This document shows positions 1 through 64,000 of a stretch of 64,000 nt of DNA, one piece after another. The stretch comes from Granulicella sibirica. Lineage in GTDB: Bacteria > Acidobacteriota > Terriglobia > Terriglobales > Acidobacteriaceae. A program made the position numbers and the translations under genes. Position 1 is the first letter of the stretch; each line of letters opens with the position of its first letter. The notes under the pieces are model-generated. The model was not told where the DNA came from. It made no database searches and saw only the letters and a program-made list of their open reading frames with translations. Location: contig NZ_RDSM01000001.1 of assembly GCF_004115155.1 (NCBI RefSeq), forward strand, positions 558,001 to 622,000, in the 5' to 3' direction.

Positions 1-2
1 CT

Positions 3-1127
3 TTGACTGCGGCCCTCGTCAACGGGCCCGAGAGTTCGCCGGCCTCGAGCGCGACGTTCTCGGGTGATCATCTCCTTGTCACGTTCAACTACTATGCGAA
101 GACGCTCGACGCCACCCTTTCCCCCGACGGCAAGCTCACCGGAAGCTTCGGCACGGCAAGCACACGCTATCCGTTGACCCTTGCCGCAGGTCACGCGAGT
201 GCCGGCAAGAGCAGCGTCCCGCCCGACATCCACGGCGACTGGGAGGTGCTCGTCAAGAGTTCCAAGGGTGAAGCCGCCTGGCAACTCATCGTCGCGCAGG
301 ATCACCGCAACGTGAAAGCCGTCATCCAGCGCATCGACGGCGACACTGGCAGCCTATTCGGCACATGGAACTCCGATCCCTCCGCGCCGAATACCTATCG
401 CATCTCCCACTTCACTGCCGCCGGCCCCGCGCTGTACAGCCTCGCTCCGCAGCCCGACGGGACGCTCCTCGTATCTAACCTCCTGCGTGCCGATCAGAAG
501 ACCGACACCCAGCAAGACCTGCCAGCGCGCCGCCCCGCCGACGCGCGCGCAGCCAATCTGAAAGCGCCGACCGATCCCACCCAGCAAACGACCATGAAGG
601 ATCCCAACGCACGCTTCGCCTTCAGCGCTCCGGACCTCAATGGCAAGACCGTCTCAAACACTGATCCGCAGTTCGATGGCAAGGTCGTCATCGTGTCCAT
701 TGGAGGCTCCTGGTGCCCCAACTGCCACGACGAAGCTCCGTTCCTCGAGAGCCTCTATAAGCAGTTCCACAGCCGCGGGCTTGAGATCGTAAACCTCTCT
801 TTTGAAGAGGAGGACCAGCTCAAGGATCCCACCCGCCTCCGCGCCTTCATCGCTCGCTACCACCTCGACTACACCGTTCTTCTTGCCGGGACCACCGACC
901 AACTCAACGAGAAGATCACGCAGGCTGACAACCTGAACTGCTGGCCCACGAGCTTCATCATCGGTCGCGATGGACGCGTCCGGCAGATCCACGCAGGCTT
1001 CGCAGGCCCCGCCAATCCAGCCGCTCACGAAGTCTTGGTGAAGGAACTGACCGCGTTCATCGGCGAGTTGGTCGAGCAACCGGTTCCGGCGCAGTCGGCT
1101 ATGCTGACCCACACGGACGATCAGTAA
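3..1127 (+). CDS. TlpA/ResA-like thioredoxin-domain protein (5' end outside window)
   Basis: The reading frame is open at the window edge, so the start lies upstream and only the last 374 codons are visible. The C-terminal third (about residues 205-355 of the visible part) is a TlpA/AhpC-type redoxin domain. It carries the redox motif WCPNC at about residues 237-241 and the cis-proline segment CWPTSFIIGRDG near residue 310. The N-terminal part has two beta-rich stretches, with GSFGTAS and later LFGTWN, typical of secreted acidobacterial proteins that join a lipocalin-like or DUF-type module to a TlpA domain. Such proteins act outside the cytoplasmic membrane in thiol-disulfide exchange. The thioredoxin fold is seen directly. 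The extracytoplasmic location and the exact substrate are inferred, because the signal peptide is off the window. Confidence 0.85.
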   Translation: MTAALVNGPESSPASSATFSGDHLLVTFNYYAKTLDATLSPDGKLTGSFGTASTRYPLTLAAGHASAGKSSVPPDIHGDWEVLVKSSKGEAAWQLIVAQDHRNVKAVIQRIDGDTGSLFGTWNSDPSAPNTYRISHFTAAGPALYSLAPQPDGTLLVSNLLRADQKTDTQQDLPARRPADARAANLKAPTDPTQQTTMKDPNARFAFSAPDLNGKTVSNTDPQFDGKVVIVSIGGSWCPNCHDEAPFLESLYKQFHSRGLEIVNLSFEEEDQLKDPTRLRAFIARYHLDYTVLLAGTTDQLNEKITQADNLNCWPTSFIIGRDGRVRQIHAGFAGPANPAAHEVLVKELTAFIGELVEQPVPAQSAMLTHTDDQ

Positions 1128-1168
1128 CGTTCGTGGCGTAGACGCGGACCTTGGTCGTCGATCACCGT

Positions 1169-1595
1169 TCATGGTTCTTCCGCGCCGTCCGCGCAGTAAG
1201 GCAGTTGGGTGGGGTCTTCGGTGAGTTGGGAGCGGATGGGGTTCTGGTGGATGTAGGCGAGGCGGGTCTGGTAGTCGGCCTGGTCGCGGATGCGGTGGTC
1301 GGGGAAGCTGCGTTGCCAGACGGGGAGGTTGGAGGCGAGGCGACGGGAGAAGCCTCCCTTGATGAGGCCCATGGCTCGTTCGAGGGTGATGGCTTGTGGG
1401 GTGAGGAGGAGGTGGACGTGGTCGGGCATGACGACGAAGGCGTGGAGTTTGTAGTGGCCTTCGTGGCGGTAAGTGCTGGAGGGTGGCTAGGAAGAGGTCG
1501 GCGTTGGTGGGGATTTGGAAGAGGCGGCGGCGGTTGTAGGTTGCGGTGGTGATGAAGGAGGTGCCGGGTTGGACGGTGCGGGCGCGGATCGCCAT
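1169..1595 (-). pseudogene. REP-associated tyrosine transposase (RAYT, IS200-like Y1 family), frameshifted
   Basis: Two pieces in different minus-strand frames form one Y1_Tnp/COG1943 protein. The N-terminal piece (from 1595) reads MAIRARTVQPGTSFITT and continues to ADLFLATLQH. The C-terminal piece (1429-1169) reads MPDHVHLLLTPQ, with the metal-binding HVH, then ...YIHQNP, with the expected catalytic tyrosine context. The frame changes at about 1470-1473. Removing one base there would restore a continuous LQHYRHEGHYKLHAFVVMPDHVH-type junction, which is exactly the family consensus. Intact length would be roughly 140 aa, a normal small RAYT. Family knowledge: RAYTs are domesticated single-copy transposases that mobilise REP palindromes. 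A REP-like unit lies 126 bp upstream (1721-1792). A sequencing error cannot be excluded. Confidence 0.85.
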
Positions 1596-1720
1596 GGATG
1601 CGATTGTAGGGTGGGTTGGTGGGTGGGGATTGTGCTTCGGGAGTTATTTGTTGGGTTTTTCGGGTGGGGGTGGGTGGAGTGGGAATTTGGGGCTTGTGGC
1701 TGGTTGGAGTAAAGCGTACT

Positions 1721-1792
1721 TCAGGGGCTAAAGCCCTCGGTGCTTTTATGGCGTTTGCGGCACGGTTGAAGCCGTGCCCTTAAGCAAGGCAA
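1721..1792 (+). repeat. REP-like bipartite palindromic unit next to the RAYT gene
   Basis: Two imperfect palindromes lie about 20 bp apart: tcaggggctaaagccct at 1721-1737, and ggcacggttgaagccgtgcc at 1759-1778, followed by cttaagcaaggc. The same arrangement recurs at 24692-24758 and, more degraded, at 10587-10651. Together with the neighbouring RAYT remnant this looks like a REP/RAYT (REPtron) system. Copy number elsewhere in the genome cannot be seen here. Confidence 0.75.
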
Positions 1793-1850
1793 GCTGGAGC
1801 GGTATCGCCACCGTCAGATTACATCCCCTATGGATGAACACGGCACGGAC

Positions 1851-3545
1851 TCAAAAGCGGGCGTTTCCCGTCATCGCTCCCCCCTGAGAAAACATTCCTG
1901 AAATATCGGCGCTCTTTTGTCCGTTGGAGCAGTTATAGGAGATCAGAGGCTTCTCGAGAGCTCCTCTGTTCTGATTAATGAAGGAACTCATGAATTTGGG
2001 AAGCTCGGCCTTATCAAGGCTCCTTGCATTGAGAAAACCCGACATAACGGTTGTCAAATCGGGGCCATACTCATTTGGTAAGGGTTTGAATTCCGCGTCC
2101 TCACCTCCAAAGTATTTCCAAATAGTGAGCTTTGTTTCCTTGAAGTAGTTTACTGGCCCGCTCAGAACAGAAAAGTTAGCATTTGTCATCGGAGAATATT
2201 GCGCGGGCAGCAACGGGGCAAGTTGTGCCTGAGAGATACCATCTAACGGAACTGCTATGGTAAAAGCCGCTTCGCGAAACTTAGTACCGACGAGGAGCGC
2301 CTTGTTAAACTCATCTCTCATATTTCCGCCGTACACGCCATTTCTGTAAATCAGAGTAAACACTGTTCTCCCGCCGAAATCGGCATACGATAGATCTGAG
2401 CAAGCGAAGATCGTTCCCCAAGATGAAGCCAGCTCTCCACTATTCGCAGCAGCGCTAATACTCCACGGCTCGAAAACCGAGTCAGCTGTGAACTTAGCTC
2501 TTACGAGCTTGGCGCCGATGAAATCGGCAAGAATAAGGTCCGCGTTGTGGAAGGAGGCCAGTTCTAGATCAGCAGCGGTGAAAACCGCTCTTCGTAAGAT
2601 CGCATTTTCAAAGCTGACCCCGACGAGTCTTGCCGGCCGCTCACGAGAGGAGAACGAACAGTTTGGGCAATAGATCTTCGATAGGTCTTCGATGCTCGCT
2701 CCAGCCCGAACCAGAGCGGCAATCATCCGTGAGCTGATCTCCAATGGCGAAATCTCTTCTGGTGGCGGGTTACCAATCAAGACTTCCGTAAACTTTTCGT
2801 CAACTAGTCGCTTCTTCGCGTCCGTCTGTTGCTTAATAAATGCATTTGTCGCGCGTATGTATACCGCACGATTTCGATCCCTGGCGGCAGTGAGGCCTTC
2901 ATTCAGCACAGCCGCATCTAGATTTAGATTAGATATCGAATCAAAGAGATTTTCTATTGCACTTCTCACCGTTGGATCGGGTTCAATCACGCCAGCATTT
3001 ACTAAATAATTCAGTGCGCTGATCTGACGGCTCCGATCGGGACTTTGAAGGAAGGGTCTAAGGCCGGCTAGTCCCGTGAGACGTTCAGCGATCTGTTGGC
3101 TACCAAGTCGGGTGACTGAGCGTTCAAATCTTTCATCATCACGCGAAATACGGGTTTGTCTTTGCTGAGACAAACCAAGGAGTAGGGTGCCGATTATCCC
3201 CAAACTGGTGAGAAACGTCCCGACGGCTTTGACGACCTCAAACTTGTTACCGCTTACGACATCTGACTTCAGCTTAGCGATCTCAAGTTCCAACTTCTGT
3301 GTTTCCAAGGAGTGGTTGGGGTCAGTGATCGCGTCTTTAGGAGGGACCACCATTCCGAGCGAAGCGCCGCCAGCTCCTTCTGAAGCAGGTTTCGAACCTT
3401 TGATCTTACCCGGTGGCCTTGCCATTGATTTATCCGCTTTCTGGACCTCAGAGGAAGCTTTCTGGACTTCAAAGGAAGCGAACTGATGCTGCGAAAAGAA
3501 GCAAAGACAAGCTGCTATTAGAAGTACGGCGGGTAAAGTTCTCAT
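1851..3545 (-). CDS. membrane-anchored pentapeptide-repeat protein
   Basis: This 564-aa protein has an N-terminal hydrophobic signal/anchor (residues 1-20), a small duplicated segment (FEVQKAS and SEVQKAD, residues 25-38) and a Pro/Gly-rich linker. A short coiled segment, ETQKLELEIAKLKSD (81-95), precedes one transmembrane helix (about 105-126, VGTFLTSLGIIGTLLLGLS). Then comes the pattern FERSVTRLGSQQIAERLTGL, which often precedes pentapeptide repeats. Residues 307-352 hold A(D/N)LxxAxF-type pentapeptide units: VSFENAIL, AVFTAADL, ASFHNADL, ADFIGAKL, AKF. The C-terminal 200 residues are not recognised. The gene is visibly less GC-rich than its neighbours and uses AT-ending codons freely, which suggests recent acquisition. 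Function is unknown; pentapeptide repeats form beta-helical interaction surfaces. Confidence 0.8.
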   Translation of the reverse strand: MRTLPAVLLIAACLCFFSQHQFASFEVQKASSEVQKADKSMARPPGKIKGSKPASEGAGGASLGMVVPPKDAITDPNHSLETQKLELEIAKLKSDVVSGNKFEVVKAVGTFLTSLGIIGTLLLGLSQQRQTRISRDDERFERSVTRLGSQQIAERLTGLAGLRPFLQSPDRSRQISALNYLVNAGVIEPDPTVRSAIENLFDSISNLNLDAAVLNEGLTAARDRNRAVYIRATNAFIKQQTDAKKRLVDEKFTEVLIGNPPPEEISPLEISSRMIAALVRAGASIEDLSKIYCPNCSFSSRERPARLVGVSFENAILRRAVFTAADLELASFHNADLILADFIGAKLVRAKFTADSVFEPWSISAAANSGELASSWGTIFACSDLSYADFGGRTVFTLIYRNGVYGGNMRDEFNKALLVGTKFREAAFTIAVPLDGISQAQLAPLLPAQYSPMTNANFSVLSGPVNYFKETKLTIWKYFGGEDAEFKPLPNEYGPDLTTVMSGFLNARSLDKAELPKFMSSFINQNRGALEKPLISYNCSNGQKSADISGMFSQGGAMTGNARF

Positions 3546-3589
3546 CTCCGAACCTACTGATAAGAATTGAATGACGACGAGAAAGACAA

Positions 3590-3610
3590 CAGCCCCGAGT
3601 GTAGGGGCTG
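3590..3610 (-). terminator. probable terminator of nrdJ
   Basis: Perfect 7-bp inverted repeat (cagcccc ... ggggctg, loop of 7) just downstream of the nrdJ stop. On the minus strand it is followed by the T-rich run ttgtctttct, so it fits an intrinsic terminator for nrdJ. Confidence 0.6.
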
Positions 3611-3646
3611 CTATCTATCAAGTTGCTAAAAGTTCGGGGCCTAAAC

Positions 3647-6958
<3,312 letters not shown>

Positions 6959-7429
6959 GAGGGTGGATCTCTCTTTCCTGGTACGGGGGTCGGCTACGGA
7001 TGTCTGGTGCTAAGGTCTGGGCTGCGGGGTCAGGGATCGGCCCGGTGAAATGCCCCAAAGTTGCTGCTCCGGCGTCTGCCAGGCGTGGGGAGTTGCGCCT
7101 GGCCCGGTGGGCGGCTGGGTGAAAGTAAAAGGTCCTCGATTGGCAGGCCGGGGTTTCTCCGCATGCCTTGTAAACGTGACGTTACTGCCCCTAATGGGGG
7201 ATGTCAACAGGTTTAAGTCTACATCTTGTGTTGTCGTTGCAGATACGGTAGAACGCGGGTTTTCCTTATGCTTGCGGGGAAATTCCCTGGAAATGTTCTG
7301 TGGAACGTGCTTTTGGGTGCGTCCCCGTTCGAGGAATAGACACGCTTCGCGGCGCATGTTTGAGGCTAGGCTTGCGGGCGGGAGAGCGCAAGGGGTTGGG
7401 GGTGTGGGAATGTGGGTATCCGAGCCGAG
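6959..7429. other. intergenic region between nrdJ and the ytrA-like gene
   Basis: About 470 bp without a credible gene between divergently transcribed nrdJ and the GntR-type gene. A perfect 8-bp stem (gccaggcg at 7078-7085, cgcctggc at 7096-7103, 10-base loop) lies 120 bp upstream of nrdJ and could form in its leader transcript. The words gcccggtg recur at about 7039 and 7102. The part from about 7150 to 7320 is more AT-rich and may hold the nrdJ promoter. I see no convincing cobalamin riboswitch core. Confidence 0.5.
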
Positions 7430-7459
7430 TTGCGCACTGCGTGTATCACGTGTCATAGT
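7430..7459 (+). promoter_or_regulatory. possible promoter/operator of the ytrA-like operon
   Basis: A -35-like ttgcgc (7430-7435) is separated by 18 bp from a -10-like catagt (7454-7459). The spacer contains the palindrome cacgtg (7447-7452). The start codon is only 7 bases after the -10 box, so the transcript would be leaderless. YtrA-family repressors commonly bind their own promoter. This is inference from spacing only. Confidence 0.3.
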
Positions 7460-7465
7460 ACGGCC

Positions 7466-7852
7466 ATGATTCCCTTCCGGGTTCAGTTTCGGGCTGGTGC
7501 TTCGATCTTCGAGCAGACCGTGTACGCGGCGCGGAAGGCGATGATCTCGGGACAACTGAAGCCAGGGGATCCGTTTCCTTCGGTACGGGCGCTGTCGCGG
7601 GAGCTGAAGATCAACCCGAATACGGCGCACAAGATCGTGTCGCAACTGGTGACGGAGGGGTTGCTGGAGACGCGACCGGGGATCGGGAACGTGGTGGCGG
7701 TGATGCCGGATTCGACGCGGCGGGAGCGGGCTCGTCTGCTGGATGAAGAGATTGAGGTGCTTGTGGTGGGAGCGAAGAAGCTGGGGATTTCGCTGGGCGA
7801 GGTGGTGGAGGCGGTGGAAGGGCATTGGGAGAGGTTGAAGGTGAAGGAGTGA
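7466..7852 (+). CDS. GntR-family transcriptional regulator, YtrA subfamily
   Basis: This 128-aa protein has an N-terminal winged helix-turn-helix of GntR type: IFEQTVYAARKAMISGQLKPGDPFPSVRALSRELKIN... (about residues 14-50), then the recognition helix region NPNTAHKIVSQLVTEGLLETRPGIGNVV. The C-terminal part is only about 50 residues, two short helices, which is the hallmark of YtrA-type GntR regulators rather than the larger FadR or HutC types. The chosen ATG starts MIPFRVQF. An upstream in-frame start at 7412 exists but would add an unrelated 18-residue extension. It precedes an ABC ATPase and a permease in the same direction, the usual arrangement in which YtrA represses the transporter operon, often in response to cell-envelope stress. 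Effector unknown. Confidence 0.9.
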   Translation: MIPFRVQFRAGASIFEQTVYAARKAMISGQLKPGDPFPSVRALSRELKINPNTAHKIVSQLVTEGLLETRPGIGNVVAVMPDSTRRERARLLDEEIEVLVVGAKKLGISLGEVVEAVEGHWERLKVKE

Positions 7853-7874
7853 TGGGCGGGGCGACGGAACACAG

Positions 7875-7901
7875 GGGTCCTTCACTGCGTTCAGGATGAC
7901 G
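7875..7901 (+). repeat. short dispersed-type element (ggtccttcactgcgttcagg)
   Basis: The block gggtccttcactgcg...tcaggatgacg matches the kind of short intergenic word I associate with high-copy repeats in acidobacterial and other genomes (its reverse complement translates to the familiar VILNAVKDP string). Only one copy occurs in this window, so the repeat status is from memory and not shown here. Confidence 0.35.
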
Positions 7902-7952
7902 TCGAGGACAGGCAACGGCAGGGGCGAGGACTGCGGACGTTTACGTTCCCAC

Positions 7953-7980
7953 CCTCACCGAGGTGAAGCTGTCGGTGAGG
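7953..7980 (+). promoter_or_regulatory. inverted repeat upstream of the ABC ATPase gene
   Basis: Perfect 9-bp inverted repeat (cctcaccga at 7953-7961, tcggtgagg at 7972-7980, 10-base loop) between the regulator and the ABC ATPase gene, 45 bp before the chosen ATG. It could be an operator for the YtrA-like protein or an mRNA hairpin tuning expression inside the operon. Confidence 0.4.
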
Positions 7981-8025
7981 ATGGGGTGCCCGGACGGTTT
8001 TGGCGGTAACGGCAAAGGAGGGGTG

Positions 8026-9027
8026 ATGGCTGGATTTGCGATTGAGACCGTCGGGTTGGCGAAGGGGTACGGGCGGACGCAGGCTTTGCAGCCTACTTCC
8101 CTTTCGGTGCCGATGGGTGCGGTGTTTGCGCTGGTGGGGCATAACGGCGCGGGGAAGACGACGCTCATCAAGCTGCTGATGAATATTCTTCAACCTTCGG
8201 CGGGGTCGGCGACGGTGCTGGGGGAAAATTCGACAGGGCTTACCGGGGAGGCGTTCACGCGGATCGGGTATGTGTCGGAGAACCAGGAGCTGCCGGAGTG
8301 GATGACGGTGCGGCAATACCTCGATTATCTGCAACCGTTTTATCCGGAGTGGGACGATGCGGACCTGGTCCGGGTGCTGGATTTGCCGCTCGACCGGAAG
8401 CTGAAGCATCTTTCGCGGGGGATGCTGATGAAGGCGGCGCTGGCGAGCGTGCTTGCGTTCCGGCCCTCGCTGATCGTGCTGGATGAGCCGTTCTCGGGGT
8501 TGGATCCGCTGGTGCGGGACGAGTTGATCGAGGCGCTGCTGGAGGAAGTCGAGGTGGATACGGCGGCGGAGCGGACAGCGCCGACGACGATCCTGATCTC
8601 TTCGCATGACCTGGCGGAGATCGAGTCCTTCGCGACACATGTTGGGTATCTGCACCAAGGGAAACTTGTGTTCGCGGAAGAGATGGCTACGCTGATCGCG
8701 CGATTCCGCGAGGTTACGGTGACGCTTGGGGATGGGGCGGCTTCTGACGCGGCGGCTCCGGCTTCGTGGGTTCTGCTGGAGACGGCTCCGTCGGTGGCGC
8801 GCTTTGTCCATAGCCAGGCCGATACGGAGCCGGTGGAGGAGCAGATCGCGGCGGTTTTCCCGCAGGCGGTTGGGGTGGAGATGGAGCCAATGACGCTGCG
8901 GACGATCTTCCTGGCGCTGGCACGGTCTGGGCGCGGGCCGGTGGATATGGCGGCTCTCGAAGAGCGGCGGAACAAGCGGACGCAGAAAACAGACAAGAGC
9001 GACAAGGCAGACAGGAGCCGCGCATGA
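8026..9027 (+). CDS. ABC transporter ATP-binding protein
   Basis: A 333-aa ABC ATPase that energises an ABC-2-type exporter. Walker A is GHNGAGKTT at about residues 38-46, and the Q-loop region is SENQELPEW. The signature is degenerate, HLSRGMLMK instead of LSGGQ, which is common in YtrB/BcrA-type ATPases. Walker B is LIVLDEPFSGLDP, followed by the H-loop ISSHD. The C-terminal 90 residues form the extension usual for this subfamily. The start is set at the ATG preceded by aaaggagggg, an excellent ribosome binding site; a longer in-frame version from 7963 lacks one. Its last four bases overlap the next gene (ATGA), so the ATPase and permease are translationally coupled. Substrate unknown; antibiotic-peptide or envelope-stress export is typical of YtrA operons. 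Confidence 0.93.
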   Translation: MAGFAIETVGLAKGYGRTQALQPTSLSVPMGAVFALVGHNGAGKTTLIKLLMNILQPSAGSATVLGENSTGLTGEAFTRIGYVSENQELPEWMTVRQYLDYLQPFYPEWDDADLVRVLDLPLDRKLKHLSRGMLMKAALASVLAFRPSLIVLDEPFSGLDPLVRDELIEALLEEVEVDTAAERTAPTTILISSHDLAEIESFATHVGYLHQGKLVFAEEMATLIARFREVTVTLGDGAASDAAAPASWVLLETAPSVARFVHSQADTEPVEEQIAAVFPQAVGVEMEPMTLRTIFLALARSGRGPVDMAALEERRNKRTQKTDKSDKADRSRA

Positions 9028-10577
9028 CCGCACCCGCACAGATTCTGCACATCCTGAAGAAGGATGCGTGGCACCTTTATCCGGAGATCGCGAACCATCT
9101 GGCGATGCTGATCGCGTTCGGCTGGGTGATGCCGAAGACCTGGACGGGAGGTCCAGGGAGCATGGATCAGACCACGCAGTTGATTGGGATGGCGCTGCAT
9201 GTGCTCCTGCCGACGGCATGGGTGATTCTCGTGTCTCGGTTGGTGCATGACGAGTCGCTGGTGGGGGACCGGCAGTTCTGGCTGACGCGACCGTATAGGT
9301 GGGAGACGCTGCTGGGGGCGAAGGTGCTGTTCCTTGCGGTGTTTGTATGGCTGCCGCTCTTGGTGATGCAGATGTACCTGCTGCACCATGCGGGGCTTGC
9401 AGTGGTTGCCGGAATTCCGGGTCTGCTGAAGAGCCTGGGCTTGACGGTGGGGATCGTGTTTCTTCCGCTGATGGCGAACGCGGCAGTGACCTCCGGATTT
9501 GGGAAGATGGCTCTGACGCTTCTGGGGAGCTTTCTTTACTTGCTGCTACTCGGGACGGGTACGGCGCAGTTGAGCGCGTTCCAGGAAACGCCGCCGTACG
9601 TTTCAAAGTTTGTCGCCGGACTGGCGGCTGTCTTGATCAGCGGAATTATTGCATTCCAGTACAGGAGACGGCGCACGGTGGAGTCGAGATGGATGCTGGC
9701 GGGAACCGCTCTCATGGCGTGTGTGCTCGTGCTCCTGGGGCCGGCAGGGTTGTTGTTCCGGCACGCTTATCCCGAGATAACGGCCGCGGCAGATGTCCAT
9801 CCGCAGATGAGCTTCAATATGGATCCTGCGCATGGACAGCCGGGTGTGGGTGCGCCGTTCCTGATGCGGGGAAATGTGTTTCTTCTTCTGCCGGTGACGG
9901 TATCCGGAGTTCCTGCGGAGATGGAGCTGGAGGGCAAGGCGATCCAGATGCGGCTGGAGGGAGCAGATGGTTTTCGCTGGGATTCGACGTGGCAGATCTT
10001 TCCAGGGATGGTCGAGAACGGCCCTGCCTATTTCGGCGTGGTGATGCCGCATTCGGCGTTCGCGAAGGTTGGTGTGGCTCCGATGACGGTGACGCTGACG
10101 ATGGCTGTGTCAGAGTTACGGAAGGGGATGCCGGAGGCGGTGGTTTCAAGAATGGATGGATACCGCACGCCGGGCGGTGGGGTGTGCTCGTTCTTGCCGG
10201 AGCAGTTTATGCTGCCGGTCTGCCGGTATCCTATGCCGGGGCCGGAGCTGACGCTGATCTCTGCTCCAGTGATACAGACACCGTGTGGGCTCGATTCGCC
10301 AGCGACGACAGAGCAGACAGGGACCCCGGGGTTGGCGGCGCTTGCGGGTGTGCAGCATCTGCCGATCGTGCTGGACCCGGTTTTGCCGATGGGACTTAGG
10401 TTTCAGACGAGAGGTGCAGGGCCGAACCAGGCTCCGAGGGTGAATGCGCTTTGTCCGGGGACGACGGTGACGTTTGCGCCCTTCGGGCGGGTAAGTGACT
10501 TTCGGATGGAGTTGTCGCAGGTCGGGGTGAAGTTGGGAGACTATGTGAGGCATGGACGGGTAGGGCCGGTGGAGTAG
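9024..10577 (+). CDS. ABC-2-type permease-like integral membrane protein with large C-terminal soluble part
   Basis: This 517-aa protein is coupled to the ATPase gene by a 4-base overlap. Residues 1-240 contain about six hydrophobic segments, for example HLAMLIAFGWVMP, LIGMALHVLLPTAWVILVS, VLFLAVFVWLPLLVMQMYLL, VGIVFLPLMANAAV and LMACVLVLLGPAGLLF. Residues about 250-517 are mostly soluble and beta-rich, probably outside the membrane. The membrane half is the presumed translocation partner of the ATPase. I do not recognise the C-terminal domain; no enzymatic motif is apparent. Its position third in a YtrA-ATPase-permease order supports an exporter role. Confidence 0.75.
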   Translation: MTAPAQILHILKKDAWHLYPEIANHLAMLIAFGWVMPKTWTGGPGSMDQTTQLIGMALHVLLPTAWVILVSRLVHDESLVGDRQFWLTRPYRWETLLGAKVLFLAVFVWLPLLVMQMYLLHHAGLAVVAGIPGLLKSLGLTVGIVFLPLMANAAVTSGFGKMALTLLGSFLYLLLLGTGTAQLSAFQETPPYVSKFVAGLAAVLISGIIAFQYRRRRTVESRWMLAGTALMACVLVLLGPAGLLFRHAYPEITAAADVHPQMSFNMDPAHGQPGVGAPFLMRGNVFLLLPVTVSGVPAEMELEGKAIQMRLEGADGFRWDSTWQIFPGMVENGPAYFGVVMPHSAFAKVGVAPMTVTLTMAVSELRKGMPEAVVSRMDGYRTPGGGVCSFLPEQFMLPVCRYPMPGPELTLISAPVIQTPCGLDSPATTEQTGTPGLAALAGVQHLPIVLDPVLPMGLRFQTRGAGPNQAPRVNALCPGTTVTFAPFGRVSDFRMELSQVGVKLGDYVRHGRVGPVE

Positions 10578-10586
10578 CGGCGCATC

Positions 10587-10651
10587 CCCGGGGGTAGAGG
10601 CCGTTCGTGGCGGGTCTTTAGGCACTGCTGAAGCTGTGCCCTTGAGCAGGG
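10587..10651 (+). repeat. degraded REP-like unit
   Basis: The second half, ggcactgctgaagctgtgcc at 10621-10640 followed by cttgagcaggg, clearly matches the REP-like units at 1721 and 24692. The first half is only hinted at by ccgggggtagaggcc at about 10588-10602. It sits in the 257-bp gap between the ABC permease and treY. The rest of the gap shows no gene. Confidence 0.6.
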
Positions 10652-10834
10652 TGGGTTCGCAGGCGCGGGGACGGGGTTGGATGCGAGGTACAACCGTGGG
10701 GGCGGGTTGGGACTCTAACGACAGAACCCGTAATTTCAGGTGAGCGCGACGGCTTAGGCCGGGGGCTCGACCTGACGCACTTTTGCGATCCGCCTGGGCA
10801 GGGAGACCTGTCCCCCAAAACGGAAGCGAGCTCG

Positions 10835-13519
10835 ATGACCCGTGTCCCTTTTTCTACCTACAGGCTGCAGCTCCACAAGGGCTTCACCTTCGATGATGCT
10901 GCTGCTATCGCGGAATATCTGAGCGCGCTCGGGATCTCTCATGCTTACTGCTCGCCATACCTGCAGGCTGCTCCGGGGAGTATGCATGGGTACGATGTTG
11001 TCGATCATCGTCATGTGAATGAAGAACTTGGCGGCGCCGCTGGGCATACGCGGCTGTGCAAGGCGCTGGGCGACAACGGCCTGGGGCAGGTACTGGACAT
11101 CGTGCCAAACCACATGTCGCTTGGGCAGGAGAACCACCTTTGGTGGGATGTCATCGAGAACGGGTCGACGAGTCGTTACGCCTCATTCTTTGATATCGAC
11201 TGGAATCCGCAGGAAGAACGGCTTCGGGATAAGGTGCTGGTGCCGATCCTGGGGGACCAGTATGGCGTGGTGTTGAGCGCAGGGGAAATTCGGGTGACGC
11301 GGCGGGGGAACTGCTTTTTTGTGGAGTGCGCGGGCCAGAGGCTGCCGGTGGCTCCGAATTCCCTGCCAGCGTTCCTGACGAAGGCGGCGGAGTACGCGAA
11401 GTCGGACGAGTTGAACTTTATCTCGGCCTCTTATGGGCGGCTTCCGGTGCCTGCATTCGCGGATCGCCGGAGGATTCTGGACCGGAACCGGGACAAGGTC
11501 GTGCTGAACGATCTGCTGAAGAGGCTGTGCGCGGAGCAGCCGGGGGTGTGCGAGGGTATTGACCGGTCGATGAACGAGCTGAACCAGAATCTGGATGGGC
11601 TCGACGATTTCTTGAACCAGCAGAACTACCGGCTGGCGTACTGGAAGACGGCGGATCAGCAGTTGGGGTACCGGCGGTTCTTCGATGTGAATACGCTGAT
11701 CGGGCTGCGGGTGGAGCTCGACTATGTGTTCGACGAGACACATGAGCTGCTGGTGAAGTGGTTGCGGCAAGGAGTGCTGGACGGGATCCGGGTGGATCAT
11801 CCGGATGGGCTAAGGGACCCGCTGGAGTATTTCAAGAGACTGCGGAACGCGGCTCCGAACGCCTGGATTATCGGGGAGAAGATTCTTGAGCCGGGTGAAT
11901 TTCTGCGGGAGAACTGGCCCATTCAAGGGACCAGCGGGTACGACTTCCTGAACGTGGCGGCGGGCGTGCTGCTCGATCCGGTGGGGATGGCGAAGCTGAA
12001 CGACATCTATGCCCGCTTTACGGGTGAGCCGACGGACTTTCCTACCATCGCTCATGATAAGAAGATTGCCGTGACGCAGGAGGCGCTGGGATCGGATGTG
12101 AATCGACTGACAAGCCTCTTTGTGGATGTGTGTGAACAGAATCGGGATCATCGAGACTCAACACGGACGGAGATACGGCGGGCGCTCCGTGAGGTGGCGT
12201 CGTGCTTCTCGGTTTATCGAACGTATGTCGTGCCAGAGCGCGGCGAGATGACGGACGAGGACTGTGAAGTCGTGGAACTGGCCGTCAAGTGTGCGAAGGA
12301 CAACAAGCCGGAGATCGGCGGAGGGCTGTTCGACTTCATCGGCGATGTGCTGACGCTGAAGGTAACGGGGAAGCTGGAGAGCGAGTTTGTACTGCGGTTT
12401 CAGCAGTTCACGAGCCCGGTGATGGCGAAGGGTGTTGAAGATACGGCGTTCTATTGTTACAACCGGCTGACTGGGATGTGCGAGGTTGGTGGAGATCCGG
12501 GGCGCAATGGTTACAGCGTCGCGGAGTTTCATGCGTACTCTGAGAAGATGCAGGCGACGCATCCGGCGACGATGGTGACACTTTCGACGCATGATACGAA
12601 GCGGGCCGACGATGTGCGGGCGCGGCTGGCCGTTCTGTCGGAGATTCCGGAGGAGTTCGGAGCCACAGTCGAGCGGTGGACGATTGCGAATGACAAGTAC
12701 AAGACAAATGGGCTACCGGATCGGAACTCGGAGTACTTCTTCTACCAAACGCTGATTGGGGCGTGGCCTCTGTCGCTGGAACGGGCGAAGCAGTACATGC
12801 AAAAGGCGATGCGGGAGGCGAAGCAGAAGACCTCATGGGTGGCGAACAACCAGGAGTTCGAGGACGCGCTCAACAAATTCATGGAGAGCGTGCTGGACGA
12901 CATGGTGTTTATGCGGGCGATGGAGAGCTTCGTCACAGGGATCAACCGGGCGGGACGGATGAACTCGCTGACGCAGACGCTGCTGAAGTACACGTCGCCT
13001 GGGGTTCCGGACCTGTATCAGGGATCGGAGATCTGGGATCACAGCCTCGTGGATCCGGATAACCGGAGACCGGTGGATTATGACCTGAGGCGGAAGCTGT
13101 TGAAGGAGATTCCCTTGCTCACGCCAAGGGAGATCATGGACCGGATGGAGGATGGGCTGCCGAAGATGGCGCTAATCCGGGGTGCGCTGCACCTGCGACG
13201 TGAGAAGCCGGAGTGGTTTGGACCGGAAGCGGAATATGTCGCGCTGACGGCGACCGGGCCGAAGGCAGATCATGCGATTGCGTATCGGCGTGGCGGGAGG
13301 GTGGTGACGGTGGCTCCGAGGTTGACGGTGAGTCTTGGGAACTGGGATGGGACGACCGTAACGCTGCCGAAGGGCGATTGGCGGAACCGGGTTACAGGGG
13401 AGATTCTTGCCGGGGGTGAGGTTCCGATCGAGCAGCTCCTGCATCAGTTTCCTGTAGCTTTACTTACTTTGGAGGGCCTGGACGTGGCAGGCGGACAGGA
13501 GCAGAAGAAGCATGCATGA
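10835..13519 (+). CDS. treY: (1->4)-alpha-D-glucan 1-alpha-D-glucosylmutase (maltooligosyltrehalose synthase)
   Basis: An 894-aa GH13_26 enzyme that converts the reducing end of a malto-oligosaccharide into an alpha,alpha-1,1-linked trehalosyl unit in the cytoplasm. The N-terminal TYRLQLHKGFTFDDA, SHAYCSPYLQA and GSMHGYDVVDH blocks are diagnostic of TreY. The nucleophile region GIRVDHPDGL is at about residue 320 and the acid/base region IIGEKILE at about 345. The third carboxylate region TLSTHDTKRADDVRAR is near residue 585. The long insertion of helices typical of TreY lies between these blocks, and the length is slightly above the usual 700-850. The stop overlaps the start of treZ by 8 bases, so the two genes form a coupled operon that releases free trehalose from glucan. 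Confidence 0.97.
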   Translation: MTRVPFSTYRLQLHKGFTFDDAAAIAEYLSALGISHAYCSPYLQAAPGSMHGYDVVDHRHVNEELGGAAGHTRLCKALGDNGLGQVLDIVPNHMSLGQENHLWWDVIENGSTSRYASFFDIDWNPQEERLRDKVLVPILGDQYGVVLSAGEIRVTRRGNCFFVECAGQRLPVAPNSLPAFLTKAAEYAKSDELNFISASYGRLPVPAFADRRRILDRNRDKVVLNDLLKRLCAEQPGVCEGIDRSMNELNQNLDGLDDFLNQQNYRLAYWKTADQQLGYRRFFDVNTLIGLRVELDYVFDETHELLVKWLRQGVLDGIRVDHPDGLRDPLEYFKRLRNAAPNAWIIGEKILEPGEFLRENWPIQGTSGYDFLNVAAGVLLDPVGMAKLNDIYARFTGEPTDFPTIAHDKKIAVTQEALGSDVNRLTSLFVDVCEQNRDHRDSTRTEIRRALREVASCFSVYRTYVVPERGEMTDEDCEVVELAVKCAKDNKPEIGGGLFDFIGDVLTLKVTGKLESEFVLRFQQFTSPVMAKGVEDTAFYCYNRLTGMCEVGGDPGRNGYSVAEFHAYSEKMQATHPATMVTLSTHDTKRADDVRARLAVLSEIPEEFGATVERWTIANDKYKTNGLPDRNSEYFFYQTLIGAWPLSLERAKQYMQKAMREAKQKTSWVANNQEFEDALNKFMESVLDDMVFMRAMESFVTGINRAGRMNSLTQTLLKYTSPGVPDLYQGSEIWDHSLVDPDNRRPVDYDLRRKLLKEIPLLTPREIMDRMEDGLPKMALIRGALHLRREKPEWFGPEAEYVALTATGPKADHAIAYRRGGRVVTVAPRLTVSLGNWDGTTVTLPKGDWRNRVTGEILAGGEVPIEQLLHQFPVALLTLEGLDVAGGQEQKKHA

Positions 13520-15269
13520 GTTCAAAGTGTGGGCACCCAAGCCGAAGAAGATCGCGGTAAAGATGGCCGATCAGACGGTGGAGATGGTTGGACCGGACGC
13601 GAAAGGGTGGTGGAAGGCGAAGGTGCAGATGGCGGGTAACGGGACCGACTACGGGTTCCTGCTCGACGACGACACGACGCCGTACCCGGATCCGCGGAGC
13701 CTGTGGCAGCCGCATGGGGTGCATGGGACCTCGCGAGTCTATGACCAGCATGCCTTTGCGTGGAAGGATAGGGACTGGTACGGGCCCCCATTCGGGGGCG
13801 CAATTTTGTACGAGTTGCATATCGGGACGTTTACCGAGGGCGGGACGTTCGATGCGGCGATTGAAAGGCTCGGATACCTGAGGGACCTCGGGGTGACGCA
13901 CATCGAGATCATGCCGGTGAACTCGTTTCCCGGGGCGCAGGGTTGGGGCTACGACGGGGTTGCGCTATACGCGGTGCAGGATAATTATGGCGGGCCGGAT
14001 GGGCTGAAGCGGTTTGTCGACGCGGCACATGCGACGGGGTTGGCGGTGATCCTGGACGTGGTCTACAACCACTTTGGGCCTACGGGGAATTACACCGGGA
14101 AGTTTGGCCCATACGTGACGGATCGGCACCGGACGCCATGGGGCGACGCGGTCAATTTCGAAGAGGCGGGCAGCGACGAGGTGCGGCGCTTCTTCTGCGA
14201 TAACGCTCTGATGTGGATGCGGGATTACCACATCGACGGTCTGCGGCTGGATGCAATTCACGAGTTCATGGACCGGTCGGCGGTGCACTTCCTGGAACAG
14301 CTTTCGGCAGAGGTCGAGACGCTTGGGGCGACACTGCAGCGGAAGCTGATCCTGATCGCGGAAAGCGATTTGAACGATCCGAAGATCGTGAAGCCGATCG
14401 AGGCTGGCGGCTTCGGAATCGATGCGCAATGGAGCGATGACTTTCACCATGCGCTGTTCACGCTGATGCATATGGAGCCGGAGGGTGCCGGGTACTACAG
14501 CGACTTCGGATCGTTCGAGAAGCTGGTGAAGGCGCTTACGCGGATCTTCGTATTCGATGGCGGGTACTCACGGTATCGGAACCGTTCCCACGGGCGACCA
14601 GTGGACGGGCTTTCGGCGCATCACTTCATCAGCTTTATTCAGAATCACGATCAGATTGGGAACCGTGCGAAGGGCGAACGGCTTGAGCATCTCGTCGGAA
14701 TGAAGCGGGCGAAGATGGCGGCGGGGCTTTTACTGACGGCTCCATTTATCCCGATGCTGTTCCAGGGGGAAGAGTTTGCGGCTTCGACACCGTATCTCTA
14801 CTTTGCCGATCATGAAGACGAGGTGATGGCGAAGGCGGTCTCCGAAGGGCGCAAGAAGGAGTTCGCAGCGTTCGGGTTCGCCAATGAGGAGATCGCGGAT
14901 CCGGAGAAGGTGGAGACGTTCCAGAGGTCGAAGCTGGACTGGAGCGAGGTGCATGAGGGCAAGCACGCGGAGATGCTGGAGTGGTTCTGCGCGCTGATCA
15001 AGCTGCGGAGGCATTCTCAGTCTCTGAACGATGGTGACAAGAACCATGTCGAAATCCGGTACAGCGAGGAGAAGCGCTGGCTGGAGATGCGACGCGGGCT
15101 GATCGCGGTGATCTGCAACCTGGGGAACGAGCCGGCAACGTTTGGCGCGATGGAAGACGCGCGCGTGGTGCTGAGCACGATCGAGGGCCTTTGTACGGTG
15201 GATGGGAAGGTAGAAGTCGCTGCCGATGGATTCGCCATCCTCTCGGCTGAGTACGAGTCGATCGACTAG
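13512..15269 (+). CDS. treZ: malto-oligosyltrehalose trehalohydrolase
   Basis: A 585-aa GH13_10 hydrolase that cuts trehalose from the maltooligosyltrehalose made by TreY. Residues 1-90 form the N-terminal beta-sandwich (E-set/CBM48-like; EFKVWAPKPKKIAVKM). The catalytic barrel follows, with YELHIGTFT, GWGYDGV and DVVYNHFGPTGNY. The nucleophile segment GLRLDAIHEF is at about residue 243, the acid/base segment ILIAESDLND at about 280, and FIQNHDQIGNRAKGER at about 376. The C-terminal beta-domain is normal for the family. It begins inside the last codons of treY, indicating translational coupling. The treX debranching gene often found with this pair is not in the window. Confidence 0.97.
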   Translation: MHEFKVWAPKPKKIAVKMADQTVEMVGPDAKGWWKAKVQMAGNGTDYGFLLDDDTTPYPDPRSLWQPHGVHGTSRVYDQHAFAWKDRDWYGPPFGGAILYELHIGTFTEGGTFDAAIERLGYLRDLGVTHIEIMPVNSFPGAQGWGYDGVALYAVQDNYGGPDGLKRFVDAAHATGLAVILDVVYNHFGPTGNYTGKFGPYVTDRHRTPWGDAVNFEEAGSDEVRRFFCDNALMWMRDYHIDGLRLDAIHEFMDRSAVHFLEQLSAEVETLGATLQRKLILIAESDLNDPKIVKPIEAGGFGIDAQWSDDFHHALFTLMHMEPEGAGYYSDFGSFEKLVKALTRIFVFDGGYSRYRNRSHGRPVDGLSAHHFISFIQNHDQIGNRAKGERLEHLVGMKRAKMAAGLLLTAPFIPMLFQGEEFAASTPYLYFADHEDEVMAKAVSEGRKKEFAAFGFANEEIADPEKVETFQRSKLDWSEVHEGKHAEMLEWFCALIKLRRHSQSLNDGDKNHVEIRYSEEKRWLEMRRGLIAVICNLGNEPATFGAMEDARVVLSTIEGLCTVDGKVEVAADGFAILSAEYESID

Positions 15270-15303
15270 GGCGGAAGGCCTAAGCGCCTGAATTTCAAGA
15301 TTG

Positions 15304-15327
15304 GGACGGGTGGTTTTCCGTCCGAAT
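15304..15327 (+). terminator. weak terminator-like hairpin after treZ
   Basis: A 6-bp stem (ggacgg at 15304-15309, ccgtcc at 15318-15323) is followed by gaatttt. It lies 35 bp after the treZ stop. The stem is short and the T-run brief, so it is only a candidate. Nothing else is apparent in the 186-bp gap before the next gene. Confidence 0.35.
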
Positions 15328-15455
15328 TTTGCTTGGGCGAGAAACTTTTAGGTGTCTGGTTCGTATCACTTGCAGGCTCGGCAGAGTATGACCGCCGCGA
15401 GTTGCCTGCATCTTGAACGGTTTATCCGTCGTCTGTACGTTCCGAGGAATACAAC

Positions 15456-16754
15456 ATGTTGCCCGTGTGCCACGACACTCTCCCTGCGCCTGCTCTCTAT
15501 GCCTCTACGGAACGGGTTAGCTGCTTTTCCTTCCTTCCTTCTCTCCTGCTGGGTGCGGCACTTCTATCGCCGGGAGCGTTTCTGGCCTCGGCTCGAGCGC
15601 AGACCCCTGCCGCTGCACCGGCGGCCACAGCGAGCTCTCAGCGTGGGACGGTAAAGGCTGTTACGGGAAGCAGCCTGACGCTTTCGACCGACGCAGGCAA
15701 AGATGTTGCAGTGACGCTATCCGATAAGGTGCGGGTTCTGCAGGTTGCGCCCGGAAGCAAAGATCTTAAGGATGCGACCACGATTCAGGTGACGGATGTC
15801 GCGGTTGGGGACAAGGTTCTGGTGACGGGTAAGGCCGGCGACACTCCGGATACAATGACGGTGTCGCGTGTGATCGTCATGAAGTCGACCGATATCGCGG
15901 AGAAGCATGCGGCGGAACAGGCGGACTGGCAGAAGCGCGGGTCGGGTGGATTGGTGAGCGCGGTGGATGCGGGGACCGGGACGATCACCGTTTCGAACGG
16001 CGCGAAGAAGACGCAGGTGATGACGAGCGGCACCACGGTATTTCGCCGGTACGCCGGCGACTCGGTGAAGTTTGAAGACGCGCAGCTTGGCACCATGGCG
16101 CAAGTCCAGCCGGGCGACCAGGTGAGAGTGCGGGGCGCAAAATCCGAAGATGGGACGTCGATCCAGGCAGAAGAGGTTGTAAGCGGAAGCTTCCGCAACA
16201 TTGCAGGGACGGTAGCGTCGATCGACGGTGCGGCTGGGACCGTGACGATCAAGGACCTGGCGACGAAGAGGACGGTCGTCGTGAAGGTCACGGCCAACTC
16301 CGAGGTGAAGAAGCTTCCGCCGGAGGCCGCCGCTCGGTTTGCAGCACGGGCGAAGGCCGCAGGCGCCGGTGGCGATGCCAAGCCCGGCGGTGCAGCTCCA
16401 GCTTCGGCTTCGGCGGGTGCACCGTCGGGTGCGGGCGGAGAGGGCGGGCGGCGTCCGGGCGGCGAGGACGGACCGGGCAGCTCTGGCGGTGGACGCTCCG
16501 CCGGGATGGATCTTTCGCAGATGCTGGCGCGTCTTCCTGATGGGAAGCTGGCGGACCTGAAAGCGGGCGATGCCGTGATGATCGTCGCCTCGCAGACACA
16601 GCCGGGAGCCGGTTCGGTGACGGCGGTGACAATGTTGTCTGGGGTTGAGCCGATTCTTGCGGCGACTCCGAGCGGAAGCCCGGCGATGACACTCTCGCCT
16701 TGGAGCATGGGCGGTGCGCCGGAAGGCGGCGGCGGTGGTGGTGGCGGGCGGTAA
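15456..16754 (+). CDS. secreted protein with repeated DUF5666-like beta-barrel modules
   Basis: This 432-aa protein has a long N-terminal signal region (hydrophobic LLLGAALLSPGAFLA, then ASARAQT as a likely cleavage site at about residue 48). Three similar beta modules follow: QRGTVKAVTGSSLTLST...VGDKVLVTG, GLVSAVDAGTGTITVS...PGDQVRVRGAK and IAGTVASIDGAAGTVTIKD. These resemble DUF5666/OB-like units. Residues about 295-350 are a Gly/Ala/Pro/Ser-rich linker, and the C-terminus ends in a run of glycines. The start ATG has a gagg ribosome site 8 bases upstream. It is followed after 71 bp by the TonB-dependent receptor gene on the same strand, and both proteins carry Gly-rich tracts, so they are probably co-transcribed. 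Function unknown; the domain call is by eye. Confidence 0.7.
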   Translation: MLPVCHDTLPAPALYASTERVSCFSFLPSLLLGAALLSPGAFLASARAQTPAAAPAATASSQRGTVKAVTGSSLTLSTDAGKDVAVTLSDKVRVLQVAPGSKDLKDATTIQVTDVAVGDKVLVTGKAGDTPDTMTVSRVIVMKSTDIAEKHAAEQADWQKRGSGGLVSAVDAGTGTITVSNGAKKTQVMTSGTTVFRRYAGDSVKFEDAQLGTMAQVQPGDQVRVRGAKSEDGTSIQAEEVVSGSFRNIAGTVASIDGAAGTVTIKDLATKRTVVVKVTANSEVKKLPPEAAARFAARAKAAGAGGDAKPGGAAPASASAGAPSGAGGEGGRRPGGEDGPGSSGGGRSAGMDLSQMLARLPDGKLADLKAGDAVMIVASQTQPGAGSVTAVTMLSGVEPILAATPSGSPAMTLSPWSMGGAPEGGGGGGGGR

Positions 16755-16825
16755 CGGCGGTTCAGCCGCACTTAACCGGCGGCATGCAGACTTTTAGACA
16801 CTTTGACGATTTTTCAGGAGATTGG

Positions 16826-19800
16826 ATGTCCTTTCGATTGCGCGCGACCCTTATGCTTTGCCTTCTAATGATCCTGGCGCCGTTTCTCGCGCCTCCCGGC
16901 GCGAACGCCCAACAGACTGGCGCGACCGTACACGGGAACGTGGTCGATCCAGACGATGCGTTGATTCCGGGAGCGGTCGTGACCCTGACGCCGACCAGCG
17001 GCAAAGCGCTGACGTCGACGTCACAGAGCGACGGCACCTATACGTTCAAGGCGGTTCCGGCGGGGACGTATTCGCTGACGGTGACGGCGACGGGTTTCGG
17101 CACCTTTGCCAAGCTCGGGCTACGGATTTCGGCAGGCCAAGCATTGACGCAGGACATCAAGATGACCCTGCAGGAACAGTCGCAGGTAGTGCAGGTGACG
17201 GCAAATACCGCGCAGGTGTCGGTCGATGCGGACTCGAATGCGAGTTCGACGACGATTAAGGGCAAGGATCTGGAAGCGCTGTCGGACGATCCGGATGAAC
17301 TGTCTTCCGAGTTGACGGCGCTGGCTGGTCCCGCGGCGGGACCGAATGGCGGTCAGATTTACGTGGACGGATTCACGGGTGGGCAGCTTCCACCGAAGTC
17401 GTCAATTCGCGAGATTCGAGTGAACCAGAATCCGTTCTCGGCACAGTACGACAAGATCGGCTTCGGCAGGGTTGAGGTGTTCACCAAGCCGGGTACGGAT
17501 AAGTTTCACGGGAACGCGAGCATCCAGGGCAACGACAACAATTTCAACACGTCGAACCCGTTCCTTGGAGCGACGAACGTGGCGAGTCCGTATCACACGA
17601 TCTTCTTTCTTGGGTCGCTGACGGGACCGGTGAGTCATAAGGCTTCGTTCACGCTCTCGGGCTCGCGGCGTCAGATCCAGGACAACGCGATCGTGAATCC
17701 GACGAGCTTCTATGCCTCTTCCGCGACATCGACGACGCTTTGCAATCCGGGCGATCTGACCTGCTCAGCGATTCCAACTGGATATCCAACAACGGCGCGC
17801 GCGATCTTTCAACCGAAGACGCGTTGGGACATCAGCCCGCGTATCGACCTTGCGTTGAGCGAGAAGAACACGCTAACCGCCCGGTATCAGTACGAAGAGA
17901 ACCAAACGATGAACGATGGGCTTGGCACGACTTCCCTACCGAGCACGGCGTATAACGACGGGAGTTCGGAGTCGACGCTGCAGATCAGCGACTCGCAGAT
18001 CGTGAGCCCCAAGATCGTGAACGAGACGCGATTCGAGTATCAGCACACGACAACGAACCAGTCTCCGGTATCGACGCTGCCTAACCTCACGGTGCAGGGT
18101 AACTTTGCAGGCGGTGGCTCGAGCCTGGGAACGTCGAACTCGACGGGAAGCCATATCGAGGGGCAGAATTACACATCGATCGCGCTGGCGAAGAACTTCA
18201 TCCGGTTCGGCGGTCGTGTGCGCTACAACAGCGAAACTCTGACCTCGAACGCGGGCTCGAATGGAACCTTCACTTATAGCTTCCTGCTCGACCCTTGCGT
18301 GACGCAGGGATCGACTGCGGCGACGAAGACGTGCGCGAACAGCACGGACATCTGCTCGTCCGCAAACCTGACGGCAAACGGCGGGAGCTACTACTCGTCG
18401 TATCAGTGCGGATTGGCCAGTCAGTACAACATTACGACGATCAACCAGCCGACCATCAATACGAATAGCACCGACGTGGGACTGTACCTCGAGGATGATT
18501 GGAAGCCGAGGTCGAACCTCTCGATCAGTTATGGGTTGCGATATGAAGCTCAGACGAAGATCAGCAGCGCGCATGACCTTGCGCCGCGCGTCTCGATCTC
18601 GTTCGGCATTCCACGCAAGAAGGGCAACCCGGTGACGGTACTGCGCGGCGGATTCGGTATCTTCTATGACCGATTTACGCTGGCAAATATCCTGTCTACG
18701 GTGCAGAACAACGGAACGAACCAGGTGACGGCTACGTTGCTGAACCCAGGGGCTAACTGCCAGCCGGGTGCGACGTCCAGCTGCGCGAGCGCGACGGTGG
18801 TCTCGAAGAACAACATCTATACATTGGCGCCGGATCTGCGCAGTTCGTACAACATGGAGTTTGGGGCTGGCGTAGATCAGCAGCTTGGACGGTCGGCGAC
18901 GGTCTCGGTGAACTACCTGCACACAGAAGGCCAGCATCAGTTCTTCTCGCGCTCGCTGCCGACGGCGACAAACTACGATTACCAGTTCGCCTCAGGCGGC
19001 GTGTACAACCAGAATCAGTTGACGTCGAACATCAACCTGCGCGGAAAGAACTTCACGGTGTTTGGGTTCTATTCGCTAAGCTTTGCGAGCGCGGACACGG
19101 GCGGAGCGACCAGCTTCCTGAGCAATCCTGACAATCCGCGCCAGGACTATGGGCGTGCGTCGTTCAACCGCAGGAACTTCGCGGTGCTTGGCGGGAACGG
19201 CACACTGAAGTACAAGATCTCACTCTCTCCGTTCATGATCTTCCAGGGTGGAGCGCCTTACAACATTCTGACAGGAACGGATATCAACGGGGACTCCGTC
19301 TATAACGATCGGCCGGCATTCAAGACCGGAGCGACGGCGAGCTGCACGAATGCCAACAGCTTCACGATTCCGACGACGGGCGCGTCGTATACCCCGATTC
19401 CGATCAACTACTGCACCGCTCCGAGCGTATTCACGTTCAACCTGAGAATCGCGAGGACGTTCGGATTCGGTCCGAAGACGGATGCGGCGAAGGCTGCTGA
19501 AGCGGCGGCTGCCCAGGGTGGCGGACCTGGCCCCGGTGGACGTGGCGGACCGGGCGGTGGCGGGCGTGGCGGGCCGGGTGGTGGTGGCGGAGGCGGTGGA
19601 CGTGGCGGCGGTGGTGGCGGCGGACCGTTTGGTGGTGGTGGCGGCAACTCCGGCCGCAAGTACAACCTGACGTTCGGTGCGCAAGGCTCGAACATCTTCA
19701 ACGTGATTCCGTATGGAACGCCAGTCGGGCAGTTGAGCAGCACGAAGTTCGGGCAGTCGATCAACATTGCGAGCGGACCGTTCGCTTCGGGGTCGGCGGT

Positions 19801-19837
19801 GCGACGAATTACGCTGCAGGCTACATTCAACTTCTAA
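16826..19837 (+). CDS. TonB-dependent receptor, Oar-like, with N-terminal carboxypeptidase regulatory domain
   Basis: A 1003-aa outer-membrane protein of the large Oar-like family expanded in acidobacteria. The chosen ATG (preceded by caggag) gives a clean signal peptide, MSFRLRATLMLCLLMILAPF... to ANAQ. Residues about 30-115 form a CarboxypepD_reg beta-sandwich (GATVHGNVVDPDDALIPGAVVTL, GTYTFKAVPAGTYSLTV). A plug-like segment and a long beta-barrel follow, with family blocks such as QIYVDGFTGGQLPPKSSIREIRVNQNPFSAQYDKIGFGRVE. The last residues, RRITLQATFNF, form a phenylalanine-ended beta-signal for the BAM complex. An unusual Gly/Arg/Pro-rich insertion of about 60 residues (19496-19660) interrupts the final strands. 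Likely imports a large glycan- or metal-related ligand; substrate unknown. Confidence 0.93.
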   Translation: MSFRLRATLMLCLLMILAPFLAPPGANAQQTGATVHGNVVDPDDALIPGAVVTLTPTSGKALTSTSQSDGTYTFKAVPAGTYSLTVTATGFGTFAKLGLRISAGQALTQDIKMTLQEQSQVVQVTANTAQVSVDADSNASSTTIKGKDLEALSDDPDELSSELTALAGPAAGPNGGQIYVDGFTGGQLPPKSSIREIRVNQNPFSAQYDKIGFGRVEVFTKPGTDKFHGNASIQGNDNNFNTSNPFLGATNVASPYHTIFFLGSLTGPVSHKASFTLSGSRRQIQDNAIVNPTSFYASSATSTTLCNPGDLTCSAIPTGYPTTARAIFQPKTRWDISPRIDLALSEKNTLTARYQYEENQTMNDGLGTTSLPSTAYNDGSSESTLQISDSQIVSPKIVNETRFEYQHTTTNQSPVSTLPNLTVQGNFAGGGSSLGTSNSTGSHIEGQNYTSIALAKNFIRFGGRVRYNSETLTSNAGSNGTFTYSFLLDPCVTQGSTAATKTCANSTDICSSANLTANGGSYYSSYQCGLASQYNITTINQPTINTNSTDVGLYLEDDWKPRSNLSISYGLRYEAQTKISSAHDLAPRVSISFGIPRKKGNPVTVLRGGFGIFYDRFTLANILSTVQNNGTNQVTATLLNPGANCQPGATSSCASATVVSKNNIYTLAPDLRSSYNMEFGAGVDQQLGRSATVSVNYLHTEGQHQFFSRSLPTATNYDYQFASGGVYNQNQLTSNINLRGKNFTVFGFYSLSFASADTGGATSFLSNPDNPRQDYGRASFNRRNFAVLGGNGTLKYKISLSPFMIFQGGAPYNILTGTDINGDSVYNDRPAFKTGATASCTNANSFTIPTTGASYTPIPINYCTAPSVFTFNLRIARTFGFGPKTDAAKAAEAAAAQGGGPGPGGRGGPGGGGRGGPGGGGGGGGRGGGGGGGPFGGGGGNSGRKYNLTFGAQGSNIFNVIPYGTPVGQLSSTKFGQSINIASGPFASGSAVRRITLQATFNF

Positions 19838-19853
19838 CTTAGCCGTGAGGGAT

Positions 19854-19892
19854 GAAGAAGGCCGTGCCTCTGGGTGCGGCCTTCTTCTTTTT
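19854..19892 (+). terminator. rho-independent terminator of the TonB receptor gene
   Basis: Perfect 11-bp stem (gaagaaggccg at 19854-19864, cggccttcttc at 19877-19887, 12-base loop) followed by ttttt. It starts 16 bp after the receptor stop codon. In the other orientation it also lies just beyond the end of the HNH gene, so it may work in both directions. Confidence 0.9.
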
Positions 19893-19895
19893 CAG

Positions 19896-20414
19896 TCAGG
19901 GTTTGCGAAGGAGAGTAATCGAGGGAAGAGCCCGGCTTGCCGTGGAGTGAGTGGTGCGGCGACGCAGGCGGAGGCTTGCGGTGACTTCGCGATGACAGGG
20001 CAGGCAGAGTGTCCGGAGGTTGTCGAGGTCGCATTGGCCACCGCCTTCGGCGACCGGGAGAATGTGGTCGGCATCCCACAGGGAGCGGCGAGCGTGGATG
20101 GTGGCGAGGCCGTAGAGGCAGAGGCCAGCTTTACGATTCGGCCCTCGGGCGCGCCTGAGCGCGTTATAGATGGCGATTGTGTCAGCCTGGCAGAGAGCGC
20201 AGACGCCTCTGTCCCGAGCGAACACCTGATCGCGGAGGTAGCCAGGGTCGGTGCGCAGGCGCCACTGGTGAACGCAGTAGTCCGAACAGAAGGTGCGGCG
20301 GCGTTTATTCAAGATCTCAAGGTCGCACCAGCGGCAGAGCGGGAGATTGTTCGGGCCGAGAGGAAGTGCGGCTCGGTGGAGACGGCCGCCTGGCATGGTG
20401 CGAGTGGGGGGCAT
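19896..20414 (-). CDS. HNH endonuclease
   Basis: A 172-aa protein with a C-terminal HNH/McrA-like nuclease fold: DADHILPVAEGGGQCDLDNLRTLCLPCH (about residues 113-140). Its DH pair, the asparagine of DLDN and the final CxxCH match the metal-binding and catalytic positions. An upstream zinc-ribbon-like motif (CRWCD at about 27-31, CSDYC at about 43-47) and a second pair (CALC, about 71-74) are typical of stand-alone bacterial HNH proteins. It is transcribed toward the TonB receptor gene and shares its terminator region. Nothing links it to a restriction system, phage or intron here, so its role is unknown. Several in-frame starts exist; the first ATG is used. Confidence 0.88.
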   Translation of the reverse strand: MPPTRTMPGGRLHRAALPLGPNNLPLCRWCDLEILNKRRRTFCSDYCVHQWRLRTDPGYLRDQVFARDRGVCALCQADTIAIYNALRRARGPNRKAGLCLYGLATIHARRSLWDADHILPVAEGGGQCDLDNLRTLCLPCHREVTASLRLRRRTTHSTASRALPSITLLRKP

Positions 20415-20482
20415 CTACGGTTAAAGATACGAGCCGTGGGAGCGGATTGGGAGTGGTGGGGTAGGTTCGGGGTCTTCCTGGA

Positions 20483-22360
20483 TCAATGCTGGGGTTTCCA
20501 CTGATCGGCAATGGTGACGGCGGCGTGGACCAGGGCGATGTGGGATAAGGCCTGGGGAAAGTTTCCCAGCATGCGTTTGGCCTGCGGGTCGTACTCTTCG
20601 CTCAGCAGGCCCACGTCGTTGGCTAGAGCGATGAGGCGTTCGAAGAGAGCCTTGGCGTCGTCTTTACGACCGATCAGATGAAGGTTACTGACGAGCCAGA
20701 AGCTGCAGGCGAGGAAGGCTCCTTCGCCGGCGGGGAGACCGTCTTCGCCGGTTTCGGTGCGGTAGCGGAGCACGAAGCCGTCGCTGGTGAGGTTCTTCTC
20801 GATGGCCTCGACAGTGCCGATCATGCGTGGGTCTTCCGGCGGCAGGAAGCCGACCATGACGAGGCGCAGGCAGGAGGCGTCCAACTCTTCGGAGTCGTAG
20901 GACTGGGTAAAGCTGTTGAGCTTCTTGCTGAAAGCGCGCTCACAGACCTCGGCGTGGATCTCGTCGCGGAGACTGCGCCAGCGCGGAAGGTCGACGTCCG
21001 GATAGTCCCCGATATCGGCGTGTTCGGCGAGTTTGATGGCGCGATCGAGGGCTGCCCATGCGGAAACCTTGGAGTAGGTGAAGTGCTTGCGGCCTCCGCG
21101 TGTCTCCCAGATGCCATCGTCGGGCTCGCGCCAGATGTCGCAGACGTGGTCGGTGAGACGGGCGTGAAGAGCTCCGGCCGGAATACGGAGATCGTCTTCG
21201 GCCTGGGGCATACGCGATAGGGCTGCGGCGACCTCACCGAAGACGTCGAGCTGAAACTGGTCGACAGCCCCGTTTCCGATGTTCACTGGTCGGGAGTGCT
21301 CGTATCCCGGCAGCCAAGAAGCATTCCATTCGGGGATTTGGCGATCGCCATTAATGCCGTACATGGTCTGAATCTGCGAGGGCGAGCCGGCAATGGCGCG
21401 AAGGAGCCACAGGCGCCATGCGCGCGCCTCCTCCTGATAACCGGCGCCGAGGAGAACGAGAAGGGTGAAGGAGGTATCGCGCAGCCAGCAGAAGCGGTAA
21501 TCCCAGTTGCGTTCGCCGCCGATCTTTTCGGGTAGCGAAGCGGTGGGAGCCGCGACAATACCACCGGAACGCGCGTAGGTGAGCGCTTTGAGAGTGAGGA
21601 GAGACCGTTCGACGATAGCGGTGTAGGCGCCGCGATAGGTGTTGACTGAGGACCAGTCTTTCCAGAAGGATTCGGTTCGCTGGAGCTCGCGCTCGACGTC
21701 GATGGGGGGCGGGGCGTCGGCGAATGCAGAAAGGTAGGTGAGAATAAACCAGGCCGTCTCGCCTTCAGGCAGACTGAACTCGGTGACGGTGGAGAGATCC
21801 TTTCCTTTATTTGGCAGAGTGACGCCGTTGGTGGCTCCGCTCCGGAGGATCACTGTGTCCGAGCCGGCGATAGCATGAAGGATGTCCGACTGGCCATGAT
21901 GACCTGGCTCGCATGTGACCCAGGGAATGGTTCGGCCATAGTCGAAGCGGATCGTGAGATCGCTTTTGAGATCGACGGTGCCGCGGAGGGCGCGTACCAC
22001 GCGAACGATGCTCGAGTAGGCCGGCCCCTTCCTCTTCGGGTCAACGGGCGGCATGAAGTCGATGAGCATGATGACGCCTTCGACGGTTGCGAAGGTGGTC
22101 TCGACGATCAGGGTGCCAAGCCGATACGACCGGGAACAGCTGGTGATCTCGGCTTTCGGGGCGATCTTCCAGTAGCCGTGGTCCTTGGTGCCGAGGAGGG
22201 CCGCGAAACAGGCCCCGGAGGCAAAGTTGGGCCAGCAAAGCCAGTCGATCGATCCGTCACGAGAGAGAACCGCGGCAGTCTCTCCGTCGGCCAAAAGGGA
22301 GTAGTCTTCAATCCGTGCAGCGTGCAAGGGTAGTTGCTGAGCTTCGTTTCTTTCGGGCAC
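20483..22360 (-). CDS. glycoside hydrolase family 15 protein (trehalase/glucoamylase-like)
   Basis: About 625 aa. The N-terminal block IEDYSLLADGETAAVLSRDGSIDWLCWPNFASGACFAALLG is the signature of the bacterial GH15 family whose characterised members include trehalases and glucan hydrolases. The catalytic (alpha/alpha)6 barrel has the conserved KIGGERNWDYRFCWLRDTSFTL segment near the middle. Near the C-terminus, LSEEYDPQAKRMLGNFPQALSHIALVHAA contains the second catalytic glutamate region. The start is uncertain: a GTG at 22360 preceded by agagg gives MPERNEAQQLPLHA; a longer version from 22489 is also open. It is divergent from glgE, within a trehalose/alpha-glucan block, so trehalose or linear glucan hydrolysis is the natural inference. 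Confidence 0.9.
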   Translation of the reverse strand: MPERNEAQQLPLHAARIEDYSLLADGETAAVLSRDGSIDWLCWPNFASGACFAALLGTKDHGYWKIAPKAEITSCSRSYRLGTLIVETTFATVEGVIMLIDFMPPVDPKRKGPAYSSIVRVVRALRGTVDLKSDLTIRFDYGRTIPWVTCEPGHHGQSDILHAIAGSDTVILRSGATNGVTLPNKGKDLSTVTEFSLPEGETAWFILTYLSAFADAPPPIDVERELQRTESFWKDWSSVNTYRGAYTAIVERSLLTLKALTYARSGGIVAAPTASLPEKIGGERNWDYRFCWLRDTSFTLLVLLGAGYQEEARAWRLWLLRAIAGSPSQIQTMYGINGDRQIPEWNASWLPGYEHSRPVNIGNGAVDQFQLDVFGEVAAALSRMPQAEDDLRIPAGALHARLTDHVCDIWREPDDGIWETRGGRKHFTYSKVSAWAALDRAIKLAEHADIGDYPDVDLPRWRSLRDEIHAEVCERAFSKKLNSFTQSYDSEELDASCLRLVMVGFLPPEDPRMIGTVEAIEKNLTSDGFVLRYRTETGEDGLPAGEGAFLACSFWLVSNLHLIGRKDDAKALFERLIALANDVGLLSEEYDPQAKRMLGNFPQALSHIALVHAAVTIADQWKPQH

Positions 22361-22611
22361 TGCGCCTCTGATCTTGTTTCCCTTTAGATTGCGGTGCCGT
22401 CTTCGGGGGTTGGATGCAAGTATCGCGATAGCGGTCAACCTTCGACAACCGAGGTCATCCGGCTTGCATCTGTTCATATGTAAGAGCACTCTCTGGAAGA
22501 TTTCTCTTTCTCGTCCCTCGTGGGCTCCCTGCCTGTTGGATGCAGGACATGCCTTGTGTTGACCGAAATGCGCACGATGTCGCGAAGAAAGTTCGCAGGT
22601 AACTGGACGAT

Positions 22612-24645
22612 ATGAAACCGGTAGAGGGTCGTAAGAGGGTCGTCATTGAGCAGGTCGCGCCGCAGGTGGACTGCGGACGGTACCCGGCGTGCCGTATTGT
22701 TGGCGACGTAGTGACAGTTTCGGCTGCGGTGTTCGGTGACGGGCACGATCACGTGGCAGCGCGTTTGCTATACCGACATGAGTCGGAGCGGCGATGGCGT
22801 TCGGTGAAGATGGTCGACCTGGGAAATGACGTGTGGTCGGCGGGCTGGACGGTCGATCAACTCGGCAAGTGGTCGTTCACGGTGCAGGGGTGGGTGGATC
22901 ACTTTGACACCTGGTGTTCGGATCTGAAGAAGAGGCTGGCGGCGCAGGCGGATCCCTATAAGCCAGATCCGAATGCGATCGTGCAGGATATTCCGTTGGC
23001 TTTGCAGACCGGTGCGCTTCTGCTGGAAGAAATCGCAGGTCGGGCGAAGGGCCCGGACGCACGACACCTAACCGAGGTGGTGCTGTCGCTGCGGTGGATG
23101 GCGGATCAGAAGGCTAGTTTCTACGAAAATCCAATTACGCCAGAGATCATGGAACTCGCGGCACGGTATCCGGACTTAACACTGGCGACGAAGTTCGAGC
23201 GGGAGCTGCCGCTGTGGGTCGATCGGGAGCGAGCACGTTACTCGACCTGGTACGAGTTGTTTCCTCGTTCGGCGTCGACCGACCCCGCACGCCGTGGCAC
23301 GTTTGCGGATGTCGAGGCGCTGCTTCCGGAGATTGCGGCGATGGGTTTCGATGTGCTGTACATGCCTCCGGTTCATCCGATCGGGGTTGCTTACCGCAAG
23401 GGGCCGAACAATAACGTGGTGGCGCAGCCGGGAGACGCTGGAAGCCCGTGGGCGATCGGTGCGGCAAAGAGTCCGGGAGTCGAGGGGGGCCACAAATCGA
23501 TTCATCCAGAGTTGGGGACGCTTGCGACCTTTGCTCACCTTGTGAAGGAGACGCGCAAGTACGGCATGGAAGTGGCGATGGATATTGCGTTCCAGGCCTC
23601 GCCGGATCATCCGTGGGTGATCGATCATCCGACGTGGTTCAAGCATCGTCCGGATGGGTCGATTCAGTATGCGGAGAATCCGCCGAAGAAGTACCAGGAT
23701 ATTTATCCGCTGGACTTCGAGTCGGTGGACTGGCGGGGGTTGTGGGAAGAGCTCTACCAGGTGTTCAAGTTCTGGGTGGATCGGGATGTGAAGATCTTCC
23801 GCGTGGATAATCCGCATACCAAGGCGCTTCCCTTCTGGGAGTGGTGCATTGCGGCGATCCACGAGGATCATCCGGACGTGCTTTTTCTGGCCGAGGCATT
23901 TACACGGCCCCATGTGATGTATTCGCTGGCGAAGGGTGGGTTCACGCAGTCGTACACCTACTTCACCTGGCGGAACACGAAGGCGGAGCTGCAGGCTTAT
24001 CTCGAAGAGATTACCAAGCCTCCTGTTACCGACTTCTTTCAGCCGAATCTGTGGCCTAACACGCCCGATATCCTGCATGATTTTTTGCAGAAGGGTGGAC
24101 GACCCGCATTTATGCAGAGGCTGATCCTCGCGGCGACGCTTGGCGCCAACTACGGTATCTACGGACCGGCGTACGAGCTTGGCGAGAACACACCGGCGAA
24201 GGCCGTCAGCGAAGAGTATCTGAATAGCGAGAAGTATGAGGCTCGGGTTTGGGACCGGAAGGCGAGCCACTCGATCGCCCCGTTGATTACGAAGGTGAAC
24301 CAGATTCGGCGAACGAACCCCGCGCTGCAAAGCAACGATTCCCTGCAGTTCCACCCGGCCGATAACCCGAACATCCTGTGCTATAGCAAGACACATATGG
24401 GTGAGGATGGCCAGGAGAACGTCATTCTCGTCGCGATCAACCTCGACTACTCCCAAGAGCAAGCGGGATGGATCGACCTCGACCTGAAGGCGCTGCACAT
24501 TCCGCATGGGCAGAGCTTCGACGTGGAAGATCTGCTGACGGGGAACCACTATCAGTGGGCGGACCGGAGCAACTACGTGGCGCTGCGGCCAGAGGTGCTT
24601 CCGGCTCATGTATTTCGCGTGACCAAGCAGGGTAGTCCGGCCTAG
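22612..24645 (+). CDS. glgE: alpha-1,4-glucan:maltose-1-phosphate maltosyltransferase
   Basis: A 677-aa GH13_3 enzyme that transfers maltosyl units from alpha-maltose-1-phosphate to alpha-1,4-glucan. Residues 1-110 form the N-terminal beta domain (GDVVTVSAAVFGDGHDHVAARLLYR). The barrel carries STWYELFPRS (211-220), VLYMPPVHPIG (248-258) and NPPKKYQDIYPLDFES (356-371). The nucleophile is Asp399 in IFRVDNPHTKALPFWEW and the acid/base is Glu428 in FLAEAFTRP, which aligns well with the Asp/Glu pair known for Streptomyces GlgE. It is followed after about 180 bp, containing a REP-like unit, by the treS-maltokinase fusion that makes its substrate. The start ATG has only a weak ribosome site (caggtaact). 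Confidence 0.97.
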   Translation: MKPVEGRKRVVIEQVAPQVDCGRYPACRIVGDVVTVSAAVFGDGHDHVAARLLYRHESERRWRSVKMVDLGNDVWSAGWTVDQLGKWSFTVQGWVDHFDTWCSDLKKRLAAQADPYKPDPNAIVQDIPLALQTGALLLEEIAGRAKGPDARHLTEVVLSLRWMADQKASFYENPITPEIMELAARYPDLTLATKFERELPLWVDRERARYSTWYELFPRSASTDPARRGTFADVEALLPEIAAMGFDVLYMPPVHPIGVAYRKGPNNNVVAQPGDAGSPWAIGAAKSPGVEGGHKSIHPELGTLATFAHLVKETRKYGMEVAMDIAFQASPDHPWVIDHPTWFKHRPDGSIQYAENPPKKYQDIYPLDFESVDWRGLWEELYQVFKFWVDRDVKIFRVDNPHTKALPFWEWCIAAIHEDHPDVLFLAEAFTRPHVMYSLAKGGFTQSYTYFTWRNTKAELQAYLEEITKPPVTDFFQPNLWPNTPDILHDFLQKGGRPAFMQRLILAATLGANYGIYGPAYELGENTPAKAVSEEYLNSEKYEARVWDRKASHSIAPLITKVNQIRRTNPALQSNDSLQFHPADNPNILCYSKTHMGEDGQENVILVAINLDYSQEQAGWIDLDLKALHIPHGQSFDVEDLLTGNHYQWADRSNYVALRPEVLPAHVFRVTKQGSPA

Positions 24646-24691
24646 AAGTCTTGCATCAGACAGAGAGAAGTACCCTGGGGCGGATGTATAC

Positions 24692-24758
24692 CTCAGGGTT
24701 TGAAGCCCGGTTTTGGTAAGGCTCTATCGCACGAATGAAGTTGTGCCCTTAGCAAGGC
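24692..24758 (+). repeat. REP-like bipartite unit between glgE and treS
   Basis: The unit has ctcagggtttgaagccc at 24692-24708, a spacer of about 20 bp, then gcacgaatgaagttgtgccc at 24729-24748, followed by ttagcaaggc. It matches the unit at 1721-1792 in order, spacing and flanking cttaagcaaggc-type tail. It separates two genes of one pathway and may influence transcript ends. Confidence 0.7.
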
Positions 24759-24823
24759 TACTTGCACCAAGCTGATTATTGGCGCCCGCGCAGGTGGCTG
24801 GAAGAACTCTGGAGTTGCGACGA

Positions 24824-27800
24824 GTGAAGAAAGCCGGAAGCGCTACCGATCCACTTTGGTTCAAGGACGCGGTCATCTACGAACTGCACGTGCGAGCCTT
24901 CATGGACTCGAACGGGGATGGCATCGGCGACTTTGGAGGGCTGCTTTCGAGGCTCGACTACCTGCAGGATCTTGGGGTAACTTGCATCTGGCTGCTGCCG
25001 TTCTTCCCTTCCCCGCTGCGCGACGATGGGTATGACATTGCCAATTATGTCGATGTGAATCCCTCGTATGGGACTCTGAACGATTTCAAGCTCTTTCTCG
25101 ACGCGGCGCACCAGCGTGGAATGCAGGTCATGATCGAACTGGTCATCAACCACACCTCCGACGTGCACCCGTGGTTTCAAGCGGCTCGGCTTGCGCCACC
25201 TGGTTCGCCGGAGCGCGAAATGTACGTGTGGTCAGATACGGCGGAGAAGTATCCGGGCGTGCGCATCATCTTTACCGACACGGAGAAGTCGAACTGGACG
25301 TGGGATGAGACGGCGCAGCAGTTCTACTGGCACCGCTTCTTTTCGCATCAGCCGGACTTGAACTTCGACAATCCTCGCGTGATGGAAGAAGTTCTGACGG
25401 CGATGCGCTTCTGGCTGGATATGGGCGTGGACGCGCTACGGCTGGATGCAATTCCGTACCTTGTCGAGCGGGATGGGACGAACTGCGAGAACGTGCCGGA
25501 TACGCACGTCAAGATCAAAGAGATTCGCGCCGTCATCGATGCCGAGTACGAAGGCAGGACGATTCTGGCCGAGGCAAACATGTGGCCGGCGGATGTACGG
25601 CCGTACTTTGGCGATGGCGACGAGTGCCACATGGCGTTCCACTTTCCCCTGATGCCGCGCATCTATATGGCGCTACGGCAGGAGGATCGCCTTCCGATTA
25701 CGGACATCATGGCGCAGACGCCGGATATCCCGGCGAACTGCCAGTGGGGGCTGTTCCTTCGCAATCATGACGAGTTGACGCTCGAGATGGTGACGGACGA
25801 CGAACGCGACTATATGTATCTTGCGTACTCGGCCGATCCGCGCATGAGGATCAATGTCGGAATCCGGCGGCGGCTGGCTCCGCTTGTCGACAATAACAGG
25901 CGACGGATCGAGCTGCTGAACTCGCTTCTGCTGAGCTTTCCCGGTACACCGATCATGTACTACGGCGACGAGATCGGGATGGGCGACAACATCTATCTCG
26001 GCGACCGGAACGGTGTGCGCACGCCCATGCAGTGGAACTCGGATCGGAACGCTGGGTTTTCGACGGCGGTTCCGGCGCGGCTCTACTTCCCCGTGATCAT
26101 GGACCCCATTTGGGGATACCAGGCGATCAACGTGGAAGCGCAGCTGAGCGATCAGTCGTCGCTGCTGCACTGGACTCGCAATATGATCGCGCTGCGGAAG
26201 CTGTTCCAGGTGTTTGGACGGGGGACGCTCGAGTTCCTGCATCCGGAGAACCGGAAAATCCTGGCGTATATCCGGGACTATGACGGCGGGGTGGCGAGGG
26301 AGACGGTACTGTGTGTCGCTAACCTTTCGCGCTTCGCGCAACCGGTTTCGCTCGACCTTGGGCGGTTTGCCGGGATGCATCCGGTGGAGATGCTTGGATA
26401 TGTGCCGTTCCCGACGATCACGAGCGGGCCGTATCCGCTGACGATTGCGCCCTATTCCTTCCTTTGGCTGGAGTTGCAGGCGGGCCCGGTGAAGATAGAA
26501 GAGCCTGTCGATCAGCCGCTGGATGCAATCGACGAGAACGAGGAGGCAGCGCTCGACCTGCTGACGAAAGGCTGGCCTGCGCTGATCGCGGGACACGGGC
26601 TCGAATTGCTGCAGAAGGCGCTTCCGGGATATCTCCCGAGGCAGAGATGGTTCGGGGCGAAGTCGCGGACGATCGAGTCGGTAACGGTGGTGGATTGGGC
26701 GGAGCTTCGAACTCCGGCAAGCCATTCGGAAGGCCATTTGCTTGATGTGTCGATGGTGAGCACGCCGACGAAAGGCACGCTTGGCGGGGCGCTGTTTTTC
26801 CTAAGAGTCTGCTACCAGGGATCGAAGCACCAGGATTCGGCCGTGAATGCCGGAGAGTGGGATCTGTACCAGGTTCCGCTTGCTTTTACGACCGGAGCTG
26901 AAGCTGAAGCAATCCGGACAAATTCGCCAGGGTCGATTCTGGCGAGTTTTTCAACGCCTGTCGGGCCAGCGCTTCTGCACGATGCGACGACGCGCGAGGA
27001 TTTTCGTCAGGGCCTGCTGCGGCTGATTGAAACTAGCGGGAGCGAGCCTCTCACCACGGTTGGGCTGGCGGCTCTGGACGTCGCTGCGACGCTGAGTGCA
27101 GCAAGCACGGGTCATACGGCGACCGAGGCGCTCTCCTCCGGAGAAGCAGAGGCGCTGCTCGGACATCCAGAGGAGGCGACGACGGGACCGGCGACAAAGG
27201 GGGAGCCAGTTCATTTGCGACCCCATGAAGTCTTCCCGAAGACGAAGGCTTCGCTGGAGGTTGACGGCTCAATCAATGGGACTCATGGGTCCGCGTTCGA
27301 AAAAGCGCGGGGGAAAGGCGAGTTGGGCGCGCGGACAGGATCTGCGGAGCAGTCGAATACTTCTATTCTTTATGGAAAGTCTTTGATCCTTAAACTGTTC
27401 CGCAGGCTACAGCCGGGTGAGAACCCGGATACGGAGATTGGGCGTTTCCTTACGGAGGTGGCTCACTTCCCGCAGATCGCGCCCTTTCTAGGCGAGATTA
27501 TTCTGAAGCGCCCGAACGGTGAGGCAACCACGATCGGCATGCTGCAGGGACTCGTTCAGAACGAGGGCGATGGTTGGGAGTTCACGCTTGAAGAGCTTGG
27601 CCGTTACTTTGAGGCGACGGCTACCGCCGCGCTTCCGGCAGAGGTTAAGGCAGCAACTCTGACGGAACCGGCTGAGATGTCACACCAAGCGCGAGAGCAT
27701 GTCGGGATGTATCTCGGGATGGCAGCCCAGCTTGGGCGTCGGACGGCGGAGATGCATCTTGCACTTGCCACTCCTACCGATGACCCGGCGTTCGCGGCGG

Positions 27801-28465
27801 AGCCGTTCACTGCCAAAGATCTCGAACGGGATGCTTGGCGGGTTGATGCACAGATCAATCACACCCTGGATGCGCTGAAGCGGGGAATGTCAGGACTGAT
27901 GGATCTGACGGCGGATGCGGCGGCACTTGTGCTGAGCCGCAGAATCGATCTGTTTGCCCGGGCGCATGCAATTACGGGTACATCTCCCGAGCTCTCGGGG
28001 CAGAGGATTCGCATTCATGGCGACTACCACCTTGGGCAGGTGCTTCGGGCCAAGGGCGATGTGGTCATCCTGGACTTTGAAGGGGAGCCGGCACGTTCCC
28101 TCGAAGAGCGGCGGGCGAAGCAGTCTCCGCTGCGGGATGTCGCGGGCATGCTGCGTTCCTTCAGCTACGCCGCTGCCGCAGGGCTTGAGGCCTACAGCCA
28201 GAGACATCCCGATTCCGGACGTGGAGGACGATCGCTCGAGCCGTGGGCACGGCTCTGGCAGAATGCGATCTCGACCGAGTTCCTGAAGGCGTGGCAGACT
28301 AGCATTTCCGCTAACTCAGCGCTTATGCCTGATGCGGTGCAGGCGCAGAAGCTGCTGGAGGCTTTCCTGCTCGAGAAGGCTTTGTATGAACTGCTGTATG
28401 AATTGAACAACCGCCCGGCTTGGGTTCGAATTCCGCTCGCGGGTATCCTTGCGCTGTCCCACTAG
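24824..28465 (+). CDS. treS: trehalose synthase / maltokinase fusion protein
   Basis: About 1213 aa. The N-terminal half (to about residue 540) is the GH13_16 trehalose synthase, which isomerises trehalose and maltose. It has DPLWFKDAVIYELHVRAF, the nucleophile in DALRLDAIPYLVERDG (Asp near 208), the acid/base in TILAEANMWP (Glu near 250) and LRNHDELTLEMV. The second half is a maltokinase (Mak/Pep2 type) that makes maltose-1-phosphate with ATP. It starts at about 600 with LLQKALPGYLPRQRWFGAKSR and has the catalytic HGDYHLGQVL and LDFEGEP motifs near 1065 and 1083. A low-complexity Glu/Ala/Gly-rich stretch (about 27090-27360) lies inside the kinase half. The GTG at 24824 has ggag 9 bases upstream; a TTG at 24779 would add 15 residues without a ribosome site. 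Confidence 0.95.
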   Translation: MKKAGSATDPLWFKDAVIYELHVRAFMDSNGDGIGDFGGLLSRLDYLQDLGVTCIWLLPFFPSPLRDDGYDIANYVDVNPSYGTLNDFKLFLDAAHQRGMQVMIELVINHTSDVHPWFQAARLAPPGSPEREMYVWSDTAEKYPGVRIIFTDTEKSNWTWDETAQQFYWHRFFSHQPDLNFDNPRVMEEVLTAMRFWLDMGVDALRLDAIPYLVERDGTNCENVPDTHVKIKEIRAVIDAEYEGRTILAEANMWPADVRPYFGDGDECHMAFHFPLMPRIYMALRQEDRLPITDIMAQTPDIPANCQWGLFLRNHDELTLEMVTDDERDYMYLAYSADPRMRINVGIRRRLAPLVDNNRRRIELLNSLLLSFPGTPIMYYGDEIGMGDNIYLGDRNGVRTPMQWNSDRNAGFSTAVPARLYFPVIMDPIWGYQAINVEAQLSDQSSLLHWTRNMIALRKLFQVFGRGTLEFLHPENRKILAYIRDYDGGVARETVLCVANLSRFAQPVSLDLGRFAGMHPVEMLGYVPFPTITSGPYPLTIAPYSFLWLELQAGPVKIEEPVDQPLDAIDENEEAALDLLTKGWPALIAGHGLELLQKALPGYLPRQRWFGAKSRTIESVTVVDWAELRTPASHSEGHLLDVSMVSTPTKGTLGGALFFLRVCYQGSKHQDSAVNAGEWDLYQVPLAFTTGAEAEAIRTNSPGSILASFSTPVGPALLHDATTREDFRQGLLRLIETSGSEPLTTVGLAALDVAATLSAASTGHTATEALSSGEAEALLGHPEEATTGPATKGEPVHLRPHEVFPKTKASLEVDGSINGTHGSAFEKARGKGELGARTGSAEQSNTSILYGKSLILKLFRRLQPGENPDTEIGRFLTEVAHFPQIAPFLGEIILKRPNGEATTIGMLQGLVQNEGDGWEFTLEELGRYFEATATAALPAEVKAATLTEPAEMSHQAREHVGMYLGMAAQLGRRTAEMHLALATPTDDPAFAAEPFTAKDLERDAWRVDAQINHTLDALKRGMSGLMDLTADAAALVLSRRIDLFARAHAITGTSPELSGQRIRIHGDYHLGQVLRAKGDVVILDFEGEPARSLEERRAKQSPLRDVAGMLRSFSYAAAAGLEAYSQRHPDSGRGGRSLEPWARLWQNAISTEFLKAWQTSISANSALMPDAVQAQKLLEAFLLEKALYELLYELNNRPAWVRIPLAGILALSH

Positions 28466-28524
28466 ACCCGGGCTTCCGGGACGCTTCAACCAACTTCGTC
28501 GAAGATTAAGAAAGCTGCACACCG

Positions 28525-29805
28525 ATGGCCACAGCCGATACCTTTACCACCCAATCCGCGACCTCCTCCGATGCTCCGGCGGGGAGTGCGTCTGCTGCCA
28601 CGACCCAGGGCTCGCTCCTCGTTAGTCTTTCTCCACTCGATCATGACGGGTTGCAGGCCACTCTTGCGAACCTATCGGCCGCCTTCCCCCGGGAGACGTT
28701 GCTGGTTGCGACGCCGGATGCTTCTCCGGACAATCAGGCAGAGAAACCTGGCGCAACGGCTGAGAGCTACGGTGCGACCGGGAGGGAAAACGAGAACCTT
28801 CGCATCATTCCATACACCGCGACCGTGAACTCGCCGAGTTCCTGGGTCCTGACCGCTCCTGATTACTTCAATGCTTACAAAATCGCGAAGGACCATGGCG
28901 CCACTTCGGTGCTGATGCTTGGAGCGGAATCCGGAAAGATCACACCGGAGACCCTGCGGGCGATGGTCGACGTGGTGGACAATGGGGCGGACCTCGCCAG
29001 CCCCGGCTATGTTGTTGGCCCGCGCGATGCCTTGGTGAATGCAGCGATCCTGTACCCGGTAACGCGCTCGCTCTTTGGGACGAAGCCCCGGTTTCCGCTG
29101 GCGATTGACCTCGGGCTGTCGCTCCGGATGGCCGAGAGACTGGCGACTGCGGCGCAGCGTTTTACGGCGATCAATCAGACGGATGCTCTGCTCTGGCCGG
29201 TGGCCGAGGCAGCCGCGGCGGGATTCAACATCTCGGAGGTGCCTGGTGTTGTGCGGACTCTTCCTCAGCCAGGTGGAACGGATCTGAACACGGTGTTGGC
29301 GAGAGTGGCGGGATCGCTGTTCGCGGATGCGGATGCGAAAGCGGCCTTGTGGCAGAGAGTTCGCACGACTCAGGCGCGGGCGACGCTGCCGCAATCGCCG
29401 GAACACTCGGGCGACCAGCCGCCGGATATCACGCCTATGCTTGAGAGCTTCCGTATCGGGTATTCGAACCTGATGGAGATCTGGTCGCTTGTACTCCCGC
29501 CGAACTCGCTGCTCGGGCTCAAGAGACTCTCGGTGACGCCGGCTGCATCATTCCGCATGCCGGATGCGCTCTGGGCGCGGGTTATCTTTGATTTCATTTT
29601 GGCGTATCGGCTTCGGACGCTCAATCGCGGACATTTGCTGGGCGCGTTGACGCCACTATACCTAGCCTGGGTCGCATCCCATGTGCAGCAGGCGACGGAT
29701 GCGGCGGCGGCCGAGAGGCATATCGAGTCGGTAGCCGCAGCATTCGAGGCGGACAAGCCGTATCTTGTGTCGCGGTGGCGGTGGCCGGATCGCTTCAATC
29801 CGTAG
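28525..29805 (+). CDS. glycosyltransferase-like protein (GpgS/GT81-like, degenerate active site)
   Basis: A 426-aa protein, 59 bp after treS-mak and same strand. The pattern KITPETLRAMVDVVDNGADLASPGYV then LYPVTRSLFGTKPRFPLAIDLGLSLRM resembles the middle of GT-A enzymes such as glucosyl-3-phosphoglycerate or mannosylglycerate-type synthases, where the corresponding text is D-A-D...yPltraLyG..irqPigGdfg.S. Here the metal-binding DxD position reads GAE (SVLMLGAESGKITPE), so activity may be lost or altered. The N-terminal 35 residues are Ala/Ser/Thr-rich and probably disordered. Its place in the trehalose cluster suggests osmolyte glycoside work or regulation of it. Family assignment is from memory of the consensus and tentative. 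Confidence 0.55.
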   Translation: MATADTFTTQSATSSDAPAGSASAATTQGSLLVSLSPLDHDGLQATLANLSAAFPRETLLVATPDASPDNQAEKPGATAESYGATGRENENLRIIPYTATVNSPSSWVLTAPDYFNAYKIAKDHGATSVLMLGAESGKITPETLRAMVDVVDNGADLASPGYVVGPRDALVNAAILYPVTRSLFGTKPRFPLAIDLGLSLRMAERLATAAQRFTAINQTDALLWPVAEAAAAGFNISEVPGVVRTLPQPGGTDLNTVLARVAGSLFADADAKAALWQRVRTTQARATLPQSPEHSGDQPPDITPMLESFRIGYSNLMEIWSLVLPPNSLLGLKRLSVTPAASFRMPDALWARVIFDFILAYRLRTLNRGHLLGALTPLYLAWVASHVQQATDAAAAERHIESVAAAFEADKPYLVSRWRWPDRFNP

Positions 29806-29893
29806 CTTCTGCGATAGCCTTCGCTCGCTCCACCTTTGAATTTTTGACTTAAGCAATGTCCCTGCATCAGTGGACAAGTAAGAGGAGAAACCC

Positions 29894-30706
29894 ATGCGTC
29901 TACTCCAACCCGACCAGCCCCTTCAGAATTTCCAGCCCATGTATTCGGAGAGCCCGTCGATCTGGCACAACATGGGCGATGCCCTGCACCAGTCGGTCCT
30001 GCGTGTGTTGTCGTTGCTGATCAGTATTCTGCCGGGCTTCCTCGCGCTTCTGCTCGCTGTCATTGTGTTGACGCTGATCGGGTTAGCGCTGAGCGTGATC
30101 GTGAAGCGGATACTGACCTCCGTCCGATTCGACGACCGGCTGGCGTCGAACCAATCATCGGGGATTGCGGATTGGTCTCCCTCGCACTCGCCTACCCTCC
30201 TGGCCTCGCGAACCGTACTCTGGGGGTGCGTGCTGCTTGGGCTGGTGATCGGGATCTCGGCTTTCAGCGCCTCGTACTCATCGGACTCGCAGACGCCCTA
30301 TGTATTTCTGCCTTACCTGACTCGTTCGGTCGGGGCGATTCTTCTGCTGGTCGTCGGGAACCTCATTGCGCGGTTCCTGGCGCGGTCCGTGCTCATTGGA
30401 GCCGTAAACCAGAAGCTTCAGTACGCGCGCTTCCTCTCGGGCGGTGTGAAGTGGCTTGTTCTCGTGCTTACCGGCGCGATGGTTCTTGATCATCTCCAAA
30501 TCGGCGGAACGATCGTCGAACTGGCGTTCGGCATCCTGTTTGGCGGCATCGTGTTGACGCTGTCGCTCGCGATAGGGCTTGGGTCCAGGGACCTGGTATC
30601 GCGGTCGATCGAGAAGAGCATCGACCGGTCTGACCTGCTAACGCAGCGGGATCCGATGGAACCTCTGTCCGGGGTAGAGACCGGCGAGACACTGCGGCAT
30701 TTCTGA
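29894..30706 (+). CDS. multi-pass membrane protein with conserved TM-helix (mechanosensitive-channel-like) repeats
   Basis: A 270-aa integral membrane protein with a strong ribosome site (aagaggag) before the ATG. There are about five hydrophobic helices. The first, LRVLSLLISILPGFLALLLAVIVLTLIG (about residues 36-63), and the later LAFGILFGGIVLTLSLAIGLGSRDLV (about 210-235) match the amphipathic 'conserved TM helix' repeat found in MscS-like and related proteins of bacteria. It lacks the C-terminal MscS beta and vestibule domains. Placement after the trehalose genes would suit an osmotic-stress role. That role is inference; the membrane topology is seen in the sequence. Confidence 0.7.
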   Translation: MRLLQPDQPLQNFQPMYSESPSIWHNMGDALHQSVLRVLSLLISILPGFLALLLAVIVLTLIGLALSVIVKRILTSVRFDDRLASNQSSGIADWSPSHSPTLLASRTVLWGCVLLGLVIGISAFSASYSSDSQTPYVFLPYLTRSVGAILLLVVGNLIARFLARSVLIGAVNQKLQYARFLSGGVKWLVLVLTGAMVLDHLQIGGTIVELAFGILFGGIVLTLSLAIGLGSRDLVSRSIEKSIDRSDLLTQRDPMEPLSGVETGETLRHF

Positions 30707-30745
30707 CCGCGGGCGTTACGATAGGTGGACCGTGGCGCCCTGCCT

Positions 30746-32257
30746 ATGACGCTGTCCGAACGACGACTTGCGCTGGTTCCCGTTGCCTTTTATTTGGTCC
30801 TCGTAGTGGTGCTCGTGGCGGGGGTGCTGGCCACAACTCACGGGCACTTCGTCTATGCACTGGATGATCCCTATATTCATCTGGCGATGGCGGAGAACCT
30901 CGCGCACGGGCATTATGGGATCAATGCGGGCGAGTTTTCGTCGCCGTCTTCGAGCATCGTCTGGCCCTTTCTTCTAGTTCCCTTCGCCGAAACTCCCGTC
31001 CATGTGTTCGTTCCGCTGGCATTGAATCTCTTGTTCGGCTGCGTTGCTGCACTTTTGCTTGGGCGTGTCGTTTCTGGATGGCGGATGGCGTGGTGGCAGA
31101 GGGCGATCACAGGGGCGGCGCTCGTGCTGGCTGCGGATCTTCCGAGCCTGACCATCATTGGGATGGAACATACGCTACAGGTCATGCTGGCGATCGCCTG
31201 CGCATCGGGTCTGCTGGAGGTTCTGGATGGAGGGGAGCTTCCGGGTTGGAGCCTCGCGGCCGCGGTGGTGGCGCCGATAGTTCGGTATGAGGATGTGGCA
31301 CTGACGCTCGCCGTGTGTGTTGGGCTTGTGGGGATGAAAAGGTGGAAGGCGTCGTTTGCTGTGGGCGGACTCGCGATGGCCCCACTGATAGCCTTTTCCG
31401 TTTTCCTAAAACAGCTTGGACTTCCTGCTCTGCCGCTTTCGGTTCTGGTCAAGGGAGATGTGTCGGAGGTCTCGGACCTTGGGGTTCGAATACGGATAGC
31501 CTTCGAAACGTGCGTTCTGCAGGCGGTGAAGGACCCGGAGCGATATCCGGTGCTCGTGCTCTTTCTGGTGCTGACCTACATGACGATCCGCTCGCGCGCG
31601 CGGGCGCAGCGGTTTGTGCTCGGCGGGTCGGCGATGCTGGCGGCACTGCAACTTCTGATCGGCAGATTCGGATGGCTCTACCGCTATGAGGTGTACGCGG
31701 TAATCTTCCTGACACTGATCTGCATGCACATGCTTGCGCGGTGTGAGGGGTTCCGCTTCTGGCATGTGTCGCTTGTGGTGGGTGCGGCGACGTTCAGCAT
31801 GATCGGGACGGCGAGGACGGTCGGTGCTTCGAGCGGGATCTATCGGCAGCAGTACCAGATGCACCGGTTTGTCACCGGCTTCTATCGTGGAGACTATGCG
31901 GTCAACGATCTTGGGCTGGTGAGCTTCGAGCGGCGGCCGGGCTCATACGTGCTGGATATCTACGGGCTCGCCTCTCTCCAGGCGGCACAGCAAGACGATA
32001 AGACGACCGCGTGGTTAGACCGATTCGTGAAGCGGCGCGGGGTGGCACTTGTGATGATGTATCCGGAGTGGTTCGATGATGTACCCGACTCGTGGACGGA
32101 GCTCGGAAGAATGTGCGAAGCCGATCCTCCCGTGTCGATCGGCGAAGGATGCGTGAGCTTCTACAGCAGCACGACCGACGGGACACCGGTGCTGCGCGAA
32201 GAGGTGAGGGCTTTCGCGAAGACACTTCCTGCCGGAGTGACACTTACGCAGAAATAG
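30746..32257 (+). CDS. polytopic membrane protein, GT-C glycosyltransferase-like
   Basis: About 503 aa with about ten hydrophobic segments. The first extracytoplasmic loop has YALDDPYIHLAMAENLAHGHYGIN, the DD-containing loop-1 motif seen in dolichol/undecaprenyl-phosphate-sugar-dependent GT-C enzymes (GT39/GT83-like). The rest alternates helices with short loops and ends in a soluble tail. The chosen ATG gives MTLSERRLALVPVAFYLV; a GTG 21 bases earlier is possible. It starts 40 bp after the preceding membrane protein and may share its transcript. The donor and acceptor are unknown. Similar proteins are often annotated only as hypothetical in acidobacteria. Confidence 0.6.
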   Translation: MTLSERRLALVPVAFYLVLVVVLVAGVLATTHGHFVYALDDPYIHLAMAENLAHGHYGINAGEFSSPSSSIVWPFLLVPFAETPVHVFVPLALNLLFGCVAALLLGRVVSGWRMAWWQRAITGAALVLAADLPSLTIIGMEHTLQVMLAIACASGLLEVLDGGELPGWSLAAAVVAPIVRYEDVALTLAVCVGLVGMKRWKASFAVGGLAMAPLIAFSVFLKQLGLPALPLSVLVKGDVSEVSDLGVRIRIAFETCVLQAVKDPERYPVLVLFLVLTYMTIRSRARAQRFVLGGSAMLAALQLLIGRFGWLYRYEVYAVIFLTLICMHMLARCEGFRFWHVSLVVGAATFSMIGTARTVGASSGIYRQQYQMHRFVTGFYRGDYAVNDLGLVSFERRPGSYVLDIYGLASLQAAQQDDKTTAWLDRFVKRRGVALVMMYPEWFDDVPDSWTELGRMCEADPPVSIGEGCVSFYSSTTDGTPVLREEVRAFAKTLPAGVTLTQK

Positions 32258-32688
32258 TGCCCCCTCCCCTTCGCGCGGCTGGTCTCCCAGGTCAGTAGCA
32301 ATCGCAGTTGTCCGAACCTCCCTTTCTGAAAATCACACTTAAGTTTGCCCTGTGAGCCAAAGTGGGATGGTCTGGAGCGTGGGATGAGGCGATGCTGGGC
32401 ATGCACTCGAAAGAGAGTTTGGAATCATTTGTTGTTCGTACGCGACGCATTTCGGGTTCTGTCCGTGAGAACGGCTCGAGTCGGCGACGACTCGACCGAT
32501 AAACCATGCAAGAGCAAGAAAGCGTTTCGCAGGTTAGTGACGAAGTGCGGATTGAACCGCTCTTGATAAGAATGTGCCGGACGTGATGTGTACCGCGTCA
32601 TGGAGCAGGTGAATTCCTTTGCAGCCTTGTCCCTCGGTAAGACGTTGGGCGTGGCTTGTAGTGCTTGAGCAAGAGGTGCGTCGATCGC
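32258..32688. other. intergenic region before the GGDEF gene
   Basis: About 430 bp with no credible coding sequence, lower in GC than its surroundings. It should contain the promoter of the diguanylate cyclase gene, but I could not pick out a convincing -35/-10 pair, repeat or hairpin. Confidence 0.5.
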
Positions 32689-34410
32689 ATGTGGATCAGG
32701 AAGCTTTCTCTTCGGAACTCCCCCGTAGCGCTGATCGTCGCGGCCGCGATTGGATCCATGCTGTTCACGCTTGGCGCGGGCGTGTTTCTCTATCGCAGCA
32801 GCAATAGTTTAATCGCCGCCGCCTCCATGGTCGAGCACACGCAGGATGTGCTGAGTTCGCTGCAGAGTGCCTCGTCGATGGCGGAGCGCGTAGGCACGGC
32901 CTCGCGACTGTATGTGCTCACGAAAGATGAAGAGCAGTTGAACACGGCGCGCGGAAGCCTGGCCTTTTTGCAAACCACCACGGTGCATATCAGGAGCCTG
33001 GTCTCCGATAACCCGAATCAGACCCCGAATGTGGAGCGCCTGGAAGGGTGCGAGGTGAACCTGACCCGTGCGCTGGAGAGACTCCAATCGAACAAGGAGC
33101 TACCGGCGAATCAGCTTCTGGAGTGCCGCAAGACGCTTGGGCTGATGACGGAGTTGGAGCGCCGGCTCCTCAAGATGCGGACCGAACTCTCCGCAAAGAC
33201 CTCATTTGTCTCGATTGCCGGGGAGCTTGCCTTTGTAGGTTTGTCGTTGGCGGCGCTTGCAATTCTGTTTGGGCTTCTGCTGCGGGATGCGCTTAGGCGC
33301 AAGGAAATCGCGCGGGAGGCTGCGCTGGTCAACCAGGAGTTGGCGAAGAGCGTGACGACACTGAAGGACCGAGCGAGTGAGTCTCGACTTCTGACGAGCG
33401 CGCGCGATGAGTTGCAGCTTTGCGTGAATCTGGCGCAGGTGTACCGGGCGGCAGCGACGAGCCTGGCCCAGTTACTTCCAGGGTCCTCCGGTTCTCTGTG
33501 CATGATCAATCACTCGAGACACATTGTAGAAACAGTATCGGAATGGAATGAAGGAGGTACACGATGCGAGGTGCCGGAGATATTTTCCACGGAGGCTTGC
33601 TGTGGGCTGAGGTCCGGGAGGCTGAGATGGAGGAGGACGAAGGTCTCGGAGATACATTGCGACCACTTCCTGCATGGGGCTCCCGCGTGCTACTTGTGCA
33701 TACCGATGGTGGCGCACGGCGAGACGATCGGGATACTGCATATCGAGTGCGGGACTGAGGACGCTGAGTTGCTGGTTGAGCAGAGGATCGACGGGGTAAG
33801 GCAGCTCGTTGAGCTGACGGGCATGGCGGTGGCGTCGCTGCAACTGCGGAATAAGCTCGAAAACCAGTCGGTTCGCGATGGTCTCACCGGGCTCTTCAAT
33901 CGGCACTTCATGCAGATTGCGCTGGAGCGGGAGCTTGCGCTGGCACGTCGACGGCAGAATACGCTCGCAGTGCTGATGGTCGATGTCGACCACTTCAAGA
34001 AGTTCAATGACCTGTTTGGCCATGGAGCGGGTGACTCGGTGTTGAAGCAGGTCTCCGAGGTCTTTCGAGCCAGCGTACGGACCGAAGATATTGTCTGCCG
34101 GTATGGCGGCGAGGAGTTTGCCATCATCCTTCCAGACAGCAGCCCGCTTGGGTCGTACGAGCGCGCTGAGGTGATCCGGCAGAAGATCGCGGAGATGCGG
34201 AAGGCGTCGGACACGGCTTACGGTCAGGTGACTGTTTCGATCGGCGTGGCAGTGTTTCCGCAAGACGGACGGACTGCCGAGACACTCCTGAGAATGTCAG
34301 ACGAGGCACTCTACCGCGCGAAGCGTGCAGGGCGGAACCAGGTGGTGCTGGCCGAGCCGTTCGCGATGGAAGCGATGCAGCTCGAGGAGATCAGCCAGGG
34401 CTCAGCCTAG
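32689..34410 (+). CDS. membrane-bound GAF-GGDEF diguanylate cyclase
   Basis: About 573 aa. Two transmembrane helices (about residues 10-33 and 182-205) flank a helical extracytoplasmic sensor of the four-helix-bundle/CHASE3 type. A coiled segment leads to a GAF domain (about 235-395) with the Cys-rich stretch ACCGLRSGR...HCDHFLHGAPACYLCIPM. The C-terminal GGDEF domain (about 405-560) has DGLTGLFNRHFM, DVDHFKKFNDLFGH and the active-site loop GGEEF. RTED lies five residues before GGEEF, a complete RxxD inhibitory site, so the enzyme should make c-di-GMP and be product-inhibited. Start: ATG with aagaggtg upstream; a TTG eight codons earlier is possible. Its stop overlaps the convergent cysH stop by four bases. 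Confidence 0.93.
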   Translation: MWIRKLSLRNSPVALIVAAAIGSMLFTLGAGVFLYRSSNSLIAAASMVEHTQDVLSSLQSASSMAERVGTASRLYVLTKDEEQLNTARGSLAFLQTTTVHIRSLVSDNPNQTPNVERLEGCEVNLTRALERLQSNKELPANQLLECRKTLGLMTELERRLLKMRTELSAKTSFVSIAGELAFVGLSLAALAILFGLLLRDALRRKEIAREAALVNQELAKSVTTLKDRASESRLLTSARDELQLCVNLAQVYRAAATSLAQLLPGSSGSLCMINHSRHIVETVSEWNEGGTRCEVPEIFSTEACCGLRSGRLRWRRTKVSEIHCDHFLHGAPACYLCIPMVAHGETIGILHIECGTEDAELLVEQRIDGVRQLVELTGMAVASLQLRNKLENQSVRDGLTGLFNRHFMQIALERELALARRRQNTLAVLMVDVDHFKKFNDLFGHGAGDSVLKQVSEVFRASVRTEDIVCRYGGEEFAIILPDSSPLGSYERAEVIRQKIAEMRKASDTAYGQVTVSIGVAVFPQDGRTAETLLRMSDEALYRAKRAGRNQVVLAEPFAMEAMQLEEISQGSA

Positions 34411-35123
34411 CCTTCCTTCTGGGAAAAGGTGTGGATGCCGCACTCTAGCTTGTTGCCACCCCAGCGTCCGCTGCGTGGGTCGGCTCCGGCGGCGGGGATG
34501 GCGGTGCAGGGCTCGCAGCCGATGCTGGTGTAGCCACGATCGTAAAGTTCGAGGCGGGGGATGTTATTGGCCTCGGCGTAGGCGAGGACGTCGGCCCATT
34601 TCCAGTCGGCGAGGATCGAGACCTTCTTCATCTTCTTGCCGGTGGGGGTGGTGTGGTCTTCGACCTTCTTGAGGTTGGCGCGAGTGGGGCTCTGCTCGCG
34701 GCGGAGGCCGGTGAACCACCAGTCGAAGGGCTCGAGCGAGCGCATGAGCGGCTCAACCTTGCGCATGTTGCAGCAACTGGTCGGCTGGACGATGTGAAGC
34801 TTGCCGTACTGGCCTTCGTGCTCTTCGAGGGAGAGAAGAGGCATGGCGTTGATGAGATTCAGGTTCCACTCGCGGGCCATGCGATCGCGGTAAGCGATGA
34901 GTTCCGGGAAGTGGTAGCCGGTTTCGAGGAAGATGACGGGGACGTTCGGTACTTGCTTGCGGAGGAGGTCGAGGACCACCATGTCTTCGGTCTGGAAGCT
35001 GCTGGTGAAGCAGACTGGGGCTCCATCGGCGTCATTGAGTATCTGCTCGACGACCTGCTCGGCGGTGAGGGCCTCAAAGTCGATAGGGGCGAGCCACTCG
35101 GCTACGGATTCGACGAGACTCAT
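34407..35123 (-). CDS. cysH: assimilatory adenylylsulfate (APS) reductase, CysH family
   Basis: A 238-aa thioredoxin-dependent sulfonucleotide reductase producing sulfite. The substrate-binding SSFQTEDMV and ETGYHFPEL blocks are present. PTSCCNMRKVEPL (CC pair) and CEPC (about residue 205) supply the four cysteines for a 4Fe-4S cluster, which marks the APS-reducing subclass rather than the PAPS-reducing one. The catalytic C-terminal cysteine is in LECGIHTF. The ATG has aaggag upstream and lies 21 bp after cysN, so it is third in the cysD-cysN-cysH operon. This fits a pathway that skips PAPS and needs no APS kinase. Confidence 0.95.
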   Translation of the reverse strand: MSLVESVAEWLAPIDFEALTAEQVVEQILNDADGAPVCFTSSFQTEDMVVLDLLRKQVPNVPVIFLETGYHFPELIAYRDRMAREWNLNLINAMPLLSLEEHEGQYGKLHIVQPTSCCNMRKVEPLMRSLEPFDWWFTGLRREQSPTRANLKKVEDHTTPTGKKMKKVSILADWKWADVLAYAEANNIPRLELYDRGYTSIGCEPCTAIPAAGADPRSGRWGGNKLECGIHTFSQKEG

Positions 35124-35144
35124 GGTTTTCTCCTTCTCTATGAC

Positions 35145-36824
35145 TCAGTTACTTGATTCGGTGGCGGAGGTGGCGGATTCATCGAGGCGCATGGCGTCGG
35201 TGCCGGCAATGGCGAGGGCGGCGGCTTCGATCTCGGGATCCAGAAGGCGGGCGGTGATTGCGATGACTCCGGCTAACTGCAGGGCGCGGACGACGGCCGG
35301 GATGGCGGAGTCCGGGATATCTGGATCGTCGATGAGGACGGCGTGCTCGCCTCCAGCAATGAAGGTGGCGAGGAGCCGTTCGGCATCAAGTGGCCGCCCG
35401 GGCAGGAGGCAGAGTGTCGGACGTGCGGTGATGGCGCTTGTGGCGACAACGGTGTCTGCTTCGACGACATCGAGGATCATGGCAGCGCCGACCGTGGCGT
35501 TGGTGACGGCGTCGATCAGGATAAGGGAGCCGGTCCATCGGCAGTCAGCGTAGGAATCGAAGAAGAGAGGAAGGCTGGTTTCGAATTCGACCTCCGCGAC
35601 CTCGTTCATCGCGAGGCTCTCGGAGGGGACGTGGTCGAGAGTGCCGACGTCGACCTTGAAACGAAGGTCTTTGACAGTGGCTCTAACGGTGCGCGTCGTG
35701 TGCTTGGCGATGTAGGTGCGGCCCGGTACGAGTGGGTCTTCATGCATCCACACAACCATGGCGCGGAAGCGATTGCCGATGTGCGGAAGGGCTGATTCGG
35801 AGCCTGCCTGGACGAGCATCTCGCCTCGGCTGAGGTCGATCTCGTCTTCGAGTTCGACGGTAACACTCTGTGGATAGGAGGCTGCAGTCAGGTCGCCGTC
35901 GTAGGTGACGATGCGCTTGACGACGGATTCGCGGCGCGACGGAAGAGCCATGACACGCTCCCCCGCCCGAAGGACTCCACGGGCGACCTGTCCAGAGAAC
36001 CCGCGAAAGTTCAGGTCAGGACGCAGGACTAACTGGACCGGAAAACGCAACGGAGCCGCATCTTCTTCCGCTTGGCTTGTCGTCGTGCCGAGTGGGACGT
36101 CTTCGAGGTACTGCAGCAGCGTCGGCCCTTTGTACCAGGGCATATTCGTGCTCGGGGCGACCACGTTGTCCCCTTCGAGAGCGCTCACTGGGATCATCGC
36201 CACCGAGGTCAAGCGGAGGCGCTCGGCTAGAGCGAGAAACTCGGCCTGGATCGCCTTGAAGGTCTCTTCCGAGTAGTCGACGATGTCCATCTTGTTGACG
36301 GCAGCTACAACGTGGGGAATACCGAGAAGACTTGCGATGGTTGTATGGCGGCGGGACTGCGGCAGCAACGTGCCAAGGCGGAGGAAGGCACGAGCGTCGA
36401 TGAGCACAATGGCGACGTCAGCGGTCGAGGCTCCGGTGGCCATGTTGCGGGTGTACTGCTCATGCCCGGGGGTATCGGCAATGATGAACTTACGCTTGGC
36501 GGTCGAGAAGTAGCGGTAGGCGACATCGATCGTGATTCCCTGCTCGCGCTCGGCCTTGAGGCCATCGGTAAGGAGGGAGAAGTCGACGTGGCCGTTCGAG
36601 GCGCGGTTGACGCGGCTGCTCGCAACGGCGGCAAGCTGATCTTCGTAGACGCTCTTGGTGTCGTGGAGAAGACGGCCGATGAGGGTCGACTTACCGTCGT
36701 CGACGCTGCCAGCGGTGGTGAAACGGAGCATCTGCTGCCCGAGGTGAGCGGCGAGGAACTGCTCAAAGTGATCGTCGGATCGAAGCGCAGTTTCGGGTTG
36801 AGGTGTGACGACGTGCGTTGCCAT
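35145..36824 (-). CDS. cysN: sulfate adenylyltransferase large (GTPase) subunit with degenerate APS-kinase-like tail
   Basis: A 559-aa translation-factor-like GTPase that with CysD activates sulfate to APS. G1 is GSVDDGKSTLIGRLLHD (about residues 39-55), the switch/G3 is ADTPGHEQYTRNM and G4 is NKMDIVDYS. Elongation-factor-type domains 2 and 3 run to about residue 440. The remaining 115 residues (PTLCLLPGRPLDAERLLATF ... HAVLIDDPDIPDSAIPAVVRALQLAGVIAITARLLDP) follow the order of an APS kinase as in CysNC fusions. However, the P-loop GxSGxGKS is missing and the domain is about half length. The ATG directly abuts the cysD stop, so translation is tightly coupled. Confidence 0.95.
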   Translation of the reverse strand: MATHVVTPQPETALRSDDHFEQFLAAHLGQQMLRFTTAGSVDDGKSTLIGRLLHDTKSVYEDQLAAVASSRVNRASNGHVDFSLLTDGLKAEREQGITIDVAYRYFSTAKRKFIIADTPGHEQYTRNMATGASTADVAIVLIDARAFLRLGTLLPQSRRHTTIASLLGIPHVVAAVNKMDIVDYSEETFKAIQAEFLALAERLRLTSVAMIPVSALEGDNVVAPSTNMPWYKGPTLLQYLEDVPLGTTTSQAEEDAAPLRFPVQLVLRPDLNFRGFSGQVARGVLRAGERVMALPSRRESVVKRIVTYDGDLTAASYPQSVTVELEDEIDLSRGEMLVQAGSESALPHIGNRFRAMVVWMHEDPLVPGRTYIAKHTTRTVRATVKDLRFKVDVGTLDHVPSESLAMNEVAEVEFETSLPLFFDSYADCRWTGSLILIDAVTNATVGAAMILDVVEADTVVATSAITARPTLCLLPGRPLDAERLLATFIAGGEHAVLIDDPDIPDSAIPAVVRALQLAGVIAITARLLDPEIEAAALAIAGTDAMRLDESATSATESSN

Positions 36825-37787
36825 TTAGAAATACCCTTCGCGCTTCTTGACTTCCATGCTGCCTTCTTCGTCGTGGTCGATGGCGCGGTTCTCGCGTTCA
36901 CTGCGGCGGAAGGTCATGAGCTCTTCGATGATCTTGGGCAGGGTGTCGGCTTGGCTGCGCATGGCTCCCGTACAAGGCAAGCAGCCAAGGGAACGCATGC
37001 GGACCTTCTCCGTGAAGATCTTCTCGCCGGGGAAGAGCTTCATGCCGTCGTGATAAAGGGTCATGGCTCCGCCGCGCATGATGATGGGGCGGTCCTGAGC
37101 AAAATACAACGGCACGATCGGGATCTTCTCGGCGTAGAGGTAGAGCCAGATGTCGAGCTCGGTCCAGTTGGAGAGCGGAAAGACGCGGATGCTTTCGCCC
37201 TTGCGCAGGCGGGCGTTGTAGAGGCTCCAGAGTTCGGGGCGCTGGTTCTTGGGGTCCCATTGGCCGGCAGAATCGCGGAAGCTGTAGACGCGTTCCTTCG
37301 CGCGGGATTTTTCTTCGTCGCGGCGAGCGCCACCGAAGGCTGCATCGTATCCGCCGGCTTCTAGGCCGTCCAGAAGCGCGCGGGTCTTCAGCAGGCCGCA
37401 GCAGTTCTGCGTTCCGAGCTCGTATGGATTCGCCCCGCCCGCGATAGCGGCTTCGTTGCGATGCACGACGAGGTCGGCGCCGATCTCCTTCGTGTACGCG
37501 TCGCGGAAGGCGATCATCTCCGGGAACTTGTAGCTGGTGTCAATGTGGAGCAGCGGAAAGGGGATCTTGCCGGGAAAGAACGCCTTCTGTGCGAGCCGGA
37601 GCATCACGCTCGAATCCTTGCCGATGGAGTAGAGCATGACAGGCCGAGCAAATTCAGCGACGGCCTCGCGCATGATCGCGATGGATTCCGCTTCAAGAGC
37701 CTGCAGATGGTTGAGGCGCTCGGGAGCCTGAAGTACAGGCGCGAGAGTCTCGGTTAGAGGTTCGAATTCGGCGGTCTGGTAGGTCAA
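36825..37787 (-). CDS. cysD: sulfate adenylyltransferase small subunit
   Basis: A 320-aa PP-loop (PAPS reductase-like) subunit that forms APS from ATP and sulfate. The nucleotide-binding segment is [22 protein letters not shown] (about residues 50-70). Family blocks [34 protein letters not shown] and [14 protein letters not shown] are intact, and GCLPCTGA sits near the end. The start is a TTG preceded by ggaggg, a strong ribosome site; no ATG or GTG fits better, and the N-terminal [12 protein letters not shown] block follows normally. The upstream 160 bases contain a short Cys-rich ORF (37882-37950) and an extended -10 box. First gene of the cysDNH operon. Confidence 0.96.
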
Positions 37788-37881
37788 CGTGCCCTCCGTC
37801 TCATCGATGCGCCAGGATGACGCCGGCGGAAATAAGACTCTTGGATTGGATGTCAGGGGAGTGCGGCGGATGCAGCAGGCG

Positions 37882-37950
37882 CTAGGAGCGTCGACACGGC
37901 CGATGCTGAGGTTGCGTGCAACAACAACCGAGCTCAGCGCAGAAGGTCAT
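37882..37950 (-). CDS. candidate Cys-rich leader peptide of the cys operon
   Basis: A 22-codon ORF reads [14 protein letters not shown] and ends in P-C-R-R-S-stop. Five of its 22 codons are Cys, including three in a row. It ends 94 bases before the cysD TTG. The ATG lies seven bases downstream of a tatact -10 box, so the transcript would probably be leaderless. Cys-rich leaderless uORFs that sense cysteine by ribosome stalling are known upstream of sulfur genes in mycobacteria; this arrangement is the same in outline. Translation and regulation are inference. In the +1 frame the same RNA encodes [12 protein letters not shown], resembling actinobacterial sulfur leader peptides. Confidence 0.45.
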
Positions 37951-37956
37951 GACTCA

Positions 37957-37962
37957 AGTATA
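37957..37962 (-). promoter_or_regulatory. -10 box of the cys operon promoter
   Basis: tatact on the minus strand, five of six matches to the sigma-70 -10 consensus, seven bases before the leader ORF ATG. The best -35 candidate (ttgccg, minus strand of 37983-37988) has a 20-bp spacer, longer than ideal, which fits a promoter that needs an activator. Confidence 0.45.
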
Positions 37963-38146
37963 GCAATTCGGCCTTCCTGTCCCGGCAAAGGACCGCAATG
38001 GCACTCCCCTGCCCCCGCGAAGGAAGCATTTTCTGCTAGACTCATGGAGACGGTGCGGTGAGTGAGCGGGCTGAAATGCCTGCCGATTCCCGAAGATTCC
38101 ACACGCACCATGCGCCGTCAAACTCCTGTGACAACATGAGTCGGTT

Positions 38147-38223
<77 letters not shown>

Positions 38224-38245
38224 TCTATGACAACAAAGACAATGA

Positions 38246-38268
38246 CCCGCACGTTTTCGACGTGCGGG
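38246..38268. terminator. hairpin downstream of tRNA-Pro
   Basis: Perfect 9-bp stem (cccgcacgt at 38246-38254, acgtgcggg at 38260-38268) with loop tttcg, between the tRNA and the end of the convergent chemoreceptor gene. No long T-run follows; it may end transcripts from both sides. Confidence 0.6.
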
Positions 38269-38288
38269 AGAACTGTTTGTCGGGTGAG

Positions 38289-39611
38289 CTAAACGGCGAA
38301 AATGTCGGATGACGCCGAACCGCTGAGCTCGGTGAGGTGCGCGACCATCTCCTTGATTGACTGCGACTGCGCAGTAAGCTGTTCGGCCGCGGCGGCAGTC
38401 TCTTCGGAGCTTGCCGCGCTGCTTTGGGTGATTTCTTCGATCTGATGAAGAGCGCGGGAGATCATGTCGACCCCCTTGGACTGCTCCTGGCTACCCAGAT
38501 TGATGGCGTTGACGAGCCGCGTGATCTGAGAAGAGTCCGTAGTGATGGAACGGATCTCTGTGGCTACCTGGTTGACCTTATTGAGTCCGATGTTGGTGAT
38601 CTGGATGGACTCTTCGATGAGGACCGCTGTGTCGCGAGCGGCCTGGGCACTGCGTTGGGCGAGGCTTCCCACCTCATCGGCAACGACCGCGAAACCGAGT
38701 CCCGATTCTCCCGCGCGGGCGGCTTCGACTGCGGCGTTGAGCGCGAGGATCTTGGTCTGGAAGGCGATCTGATCGATTACGCTAATGATCTTCGAGATTT
38801 GTTTGCTGGAGGTGTTGATGTCTCCCATGGCGGTGAGCATGTCGGCGAGTGACTGCTCGGTGGCGCCGTAGCGGGCATCGGCCTGCGAGACCATCTCGGC
38901 GGCCGAGGCGGAATTCACCGTATTCTGACCGGCCATGGTGTTGATCTGGAGCGCGGAGGACGAAGTCTCCTGAATGGACGCGGCCTGTTGAGTGGCTCCG
39001 CGAGCGAGCGACTGGCTGGACACGGAGACCTGGGCAGCCGCCCCCGCGATCTGCTCAGCCGCGGCTCCAAGATGCTCCATTACGATTCCCTGCGCCTCGA
39101 TGGAACGGCCAAACTGACGTGCGATCCAACATGCCGGAATCACCTCGAGGCCGACGTAGACGGCGTGCAGGATCACGGTATCGAAACTGGCCTTGTAGTT
39201 GAACACACTCGTTGGCAGCCAGAGCCAGAAGACAAGGTGATGAAGGGCGATCGTTCCACCGGCGATGAGAGGTGGCGCGATGCGACCGAAGATCGCGAGC
39301 ATCGAAAGCAGAACGAAGATTTCGAAGTGCGCCTCGATGAGGCCACCAGTAATGTGAATGGCGAGCGCGCTGACTCCCATCGCGGCGACCGCGAGGACGT
39401 TGCCACCGGTATCCGAGGTTGGGTCGTTGAGGAGGGCGAAGGCTGGCCCGGCCAGGAGAAGGAGCATCACTCCGCCCGTTACGAGCACGCTGCTATGAAG
39501 CACCATCGCCACAACGCACAGTACCGGGAGATGCAATGTGAGGAAGCAGAATCCGAGGATGTTTACTCGCTTCGTGTAAGCACGTTGGTACTGTGTGACG
39601 TCGCCGCTCAT
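38289..39611 (-). CDS. methyl-accepting chemotaxis protein with polytopic membrane sensor
   Basis: A 440-aa chemoreceptor. Instead of a periplasmic domain between two helices, residues about 15-190 form about six transmembrane helices. These include [26 protein letters not shown] and [16 protein letters not shown], a histidine-containing membrane module also seen in some GGDEF and MCP proteins. The cytoplasmic signalling hairpin is at about 300-345, [44 protein letters not shown]. It departs from consensus by Lys for Asn and Gly for Arg. Heptad-rich methylation helices flank it. The ATG at 39611 begins [16 protein letters not shown]; upstream in-frame sequence is Arg/Ser-rich and not credible. 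No CheW or CheA gene is near, so this is an orphan receptor. Confidence 0.93.
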
Positions 39612-39679
39612 GTCGTTACCGTCGTTCCTTCGCCGCTTTCTGCAACCTGTTGGGTTCAGCTGTCTGCTGCGGAATCCGC

Positions 39680-40264
39680 TCAATACTTGAGATGAAGCGG
39701 ATCGACCGCTCTCCGGAGCCTGCCTCCGACCGCACATCCGATGACTTGGAGTGACTTCTGCGGCTTGCCTTCGCTGATGTTTGCGTAGACTGCGGCATCC
39801 TGATCGCCGGCTGGTCCATAGCCGCCGACATAGGCTGCCCTGCCTTCGGGCGAGGCGAACACAAGGAGAGGAACTCCGCTGAACCCTGCTTCGTCTGGAA
39901 TACGGTCCGCCGCGATGTGTCTTACCGGGAAACCTGCATCTTGTAGCTTGCCCAGAAGAGACTCGACGTCGGGCAGGTAAGGGACTTGATCGTCGACCAT
40001 GAGCACCTGCTCCACAACATGGTCCATCTTCTTGCGCTCCAGAAGGTGCAGCATGACGCGTCGAGAGCAACCGCATCCTCCTGAGAGGACGTGCATCGCT
40101 CGCCATCCGCCGCGACCAGGACCAGCCATGAGAACGAGAAGCTTCTCATCCGGGGTGCGAAACGGCTGATGAAAGGACGTCAACGCGGCGCCGACAAGAA
40201 TGACGAGCACCGCCCACGCGACGAGGAGCCGGGGAACGTGCTTTCCAGTCGGCCCTGCCGTCAT
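39680..40264 (-). CDS. small membrane-anchored thioredoxin-fold protein (RedB-like)
   Basis: A 194-aa protein with one N-terminal transmembrane helix ([19 protein letters not shown], about residues 12-31) and an extracytoplasmic domain. [21 protein letters not shown] (about 58-78) places a CxC pair at the position of a thioredoxin active site. The later segment [24 protein letters not shown] holds a cis-proline-like turn and the beta strands of that fold. The sequence recalls proteins annotated RedB. The ATG has aaggaaag upstream. It lies between the chemoreceptor and the TPR/GT9-like gene, all on the minus strand with gaps of about 65 bp, so an operon is possible. Redox role inferred. Confidence 0.6.
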
Positions 40265-40329
40265 TTCTTTCCTTTCAAGAAACGCACTCGAAATACTTAT
40301 CGGCTGAAACTCGTCTTTGTTTCTGCTCT

Positions 40330-42084
40330 TCACGAAAAAATCTCTTCCGGAGATAAGCAGGGCTTCCCGCTCATGGGTGTATTGCCGTGCCTGGCGAAGG
40401 TGAGCGCCAGCTCCTGATGAACCTGCTCCAGAACCTGATCCCAGCATCCTGACTCTCCCTGGCGAAATAGGCGGGCGGTGGGGTACCACGGGCTGTCGGT
40501 GCGTTCCTTGAGCCATCGCCAATCGGCGGTGCGGGGTAGAAGGATCCAGACTGGCTTGCCCATCGCGCCGGCGAGATGAGCCACGGCTGTATCGACCGTA
40601 ATGACGAGATTGAGATTCGCGATCACGGCGGCAGTGTCGGTGAAGTCGCGCAGATCATGCTCGAGATCGATCGGTCGGCGGTCCTGTGAAAGTTCGGCGA
40701 GCTCAGCGGCGGCGGGCCCTTTCTGCAGCGAGTAGAACGTAATGTCCGACAGGTGGAGGAGATCCTCAAAGCGGGAGAGTGAGATAGACCGTAGCCGGTC
40801 GCGGGAGTGTTTTGGATTGCCGCTCCAGACCAGGCCGACGCGCGGCTTATTGCCCTGCATGCGTCGGGACCACTGGTTTGCAGTCTCATGGTTTGCGGAC
40901 ACGTAAGGCGCGCCCGCCGGTGGATTGCCGCAGTCCGGATGGAGAATGCTCGGAACACTCATGAGCGGGGAATGCAGGTCGAATTCCGGGAGAGGCATTC
41001 CCTGCTCTATAACCTGCGCGGCTCCGTCAAGCGTTCCCAGGGTGTCGAAGACGGCAGGCTGGACCTCGAGAATCACCTCGGCACCAAGATCCGCGAGCAT
41101 CCGGGCGTAGCGAGCGAACTGGAGAGTGTCTCCGAGCCCCTGCTCGGCATAGAGGAAGAGGCGCAGGCCTGCGATGTCTTCTCCGCGCCATGGTGGCTGC
41201 TGGAACGGCCGACGCGACGCGGAAAATTGTTGTGTGAGCCACCGGGCTTCATAGGCACGCCATCCTGCCGTGAAGTCTCCCTCGGCAAGGAGATGCGTAC
41301 TGAGGTTGAAGAGCCCGAGCGGTTCATCCGGCTGGGATGCGAGGGCCAGGCGGTAGCAGTTCACCGCAGCTGGGGCGTCACCAAGGTTATCGAGCATGAA
41401 GCCGAGGTTGCAAAGCGTGGGAACGTGCGTTGGATCAAGGGTAAGGGCGTTGCGAAAGCTCTGGGTGGCGCCGACGGTGTCGCCACGCTTTTCGAGCAGA
41501 CGTCCCAGGTTACAGTGGGCTGCGACGAAATCCGGCTGTAGTTGAACGGCGTGCCGCAGAAGCACCTCGCTGGGCTGAAGTTCTCCCACATCCATATAGA
41601 TCGAGGCGAGATTTGAGAGAGCCTCGGCAGAGCTTGGGTCGAGAGTGACGGCCCGCTCGAAGCATTGACGTGCCGCGGCAGGGTCCCCGAGTTCGTGCAG
41701 TGTGCGGCCAAGGCAGAGGTGCACCTCGGCTATCTCAGGATGCAGTGAAAGCACCTTTGCATAGGAGCGCGCTGCGTCGGCGAGGCGGTCAGCCTGGGAG
41801 AGAAGCTGGGCGAGTTGGAAATGACTTGCGCCGTCGTCCGAGGCGCTGGCGACGATCCGGCCATATAAGAAGATCGCCTGCTCAACTTCCCCCGCTGCCG
41901 CGAGTTCCAGGGCGCGAGTCTTCATCGAATCAAGATCGAAGAAGGCAACCGGGAGCTGTGAGCGCGTGATGGGAGTAGCGGTTGGCGGCTGGACCCGAAG
42001 GAAGACAGACTCACTTGAGCCCGTGCCTGCAGGTTTTCCGGCCGGACTGCTCGTCTTGTTTGTCTCTTGCGTCGTCTGTGTCAT
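40330..42084 (-). CDS. TPR protein with C-terminal GT9/heptosyltransferase-like domain
   Basis: A 584-aa protein. Residues about 55-290 hold six to seven tetratricopeptide repeats (for example AEVHLCLGRTLHELGDPAAARQCFERAVTLDP). The C-terminal 270 residues form a GT-B-like domain with LFLYAEQGLGDTLQFARYARML, RVGLVWSGNPKHSRDRLRSI and ITVDTAVAHLAGAMGKPVWILLPRTADWRWL. This combination is common in bacteria, often with no assigned acceptor, and is related to O-GlcNAc-transferase-like TPR glycosyltransferases and to GT9. A paralogue with the same domain order and near-identical motif spacing lies at 53757-56069 on the other strand. Probably cytoplasmic; protein or glycan glycosylation is inferred. 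Confidence 0.88.
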   Translation of the reverse strand: MTQTTQETNKTSSPAGKPAGTGSSESVFLRVQPPTATPITRSQLPVAFFDLDSMKTRALELAAAGEVEQAIFLYGRIVASASDDGASHFQLAQLLSQADRLADAARSYAKVLSLHPEIAEVHLCLGRTLHELGDPAAARQCFERAVTLDPSSAEALSNLASIYMDVGELQPSEVLLRHAVQLQPDFVAAHCNLGRLLEKRGDTVGATQSFRNALTLDPTHVPTLCNLGFMLDNLGDAPAAVNCYRLALASQPDEPLGLFNLSTHLLAEGDFTAGWRAYEARWLTQQFSASRRPFQQPPWRGEDIAGLRLFLYAEQGLGDTLQFARYARMLADLGAEVILEVQPAVFDTLGTLDGAAQVIEQGMPLPEFDLHSPLMSVPSILHPDCGNPPAGAPYVSANHETANQWSRRMQGNKPRVGLVWSGNPKHSRDRLRSISLSRFEDLLHLSDITFYSLQKGPAAAELAELSQDRRPIDLEHDLRDFTDTAAVIANLNLVITVDTAVAHLAGAMGKPVWILLPRTADWRWLKERTDSPWYPTARLFRQGESGCWDQVLEQVHQELALTFARHGNTPMSGKPCLSPEEIFS

Positions 42085-42315
42085 CGTTTGGTCAAATGGA
42101 ATAGATGAAGCGGATATCCTTCTCAGGCACAGTGCACACTGAATGCCAATCGCGGGTGAAGACGCGCCGTAAACATCGAAGACTGTTTGGCAGTGAGTTT
42201 TTTTGATTTCCTGAATTTACCCGGTCATTCTGGAAGGAAGATCCTAAGCCGCCCGGCAAGATGAGCAGGACTCGTTCCTGAGCTGCGGAAAGGGAGAAGC
42301 AAAGATGAGGCAAGA

Positions 42316-43752
42316 ATGAGAAAGAACTTGAACTTCGGAACTGCTCGATCCGGTTCAGTAAACCTTAAGGTTTTCCCATTAGTCTTTTGCTCTATGGGCC
42401 GGATGCACGTCAACCTGCTGCGCCTGGTTTCACGGGCCGCCACAGTTTTCTATCTCTCTGGCATCTGCGCTGGACTAAACGCGCAGACGCCCCCGGATCC
42501 GGGTCCGCAGCGTCTGTCGCTCGCACAGGCAATCCAACGCGCACAACAGAACGAGCCGGTTTTCGCGAATGCTCTCGCGGCGCAGAAGACAGCTTCGATC
42601 GACCACTACCTCGCGAAGGCCGCGCTTCTACCATCTGCGACCTATCACAACCAGGTGCTGTACACGCAGCCGAACGGCCAGACCAACCAGGGCGGCCAAG
42701 TCGGCGCACAGCCTTCTCCTGTCTTTATCGCGAATAACGCGGTACACGAGTACACGAGTCAAGCAGCTATCACCGAGACGCTCGGATTCAAGCAGCTTGC
42801 CGACGTGCACGTCGCCTCGGCAAACGCGGCGCGGGCTGCCGCCGAGTTGGAGATAGCGCGGCGCGGGCTGGTGGGCTCCGTGGTGAACCTTTACTATTCC
42901 GTGCAGGCCTCCGAGACCAAGCAGCGGCTGCTAAATGACGCCCTGCATGAGGCTCAGGCCTTCACCGATGTGACGCAGAAGCGCGAGGCGGCGCGGGAGG
43001 TCGCAAGGGCCGACGTGGTGAAGGCACAGTTGCAACAGCAGCAGCGCCAGCGGGAGTTGAGCGATGCAAAGCTGGCAGCGGATAAGGCCAGGCTCGAGCT
43101 TGCGGTGCTGCTCTTTCCCGACCCGCGGACGTCCTATATCACCGACGCTGCCGCCGCACCTGGGGCGCTGCCAACGCATGATGAGGTGAACCAACTCGCC
43201 TCTGCGAACAATCCAGAACTACGGAGCGCACTCGCGGATCTGCAGGCGGGAAACGCTGAGGTCATTTCCGCAAAGGCTGCTTACCTCCCGGATCTTGCGC
43301 TGAATTTCAACTATGGTATCGACGCACCGCAGTTCGCCAAGAGCGGGCCGGACGACGTACGCAACCTGGGTTATTCGATGAGTGCGACGGTCGACATTCC
43401 AGTATGGGACTGGTTCTCCACGCAGAAGCGGGTGAAGCAGAGCGAGATCCGGCGCGATGCCGCGAAGGTGACTCTGACAGCAACCCAGCGGAGACTTATC
43501 GCCACGCTGGAAGAAGCGTATGCCGAAGCGGCAGCGGCTCGCGACCAGGCTGACTTGCTCGACCTCACCGTGCGTACAGCAGCAGAGAGCCTTCGGCTAA
43601 CCAAGCTGCGCTACACGGCAGGCGAGGCGACGGCGCTTGAAGTCGTCGATGCACAGGCGGCATTCCTCGCGGCCGAGAGCGCTCAGGCTGACGGGATCGT
43701 TCGATACCAGACCGCACAGGCCGAGTTACAAATTCTGACAGGAACTTTGTGA
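42316..43752 (+). CDS. TolC-family outer membrane efflux protein (RND operon, gene 1)
   Basis: Up to 478 aa. A signal peptide with core AATVFYLSGICAGLNAQ is followed by the two-fold repeated OEP/TolC helices, with the usual KAAYLPDLALNFNYGI and LRYTAGEATALEVVDAQAAFLAAESAQ motifs. Outer-membrane exit duct of a tripartite pump. Two starts are possible: 42316, preceded by gaggcaa and overlapping a 4-codon ORF (ATGAGGCAAGAATGA), or 42394, which gives a compact signal peptide but no ribosome site. The stop overlaps the adaptor start by four bases. The 230-bp upstream gap is AT-richer and should hold the operon promoter. Confidence 0.9.
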   Translation: MRKNLNFGTARSGSVNLKVFPLVFCSMGRMHVNLLRLVSRAATVFYLSGICAGLNAQTPPDPGPQRLSLAQAIQRAQQNEPVFANALAAQKTASIDHYLAKAALLPSATYHNQVLYTQPNGQTNQGGQVGAQPSPVFIANNAVHEYTSQAAITETLGFKQLADVHVASANAARAAAELEIARRGLVGSVVNLYYSVQASETKQRLLNDALHEAQAFTDVTQKREAAREVARADVVKAQLQQQQRQRELSDAKLAADKARLELAVLLFPDPRTSYITDAAAAPGALPTHDEVNQLASANNPELRSALADLQAGNAEVISAKAAYLPDLALNFNYGIDAPQFAKSGPDDVRNLGYSMSATVDIPVWDWFSTQKRVKQSEIRRDAAKVTLTATQRRLIATLEEAYAEAAAARDQADLLDLTVRTAAESLRLTKLRYTAGEATALEVVDAQAAFLAAESAQADGIVRYQTAQAELQILTGTL

Positions 43753-45068
43753 GCAAATACGTGACGCTATTTCGACATACAGCATGCGGCCGGCTTGCGA
43801 CGCAGTCCGCGGCCATGTTTCTCCTTGGCTTATCGCTCGACGCCTGCAAGAAGGCGCCGGAGGCAGAGACCGCTGTTCTCGTCTCCGTGCAGGCGGAGCA
43901 TCCCGAAGTTGGCGCGATCTCTGAAAAAATCATGGCCGATGCAACGCTCTCTCCGCTCGCGCAGGCAGCGATCTCTCCCAAGATCACCGCACCGGTTCGA
44001 ACGTTCTACGTGCAACGCGGAGCGAAGGTCAAAGCTGGGCAGCTGTTGGCCGTGCTTGAGAATCAGGATCTTACCTCGCAGGCTCTCGACAACAAGGGCC
44101 AGTACTCAGCCGCGCAGGCTTCGTTCGAGATGCAGACGAAGGCTCAGCTTCCAGAGGACATGAAGAGGGCCGAACTGGATGTAGCCCAAGCCAGAGCGCA
44201 GATGGACCTGCAAGGCCAGATCGTGGCGGCTCGCCAGAAACTCTTCCAGGAAGGTGCAATCCCGGGCAGAGACTACGACACCGCCGCCGCCGCGCTTGTG
44301 CAGGCGAAGGCCGCGTACGACGTGGCGCAAAACCATCTGGATTCGCTCAGAGGCGTCAGCAACCAGGCGACGCTGCAGCAGGCACAGGGTCAGTTATCCT
44401 CCGCGAAGGGTAAGTATCTGGCTGCTGAAGCGCAGGTCTCTTACTCCGAGATTCGCAGTCCGATCACAGGTATTGTGACCGATCGCCCCCTCTTCCCTGG
44501 CGAGACCGTGACTTCGGGTAGCACGCTCATCACCGTCATGGATACATCGTCGCTGCTCGCGAAGGTACATCTTTCGCAGACAGTCGCACAGAGGCTGAAG
44601 GTCGGCGACGAAGCTTCGGTAATCGTCCCCGGAGCCGACGATCCAGTGCCCGCGAAGATCTCGCTGGTAAGCCCCGCGCTCGACCCCGGAAGCACGACGG
44701 TTGAGGTGTGGCTGCGCGTCGCAAATGGCTCCGGAACATACAAGGCCGGCACGCCGGTGAGGACGTCCATCGCCGGTCGCTCGGTCGAGAAAGCAGTCAA
44801 GATACCGCTCACAGCGATCCTCACCGGGCAGGACGGTACGAAGTCCGTGATGGTCATCGGACCCGACAGCGCAGCACACAAGAAGGCGGTGCAGCTTGGC
44901 ATCAACGATGGCGACGATGTTGAGGTGACACAAGGATTGACGGTCGCGGACACCGTCATCACCACAGGCTCGTATGGACTCGATGAAGGCGCCAAAGTGA
45001 AGGTGGGCAAGGCAGAGGATGACGACAAAGACGCCAAGGATAAGGCCAAGGCCGGAGACGACAAGTGA
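43749..45068 (+). CDS. RND efflux periplasmic adaptor (membrane fusion lipoprotein)
   Basis: A 439-aa HlyD/AcrA-type adaptor. A GTG start overlaps the previous stop. The N-terminus ends in LLGLSLDAC, a plausible lipobox, so it is likely an inner-membrane-anchored lipoprotein. A lipoyl half-motif (ITAPVRTFYVQRGAKVKAGQLLAVLEN), a long alpha-hairpin (about residues 105-220), the second lipoyl half (YSEIRSPITGIVTDRPLFPGETV) and the beta-barrel (LAKVHLSQTVAQRLKVGDEASVIV) follow in order. The C-terminus is Lys/Asp/Glu-rich (DDDKDAKDKAKAGDDK). Bridges the RND pump and the TolC-like duct. Confidence 0.93.
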   Translation: MSKYVTLFRHTACGRLATQSAAMFLLGLSLDACKKAPEAETAVLVSVQAEHPEVGAISEKIMADATLSPLAQAAISPKITAPVRTFYVQRGAKVKAGQLLAVLENQDLTSQALDNKGQYSAAQASFEMQTKAQLPEDMKRAELDVAQARAQMDLQGQIVAARQKLFQEGAIPGRDYDTAAAALVQAKAAYDVAQNHLDSLRGVSNQATLQQAQGQLSSAKGKYLAAEAQVSYSEIRSPITGIVTDRPLFPGETVTSGSTLITVMDTSSLLAKVHLSQTVAQRLKVGDEASVIVPGADDPVPAKISLVSPALDPGSTTVEVWLRVANGSGTYKAGTPVRTSIAGRSVEKAVKIPLTAILTGQDGTKSVMVIGPDSAAHKKAVQLGINDGDDVEVTQGLTVADTVITTGSYGLDEGAKVKVGKAEDDDKDAKDKAKAGDDK

Positions 45069-48000
45069 GCGGCGTGCCCTTGGCTTCTTCGACCGATGAG
45101 TCTTTCTGGGTCGCGCGCTTTCGCGGGCCGATCTTCTTCTTCCTGATCGTGCTTTCGCTCGCAGGCGTTTACGCAGCCACCCAGACGCCCATCTCTGTCT
45201 TCCCCGATACAAACTTTCCGCGTGTAGTCATCGGTGTCGAGAATGGCGTGATGCCGGTCGAGCAGATGCAGGTCACCGTCACAAAGCCGATCGAGGACGC
45301 TGTCAATTCCGTCCCGGGCCTGAAAACCGTCCGCTCGACAACAAGCCGGGGGTCGGCTGAGGTGAGCCTCTTCTTCGACTGGAACGTGGACATGTTTCAT
45401 ACACTCCAGCTTGTGGACGCGGCCATCGGCAAGGCTCGGCAGACATTGCCGGTCGCCGCGAACATCACGACGAACCGGCTCACGTTTGCGACCTTTCCGA
45501 TCCTCGGTTACAGCCTTACCTCAGACCACATGTCGCAATCGCTGCTCTGGGAGTTGGCGACTTATCAACTCAAGCCACCGTTGAACCGGATCCCTGGGGT
45601 GAGCACGGTTACGGTGCAGGGAGGCAAGGTTCCAGAGTTCCACATCGTGCCGAACATGGCTCGGATGCAGACCGCAGGGGTCACCATTCTCGACGTCGTG
45701 AACGGAGTGCAGGCCTCGAACATCATTGATTCACCGGGCCTGTACGAAGCCAATCATCAGCTCGTACTCGGCCTCGTGGGAGCGCAGGCGCATGATGCCG
45801 CGCAGCTTGGCAGCCTCGTTATCAAGACGACCCCGGGTGGAGCTCCAGTGCGTGTTTCGGACGTAGCCACAGTGCAGCCCGGGGTGCTGCCGGTCTATAC
45901 CGAAGTGACTGCCGGGGATCGCGAGGCTGTGCTGTTGAACGTCTCCCGCCAACCGGCAAGTAACACGGTGGCCGTAGCCGATGCGGTCGCAGCGCAGGTA
46001 GAGCAGTTGCGCAAGACGCTGCCGCAGGGTGTCAACCTTGCCCCGTACTACGACCAGTCCGAGCTCGTGCGCGAGAGCATCAAAAGCGTGCGCGACGCCA
46101 TCCTCATCGGGCTTCTGCTCGCCTGCATTATCCTGTTCCTCTTTCTCGGCGACTGGACCTCATCGCTGGTTGCGGGGCTAGTGATTCCTGTAACCGTGGC
46201 GATTACGATTCTCTTCCTCTGGACCATCGGCCAAAGCTTCAACCTCATGACGCTTGGTGGACTCGCGGCAGCCATCGGGCTCGTCATCGACGATGCCATC
46301 GTCGTCGTCGAGAACATCGTCTCGCATCGCGATCGCGGTGAAACACGCACGGAGGCCGCCCGCCTCGCACTGCATGAGATCGCTGTGCCGCTGGTCGGCT
46401 CGACGATCACGCCTGTCGTTGTCTTCCTGCCGCTGATCTCCGTGACGGGCGTGACGGGAAGCTTCTTCCGCGCGCTTGCCATTACCATGACGATCGCACT
46501 GCTCACGTCGCTTCTGCTGGCGGTCACTTGGACACCAGCACTGAGCTTAGTCATCCTCCGCGACCGGCGAGAAGCATCTGAGAAGCAACACGAGGAGCAT
46601 GGCCGCTTCATGCGTGCGACCCTTCACTGGCATGAGCGAGGCCTTAGCTGGTCGCTCGGCCGCCCGTTTCTGCTGCTCGGACTATGTGGACTCCTCGTGG
46701 TGGGAAGCTTCCTGTCCTATCGCGCGCTTGGGTCGGATTTGCTTCCCGAGATGGACGAAGGCGGGTTCATCCTCGACTACATCATGCCCGCAGGCAGCTC
46801 GCTCACCGAGACAAACCGGGTGCTTGAGCATGTGAACCGCATTTTGCATGACATGCCCGAGGTCGAGAGTACCTCGCGGCGGACGGGCCTGCAGATGGGT
46901 CTCGCCGCGGTCACCGAGGCCAACACCGGCGACATCACCGTGAAGCTCAAGAGCAAGCGGGACCGAGGTATCGATGAGGTGATAGCCGACGCACGAGCCG
47001 AGATCAAGAAGACCGAACCCGAGCTCGACGTCGAGTTCACGCAGGTGCTGCAGGATATGATCGGCGACCTGTCGAACGCTCCCGAGCCGATCCAGATCAA
47101 AGTGTTCGCAAGCGATCCTACGCTTCTCGCGGATCTTGGTCCGCGAATCGGGGATGCCATCAGCAAGATAGGTGGAGTGGTCGATATTCAAAACGGTATC
47201 GACAACACGATCAGCGGCCCAGCGACAAACTTTCAAATCGATCCCAGCATCGCAGGCCGTATGGGCTTCACTCCGGCGGAGGTCGCGGAGGATGCGACTT
47301 CGATTCTCGATGGGGTCACGACCACCGACCCGCTGATCGCCAATGGCAGGCCTTACACCGTGCGTCTTCGGCTCGGTGACGAGACACGGCAGTCGCTCGA
47401 TACGATTCAGAACACGGTCTTCAACAGTTCCACAGGAAAGCTCGCAACGCTCGGCTCGCTGGCACAAATCACCCAGTTACCTCCGCAGAACGAGATCAAA
47501 CGCGAGAACCTGCAGCAACTCATTACGATCACGGCGAGGCTCGAGGGATCCGATCTCGGCACCGCGATTGGCAAGGTGCAGGCCACGGTCGCTGCGATGC
47601 ATCTTCCGCCTACCGTCCGGATCGAGTACGGTGGCACCTACCAGGAGCAGCAGCAGTCCTTCCACGAACTTCTGCGCGTGCTCATGCTGTCGCTCGCTCT
47701 TGTCTTCGGTGTGCTCCTGGTCGAGTTTCGTAACTTTTCCGCGCCGACCGCGATCCTCACATCGTCCGTGCTTTCGATTGCCGGCGTGGTTTTCGCACTC
47801 CTCGTCACGGGAACCACTTTCAATGTCGCCTCATTCATGGGGCTCATCATGGTCATTGGGATCGTCGCCAAGAACGGCATCCTCCTACTCGATGCCGATG
47901 AACGCTATCGCGGCCAAGGCGTCTCGGCACGCGAGGCGATGATCGATGCCGCACAGCGACGCCTGCGTCCCATCCTGATGACAGCATCGGCCGCGATCTG

Positions 48001-48163
48001 CGGCATGCTTCCGCTTGCGTTCGCACTCGGAGCGGGTTCGCAGATGCTGCAGCCTCTGGCGATCGCGGTGATCGGCGGCCTGGTCATCTCGATGCTGCTC
48101 AGCCTGATCGTTACCCCGGTGATCTACTACCTGCTCACACGCTCCAAAACGCAGACAGCATAA
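45065..48163 (+). CDS. RND-family efflux pump inner-membrane transporter
   Basis: A 1032-aa proton-driven transporter with 12 transmembrane helices and two large periplasmic loops. TM4 contains AIGLVIDDAIVVVENIVSH (about residues 398-416). The adjacent Asp pair places it with hydrophobe-exporting (HAE) rather than metal-exporting pumps, which have a different residue pattern at this helix. TM1 region FRGPIFFFLIVLSLAGVYAATQTPISVFPDTNFP and TM10-11 FMGLIMVIGIVAKNGILLLDAD are family-typical. GTG start overlapping the adaptor stop, third gene of the operon. Substrate unknown. The downstream minus-strand two-component system may be its regulator, though a beta-propeller gene lies between. Confidence 0.95.
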   Translation: MSGVPLASSTDESFWVARFRGPIFFFLIVLSLAGVYAATQTPISVFPDTNFPRVVIGVENGVMPVEQMQVTVTKPIEDAVNSVPGLKTVRSTTSRGSAEVSLFFDWNVDMFHTLQLVDAAIGKARQTLPVAANITTNRLTFATFPILGYSLTSDHMSQSLLWELATYQLKPPLNRIPGVSTVTVQGGKVPEFHIVPNMARMQTAGVTILDVVNGVQASNIIDSPGLYEANHQLVLGLVGAQAHDAAQLGSLVIKTTPGGAPVRVSDVATVQPGVLPVYTEVTAGDREAVLLNVSRQPASNTVAVADAVAAQVEQLRKTLPQGVNLAPYYDQSELVRESIKSVRDAILIGLLLACIILFLFLGDWTSSLVAGLVIPVTVAITILFLWTIGQSFNLMTLGGLAAAIGLVIDDAIVVVENIVSHRDRGETRTEAARLALHEIAVPLVGSTITPVVVFLPLISVTGVTGSFFRALAITMTIALLTSLLLAVTWTPALSLVILRDRREASEKQHEEHGRFMRATLHWHERGLSWSLGRPFLLLGLCGLLVVGSFLSYRALGSDLLPEMDEGGFILDYIMPAGSSLTETNRVLEHVNRILHDMPEVESTSRRTGLQMGLAAVTEANTGDITVKLKSKRDRGIDEVIADARAEIKKTEPELDVEFTQVLQDMIGDLSNAPEPIQIKVFASDPTLLADLGPRIGDAISKIGGVVDIQNGIDNTISGPATNFQIDPSIAGRMGFTPAEVAEDATSILDGVTTTDPLIANGRPYTVRLRLGDETRQSLDTIQNTVFNSSTGKLATLGSLAQITQLPPQNEIKRENLQQLITITARLEGSDLGTAIGKVQATVAAMHLPPTVRIEYGGTYQEQQQSFHELLRVLMLSLALVFGVLLVEFRNFSAPTAILTSSVLSIAGVVFALLVTGTTFNVASFMGLIMVIGIVAKNGILLLDADERYRGQGVSAREAMIDAAQRRLRPILMTASAAICGMLPLAFALGAGSQMLQPLAIAVIGGLVISMLLSLIVTPVIYYLLTRSKTQTA

Positions 48164-48167
48164 GAAA

Positions 48168-48198
48168 GGCCTGCGACCCCGACTGGGAACCGCAGGCC
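48168..48198. terminator. bidirectional terminator-like hairpin after the RND operon
   Basis: Perfect 8-bp stem (ggcctgcg at 48168-48175, cgcaggcc at 48191-48198) between two convergent genes. Read on the minus strand it is followed by tttctt, so it best suits the YncE-like gene, but it can also end the RND transcript. Confidence 0.7.
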
Positions 48199-48221
48199 AG
48201 AACGAACTCTTGCAGGAAGCA

Positions 48222-49235
48222 CTAAGGGGCGACAACGAGGACGCTGAAGCTATCGGGCACCACACTCGGGCGCGGATGGGGGGCTGCTGCAGTGGCGGCG
48301 GCAGCCGGTCCGAACTCTGCCGTCACCAGATACACACGACCCGTTGAGGCGTCGAATGCCATCGTGCGCGCACCCTTGGCCGTCTTCACCGTTTGAATTG
48401 CGGGAAAGCCCGGCTTCTTCGTGTCGACGACCGTCAGCGTGCCATCGCCGTTCGAGGAGAAGGCGAGACCGTGCTTCGGGTCGAACCCTGCGGCGTCCGG
48501 CGAATCCCCGATGGCAGCAAGCCCAAGCAGCTTGCCCGTCGCGTAGTCGACTACTGCCATCTTGCTGCCATCGCAGACCGAGAAGAGACGCTGCTTGCCA
48601 CGATCGATCGCCATGCCGGACGGCGACTCGCATCCCGTAAGAGGCCAGGCACCAACGACCTTCCGGCCTGCCGCATCGAGTTTCACGATCTCATTCTTAT
48701 CTTCGATGTTGACGAACACAGACCCGTGCTCATCAACCTGCGGAAACTCCGGCTTCCCTGGAAGCGCAATGGTCGCGATGATGGTGTTCGAGCCTGTATC
48801 CATAACGGACACATTCTTGCTGCGGCCATTGAAGGCCCAGACCGTCTTCGTCGTTGGCTCGAAGGCAATGCCGTCAGGATTGGTACCGGCGGGAACGGTC
48901 GCTTTCACCGAGAAATCCGAACGGTCGAAGACAATAATGGCATTGCCTGCTCCGTCGCTCGCATAGCCGGTCTTGCCGTCGGGGTTGAAAGCGACGCCAT
49001 GCGTGCTCTTCAGACCCGTAATCGCGCCAACGCTCTTGCCGGTCTTGCTGTCGATTACCTCGACCCGCGAGTTATGCGTAATATACAAACGCTGCGCTGC
49101 ATCGTCGCTGATGAGATAGTCCCAGCCGCCCTGGCCACCCACTTTCCATGTATCGGTGACGTGGTAGCTCTGCGCGGTGGCTGCGACTGCAAAAGAGAGA
49201 AGGACCGTGGCGGCCGCTCCGGAATATAAGCGCAT
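48222..49235 (-). CDS. secreted YncE/YVTN-type beta-propeller protein
   Basis: A 337-aa protein with a clear signal peptide (MRLYSGAAATVLLSFAVAATAQ) and seven-bladed propeller repeats. The repeated unit resembles xVxVID..TGK.vg.I..g..P.GiAf.pdgk..Y, e.g. RVEVIDSKTGKSVGAI, NVSVMDTGSNTIIATIAL and KMAVVDYATGKLLGLAAI. Periplasmic proteins of this kind often occur beside TonB receptors or two-component systems, but specific ligands are mostly unknown. It is transcribed in the same direction as the histidine kinase upstream (51 bp away) and may form one operon with it. Confidence 0.9.
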   Translation of the reverse strand: MRLYSGAAATVLLSFAVAATAQSYHVTDTWKVGGQGGWDYLISDDAAQRLYITHNSRVEVIDSKTGKSVGAITGLKSTHGVAFNPDGKTGYASDGAGNAIIVFDRSDFSVKATVPAGTNPDGIAFEPTTKTVWAFNGRSKNVSVMDTGSNTIIATIALPGKPEFPQVDEHGSVFVNIEDKNEIVKLDAAGRKVVGAWPLTGCESPSGMAIDRGKQRLFSVCDGSKMAVVDYATGKLLGLAAIGDSPDAAGFDPKHGLAFSSNGDGTLTVVDTKKPGFPAIQTVKTAKGARTMAFDASTGRVYLVTAEFGPAAAATAAAPHPRPSVVPDSFSVLVVAP

Positions 49236-49286
49236 GAGAAACTCCTGAAAAAACTCGGCATGATGCCGGCATCCTGAGTGTGGCCC

Positions 49287-50729
49287 TTAAGCCTTAAGTG
49301 AAGATGAAAGCGCGCCTTCGCTTTCGATGGGCAGCGCGGGTAATCGAACCGTCACGATCGCTCCACCATTCGGGAGATTTGCGATCTCGATCGATCCATC
49401 GGCACGAACGCAGATGGCTTTACAGATCGATAGCCCCAAACCGGTGCCGCCGCTTTTCCGGCTTCGCGAGGGATCACCACGGTAGAAGGCCTCAAAGACA
49501 TGAGGCTTATCCTCCTCCGCGATGCCCTCTCCTTCATCGGTCACCCTCAGTTCTGCCTTATGACCATGCATCGTCAGTTCCATGCGAACCATTGCTCCCT
49601 GCGGGCTATGTTGCACAGCATTGATGAGAATGTTCGAGCAGAGGAGAAGCGCATCGCGGCGATCGATCGGTACCCTAGCATTTGCGCTCCCATCCAGGCG
49701 TACGCCAACGGCCTTCAACTCGGCAAGCGGCGTGCCGAGTTCCACAGCATCTTCCATAACATCGAGAAGGGAGCAGTACGGGCGCGCGGCTTCGCCACTG
49801 AAGTCCTGGGTGGATTGTTCGAGACGGGCAAGCGTCAGCATGCTCTGCACCGTTGTCTCGAGGCGAGTGAAGTCTTCGAGGCTCAAAGCAAGGCCGTGGC
49901 TATACTCTTCCACCGTTCGTCTGCGCATCGAGAGCAGTTGCAGAGATGACTTCACGATGGCGACGTCTGTCTTAAGCTCATGCGCAGCGTCGTTCGTGAA
50001 GCGCCGCTGCTGTTCGAAGGAACGCTGCAGGCGGCCGAGCGCTGCTTCAAGCGCTGTCGCAAGAGGCTGTAGCTCCACTGTCTCTTTAGCACGTGTAGGC
50101 GCATTGAAGTGCCATGCGCTGGACGTGATGCGTCCTGCTTCGAAGGCAAGTTCATGCAGAGGAGCGAGGCCCTTGCGCACAAGCCACGCCATGATGATTG
50201 CCGTCAGACCCAGAAGAAGAGCAGTGGCAATCGTAAAGAAGCGTACCGCTTCCAGAACTTCGTGCCAGACATGGCCCATGGGGCTTCCGTATACGATCGT
50301 GATATTGTGACGAACGCCTCCGCCCTTCTCTCCGGGATCGATGATGCGTATGCCGTGCAGAACGACGAAGCGGTATCGGCGACCGGAAATCTCAGCGTTC
50401 TGAAACACCGTGGACAAGGAGCCCTCGAGGCGAGGGGCATCGCCTTTTGAACCGAGCAGATGCCCATTGTCTTCCTCTACGCGGAAGATCGGATCTCGTC
50501 CAAGACGCACGCCGCGGAGATCCAACAACACGTTGTCCCCTTCATCATCCGCCTCCTGCACCGCTCCCATGATCGACTCCGCTGTGCCCTCGAGCGTTGC
50601 ATCAAAGGCGTGCAACTGCGTGTGGCGCTCGTTGACGACAATCGCTCCGATCAAGGTCACGGCCGACAGCAGTTCGAGGACAAGCACCGTGACGATAAGC
50701 CGCCGTGTAATGGAGATAGTTCGACTCAC
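49287..50729 (-). CDS. sensor histidine kinase
   Basis: A 480-aa kinase. TM1 (about residues 10-32), a periplasmic sensor of about 130 residues, TM2 (about 165-188) and a HAMP-like linker lead to the HisKA H-box RFTNDAAHELKTDVAIVKSSLQLL. Here the usual Pro after HELRT is replaced by Asp. The ATPase domain has NILINAVQHSP (N box), DEGEGI (G1) and GGTGLGLSI (G2). It overlaps the response regulator gene by four bases (regulator first), a standard pair. The neighbouring RND pump and beta-propeller suggest control of envelope or efflux functions; the stimulus is unknown. Confidence 0.94.
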   Translation of the reverse strand: MSRTISITRRLIVTVLVLELLSAVTLIGAIVVNERHTQLHAFDATLEGTAESIMGAVQEADDEGDNVLLDLRGVRLGRDPIFRVEEDNGHLLGSKGDAPRLEGSLSTVFQNAEISGRRYRFVVLHGIRIIDPGEKGGGVRHNITIVYGSPMGHVWHEVLEAVRFFTIATALLLGLTAIIMAWLVRKGLAPLHELAFEAGRITSSAWHFNAPTRAKETVELQPLATALEAALGRLQRSFEQQRRFTNDAAHELKTDVAIVKSSLQLLSMRRRTVEEYSHGLALSLEDFTRLETTVQSMLTLARLEQSTQDFSGEAARPYCSLLDVMEDAVELGTPLAELKAVGVRLDGSANARVPIDRRDALLLCSNILINAVQHSPQGAMVRMELTMHGHKAELRVTDEGEGIAEEDKPHVFEAFYRGDPSRSRKSGGTGLGLSICKAICVRADGSIEIANLPNGGAIVTVRLPALPIESEGALSSSLKA

Positions 50730-51409
50730 CGCGCAAGACTCTCTTCGCGAAGCCGGTACCCTCGGTGACGCAGCGTCTCGATCAAGGGTTCGGTCTCGGG
50801 AATGTTGAGCTTCCGCCGCAGGTTTGAGATATGCGCCTCAATGACGTTTGAGTGGTGCTCCCAGTCGAAGTCGTAGAGGTGCTCGAGTAACTCCTGCTTC
50901 GAGACAATGGCGCGCGGCCGATGGATCAGATACTCGAGGATGCGGTACTCAGTCGGAGAAAGATCGATCGGCTGACTTCTCCGATGTACCGTCTGCTGCA
51001 CCGTGTTCAACTCGACATCCGACACCTTCAACACGGAGGTCGATACGCCTTTAGCGCGACGGATCAGGGCCTTCACGCGCGCCAGAAGCTCACCCAGGTC
51101 AAAGGGCTTACTAAGGTAGTCGTCAGCTCCTGCGTTCAATAGCTCGACAACGGACTCCTTGCCCTCCTGTGCTGTGAGGATCAGCACGGGGGTGTGATGC
51201 TTCGTGCGGCGCAGGTCACGCAGGATACGCTGCCCGCTCTTACCAGGAAGCATCAGGTCGAGCACGATGGCATCGTACATGCCCTGCTCTGCGAGGTAAG
51301 ATCCAGCTTCGCCATCCGCCGCATGATCGACCGCTAATCCGACTTCGCGCAGCGCTGCGACGATGTTCTCCGCGAGTCGATGCTCATCTTCAACGACAAG
51401 TACGCGCAT
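50726..51409 (-). CDS. OmpR/PhoB-family response regulator
   Basis: A 227-aa protein. The receiver domain has the acidic pocket VVEDEHRLAEN, the phospho-acceptor in AIVLDLMLPGKSG (Asp51), the conserved Thr of ILTA and Lys of LSKPFDLGEL. The C-terminal winged helix (about 130-222) includes LSPTEYRILEYLIHRP and VEAHISNLRRKLN with the recognition helix. Partner of the overlapping histidine kinase. Likely DNA-binding activator; possible targets include the divergent RND operon or its own promoter. Confidence 0.95.
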   Translation of the reverse strand: MRVLVVEDEHRLAENIVAALREVGLAVDHAADGEAGSYLAEQGMYDAIVLDLMLPGKSGQRILRDLRRTKHHTPVLILTAQEGKESVVELLNAGADDYLSKPFDLGELLARVKALIRRAKGVSTSVLKVSDVELNTVQQTVHRRSQPIDLSPTEYRILEYLIHRPRAIVSKQELLEHLYDFDWEHHSNVIEAHISNLRRKLNIPETEPLIETLRHRGYRLREESLAR

Positions 51410-51467
51410 GTTGAAGGCCTCGCGTTTATTGTCTCAAGGCTTGCTTAAGCGTGCCTGAAAGATTGGC

Positions 51468-53516
51468 TTACCTGTTCATCGATGCAACTTCGGGCCGTAG
51501 GTTGATGAGTGAGTTGAGGAACCACGCTTCAAGCATGCCGCTGTTTGTTCCGCCGGAGGCAAGTAGAGTTGGCACACCGAAAAAGTGATTGCTCTTTGGC
51601 GTCGGGCTGCCCATCGCGGCGTTCGGTCCGATGATCGTCCATGTCCCGTTCACGGCGGTTGTGCCGATGGTGGAGAAGGCATTGGTGACGAAGCCGACGA
51701 CAGGCATCGAATCAAACGCGTTGCGGGAATCGCTGCCTACCCGGACCGCCATCATGCGTAACGGGTCATGCTCCACTCTCGTAGAGAGAACGCCCGGCCC
51801 CGAGGCTTGCGGGAATCCGCCATAGAAGTAGATTGGCACCGAACCATTGTGCGAGACGACATACTGGCCGGCCTGCCAGTCGATCAGCGTGTTGTCTCCC
51901 TTGATAGCGCAGAGACAGCCACCCTGAAGATACAGGCCGGAGACCTTCGCGGCGAAAAGCTGTGCGCCTGTCTTCGGTGAGATCGTGTCGGGCGGGCTCT
52001 GCATAAGGTCCATGATTCCGCGGAATCCTCCCCCCACGAGAATAGCGACCTTGTCCGGAGAGTGAGCAAGGAGCGTCCGGTACATGGTCGCGGCGCGGCC
52101 GTACTGCGAGATCGCCGTAGGCGTACTTGGGTCGTAGGACTTGGCGTCCGCGGTAGGGCATGGTCCGGCTTCGCCCTCATTCTGGGTGAAGAGGCTAGGT
52201 ACAGCCAACGGCACCTTGGTCATGCCAGCCGCATCCAGCATCTGGCGATACTTCGCCGCTCCCGGTCCCCAGCCATCGGTCGACACCGCGCCACGGAGGG
52301 CGATGTAGCCGAGCCGGTCGAGCGAAATAGCGAGCGCAAGCGCGTAGAGGTTGTCTGTGTCCTGGCATGTGTCGTTATCGAAGATCACGGGTTGCGGATG
52401 AGCTGGAACGCGAGGCAGGAAAGCCTGGTAGAACTTCGTATTCGTATAGAGCCCATAAATCGTGGACGGATCGGGTATTCCGGGAATCAGGGCGAACTCG
52501 TCGAAGAGCAGGGGCGAGGACAACCTGTTTCCATTGTTCCCAGTGCTGATGCCCCCCTTCGTCGCTCCCGCCAGAACGAGCGGACTGGTCAACGCCGTCG
52601 ACATGGAGATGCGGTTGTTCACGACCGAGAACTCTGCTCCCGTTCCTGTGGGAGAAACCAGCGTCAGGGCAGGAACCTCGGTGCACCCGTAGTTACTGGT
52701 GAAGACGAGCGCACCCGTCGGGACACCCGCCGACGAAACCATGTGCCCAGCCACCACGCAGTTGCTTCCCCCGCCAACGCTGGTGAAGTCCGTCGTATCG
52801 GCATATCCCCCTCCCCCATGCACCGTAGCCGAGACCGAGCCGAAGAAGTTGCGATAGTAGCCTGTCACCGCTGTATGTGTATTTGCCGGCGGGATGCCGT
52901 TCACCACCATTCCAAGACTCGTCGGCGCACCCTTGCCATCGTTAGTCAAAACGATATGGTAGTTATACCCGTTGGGAAGATCGTTCGCGTATCCCCCGAT
53001 CGTCTCGCACAACGTGTAGCGGGCGAAGCCGATCGCTCCTTTGCCCTGCATCTCAAAGCAGAGCTGCGAGGTGTTGCTGCTACTCAGGACATAGAGCATG
53101 TAGTAAGCGGTTTGCTGGTCGCCCTTCATGAAAAGGACAGTGCCCGTGCTCCGGGACGAAGCTCGAGGCAGGTCTAACCGATCGAGGTTGAGCGAGACCG
53201 TAAACGGCTGATCCCACTCGAAGTCGCCGATGGAGTTGTTAGGAGACGCAAGGTACGCATCATAGCTGAGCGAAGCCGAGGTGTTCTCGGGGTCGGTCTT
53301 ATCGAACCCTTGCTGTCGCGGGAGGACTATTCCAGTCCCGCTGTTGACAAAGGCAGCGCCCGATACCTGGTCATGAAAGACCGGGATAGCCTCATTGAAG
53401 TTCAAATAGACGGATGGATGCGCCGCCAGCATCTGCGCCACAAAAGTTGGCTGAGACTGCCCCATGACGAGCGGGGCGCAGAGCAGCAGCCACATGGATC
53501 CGAGGAGTCGGAGCAT
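51468..53516 (-). CDS. secreted LamG-like / nucleoside-hydrolase-like two-domain protein
   Basis: About 682 aa. The chosen ATG begins MLRLLGSMWLLLCAPLVMGQS, a clear signal peptide; a start 69 bases upstream would bury it. Residues about 30-370 look like a concanavalin A-like (LamG) fold: YLNFNEAIPVFHDQVSG, PFTVSLNLDRLD and LLFDEFALIPG are typical of LamG_3 text. The C-terminal half opens with PVIFDNDTCQDTDNLYALALAI. This parallels the DTDxGxDxDDaLALAL motif of inosine-uridine nucleoside hydrolases: Asp at positions 0, 2, 6 and 8 is kept and the second Asp of the DD pair is Asn. A later GVLST...GPNAAMG region also fits that fold. An exported, possibly carbohydrate-bound ribohydrolase is inferred. 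Confidence 0.65.
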   Translation of the reverse strand: MLRLLGSMWLLLCAPLVMGQSQPTFVAQMLAAHPSVYLNFNEAIPVFHDQVSGAAFVNSGTGIVLPRQQGFDKTDPENTSASLSYDAYLASPNNSIGDFEWDQPFTVSLNLDRLDLPRASSRSTGTVLFMKGDQQTAYYMLYVLSSSNTSQLCFEMQGKGAIGFARYTLCETIGGYANDLPNGYNYHIVLTNDGKGAPTSLGMVVNGIPPANTHTAVTGYYRNFFGSVSATVHGGGGYADTTDFTSVGGGSNCVVAGHMVSSAGVPTGALVFTSNYGCTEVPALTLVSPTGTGAEFSVVNNRISMSTALTSPLVLAGATKGGISTGNNGNRLSSPLLFDEFALIPGIPDPSTIYGLYTNTKFYQAFLPRVPAHPQPVIFDNDTCQDTDNLYALALAISLDRLGYIALRGAVSTDGWGPGAAKYRQMLDAAGMTKVPLAVPSLFTQNEGEAGPCPTADAKSYDPSTPTAISQYGRAATMYRTLLAHSPDKVAILVGGGFRGIMDLMQSPPDTISPKTGAQLFAAKVSGLYLQGGCLCAIKGDNTLIDWQAGQYVVSHNGSVPIYFYGGFPQASGPGVLSTRVEHDPLRMMAVRVGSDSRNAFDSMPVVGFVTNAFSTIGTTAVNGTWTIIGPNAAMGSPTPKSNHFFGVPTLLASGGTNSGMLEAWFLNSLINLRPEVASMNR

Positions 53517-53587
53517 TGGTCCTGTAGTGTACCAAGACACTATCGCAGGCGCGGCTTGCGTCATTGAATGATATTTACCCTCCAACG

Positions 53588-53632
53588 ATCGCGAGACTTC
53601 TCACGCAGTTCTCATTTTGGGAAGCTCGCGAT
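53588..53632. promoter_or_regulatory. imperfect inverted repeat in the divergent intergenic region
   Basis: atcgcgag at 53588-53595 and ctcgcgat at 53625-53632 are exact reverse complements, and the stem extends inward (cttc/gaag) with one bulged base. It lies between two divergent genes and may be an operator or leader hairpin. No function can be assigned. Confidence 0.3.
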
Positions 53633-53756
53633 GAATCCGTCCTGCAGAATTCCCGTCCCAGAACAGTAAGGATGGAAGTCAACGTGCTTCTCATCTCTCC
53701 AGGCCAGGAAGGGCAATCCTTTCCGTACGATGGCCAAGTATTGAGGGTAATCGGGA

Positions 53757-56069
53757 ATGGCAATGGACAAGACGGTCACGACGGATCTTCTCGAAAGAGC
53801 GCTTGCGCTTCATCAGGCTGGACATCTGGATCACGCAAAGGGCGCTTACCTTCAACTGCTCGCTCAGGATCCCGCCCATGCGGACGCGCTTCATCTTCTG
53901 GGCGTGCTCTTCGGCCAACTGGGCCAGGTCGCTGAAGCGGTTTCCCTGGTCGAACAAGCAATCACGAAAAATCCCCGCTACTCCCCGTACCACAACAATC
54001 TCGGCAATCTCCTCAAGCGCCAGGGCGAGCAGCAGAGGGCCCGCGCGTCCTACCATCGAGCCATACGCCTCGACCGCCGCAACGCCGACGCCTATCTGAA
54101 TCTCGGCAAGCTCCAACACGAGATGGGAGATCTCATCTCCTCGCGCGACAGCCTCAATAGCGCCCTCTCGCTCGCACCCGCATCGATCGAGACACTGATG
54201 TCGCTGGGCCGGCTGGAGGAGGCTTGCGGCAATCTCCGCGCCGCCGCCGCACGTTTCGAAAACGTCATCGAACTCGCACCGGACTGCGCGTCCGCTCACC
54301 TTATGCTGGCCAGGTGCTGGGCCGCTGGAGGGCACTCCGCCAACGCGGAGGTCTGCCTCACGAAGGCCATTGCGCTCGATCCCGGATACGCCGACGCGTA
54401 CTACAACCTTGGCAATCTGGAGCGCTCGCGCAACCGCCTGCAGAGCGCCGTCGCGGCCTACTGGAGGGCCATCGAACTCGCCCCGCTTGTCGCCGCCGAT
54501 GCCTATAACAATCTCGGACTCACCTTCCTCGCCCTGGAGCGCCCCGAAGATGCGATGTCGGCTTACATGAAGGCCATCGCGCTCAAGCCCACCGACGACG
54601 CGGCGTTCATCAATCTCGGCAGGCTCTCCGTCACCAAGGGCAACGACGATGCTGCCGTTCAGCTCTTCCAGAAAGCCATCGCGCTCAACCCGAACAATGT
54701 GGGTGCCTATCAGGATATGGCTGCCATCTATGCACGGCATGGAGAACAGGATGAGGCGGTACGTCTCTGCCGCATCGCAATGGACCTCGCCCCGCCGTCG
54801 CTCTCCCTGCGTATCGCGCTCGGCACCCTTCTCGCCCAGATGGGAAACCCGGAAGGTTCGCAGATGATCGAGAGCCTCTTCGCGATCCAGCCCTTTACCG
54901 CCGAGACACACTTTCACGTGTACATGAATCTTGGCGTTGTGCGGAAAAACGAGGGACGTCTCGAAGAGGCGATCGAGTGTTACCGCGCCGCCGCCATGGT
55001 GCCCAGCAGCTCGAGCGCAGATCTCGAAAATAACCTGGGCATCGCGCTCGCGCTGCACGGCAATGCCGAGGGCATCGCAATGCTGGAAAAACTCGTCCGC
55101 AAGCACCCCCGGTCGGCCGTCTATCACTTCAATCTGGGCGTGGCCCTCTTAACCCATGACCGATATTCCAAGGGTTGGGCAGAATTCGAGTGGTGGCGCA
55201 AGGTCGAGCGTCTCCAGAAAGACTCTCGCCCGGTAGAAGTTCCCCGCTGGCTCGGTGATTCCCTCGATGGCAGGTCGATCCTGCTGTATGCCGAGCAGGG
55301 CTTTGGCGATACGCTTCAGTTCATCCGCTACATTCCTCAGGTCCTGGCGCGCGGCGGACGGGTGGTGCTGATGGTGCAGGATCCGCTCGTGCGCCTGCTC
55401 AAGGATCTCCCGGGCATCGTCGCATGCATTCCTGTTACCGGCCCAATCCCCGCGTGCGACGTGTCTGCGTCGCTGATGTCTCTTCCGCGCCTATGCAAGA
55501 CCACGTTTGAGTCGATCCCGCCGCCTGCCTATCTCGGCGTGCCACCCCGGCGTCCGTCGCCAGCAAACCGGCCGTACCAGGTCGGCTTGGTCTGGGCAGG
55601 AAGCCCAAGACATAGCATGGACCGGATTCGCTCGATCTCGCTCGATCAATTCCGTCCATTAGCCGGGTTAGGCGAAGTCGCCTTCACCTCCCTCCAGATC
55701 GGGCCAGTCGCCTCGCAAATCGATGCTCCCGGACAGTCCATCTCGTTCGTTGCCGATTGTTCACACGTGAAGGACTTCGCCGATACCGCCGAGATCATCG
55801 CCGGACTCGACCTCGTCATCACGATCGACAGCGCCGTGGCACACCTCGCCGGAAGCATGGCGAAACCCGTCTGGATGCTTCACGCCGTTGTTCCGGACTG
55901 GCGCTGGGGCCTTACCTCGAACGAGACCGCCTGGTACCCAACCGCGAAGCTCTTCCGGCAGGCGGAGATTGGTGACTGGCAGCCTGTCATGCAGCAAATC
56001 TGCTCTGAACTCGCTGAAGAGGCACGCCGGCATACCGCGTCAACCTACAAAGAGCTGCTCTCTGCCTGA
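53757..56069 (+). CDS. large TPR protein with C-terminal GT9-like domain (paralogue of 40330-42084)
   Basis: A 770-aa protein with about eleven tetratricopeptide repeats (residues about 5-450). They have canonical units such as AYLNLGKLQHEMGDLISSRDSLNSALSLAP and YYNLGNLERSRNRLQSAVAAYWRAIELAP. The C-terminal GT-B domain has ILLYAEQGFGDTLQFIRYIPQVL, YQVGLVWAGSPRHSMDRIRSISL and ITIDSAVAHLAGSMAKPVWMLHAVVPDWRWG. The same motifs occur in the shorter protein at 40330-42084, so the two are paralogues that differ in repeat number. It is followed by a very strong hairpin and, convergently, by a CgeB-like gene, another putative glycosyltransferase. Glycosylation of a protein or surface polymer is plausible. 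Confidence 0.88.
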   Translation: MAMDKTVTTDLLERALALHQAGHLDHAKGAYLQLLAQDPAHADALHLLGVLFGQLGQVAEAVSLVEQAITKNPRYSPYHNNLGNLLKRQGEQQRARASYHRAIRLDRRNADAYLNLGKLQHEMGDLISSRDSLNSALSLAPASIETLMSLGRLEEACGNLRAAAARFENVIELAPDCASAHLMLARCWAAGGHSANAEVCLTKAIALDPGYADAYYNLGNLERSRNRLQSAVAAYWRAIELAPLVAADAYNNLGLTFLALERPEDAMSAYMKAIALKPTDDAAFINLGRLSVTKGNDDAAVQLFQKAIALNPNNVGAYQDMAAIYARHGEQDEAVRLCRIAMDLAPPSLSLRIALGTLLAQMGNPEGSQMIESLFAIQPFTAETHFHVYMNLGVVRKNEGRLEEAIECYRAAAMVPSSSSADLENNLGIALALHGNAEGIAMLEKLVRKHPRSAVYHFNLGVALLTHDRYSKGWAEFEWWRKVERLQKDSRPVEVPRWLGDSLDGRSILLYAEQGFGDTLQFIRYIPQVLARGGRVVLMVQDPLVRLLKDLPGIVACIPVTGPIPACDVSASLMSLPRLCKTTFESIPPPAYLGVPPRRPSPANRPYQVGLVWAGSPRHSMDRIRSISLDQFRPLAGLGEVAFTSLQIGPVASQIDAPGQSISFVADCSHVKDFADTAEIIAGLDLVITIDSAVAHLAGSMAKPVWMLHAVVPDWRWGLTSNETAWYPTAKLFRQAEIGDWQPVMQQICSELAEEARRHTASTYKELLSA

Positions 56070-56123
56070 GCTCTTTATCCAGCCTCCCCACGCTCCAGAA
56101 GGCGGCGAGGCTGGATAAAGAGC
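56070..56123. terminator. very long perfect hairpin between convergent genes
   Basis: A 17-bp perfect inverted repeat (gctctttatccagcctc at 56070-56086; reverse complement at 56107-56123) with a 20-base loop, directly adjoining the upstream stop codon. The loop and right flank contain two copies of cagaaggcggc. It suits a bidirectional terminator, although no T-run is present. Confidence 0.7.
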
Positions 56124-56146
56124 CGCTTCCTTGCTACAGAAGGCGG

Positions 56147-57406
56147 CTACAGCAGGCGGGGAGGCCAGACGAAGAAGTCCTGCATCGCGCCGGGACGATG
56201 GGATAGCTGGTCGAGCTTCGCCATCGCCGCATAGTCGAGCATCTTCTCAAAGGAACGCTCTGGCGGATTCAGCCGCTTGAACGCTTCCGATACCTCAATA
56301 CCCATTTCCACGGCGGCGGCTTTATTCGAAAGCAGGTCGTTGACTCGAGTCTGCAGGCACTCTTTCTCGAAGCAGAAGTTGAGCCGCTCGCGGTGAGGCA
56401 GATCCTGGAAGAACGTCTGACCGTGGTTGGTAAGGCATAGCGTCTTCGCACCAAAGGCCCGCATCACGCGGTCATGTGGCATCGATCCAGTATTCGCCGA
56501 CATATCGATCGTGCCGAGCGAGTTGCGGATCAGGCCGATCGATTCGACATAGTCACAGTCGTCGATGTACTTGGCCTTCCCTTTGCTGAAATCGACATGA
56601 TCCCAGTTGTTGCCGCGAATCTCGACCGGAAAGTCCATCAGGGCCTCGGCCATGCGTGTGCATTTCACCGCCCTGAGATAGTCGTCAAGTTGCGCAATGA
56701 AGAACAGACGCAGCCTGCGCAGGTTCTCGATGTCGAGACCATAACTTTCGAAGTACCGCATCACAACATCGTCGATCTGGTTGCTCGCCGGATCATCGAG
56801 ATTGGCCTCAAGCTGATCGGCAATCTCCAGCAGGGCGCGCAACGGACGAGGCTCCATCACAGCCTCCCACATTCCGCGGATCAGGTTGGGATTCTTCCCG
56901 TTCTTCAGGAAAATCAGCGTGCCATTCTTCTTAGCCTCGATATCGATCTCGTCACGCGGTATCTCGTCGAGCACGATCGGAGGAAGCACGGCAATCGGGC
57001 CGTTGATGTTCGGGAGACGCCGTCTCAGTTCACACTGCTCGGCGAAGGCATAGAGCGAGATGAAATTACTGCTGCGAACGACGTGACGATCGAAAAAGTA
57101 AGCGGGCGAATCTCCATGCAGCGTGATGAAGGGAACACCGAGTTCCTGCCACAGGCTGACCTCCCTGCCCTCCTTCTGGATCGCGAGGTCCATCCCCATA
57201 CCCACGCAGGAGAGCACGAACCGCACGCTTTGAAAGTTGATGCCTCTCAGCTGATCGAGCAGGTCGTTCATGTCGAGCAGGCTGACTTCGACAAGTTCGA
57301 CACCAAGATCCTGGAGAACCGGCGCGAATGCTCTGCCAATGCCTTCCAGGGTGCCGCCGCGTGTCGTTCCGGAAAGAAAGATTACTTTGTCCAATGCATC
57401 CCTCAT
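56147..57406 (-). CDS. CgeB-like GT-B glycosyltransferase family protein (tentative)
   Basis: A 419-aa protein with no signal peptide. Its N-terminal VIFLSGTTRGGTLEGIGRAFAPVLQDLG and middle GVPFITLHGDSPAYFFDRHVV suggest a Rossmann-like GT-B half. The C-terminal portion, SANTGSMPHDRVMRAFGAKTLCLTNHG with FFQDL, is reminiscent of the 'P.R.fE..acG' donor-binding region of CgeB/spore-maturation-type glycosyltransferases. Its neighbour across the hairpin is a TPR/GT9-like protein, which supports a role in sugar transfer, perhaps to a surface protein. The assignment is by general pattern only. Confidence 0.5.
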   Translation of the reverse strand: MRDALDKVIFLSGTTRGGTLEGIGRAFAPVLQDLGVELVEVSLLDMNDLLDQLRGINFQSVRFVLSCVGMGMDLAIQKEGREVSLWQELGVPFITLHGDSPAYFFDRHVVRSSNFISLYAFAEQCELRRRLPNINGPIAVLPPIVLDEIPRDEIDIEAKKNGTLIFLKNGKNPNLIRGMWEAVMEPRPLRALLEIADQLEANLDDPASNQIDDVVMRYFESYGLDIENLRRLRLFFIAQLDDYLRAVKCTRMAEALMDFPVEIRGNNWDHVDFSKGKAKYIDDCDYVESIGLIRNSLGTIDMSANTGSMPHDRVMRAFGAKTLCLTNHGQTFFQDLPHRERLNFCFEKECLQTRVNDLLSNKAAAVEMGIEVSEAFKRLNPPERSFEKMLDYAAMAKLDQLSHRPGAMQDFFVWPPRLL

Positions 57407-57535
57407 GTGACCTTGATCTTCTAGGGAAGGAATGCAATTTGATCGCCAACCGGGGGAGACCAGGGATTCGAATTCTCATAAGCCTAGCTAGAACTTCATT
57501 TAGAAAAGCCAGTCGAGAGGAATCACGCTAACGAA

Positions 57536-57555
57536 TATGTCGTATATCCGACATA
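57536..57555 (+). promoter_or_regulatory. palindromic operator candidate upstream of the REC-RsbRD gene
   Basis: tatgtcg (57536-57542) and cgacata (57549-57555) form a perfect 7-bp dyad with a 6-bp AT-rich spacer. A -10-like tacact (57562-57567) follows, so the dyad covers the -35 position. This is where a repressor or class II activator would bind. The binding protein is unknown. Confidence 0.5.
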
Positions 57556-57612
57556 AGCTGTTACACTCACCCCGAGTCGACCCCGCGCTCAGAGTGCTTA
57601 GGAGGGAGTCCC

Positions 57613-58431
57613 ATGTCCGTACCTCGTGTGCTTCTTGTCGATGACGACGAAGTCGTTCGTTTCAAGCTGGTGAAGGTCCTGGAAGAGCACGGCTTCGAGA
57701 TCACCACAGCGAGCAACGTGCCGGAAGCCCTTCGCAGCATAGGTTCGGACGAGTATGACGTGCTCCTCAGCGACCTGCGTGCGCCCGGCCCTGGGGACGG
57801 ACTGACCGTGGTGAGTGCTATGCGACAGGCCAATCCACGCGCTGTCACCCTCCTTCTACACGCCGAACCCGAAGTCGAGATGACGGATGCAATCTTCCTT
57901 CAGGCCGATGAGGTCATGATCCGGAAGACGGACGCGGCAACCCTGCTTGAGCTGATCAAGCAAAAGCTCGTAGCCGGGGCAGCTTCGCCGCGCGCCATCG
58001 AAACCGTTGCTTCCATTCTTGAGAGGACGATGGATGACACAATCCTGCATTGGCTTTCCATGGCACAGGCCTCCTCCATGTCGGCCGAAGTGCCTGTACC
58101 CCTTGAACGGCGCGCCGGCTATCTGAAGCGGATACTTCGCGATATCGTCGCGCGTCTTCGACTGCACGAGCCTCTCGGCACACATGGCATTCCCTCCCCG
58201 AATGCCGTCGCCCACGGGATTGCCCGAAGGATGCAGGGATACAGCGCGGCGATGGTCGTGGAGGAGTCACGCTTCCTTCAGGTCAGCATCTTTCAAACCT
58301 TGCAGAACAACCTCAACACGATTGATTTCAGCGTAGTGCTTCGCGACGTGATGACCATCGCCGACGAGGTCGACTTTCAGCTCGCCCAGATGCTTGAGAG
58401 CTTCGCCGACAAACAAAACGAAGCCATCTAA
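57613..58431 (+). CDS. response regulator with receiver and RsbRD-like helical output domain
   Basis: A 272-aa protein. The receiver (residues 1-115) has LLVDDDEVVRFK with the acidic pair and LLSDLRAPGPGDG with the phospho-acceptor Asp near 55; a lysine appears in MIRKTDAATL. After a linker, residues about 130-270 are all-helical (SILERTMDDTILHWLSMAQ..., AHGIARRMQGYSAAMVVEESRFLQVSIF). This resembles the N-terminal sensor domain of RsbR/RsbRD stressosome proteins. It has no DNA-binding domain, so it probably signals through protein contacts. The promoter carries a palindrome. It converges with the PAS histidine kinase gene, 22 bp apart. Confidence 0.8.
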   Translation: MSVPRVLLVDDDEVVRFKLVKVLEEHGFEITTASNVPEALRSIGSDEYDVLLSDLRAPGPGDGLTVVSAMRQANPRAVTLLLHAEPEVEMTDAIFLQADEVMIRKTDAATLLELIKQKLVAGAASPRAIETVASILERTMDDTILHWLSMAQASSMSAEVPVPLERRAGYLKRILRDIVARLRLHEPLGTHGIPSPNAVAHGIARRMQGYSAAMVVEESRFLQVSIFQTLQNNLNTIDFSVVLRDVMTIADEVDFQLAQMLESFADKQNEAI

Positions 58432-58453
58432 GACATACGGGCTGTCGCACCGC

Positions 58454-60403
58454 TCAGCGCGACCGCTCAGACGCCTCGATCGAAAACAATGGCTCGCGGG
58501 GAAGAAGAAGGCTGAACACCGTGCCGGTCCGCGGAAGCTGCGAGCTCGATTGCACCTGCATCCTTCCGCGATGCTTTTCGATGATGCCCTGCGAGATCCA
58601 GAGTCCAAGCCCCGTCCCGTTGATCCCCTTCGTCGTGTAGAACGGCTCGAAGATGCGGCATAGCACCTCCGCCGGCATCCCCCCGCCCGTGTCCGCAATG
58701 GTGATCCGCACGCCGGGAACGCCTGCCTTCCACATCCGGGCGTTACTTGTCCGGACTGTCAGCCTTCCTCCCGTGCGCATCGCGTCGACCGCGTTGCCGA
58801 TGAGGTTGTTCAGCACTTGGCGAATGTCTCCCTCGTAGCACGTCACTGCATCAGCTCCCCGGTGATCGAGCCGCAACTCGATATTCGAGTTCCCCAGTCG
58901 TCCGTGATAGAGCGCAAGGGCGGTATCAATGAGCTCTTCCGGTTTCACCGCTCTCGGCCGGGTCGACTGCCTGTGAAAACGAAGTGTCTGGCTCGCGATC
59001 TGCGAGACCCGCCGAAGTTCCTGGTCCGCGAGGTCGAGCAGTGTGCGCACGGCCTCCGGAAGTTCGCCAGTATGCCGCGCCAGGTAGAGCAGATTCGTCA
59101 CCGCCTCGAGCGGGTTGTTGATTTCATGTGAGATCGAAGCTGCCAGCCGCCCGACAGCCGCGAGCTTTTCACTCTGCACAAGCGCCGCCTCCGCCAGCTT
59201 CTGAGTGGTCATATCCGTCAGGAAGACAGCGACCTCGCTCAACCCCCTACTATCCTTTTGCGATGGAATCACCGTCGCCCCGAGCAGAAGAGGAATGAGC
59301 CGGCCATCCTTCGCTCGGAACTCCTTCTGGTACGGGTCGGCGACCCCGCGGGTGCGAAGCTGCTCAAGCGCGGTCTGGTCCACCTCGGCAAACTTTGGGG
59401 GTGTGATGTCATCCCAACGCACCTCGCCCCGCTCCACCTCTTCCGCCGTATACCCGAGCAGCTTCAGCAGGGTCGGGTTTGCGTAGGAGATCGTTCCCTG
59501 CTCCGTTCCGATCAGTACCCCAACGCTCGCATTCTCGATCAGCCGCCGGAACCGCTCTTCGCTCCGCCGCAGCTCCCCGTCTGCCCGCTTCTGGCGATCG
59601 ATATCTGAGATCGCCACAACCCCGCCCGTCACCACGCCGTCATCATTGAAGATCGGTGCCGCCGCGATGCTGAGCCACGCCAGCGTCCCGTCGCCCCGCT
59701 CATATAGATAATCCTCCGGAGGAATCACGCGGCCTTGCATCATCGCACGTGGCAGCGGATACTCTTCTCCGCTCACCCTTCGTCCATCCGGGTGGAACGC
59801 CACCCATCGGCCATGGGACTCGATATCGGCTGTCTCCAGCAGCGGGTGCCGGACAATCGCCTCCAGGCTCCGATTGCCAAGCACGATCTCTCCCGAAGGT
59901 TTCGCCAGCAAAACTCCAACCGGGAGGTTATCGAGCATCACCTGCAGCGTCTCGCGCTCCTGTTTCAGCTCCGCCAGAGCCCCATCCCGCTCCCGCAGAG
60001 CATCGCGAATCTCGTACTGCCGCTTTCGCGATCGCACCGCCGCGCGCACCGTGCTCACCAGCGTCGCCGTTCGAATCGGCCTCTCCAACAGGATCGGCAC
60101 ACCAAGCGGAAGCCGCCCGTAATCCATACGCGGAGCCTCTTTGCCTCCGCTGGTCAGTAGGATGATCGGCAGATCCGACCACGCAGGCTGCTGGCCAATC
60201 ACATTTCCCAACCGCCCGACGAACGCCGGGGTCAGCGCCTCTTCCGCGATAAACAGGGGCCCAATCGGATCCTCCTCGCCCCGTTCAAGAATCTCGTCGG
60301 CGGGCAGAACCGATTCCGCCTCAAGCCCATTCGCCCTCAGGACACCGGTAATCAACTCCCCATCGCGTCCCGTCGGAGCAATGACCCGCACAACAAGACT
60401 CAT
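58454..60403 (-). CDS. PAS-domain histidine kinase with N-terminal pseudo-receiver
   Basis: A 649-aa soluble kinase, no transmembrane segment. Residues 1-125 look like a receiver fold, but the phospho-acceptor position reads FIAEEALTP (Glu for Asp), so it is probably a pseudo-receiver. A coiled segment is followed by two PAS domains (about 150-270 and 285-405; NASVGVLIGTEQGTISYANPTLLKLLGYTAEEV in the second). The H-box is GRLAASISHEINNPLEAVTNLL. The ATPase domain has NLIGNAVDAM, DTGGGMP and GTGLGLWIS. It begins 24 bp after the KaiC-like gene stop and is probably co-transcribed with it. The receiver protein encoded convergently may be its target. Confidence 0.92.
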   Translation of the reverse strand: MSLVVRVIAPTGRDGELITGVLRANGLEAESVLPADEILERGEEDPIGPLFIAEEALTPAFVGRLGNVIGQQPAWSDLPIILLTSGGKEAPRMDYGRLPLGVPILLERPIRTATLVSTVRAAVRSRKRQYEIRDALRERDGALAELKQERETLQVMLDNLPVGVLLAKPSGEIVLGNRSLEAIVRHPLLETADIESHGRWVAFHPDGRRVSGEEYPLPRAMMQGRVIPPEDYLYERGDGTLAWLSIAAAPIFNDDGVVTGGVVAISDIDRQKRADGELRRSEERFRRLIENASVGVLIGTEQGTISYANPTLLKLLGYTAEEVERGEVRWDDITPPKFAEVDQTALEQLRTRGVADPYQKEFRAKDGRLIPLLLGATVIPSQKDSRGLSEVAVFLTDMTTQKLAEAALVQSEKLAAVGRLAASISHEINNPLEAVTNLLYLARHTGELPEAVRTLLDLADQELRRVSQIASQTLRFHRQSTRPRAVKPEELIDTALALYHGRLGNSNIELRLDHRGADAVTCYEGDIRQVLNNLIGNAVDAMRTGGRLTVRTSNARMWKAGVPGVRITIADTGGGMPAEVLCRIFEPFYTTKGINGTGLGLWISQGIIEKHRGRMQVQSSSQLPRTGTVFSLLLPREPLFSIEASERSR

Positions 60404-60427
60404 ACCTTCGTTGCCTCTCCCGAGGTC

Positions 60428-61900
60428 TCAGTCATTCCGGCCGATCAGGTTCGGCACACCCGTTAAGACACCCCGGAAGGTTCTCAGCGGCTCTCCGATT
60501 GCGAGACCGCTATCGTCCTTCATGCTGAACTCTCGCAGCGTTCGCTCATGTCGGCCGACCCGTTGCTTGAGAACGGAAATCACCTGCCGGATCTCCCCCT
60601 CGTTTTCGAAGTATCGCAACAGGACAACGGTGTCAGCCAGATAGCTCACATCGATCTCGGTCTGCATCTCGCCCACGAGGCCATGCTGCGTCATGATGAT
60701 GAACGTGACGACCCCCTTCTGGCTCAGATACGCCAGGAGCTCGTGCATCTGCAAAATCAGGTCGCGTTCGCCCGGCATCGAGTTCAAAAAGCCATTCAGG
60801 CTGTCGATGACGACGACCCGCGTATCCCGCTCCTCTACATCGGACCGGATCTGCCAGATGAACTCTCCAGGTGACAACTCCGCCGGATCCACCTGCGACA
60901 TCGCCAAATTTCCATCCCGGATATGCCTTCTAACGTCCAATCCGAGCGCCGTGGCCCGATCCTGCGCGATCCGCAGCACCTCGTCGAACGCGTACACGAT
61001 CGCGCGGTCGCCACGAGCTGTCGCGGCGCACGCGTACTGAAGCGCCACGGTTGATTTGCCCGCACCCGTCGGCCCGATCAAAAGCGTCGAAGACCCTCGG
61101 CAGATGCCGCCGCCGAACATCGTATCCAATTCCGGCAGACCGCTTTTAACCCGTTCCTCATAGAAATCATCGCCATGCTCGCCCGCGATCAGGCGCGGGT
61201 AGATACGGATCCCGCCTGTCTTGATGGTGTAGTCGTGAAAGCCCTCGCGATACGCCGTCCCCCGCAGCTTCACGATCTCGATCTGGCGACGCGTCACGCC
61301 GTAAGTCCTCTGCACCTTGTCCAACCGCAGCACGCCATGCGCGATGCTCTGTAACTGCATGTCGCTTCCTTCGGCGGTTTGGTCGTCGAGGAGCACCACA
61401 GTCGTGTCGCGCCCGGCGAAAAACTGCTTCAGTGCAAGCAGTTGCCGGCGATAGCGCATCGTGTCCGCAGCCAGAAGACGAAGCTCGGAGAGCGAATCGA
61501 TCACAAGCCGATCCGGTTTCACCTGTTCAATAAGCTCGGTCAGCTTTTGAACCGTCGCCGCCAGTTCGACTTCGCTAGGGTGGAACACCGTATATTGCTG
61601 CTCCGGCGAGAGGCTCGCCTCCTCCGGGATAAATTCGGCGATCGGAAGGTTGTCCGCGTCCCAGCCGTGTGAGCGGGCCGAAGCCTGAAGCTCCAACTTT
61701 GACTCCGAAAGCGTCACGTAAAGCGACTTCTCCCCGCTCTTGACCCCCTGGATGATGAACTGCATCGCCAAGGTTGTCTTTCCAGTCCCCGGCGTCCCTT
61801 CCAGAAGATACATCTGCCCTGCCGGCAGGCCGCCCGAGAGAATGTCATTGAGTCCGGCGACGCCCGTGTCAACTCGTTGAGGTTGCTTGATGGTGTCCAT
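60428..61900 (-). CDS. KaiC-like RecA-superfamily ATPase with two domains
   Basis: About 490 aa. Two RecA-like domains: the first has Walker A GTPGTGKTTLA (about residues 33-43) and Walker B LVIDSLSEL; the second has Walker A GPTGAGKST (about 275) and Walker B VVVIDSLNGF. This is the double-domain KaiC/RadA-like signalling ATPase arrangement, close to the length of cyanobacterial KaiC. The ATG at 61900 is preceded by ggaggag; a longer in-frame start at 61960 has no such site. It is followed by the PAS kinase, a pairing seen in many non-cyanobacterial KaiC loci, where stress or light signalling is suspected. No KaiA or KaiB is present nearby. Confidence 0.92.
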   Translation of the reverse strand: MDTIKQPQRVDTGVAGLNDILSGGLPAGQMYLLEGTPGTGKTTLAMQFIIQGVKSGEKSLYVTLSESKLELQASARSHGWDADNLPIAEFIPEEASLSPEQQYTVFHPSEVELAATVQKLTELIEQVKPDRLVIDSLSELRLLAADTMRYRRQLLALKQFFAGRDTTVVLLDDQTAEGSDMQLQSIAHGVLRLDKVQRTYGVTRRQIEIVKLRGTAYREGFHDYTIKTGGIRIYPRLIAGEHGDDFYEERVKSGLPELDTMFGGGICRGSSTLLIGPTGAGKSTVALQYACAATARGDRAIVYAFDEVLRIAQDRATALGLDVRRHIRDGNLAMSQVDPAELSPGEFIWQIRSDVEERDTRVVVIDSLNGFLNSMPGERDLILQMHELLAYLSQKGVVTFIIMTQHGLVGEMQTEIDVSYLADTVVLLRYFENEGEIRQVISVLKQRVGRHERTLREFSMKDDSGLAIGEPLRTFRGVLTGVPNLIGRND

Positions 61901-61969
61901 ACTCCTCCAGCATATCCGCTTGGATGCACCATGGACGGCACTCGTTTTTCCGTTCGTCATCCACCCTAC

Positions 61970-61999
61970 TTACAGCGCAAAATGCCCCTTTAGTACAAT
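61970..61999 (+). promoter_or_regulatory. promoter candidate for the TolC-like/ytcA operon
   Basis: ttacag (61970-61975), 18 bp, then tacaat (61994-61999), in the 314-bp divergent region between kaiC-like and tolC-like genes. The 5' leader would be about 200 bases if the ATG at 62215 is used; the region otherwise shows no gene beyond possible N-terminal extensions. Confidence 0.4.
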
Positions 62000-62214
62000 C
62001 TTCGCAAATACCCTTACTATCGGCTCTCTATAGCCTCAGCCCAAGGGCGGGAAAGATGTTTCATCCGTATGCCACGTCCTTTATGAAGGATCTTCGACGC
62101 AAAGCACGCACTGGCCGCCGTCCTTGGGAGAGACAGAGGGACACTGCGCTGCGGGCATTGTTTGCGTACCTCCGGCGTCCGCAACCGTACGCTTACCCTC
62201 ACCTGAAAGGCTTC

Positions 62215-63735
62215 ATGCTCCTCCACCCGGGACCTAGGCTCAGCGTCACGCTTCTTCTAGCCGCCGTCTCTCTATGCCCCGCGCGAAGCGCACAAGCCCA
62301 ATGCGACGGTGTGGCCTCGACGCCGGCTTCCGTCGCAGACTGCGCCGCCCGCGCCATCCCCGCCGACACTATCGCCAAGATCGATCCCAACCACACCTAC
62401 AGCCTCGCCGAACTCATCGACCTCGCCGAGCGCAACAACCCACGCACCCGCATCGTCTGGGAACGCGCCCGGCAGAGCGCCGAACGCCTCGGCCTCGAGA
62501 AGAGCGAGTACTATCCCCTCCTTGCAGCCGCCGCCACCTTTGCTGACCAGCGCACCATCAGCCCGTTCCCCAAACCGCTCGCTCCCCGCGGGTACACCCT
62601 CGCCGAGATCCCGCTCACCGAGCCCGAAGTCACCCTGAACTATCTCCTCTTCGACTTCGGAGGACGCGCCGCCAGGGTCGACTCCGCCCGTGCCGAAAAG
62701 CTTGCCGCCGGGGCCAACTTCATCGCCGCCAACCAGCAGGTCGCCTTCTCCGTCGCCAGCAACTACTACAAGCTGCTCACCGCGCAGGAACGCCTCGTCG
62801 CCACCAAAGACACTCTCAAGACCGCGCAAACCACCCAGGACGCCGCCGAAAACCAGCTCGCCAACGGCCGTTCCACCATGCCCGACGTCTTGAACGCCCG
62901 CGCCGAGACTGCCCAGGCCGTGTTCGACATGGAATCGGCCGACGGTGACGAGAAGATCGCCCGCGTGCAGCTCTCAGAAGTCGTCGGTGCCGAGCCATCA
63001 CCTTTCATCACCATCGACGCGCAGAAAGACTCGCCCCTGCCCGCAAGCCTCTCGCTCTCGATCGAAGAGTTGATCGACCGAGCCATCAAGGATCGCCCCG
63101 ACCTCGCCGCCGAGGTCGCTGACATCCGCGCCGCCGAAGACGCCGTCCGCAACGCCAAAGCCGCCTATCGCCCAAAGATCGAGCTCTCCGGCTCTGCCGG
63201 ATACCTCTCCATCTTCCCCAGCACGGACTACGGTCAGCTCGGGAATGCCAGCGCCGTCGTCTGGTCGGGAGCCCTTGGGATCGAGTGGCGCGTCTTCGAT
63301 GGCGGCGCCCGCAAGAACAACCTCCTGATCGCCAAATCCAGGGAGCGCGAAGCCAAGGACAGCCTGAGGGAAACGAAAGACAAGGCCGTCCGCGAGGTCT
63401 GGACCGCCTACATCGCCTTCCACACCGCACAGCGCCAGCACGATGCCTCGATCGCCCTTCTTGACTCCGCCAACAGTTCGTACTCCGCCTCACTCGAGGC
63501 CTATCAATATGGAGTGAAGAACCTCGTCGATGTCGTCACCGCCGAGCGCCAGTTGGCACAGGCGCGGCTGTCCGGCGTCACGGCCCGCTCGCGCCTCCTG
63601 CTCGAAGCCGTCGACCTCGAATTCGTCACCGGAAATCTCCTGCGTAGCCTGCCGCCCGCAGCGAAGCTGCAATCCCTCGATACAGTAAAGCCAAAGGACG
63701 GTACTTTGAAGCAAGAGGATGGTCAGAAGCCATGA
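62215..63735 (+). CDS. TolC-family outer membrane efflux protein
   Basis: A 506-aa OEP-family protein. The ATG at 62215 has gaaagg upstream and gives signal peptide MLLHPGPRLSVTLLLAAVSL ... SAQAQC. An in-frame extension to 61924 is Arg-rich and unlikely, though a start at 62056 cannot be excluded. Two repeats of the TolC fold follow (YSLAELIDLAERNNPRTRIVWERARQSAERLG ... and LSIEELIDRAIKDRPDLAAEVADIRAAEDAVRNAKAAYRP). The final VVTAERQLAQARLSGVTARSRLL segment is typical. It is not closely similar to the TolC-like protein at 42316. Its stop overlaps the ytcA-like start by four bases. Confidence 0.93.
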   Translation: MLLHPGPRLSVTLLLAAVSLCPARSAQAQCDGVASTPASVADCAARAIPADTIAKIDPNHTYSLAELIDLAERNNPRTRIVWERARQSAERLGLEKSEYYPLLAAAATFADQRTISPFPKPLAPRGYTLAEIPLTEPEVTLNYLLFDFGGRAARVDSARAEKLAAGANFIAANQQVAFSVASNYYKLLTAQERLVATKDTLKTAQTTQDAAENQLANGRSTMPDVLNARAETAQAVFDMESADGDEKIARVQLSEVVGAEPSPFITIDAQKDSPLPASLSLSIEELIDRAIKDRPDLAAEVADIRAAEDAVRNAKAAYRPKIELSGSAGYLSIFPSTDYGQLGNASAVVWSGALGIEWRVFDGGARKNNLLIAKSREREAKDSLRETKDKAVREVWTAYIAFHTAQRQHDASIALLDSANSSYSASLEAYQYGVKNLVDVVTAERQLAQARLSGVTARSRLLLEAVDLEFVTGNLLRSLPPAAKLQSLDTVKPKDGTLKQEDGQKP

Positions 63736-63998
63736 AGACGCGGCGTCAACCAGCACTACTCGCGGCGTGCTGCCTGCTCTGCACAGGCTGTGCAAGGAAC
63801 GCGCCCAATGTCAGCATCATCGGCTCCTTCTTCCCCGTATGGATGGTGTGCCTCGCCATTGCCGTCGTGCTCACCTTCATGGTCCACACCGTTCTTGTCC
63901 GCCTTCGCCTCGACACCGAGGTCGGTCCCGTCGCGCTCTTCTACCCAAGCGTCGTCGTCCTCTTCACCAGCCTGCTCTGGCTGATTTTCTTTCGCTGA
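63732..63998 (+). CDS. YtcA-family lipoprotein
   Basis: An 88-aa protein with a lipoprotein signal (LLAACCLLCTGC, lipobox TGC near residue 20) and two transmembrane helices (about 30-54 and 66-86). The block FFPVWMVCLAIAVVLTFMVHTVLVRL and the YPSVVVLFTSLLWLIFF end match the small YtcA family. In E. coli ytcA sits with the mdtNOP efflux genes. Here it directly follows a TolC-like gene with a 4-base overlap, so an HlyD-type adaptor and pump gene probably follow just beyond the window. Function of YtcA is unknown. Confidence 0.75.
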   Translation: MKTRRQPALLAACCLLCTGCARNAPNVSIIGSFFPVWMVCLAIAVVLTFMVHTVLVRLRLDTEVGPVALFYPSVVVLFTSLLWLIFFR

Positions 63999-64000
63999 TT

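Follow-up and report, generated by a model that had tools for sequence, protein, structure and literature searches.

The window analyzed here is a stretch of 64,000 nucleotides (64 kb) from the Granulicella sibirica genome. It contains a very short, cysteine-rich open reading frame ahead of cysD, and the locus raises the question of whether this frame senses cysteine on behalf of the sulfur assimilation genes behind it. The frame recurs in many soil acidobacteria, and comparison with the corresponding leaders of relatives makes it highly probable that a cis-acting cysteine attenuator precedes cysD-cysN-cysH. The sensing half is read from sequence; we infer the stalling step and the direction of the response from known leader-peptide systems.

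The upstream ORF (uORF) occupies 37882..37950 on the minus strand, from an ATG at 37950 to a TAG at 37882, and is recognized from the letters and from its counterparts in relatives. The original prediction described 22 codons with five Cys codons, three of them consecutive, and this is what the locus contains: Cys is encoded at codons 4, 9, 10, 11, and 19, with codons 9 to 11 (TGT TGT TGC, 37918..37926, minus strand) as the proposed stall site. A gap of 94 bases separates the uORF stop from the TTG start of cysD at 37787, and the Shine-Dalgarno (SD) sequence of cysD, GGAGG, lies at 37793..37797 (minus strand). NCBIfam models name the genes that follow on the same strand as cysD (36825..37787, sulfate adenylyltransferase subunit 2), cysN (35145..36824, sulfate adenylyltransferase subunit 1), and cysH (34407..35123, phosphoadenylyl-sulfate reductase), confirming the predicted position of the uORF before a sulfur assimilation operon.

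A −10 hexamer, TATACT (37957..37962, minus strand), stands 6 nt 5′ of the uORF ATG, in agreement with the placement predicted for a leaderless transcript. A possible −35 element, TTGCCG (37983..37988, minus strand), is weak and has a spacer of 20 bp, compared with 17 bp in 15 of 17 relatives of the window's clade; the alternative GGGACA, also a weak match, would leave a spacer of 15 bp. Because both spacings are unusual, the promoter assignment is uncertain, and a consensus promoter scan of 37700–38150 returned no site. Across the 17 clade relatives, the distance from the end of the −10 element to the ATG is 6 to 10 nt (6 or 7 nt in 12 of them), and an SD-like motif precedes the uORF in a single leader. 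The window uORF probably has a leaderless start as judged from these letters. The eight leaders of the TTGACA subclade and 13 leaders of family f7 have no SD-like motif, and their −10 position is scattered, which makes a leaderless start less clear there. According to the accessible part of one survey, leaderless genes are predicted in all three acidobacterial genomes included, at a mean of 13.3% of genes (PMC3160421).

The relatives' genomes were drawn evenly rather than exhaustively. A whole-genome search found cysD in 31 of 36 same-genus relatives; the same search returned no match in G005, G007, G016, and G027 and only a weak one in G008. Counterpart uORFs with at least three Cys codons, including two adjacent ones (CC), were present in 29 of the 31. 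The counterpart in L013 has three Cys without CC, and L116 has no counterpart uORF. The alignment of acidobacterial cysD leaders that had been proposed as a check of the idea thus came out in its favor, with the ORF retained throughout most of the genus and Cys at codons 9 to 11 in most of the clade.

At the level of the class, 125 of 200 genomes gave a CysD match, weak in a few cases, and 60 loci were taken: all 16 from other genera of family f1, all 19 strong-match loci of family f7, 17 of the 38 from family f6, one each from f4, f8, and f9, and five further loci of the same genus. The uORF was found in 14/16 loci of the other genera of the family (L174 and L187 lack it), 5/5 of the additional same-genus loci, and 16/19 loci of f7; it was absent from all 17 f6 loci and from the three of f4, f8, and f9. 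Family f2 had it at 2 of 7 cysD loci. On named genome contigs it occurred at 15 of 29 acidobacterial cysD loci and at 2 of 44 from other phyla, counts that are not additive with those of the genome search because the two sets overlap in organisms. The positive named loci include Terriglobus albidus (L036), Granulicella sp. dw_53 (L053), Acidobacterium sp. S8 (L054), and a Silvibacterium metagenome-assembled genome (MAG; L061). L051, named gp6, has both uORF and terminator; being a MAG, it is possibly misplaced. L035, a near relative at 84% CysD identity, has no uORF. A protein search with CysD listed Granulicella pectinivorans and Edaphobacter among the names at 85–92% identity. Loci with short upstream sequence were left out of the counts (L126, 25 nt; L042, L057, L063, L072, L084, L085, and L091, less than 400 nt), and L204, with 210 nt, was entered as a miss.

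What is conserved is the position of Cys and not the peptide, the rest of which drifts. Among the 18 clade peptides (window included), Cys stands at codon 9 in 14, at codon 10 in 16, and at codon 11 in 16; for groups B2 and D, which are related and contribute 11 leaders, the corresponding numbers are 8, 11, and 11. The assigned uORFs of relatives contain 3 to 12 Cys and range from 13 to 36 aa. TGT accounts for 331 of 421 Cys codons in the uORFs of 73 relatives, 3 of 5 in the window uORF, and 101 of 169 in the reductase uORFs described below, compared with 53 of 215 in window genes, a rough contrast since this background is the window of one genome. In one subgroup (L055, L060–L062, L179, L185, and L186) the peptides are similar, following the pattern CC(C/R)LS....DGC, and the coding RNA can make several alternative strands with ACGCACCC and a weak CCGGGT hairpin. 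These leaders resemble a four-strand attenuator, with pairing above shuffles in just one of the seven.

Such an ORF might arise by chance in a promoter region. We applied a fixed rule (ATG or GTG start, 10–45 aa, at least three Cys including CC, and TANNNT 4–9 nt before the start), and over the whole 64 kb, searched on both strands, the cysD uORF was its sole match. Among 35 window genes encoding 200 aa or more, a Cys-rich ORF lies in the 400 nt ahead of two, and with the −10 element cysD alone is left. Without the −10 element, the rule matches within 400 nt upstream at 31 of 32 genus loci (window included; L013 passes through an ORF other than its counterpart uORF), versus 9.4% of dinucleotide shuffles and 7/32 loci on the opposite strand. 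With the strict TANNNT rule, 14/32 loci match, versus 1.3% of shuffles and 4/32 on the opposite strand. These simple rules have a known false-positive rate, and the counts are not independent because the loci share ancestry. In the own genome, 17 loci, a few of its genes, were checked; 13 had enough upstream sequence, and they yielded one chance-like ORF (L165) and none with a −10 element. The seven PALP loci among the 17 had no convincing uORF, the matches at L163 falling within the gene frame. A profile of 25 uORF peptides retrieved the window ORF alone from the own genome (E ≤ 10), a match that is not independent because the window peptide is part of the profile; the profile also missed the own reductase uORF, one of its members, and is therefore insensitive. 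The rates in shuffles and on opposite strands are what a chance origin can draw on, and the counterparts in nearly all same-genus relatives, with Cys at fixed codons, already disfavor it and leave it extremely improbable.

The uORF might instead encode a small Cys-rich protein with a job of its own, such as metal or redox binding. Five Cys in 22 residues, and as many as 12 in the uORFs of relatives, would suit such a protein. However, the peptide drifts outside the Cys run, its length varies more than twofold, and in relatives the antiterminator strands overlap the 3′ end of the uORF, all of which renders this reading very unlikely.

Many relatives carry what appears from sequence to be a full attenuator consisting of uORF, antiterminator, and intrinsic terminator. 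By rule, 37 of the 74 cysD leaders to which a uORF was assigned have an intrinsic terminator (L190 and L211 share uORF and upstream bases, and L190 alone entered this count), including 16/16 leaders of f7 and, in the window's genus, 8/8 of the TTGACA subclade. In 18 of 34 strong-terminator leaders the uORF 3′ end pairs with the left arm of the terminator at p < 0.05 versus shuffles; the combined p of 1e-14 for the antiterminator is overstated because the leaders are related. When 17 leaders (16 of f7 and L040) were aligned, in-register pairing of the antiterminator held in 108 of 134 cells, versus 34–51% when shifted, a comparison that favors the true register over the shifted controls because it was taken from one row (L202). 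Changes on both sides of the antiterminator occur in f7 (CG/TA, CG/GC), and the terminator stem also shows changes on both sides.

A probable second target lies at what is presumably the sulfite reduction step. Upstream of a NirA-like sulfite/nitrite reductase gene in the same genome (G000:C3, about 633840–633700; L254, L137) lies another Cys uORF, probably leaderless and followed by a clear intrinsic terminator: the uORF MPQVSNAPLCCRRCLAQA is accompanied by the hairpin GCCCACTCTTCAGAGTGGGC and TTCTTTCTT ahead of the reductase. The own-genome reductase scores best with NirA-family models, below their cut-offs, and it presumably acts on sulfite. Its leader folds at z −1.0 relative to shuffles. 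The same-genus PF01077 loci are the best matches of 30 of the 39 genomes in which one was found, and 28/30, the own genome included, are preceded by a Cys-rich uORF; the exceptions are L147 and L156, the latter entered as a miss because its matches lie inside the gene only. In these 28 leaders a distance of 6 to 9 nt separates the −10 element from the start, the −35/−10 spacer is 17 in 25, and no SD-like motif is present. A terminator was called by rule 19 to 49 nt past the uORF stop in 25/28, the own genome included. It is visible by eye in L134 and L154, and a looser hairpin pattern occurs in 27/28. Pairing tests for an antiterminator in 27 reductase leaders gave a mean z of −0.15, with none resolved. 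Some of the reductase leaders L127–L155 share the motif AGCAAAGC, placed after the uORF stop and ahead of the terminator; as a candidate antiterminator it was not supported by the pairing test.

The same arrangement extends to reductases of other families. Among 20 such loci, chosen for frames of about 550–625 aa (longer, shorter, and a few similar-length forms were left out), the uORF is present at 10, namely at f1 3/3, f7 5/7, f5 2/2, f6 0/6, f4 0/1, and f11 0/1, and each of the 10 has a terminator. The f6 loci examined are without the uORF at both cysD and the reductase and form a natural negative control. Since the reductase of the window's own genome has a second Cys leader with a terminator, sulfate reduction in that cell would respond to Cys-tRNA at two steps. 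The own genome gave no match to a SulP-type sulfate transporter and none above the cut-off to CysE; sulfate may be taken up, and serine acetylated, by other proteins.

The output step of the cysD leader differs in the window's clade. No intrinsic terminator lies between uORF and cysD in the window, and the rule called one in 1 of 18 clade leaders, a weak one in L015 (2/16 with a looser rule). The predicted fold of the 163-nt window leader is about as stable as that of its shuffles (z 0.08). Over the 18 clade leaders, the uORF 3′ end pairs with the gap no more than in shuffles (mean z +0.3 and +0.4), and the same holds for the Cys run (mean z −0.05). We also considered sequestration of the cysD SD by the uORF: the best fold of a longer form of the window's leader seems to bring the uORF 3′ end together with the SD/TTG region, but this pairing is not seen in the aligned relatives and modelled stalls have little effect, and this candidate was rejected. 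The original claim of a cysteine-sensing attenuator is supported, with the qualification that in the window copy neither a shared terminator nor an antiterminator nor a stall-dependent release of the SD was found.

Two explanations of this output step were weighed. One is Rho-dependent attenuation, in which a C-rich tract would load Rho unless the leader ribosome stalls. The 60 nt after the uORF stop (37822..37881, minus strand) are C-rich and G-poor (43% C, 18% G) and make a candidate Rho loading tract. The excess of C over G in this stretch averages +12.1 in the 18 clade leaders, each having at least +8, compared with +4.8 in 28 terminator-group leaders and +0.2 in 17 f6 leaders without uORF. 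The own genome encodes Rho, and Rho has been proposed for mycobacterial cys leaders, at least in the accessible text of PMC1262725. The argument is compositional, however. In the window, 3% of 60-mers equal or exceed the C-over-G of its leader, and for single clade members the share is 1.6 to 17%. Moreover, groups B2 and D, which are mostly terminator-free, share the excess (+10.2), so it may merely mark leaders that lack a hairpin. A stall at codon 10 would leave the C-rich tract uncovered, so the Rho version comes without a worked-out switch. We regard Rho-dependent attenuation in this clade as possible and hold it tentatively.

The other explanation is translational, as in mycobacteria, with the stalled ribosome blocking an RNA structure that would otherwise hide the cysD ribosome-binding site. 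The combination of a Cys-run uORF and a sulfur target matches the mycobacterial cases, as far as the accessible text of their reports goes (PMC4633059; PMC9031893). In L029, L115, L118, and L190, the cysD SD lies within a local hairpin, ACTCC-CTCT-GGAGT; its presence in the first three speaks for ribosome-site control, and the sequences suggest a translational platform in this subclade. Modelled stalls, however, leave the SD closed in most leaders, the window included, where the openness of the cysD ribosome site is 0.24 free versus 0.20 stalled. Of 26 leaders modelled, 23 gave a start codon (L190, L182, and L184 gave none, and the starts assumed for L188 and L189 look wrong), and in most the openness of the SD hardly shifts with ribosome position, L007 and L010 being the clearest exceptions. 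Together with uORF-to-gap and Cys-run-to-gap pairing no higher than in shuffles, these results make the translational form rather unlikely for the clade. The evidence suggests that Rho is favored over ribosome-site control as the output half in the window.

The mechanism that we propose is as follows. Transcription would start at or beside the uORF ATG, and a ribosome would load on the 5′ end and read the uORF. When Cys-tRNA is scarce, it would stall in the Cys run at codons 9 to 11. In the complete form found in relatives, a ribosome stalled there would leave the 3′ segment of the uORF exposed, and this segment could base-pair with the left arm of the hairpin, so that no terminator would form and the operon would be transcribed; with ample cysteine, the ribosome would reach the stop codon and cover that segment, allowing the terminator to form. 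In the window's clade the sensor is kept and the intrinsic terminator of cysD is absent, and Rho-type termination or another platform would have replaced it. As a broader reading, which we offer as a conjecture with somewhat more doubt than confidence, Acidobacteriota may possess a cysteine regulon of their own, comprising two operons that are each headed by a leaderless Cys uORF. Within one genus, the cysD leader would then have retained its sensor half while a Rho-type or other platform replaced the intrinsic terminator as its output half, and the sulfite reductase of that cell would still have the terminator form. Having leaders with and without a terminator side by side in one genus would allow the rewiring of a leader-peptide sensor to be tested in a natural setting.

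A trp-type ribosome-mediated transcription attenuator combines regulatory codons with alternative antiterminator and terminator structures. The acidobacterial relatives share both features with it; the differences are the use of cysteine, the probably leaderless start, and the lack of a terminator in the window copy. The mycobacterial nirA gene encodes a sulfite reductase. In mycobacteria, the accessible text of Shell 2015 places leaderless Cys-rich uORFs before cysA2, Rv0485, and nirA (PMC4633059). Polycysteine leaderless short ORFs (sORFs) are described by Canestrari 2020, as related in passages of citing papers (PMC9031893, PMC9094748, PMC13236596), one of which uses the term translation attenuation (PMC13236596). 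The likeness to the acidobacterial leaders, within what these sources cover, comprises the probable leaderless start, the Cys run, and the sulfur targets, including nirA there and a NirA-like gene here; the acidobacterial leaders differ in belonging to another phylum and in that many copies have an intrinsic terminator and antiterminator.

The original prediction took the locus to extend the mechanism far beyond its known mycobacterial range. A comparable leader in acidobacteria is supported, but that range was already wider, covering P. acnes, B. longum, and Rhodobacterales. Cys leader peptides without terminators were predicted before cys operons in Mycobacterium, P. acnes, and B. longum, in the part of PMC1262725 that is accessible. 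As described there, these actinobacterial cys/cbs leaders resemble the window's clade in having Cys runs in a short ORF, no conserved terminator, and a suggested role of Rho; they differ in that the runs lie near the stop codon, versus mainly codons 9 to 11 of about 22 in the clade. The Rhodobacterales cysS leader uORFC-8-2, in the available text of PMC8632094, has tandem Cys codons and an intrinsic terminator as the terminator-bearing relatives do; its target is a tRNA synthetase, and its start is not given there as leaderless. A 2016 paper on leader genes that covers Acidobacteria does not mention cysteine in the portion of its text that is accessible (PMC4833913). Among the literature matches listed, with subscription journals mostly outside the coverage, there was no report of a cysteine attenuator in Acidobacteriota.

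Two further features of the surroundings were noted. Of the families in Rfam 15, only tRNA matched in the window, and likewise in ten loci (E ≤ 0.1); a tRNA-Pro (CGG) gene at 38147–38223 lies on the other strand and points away from the cysD leader. Downstream, CysN has a C-terminal extension of about 100 residues: the model matches stop near residue 461, and the listed NCBIfam models do not reach beyond it.
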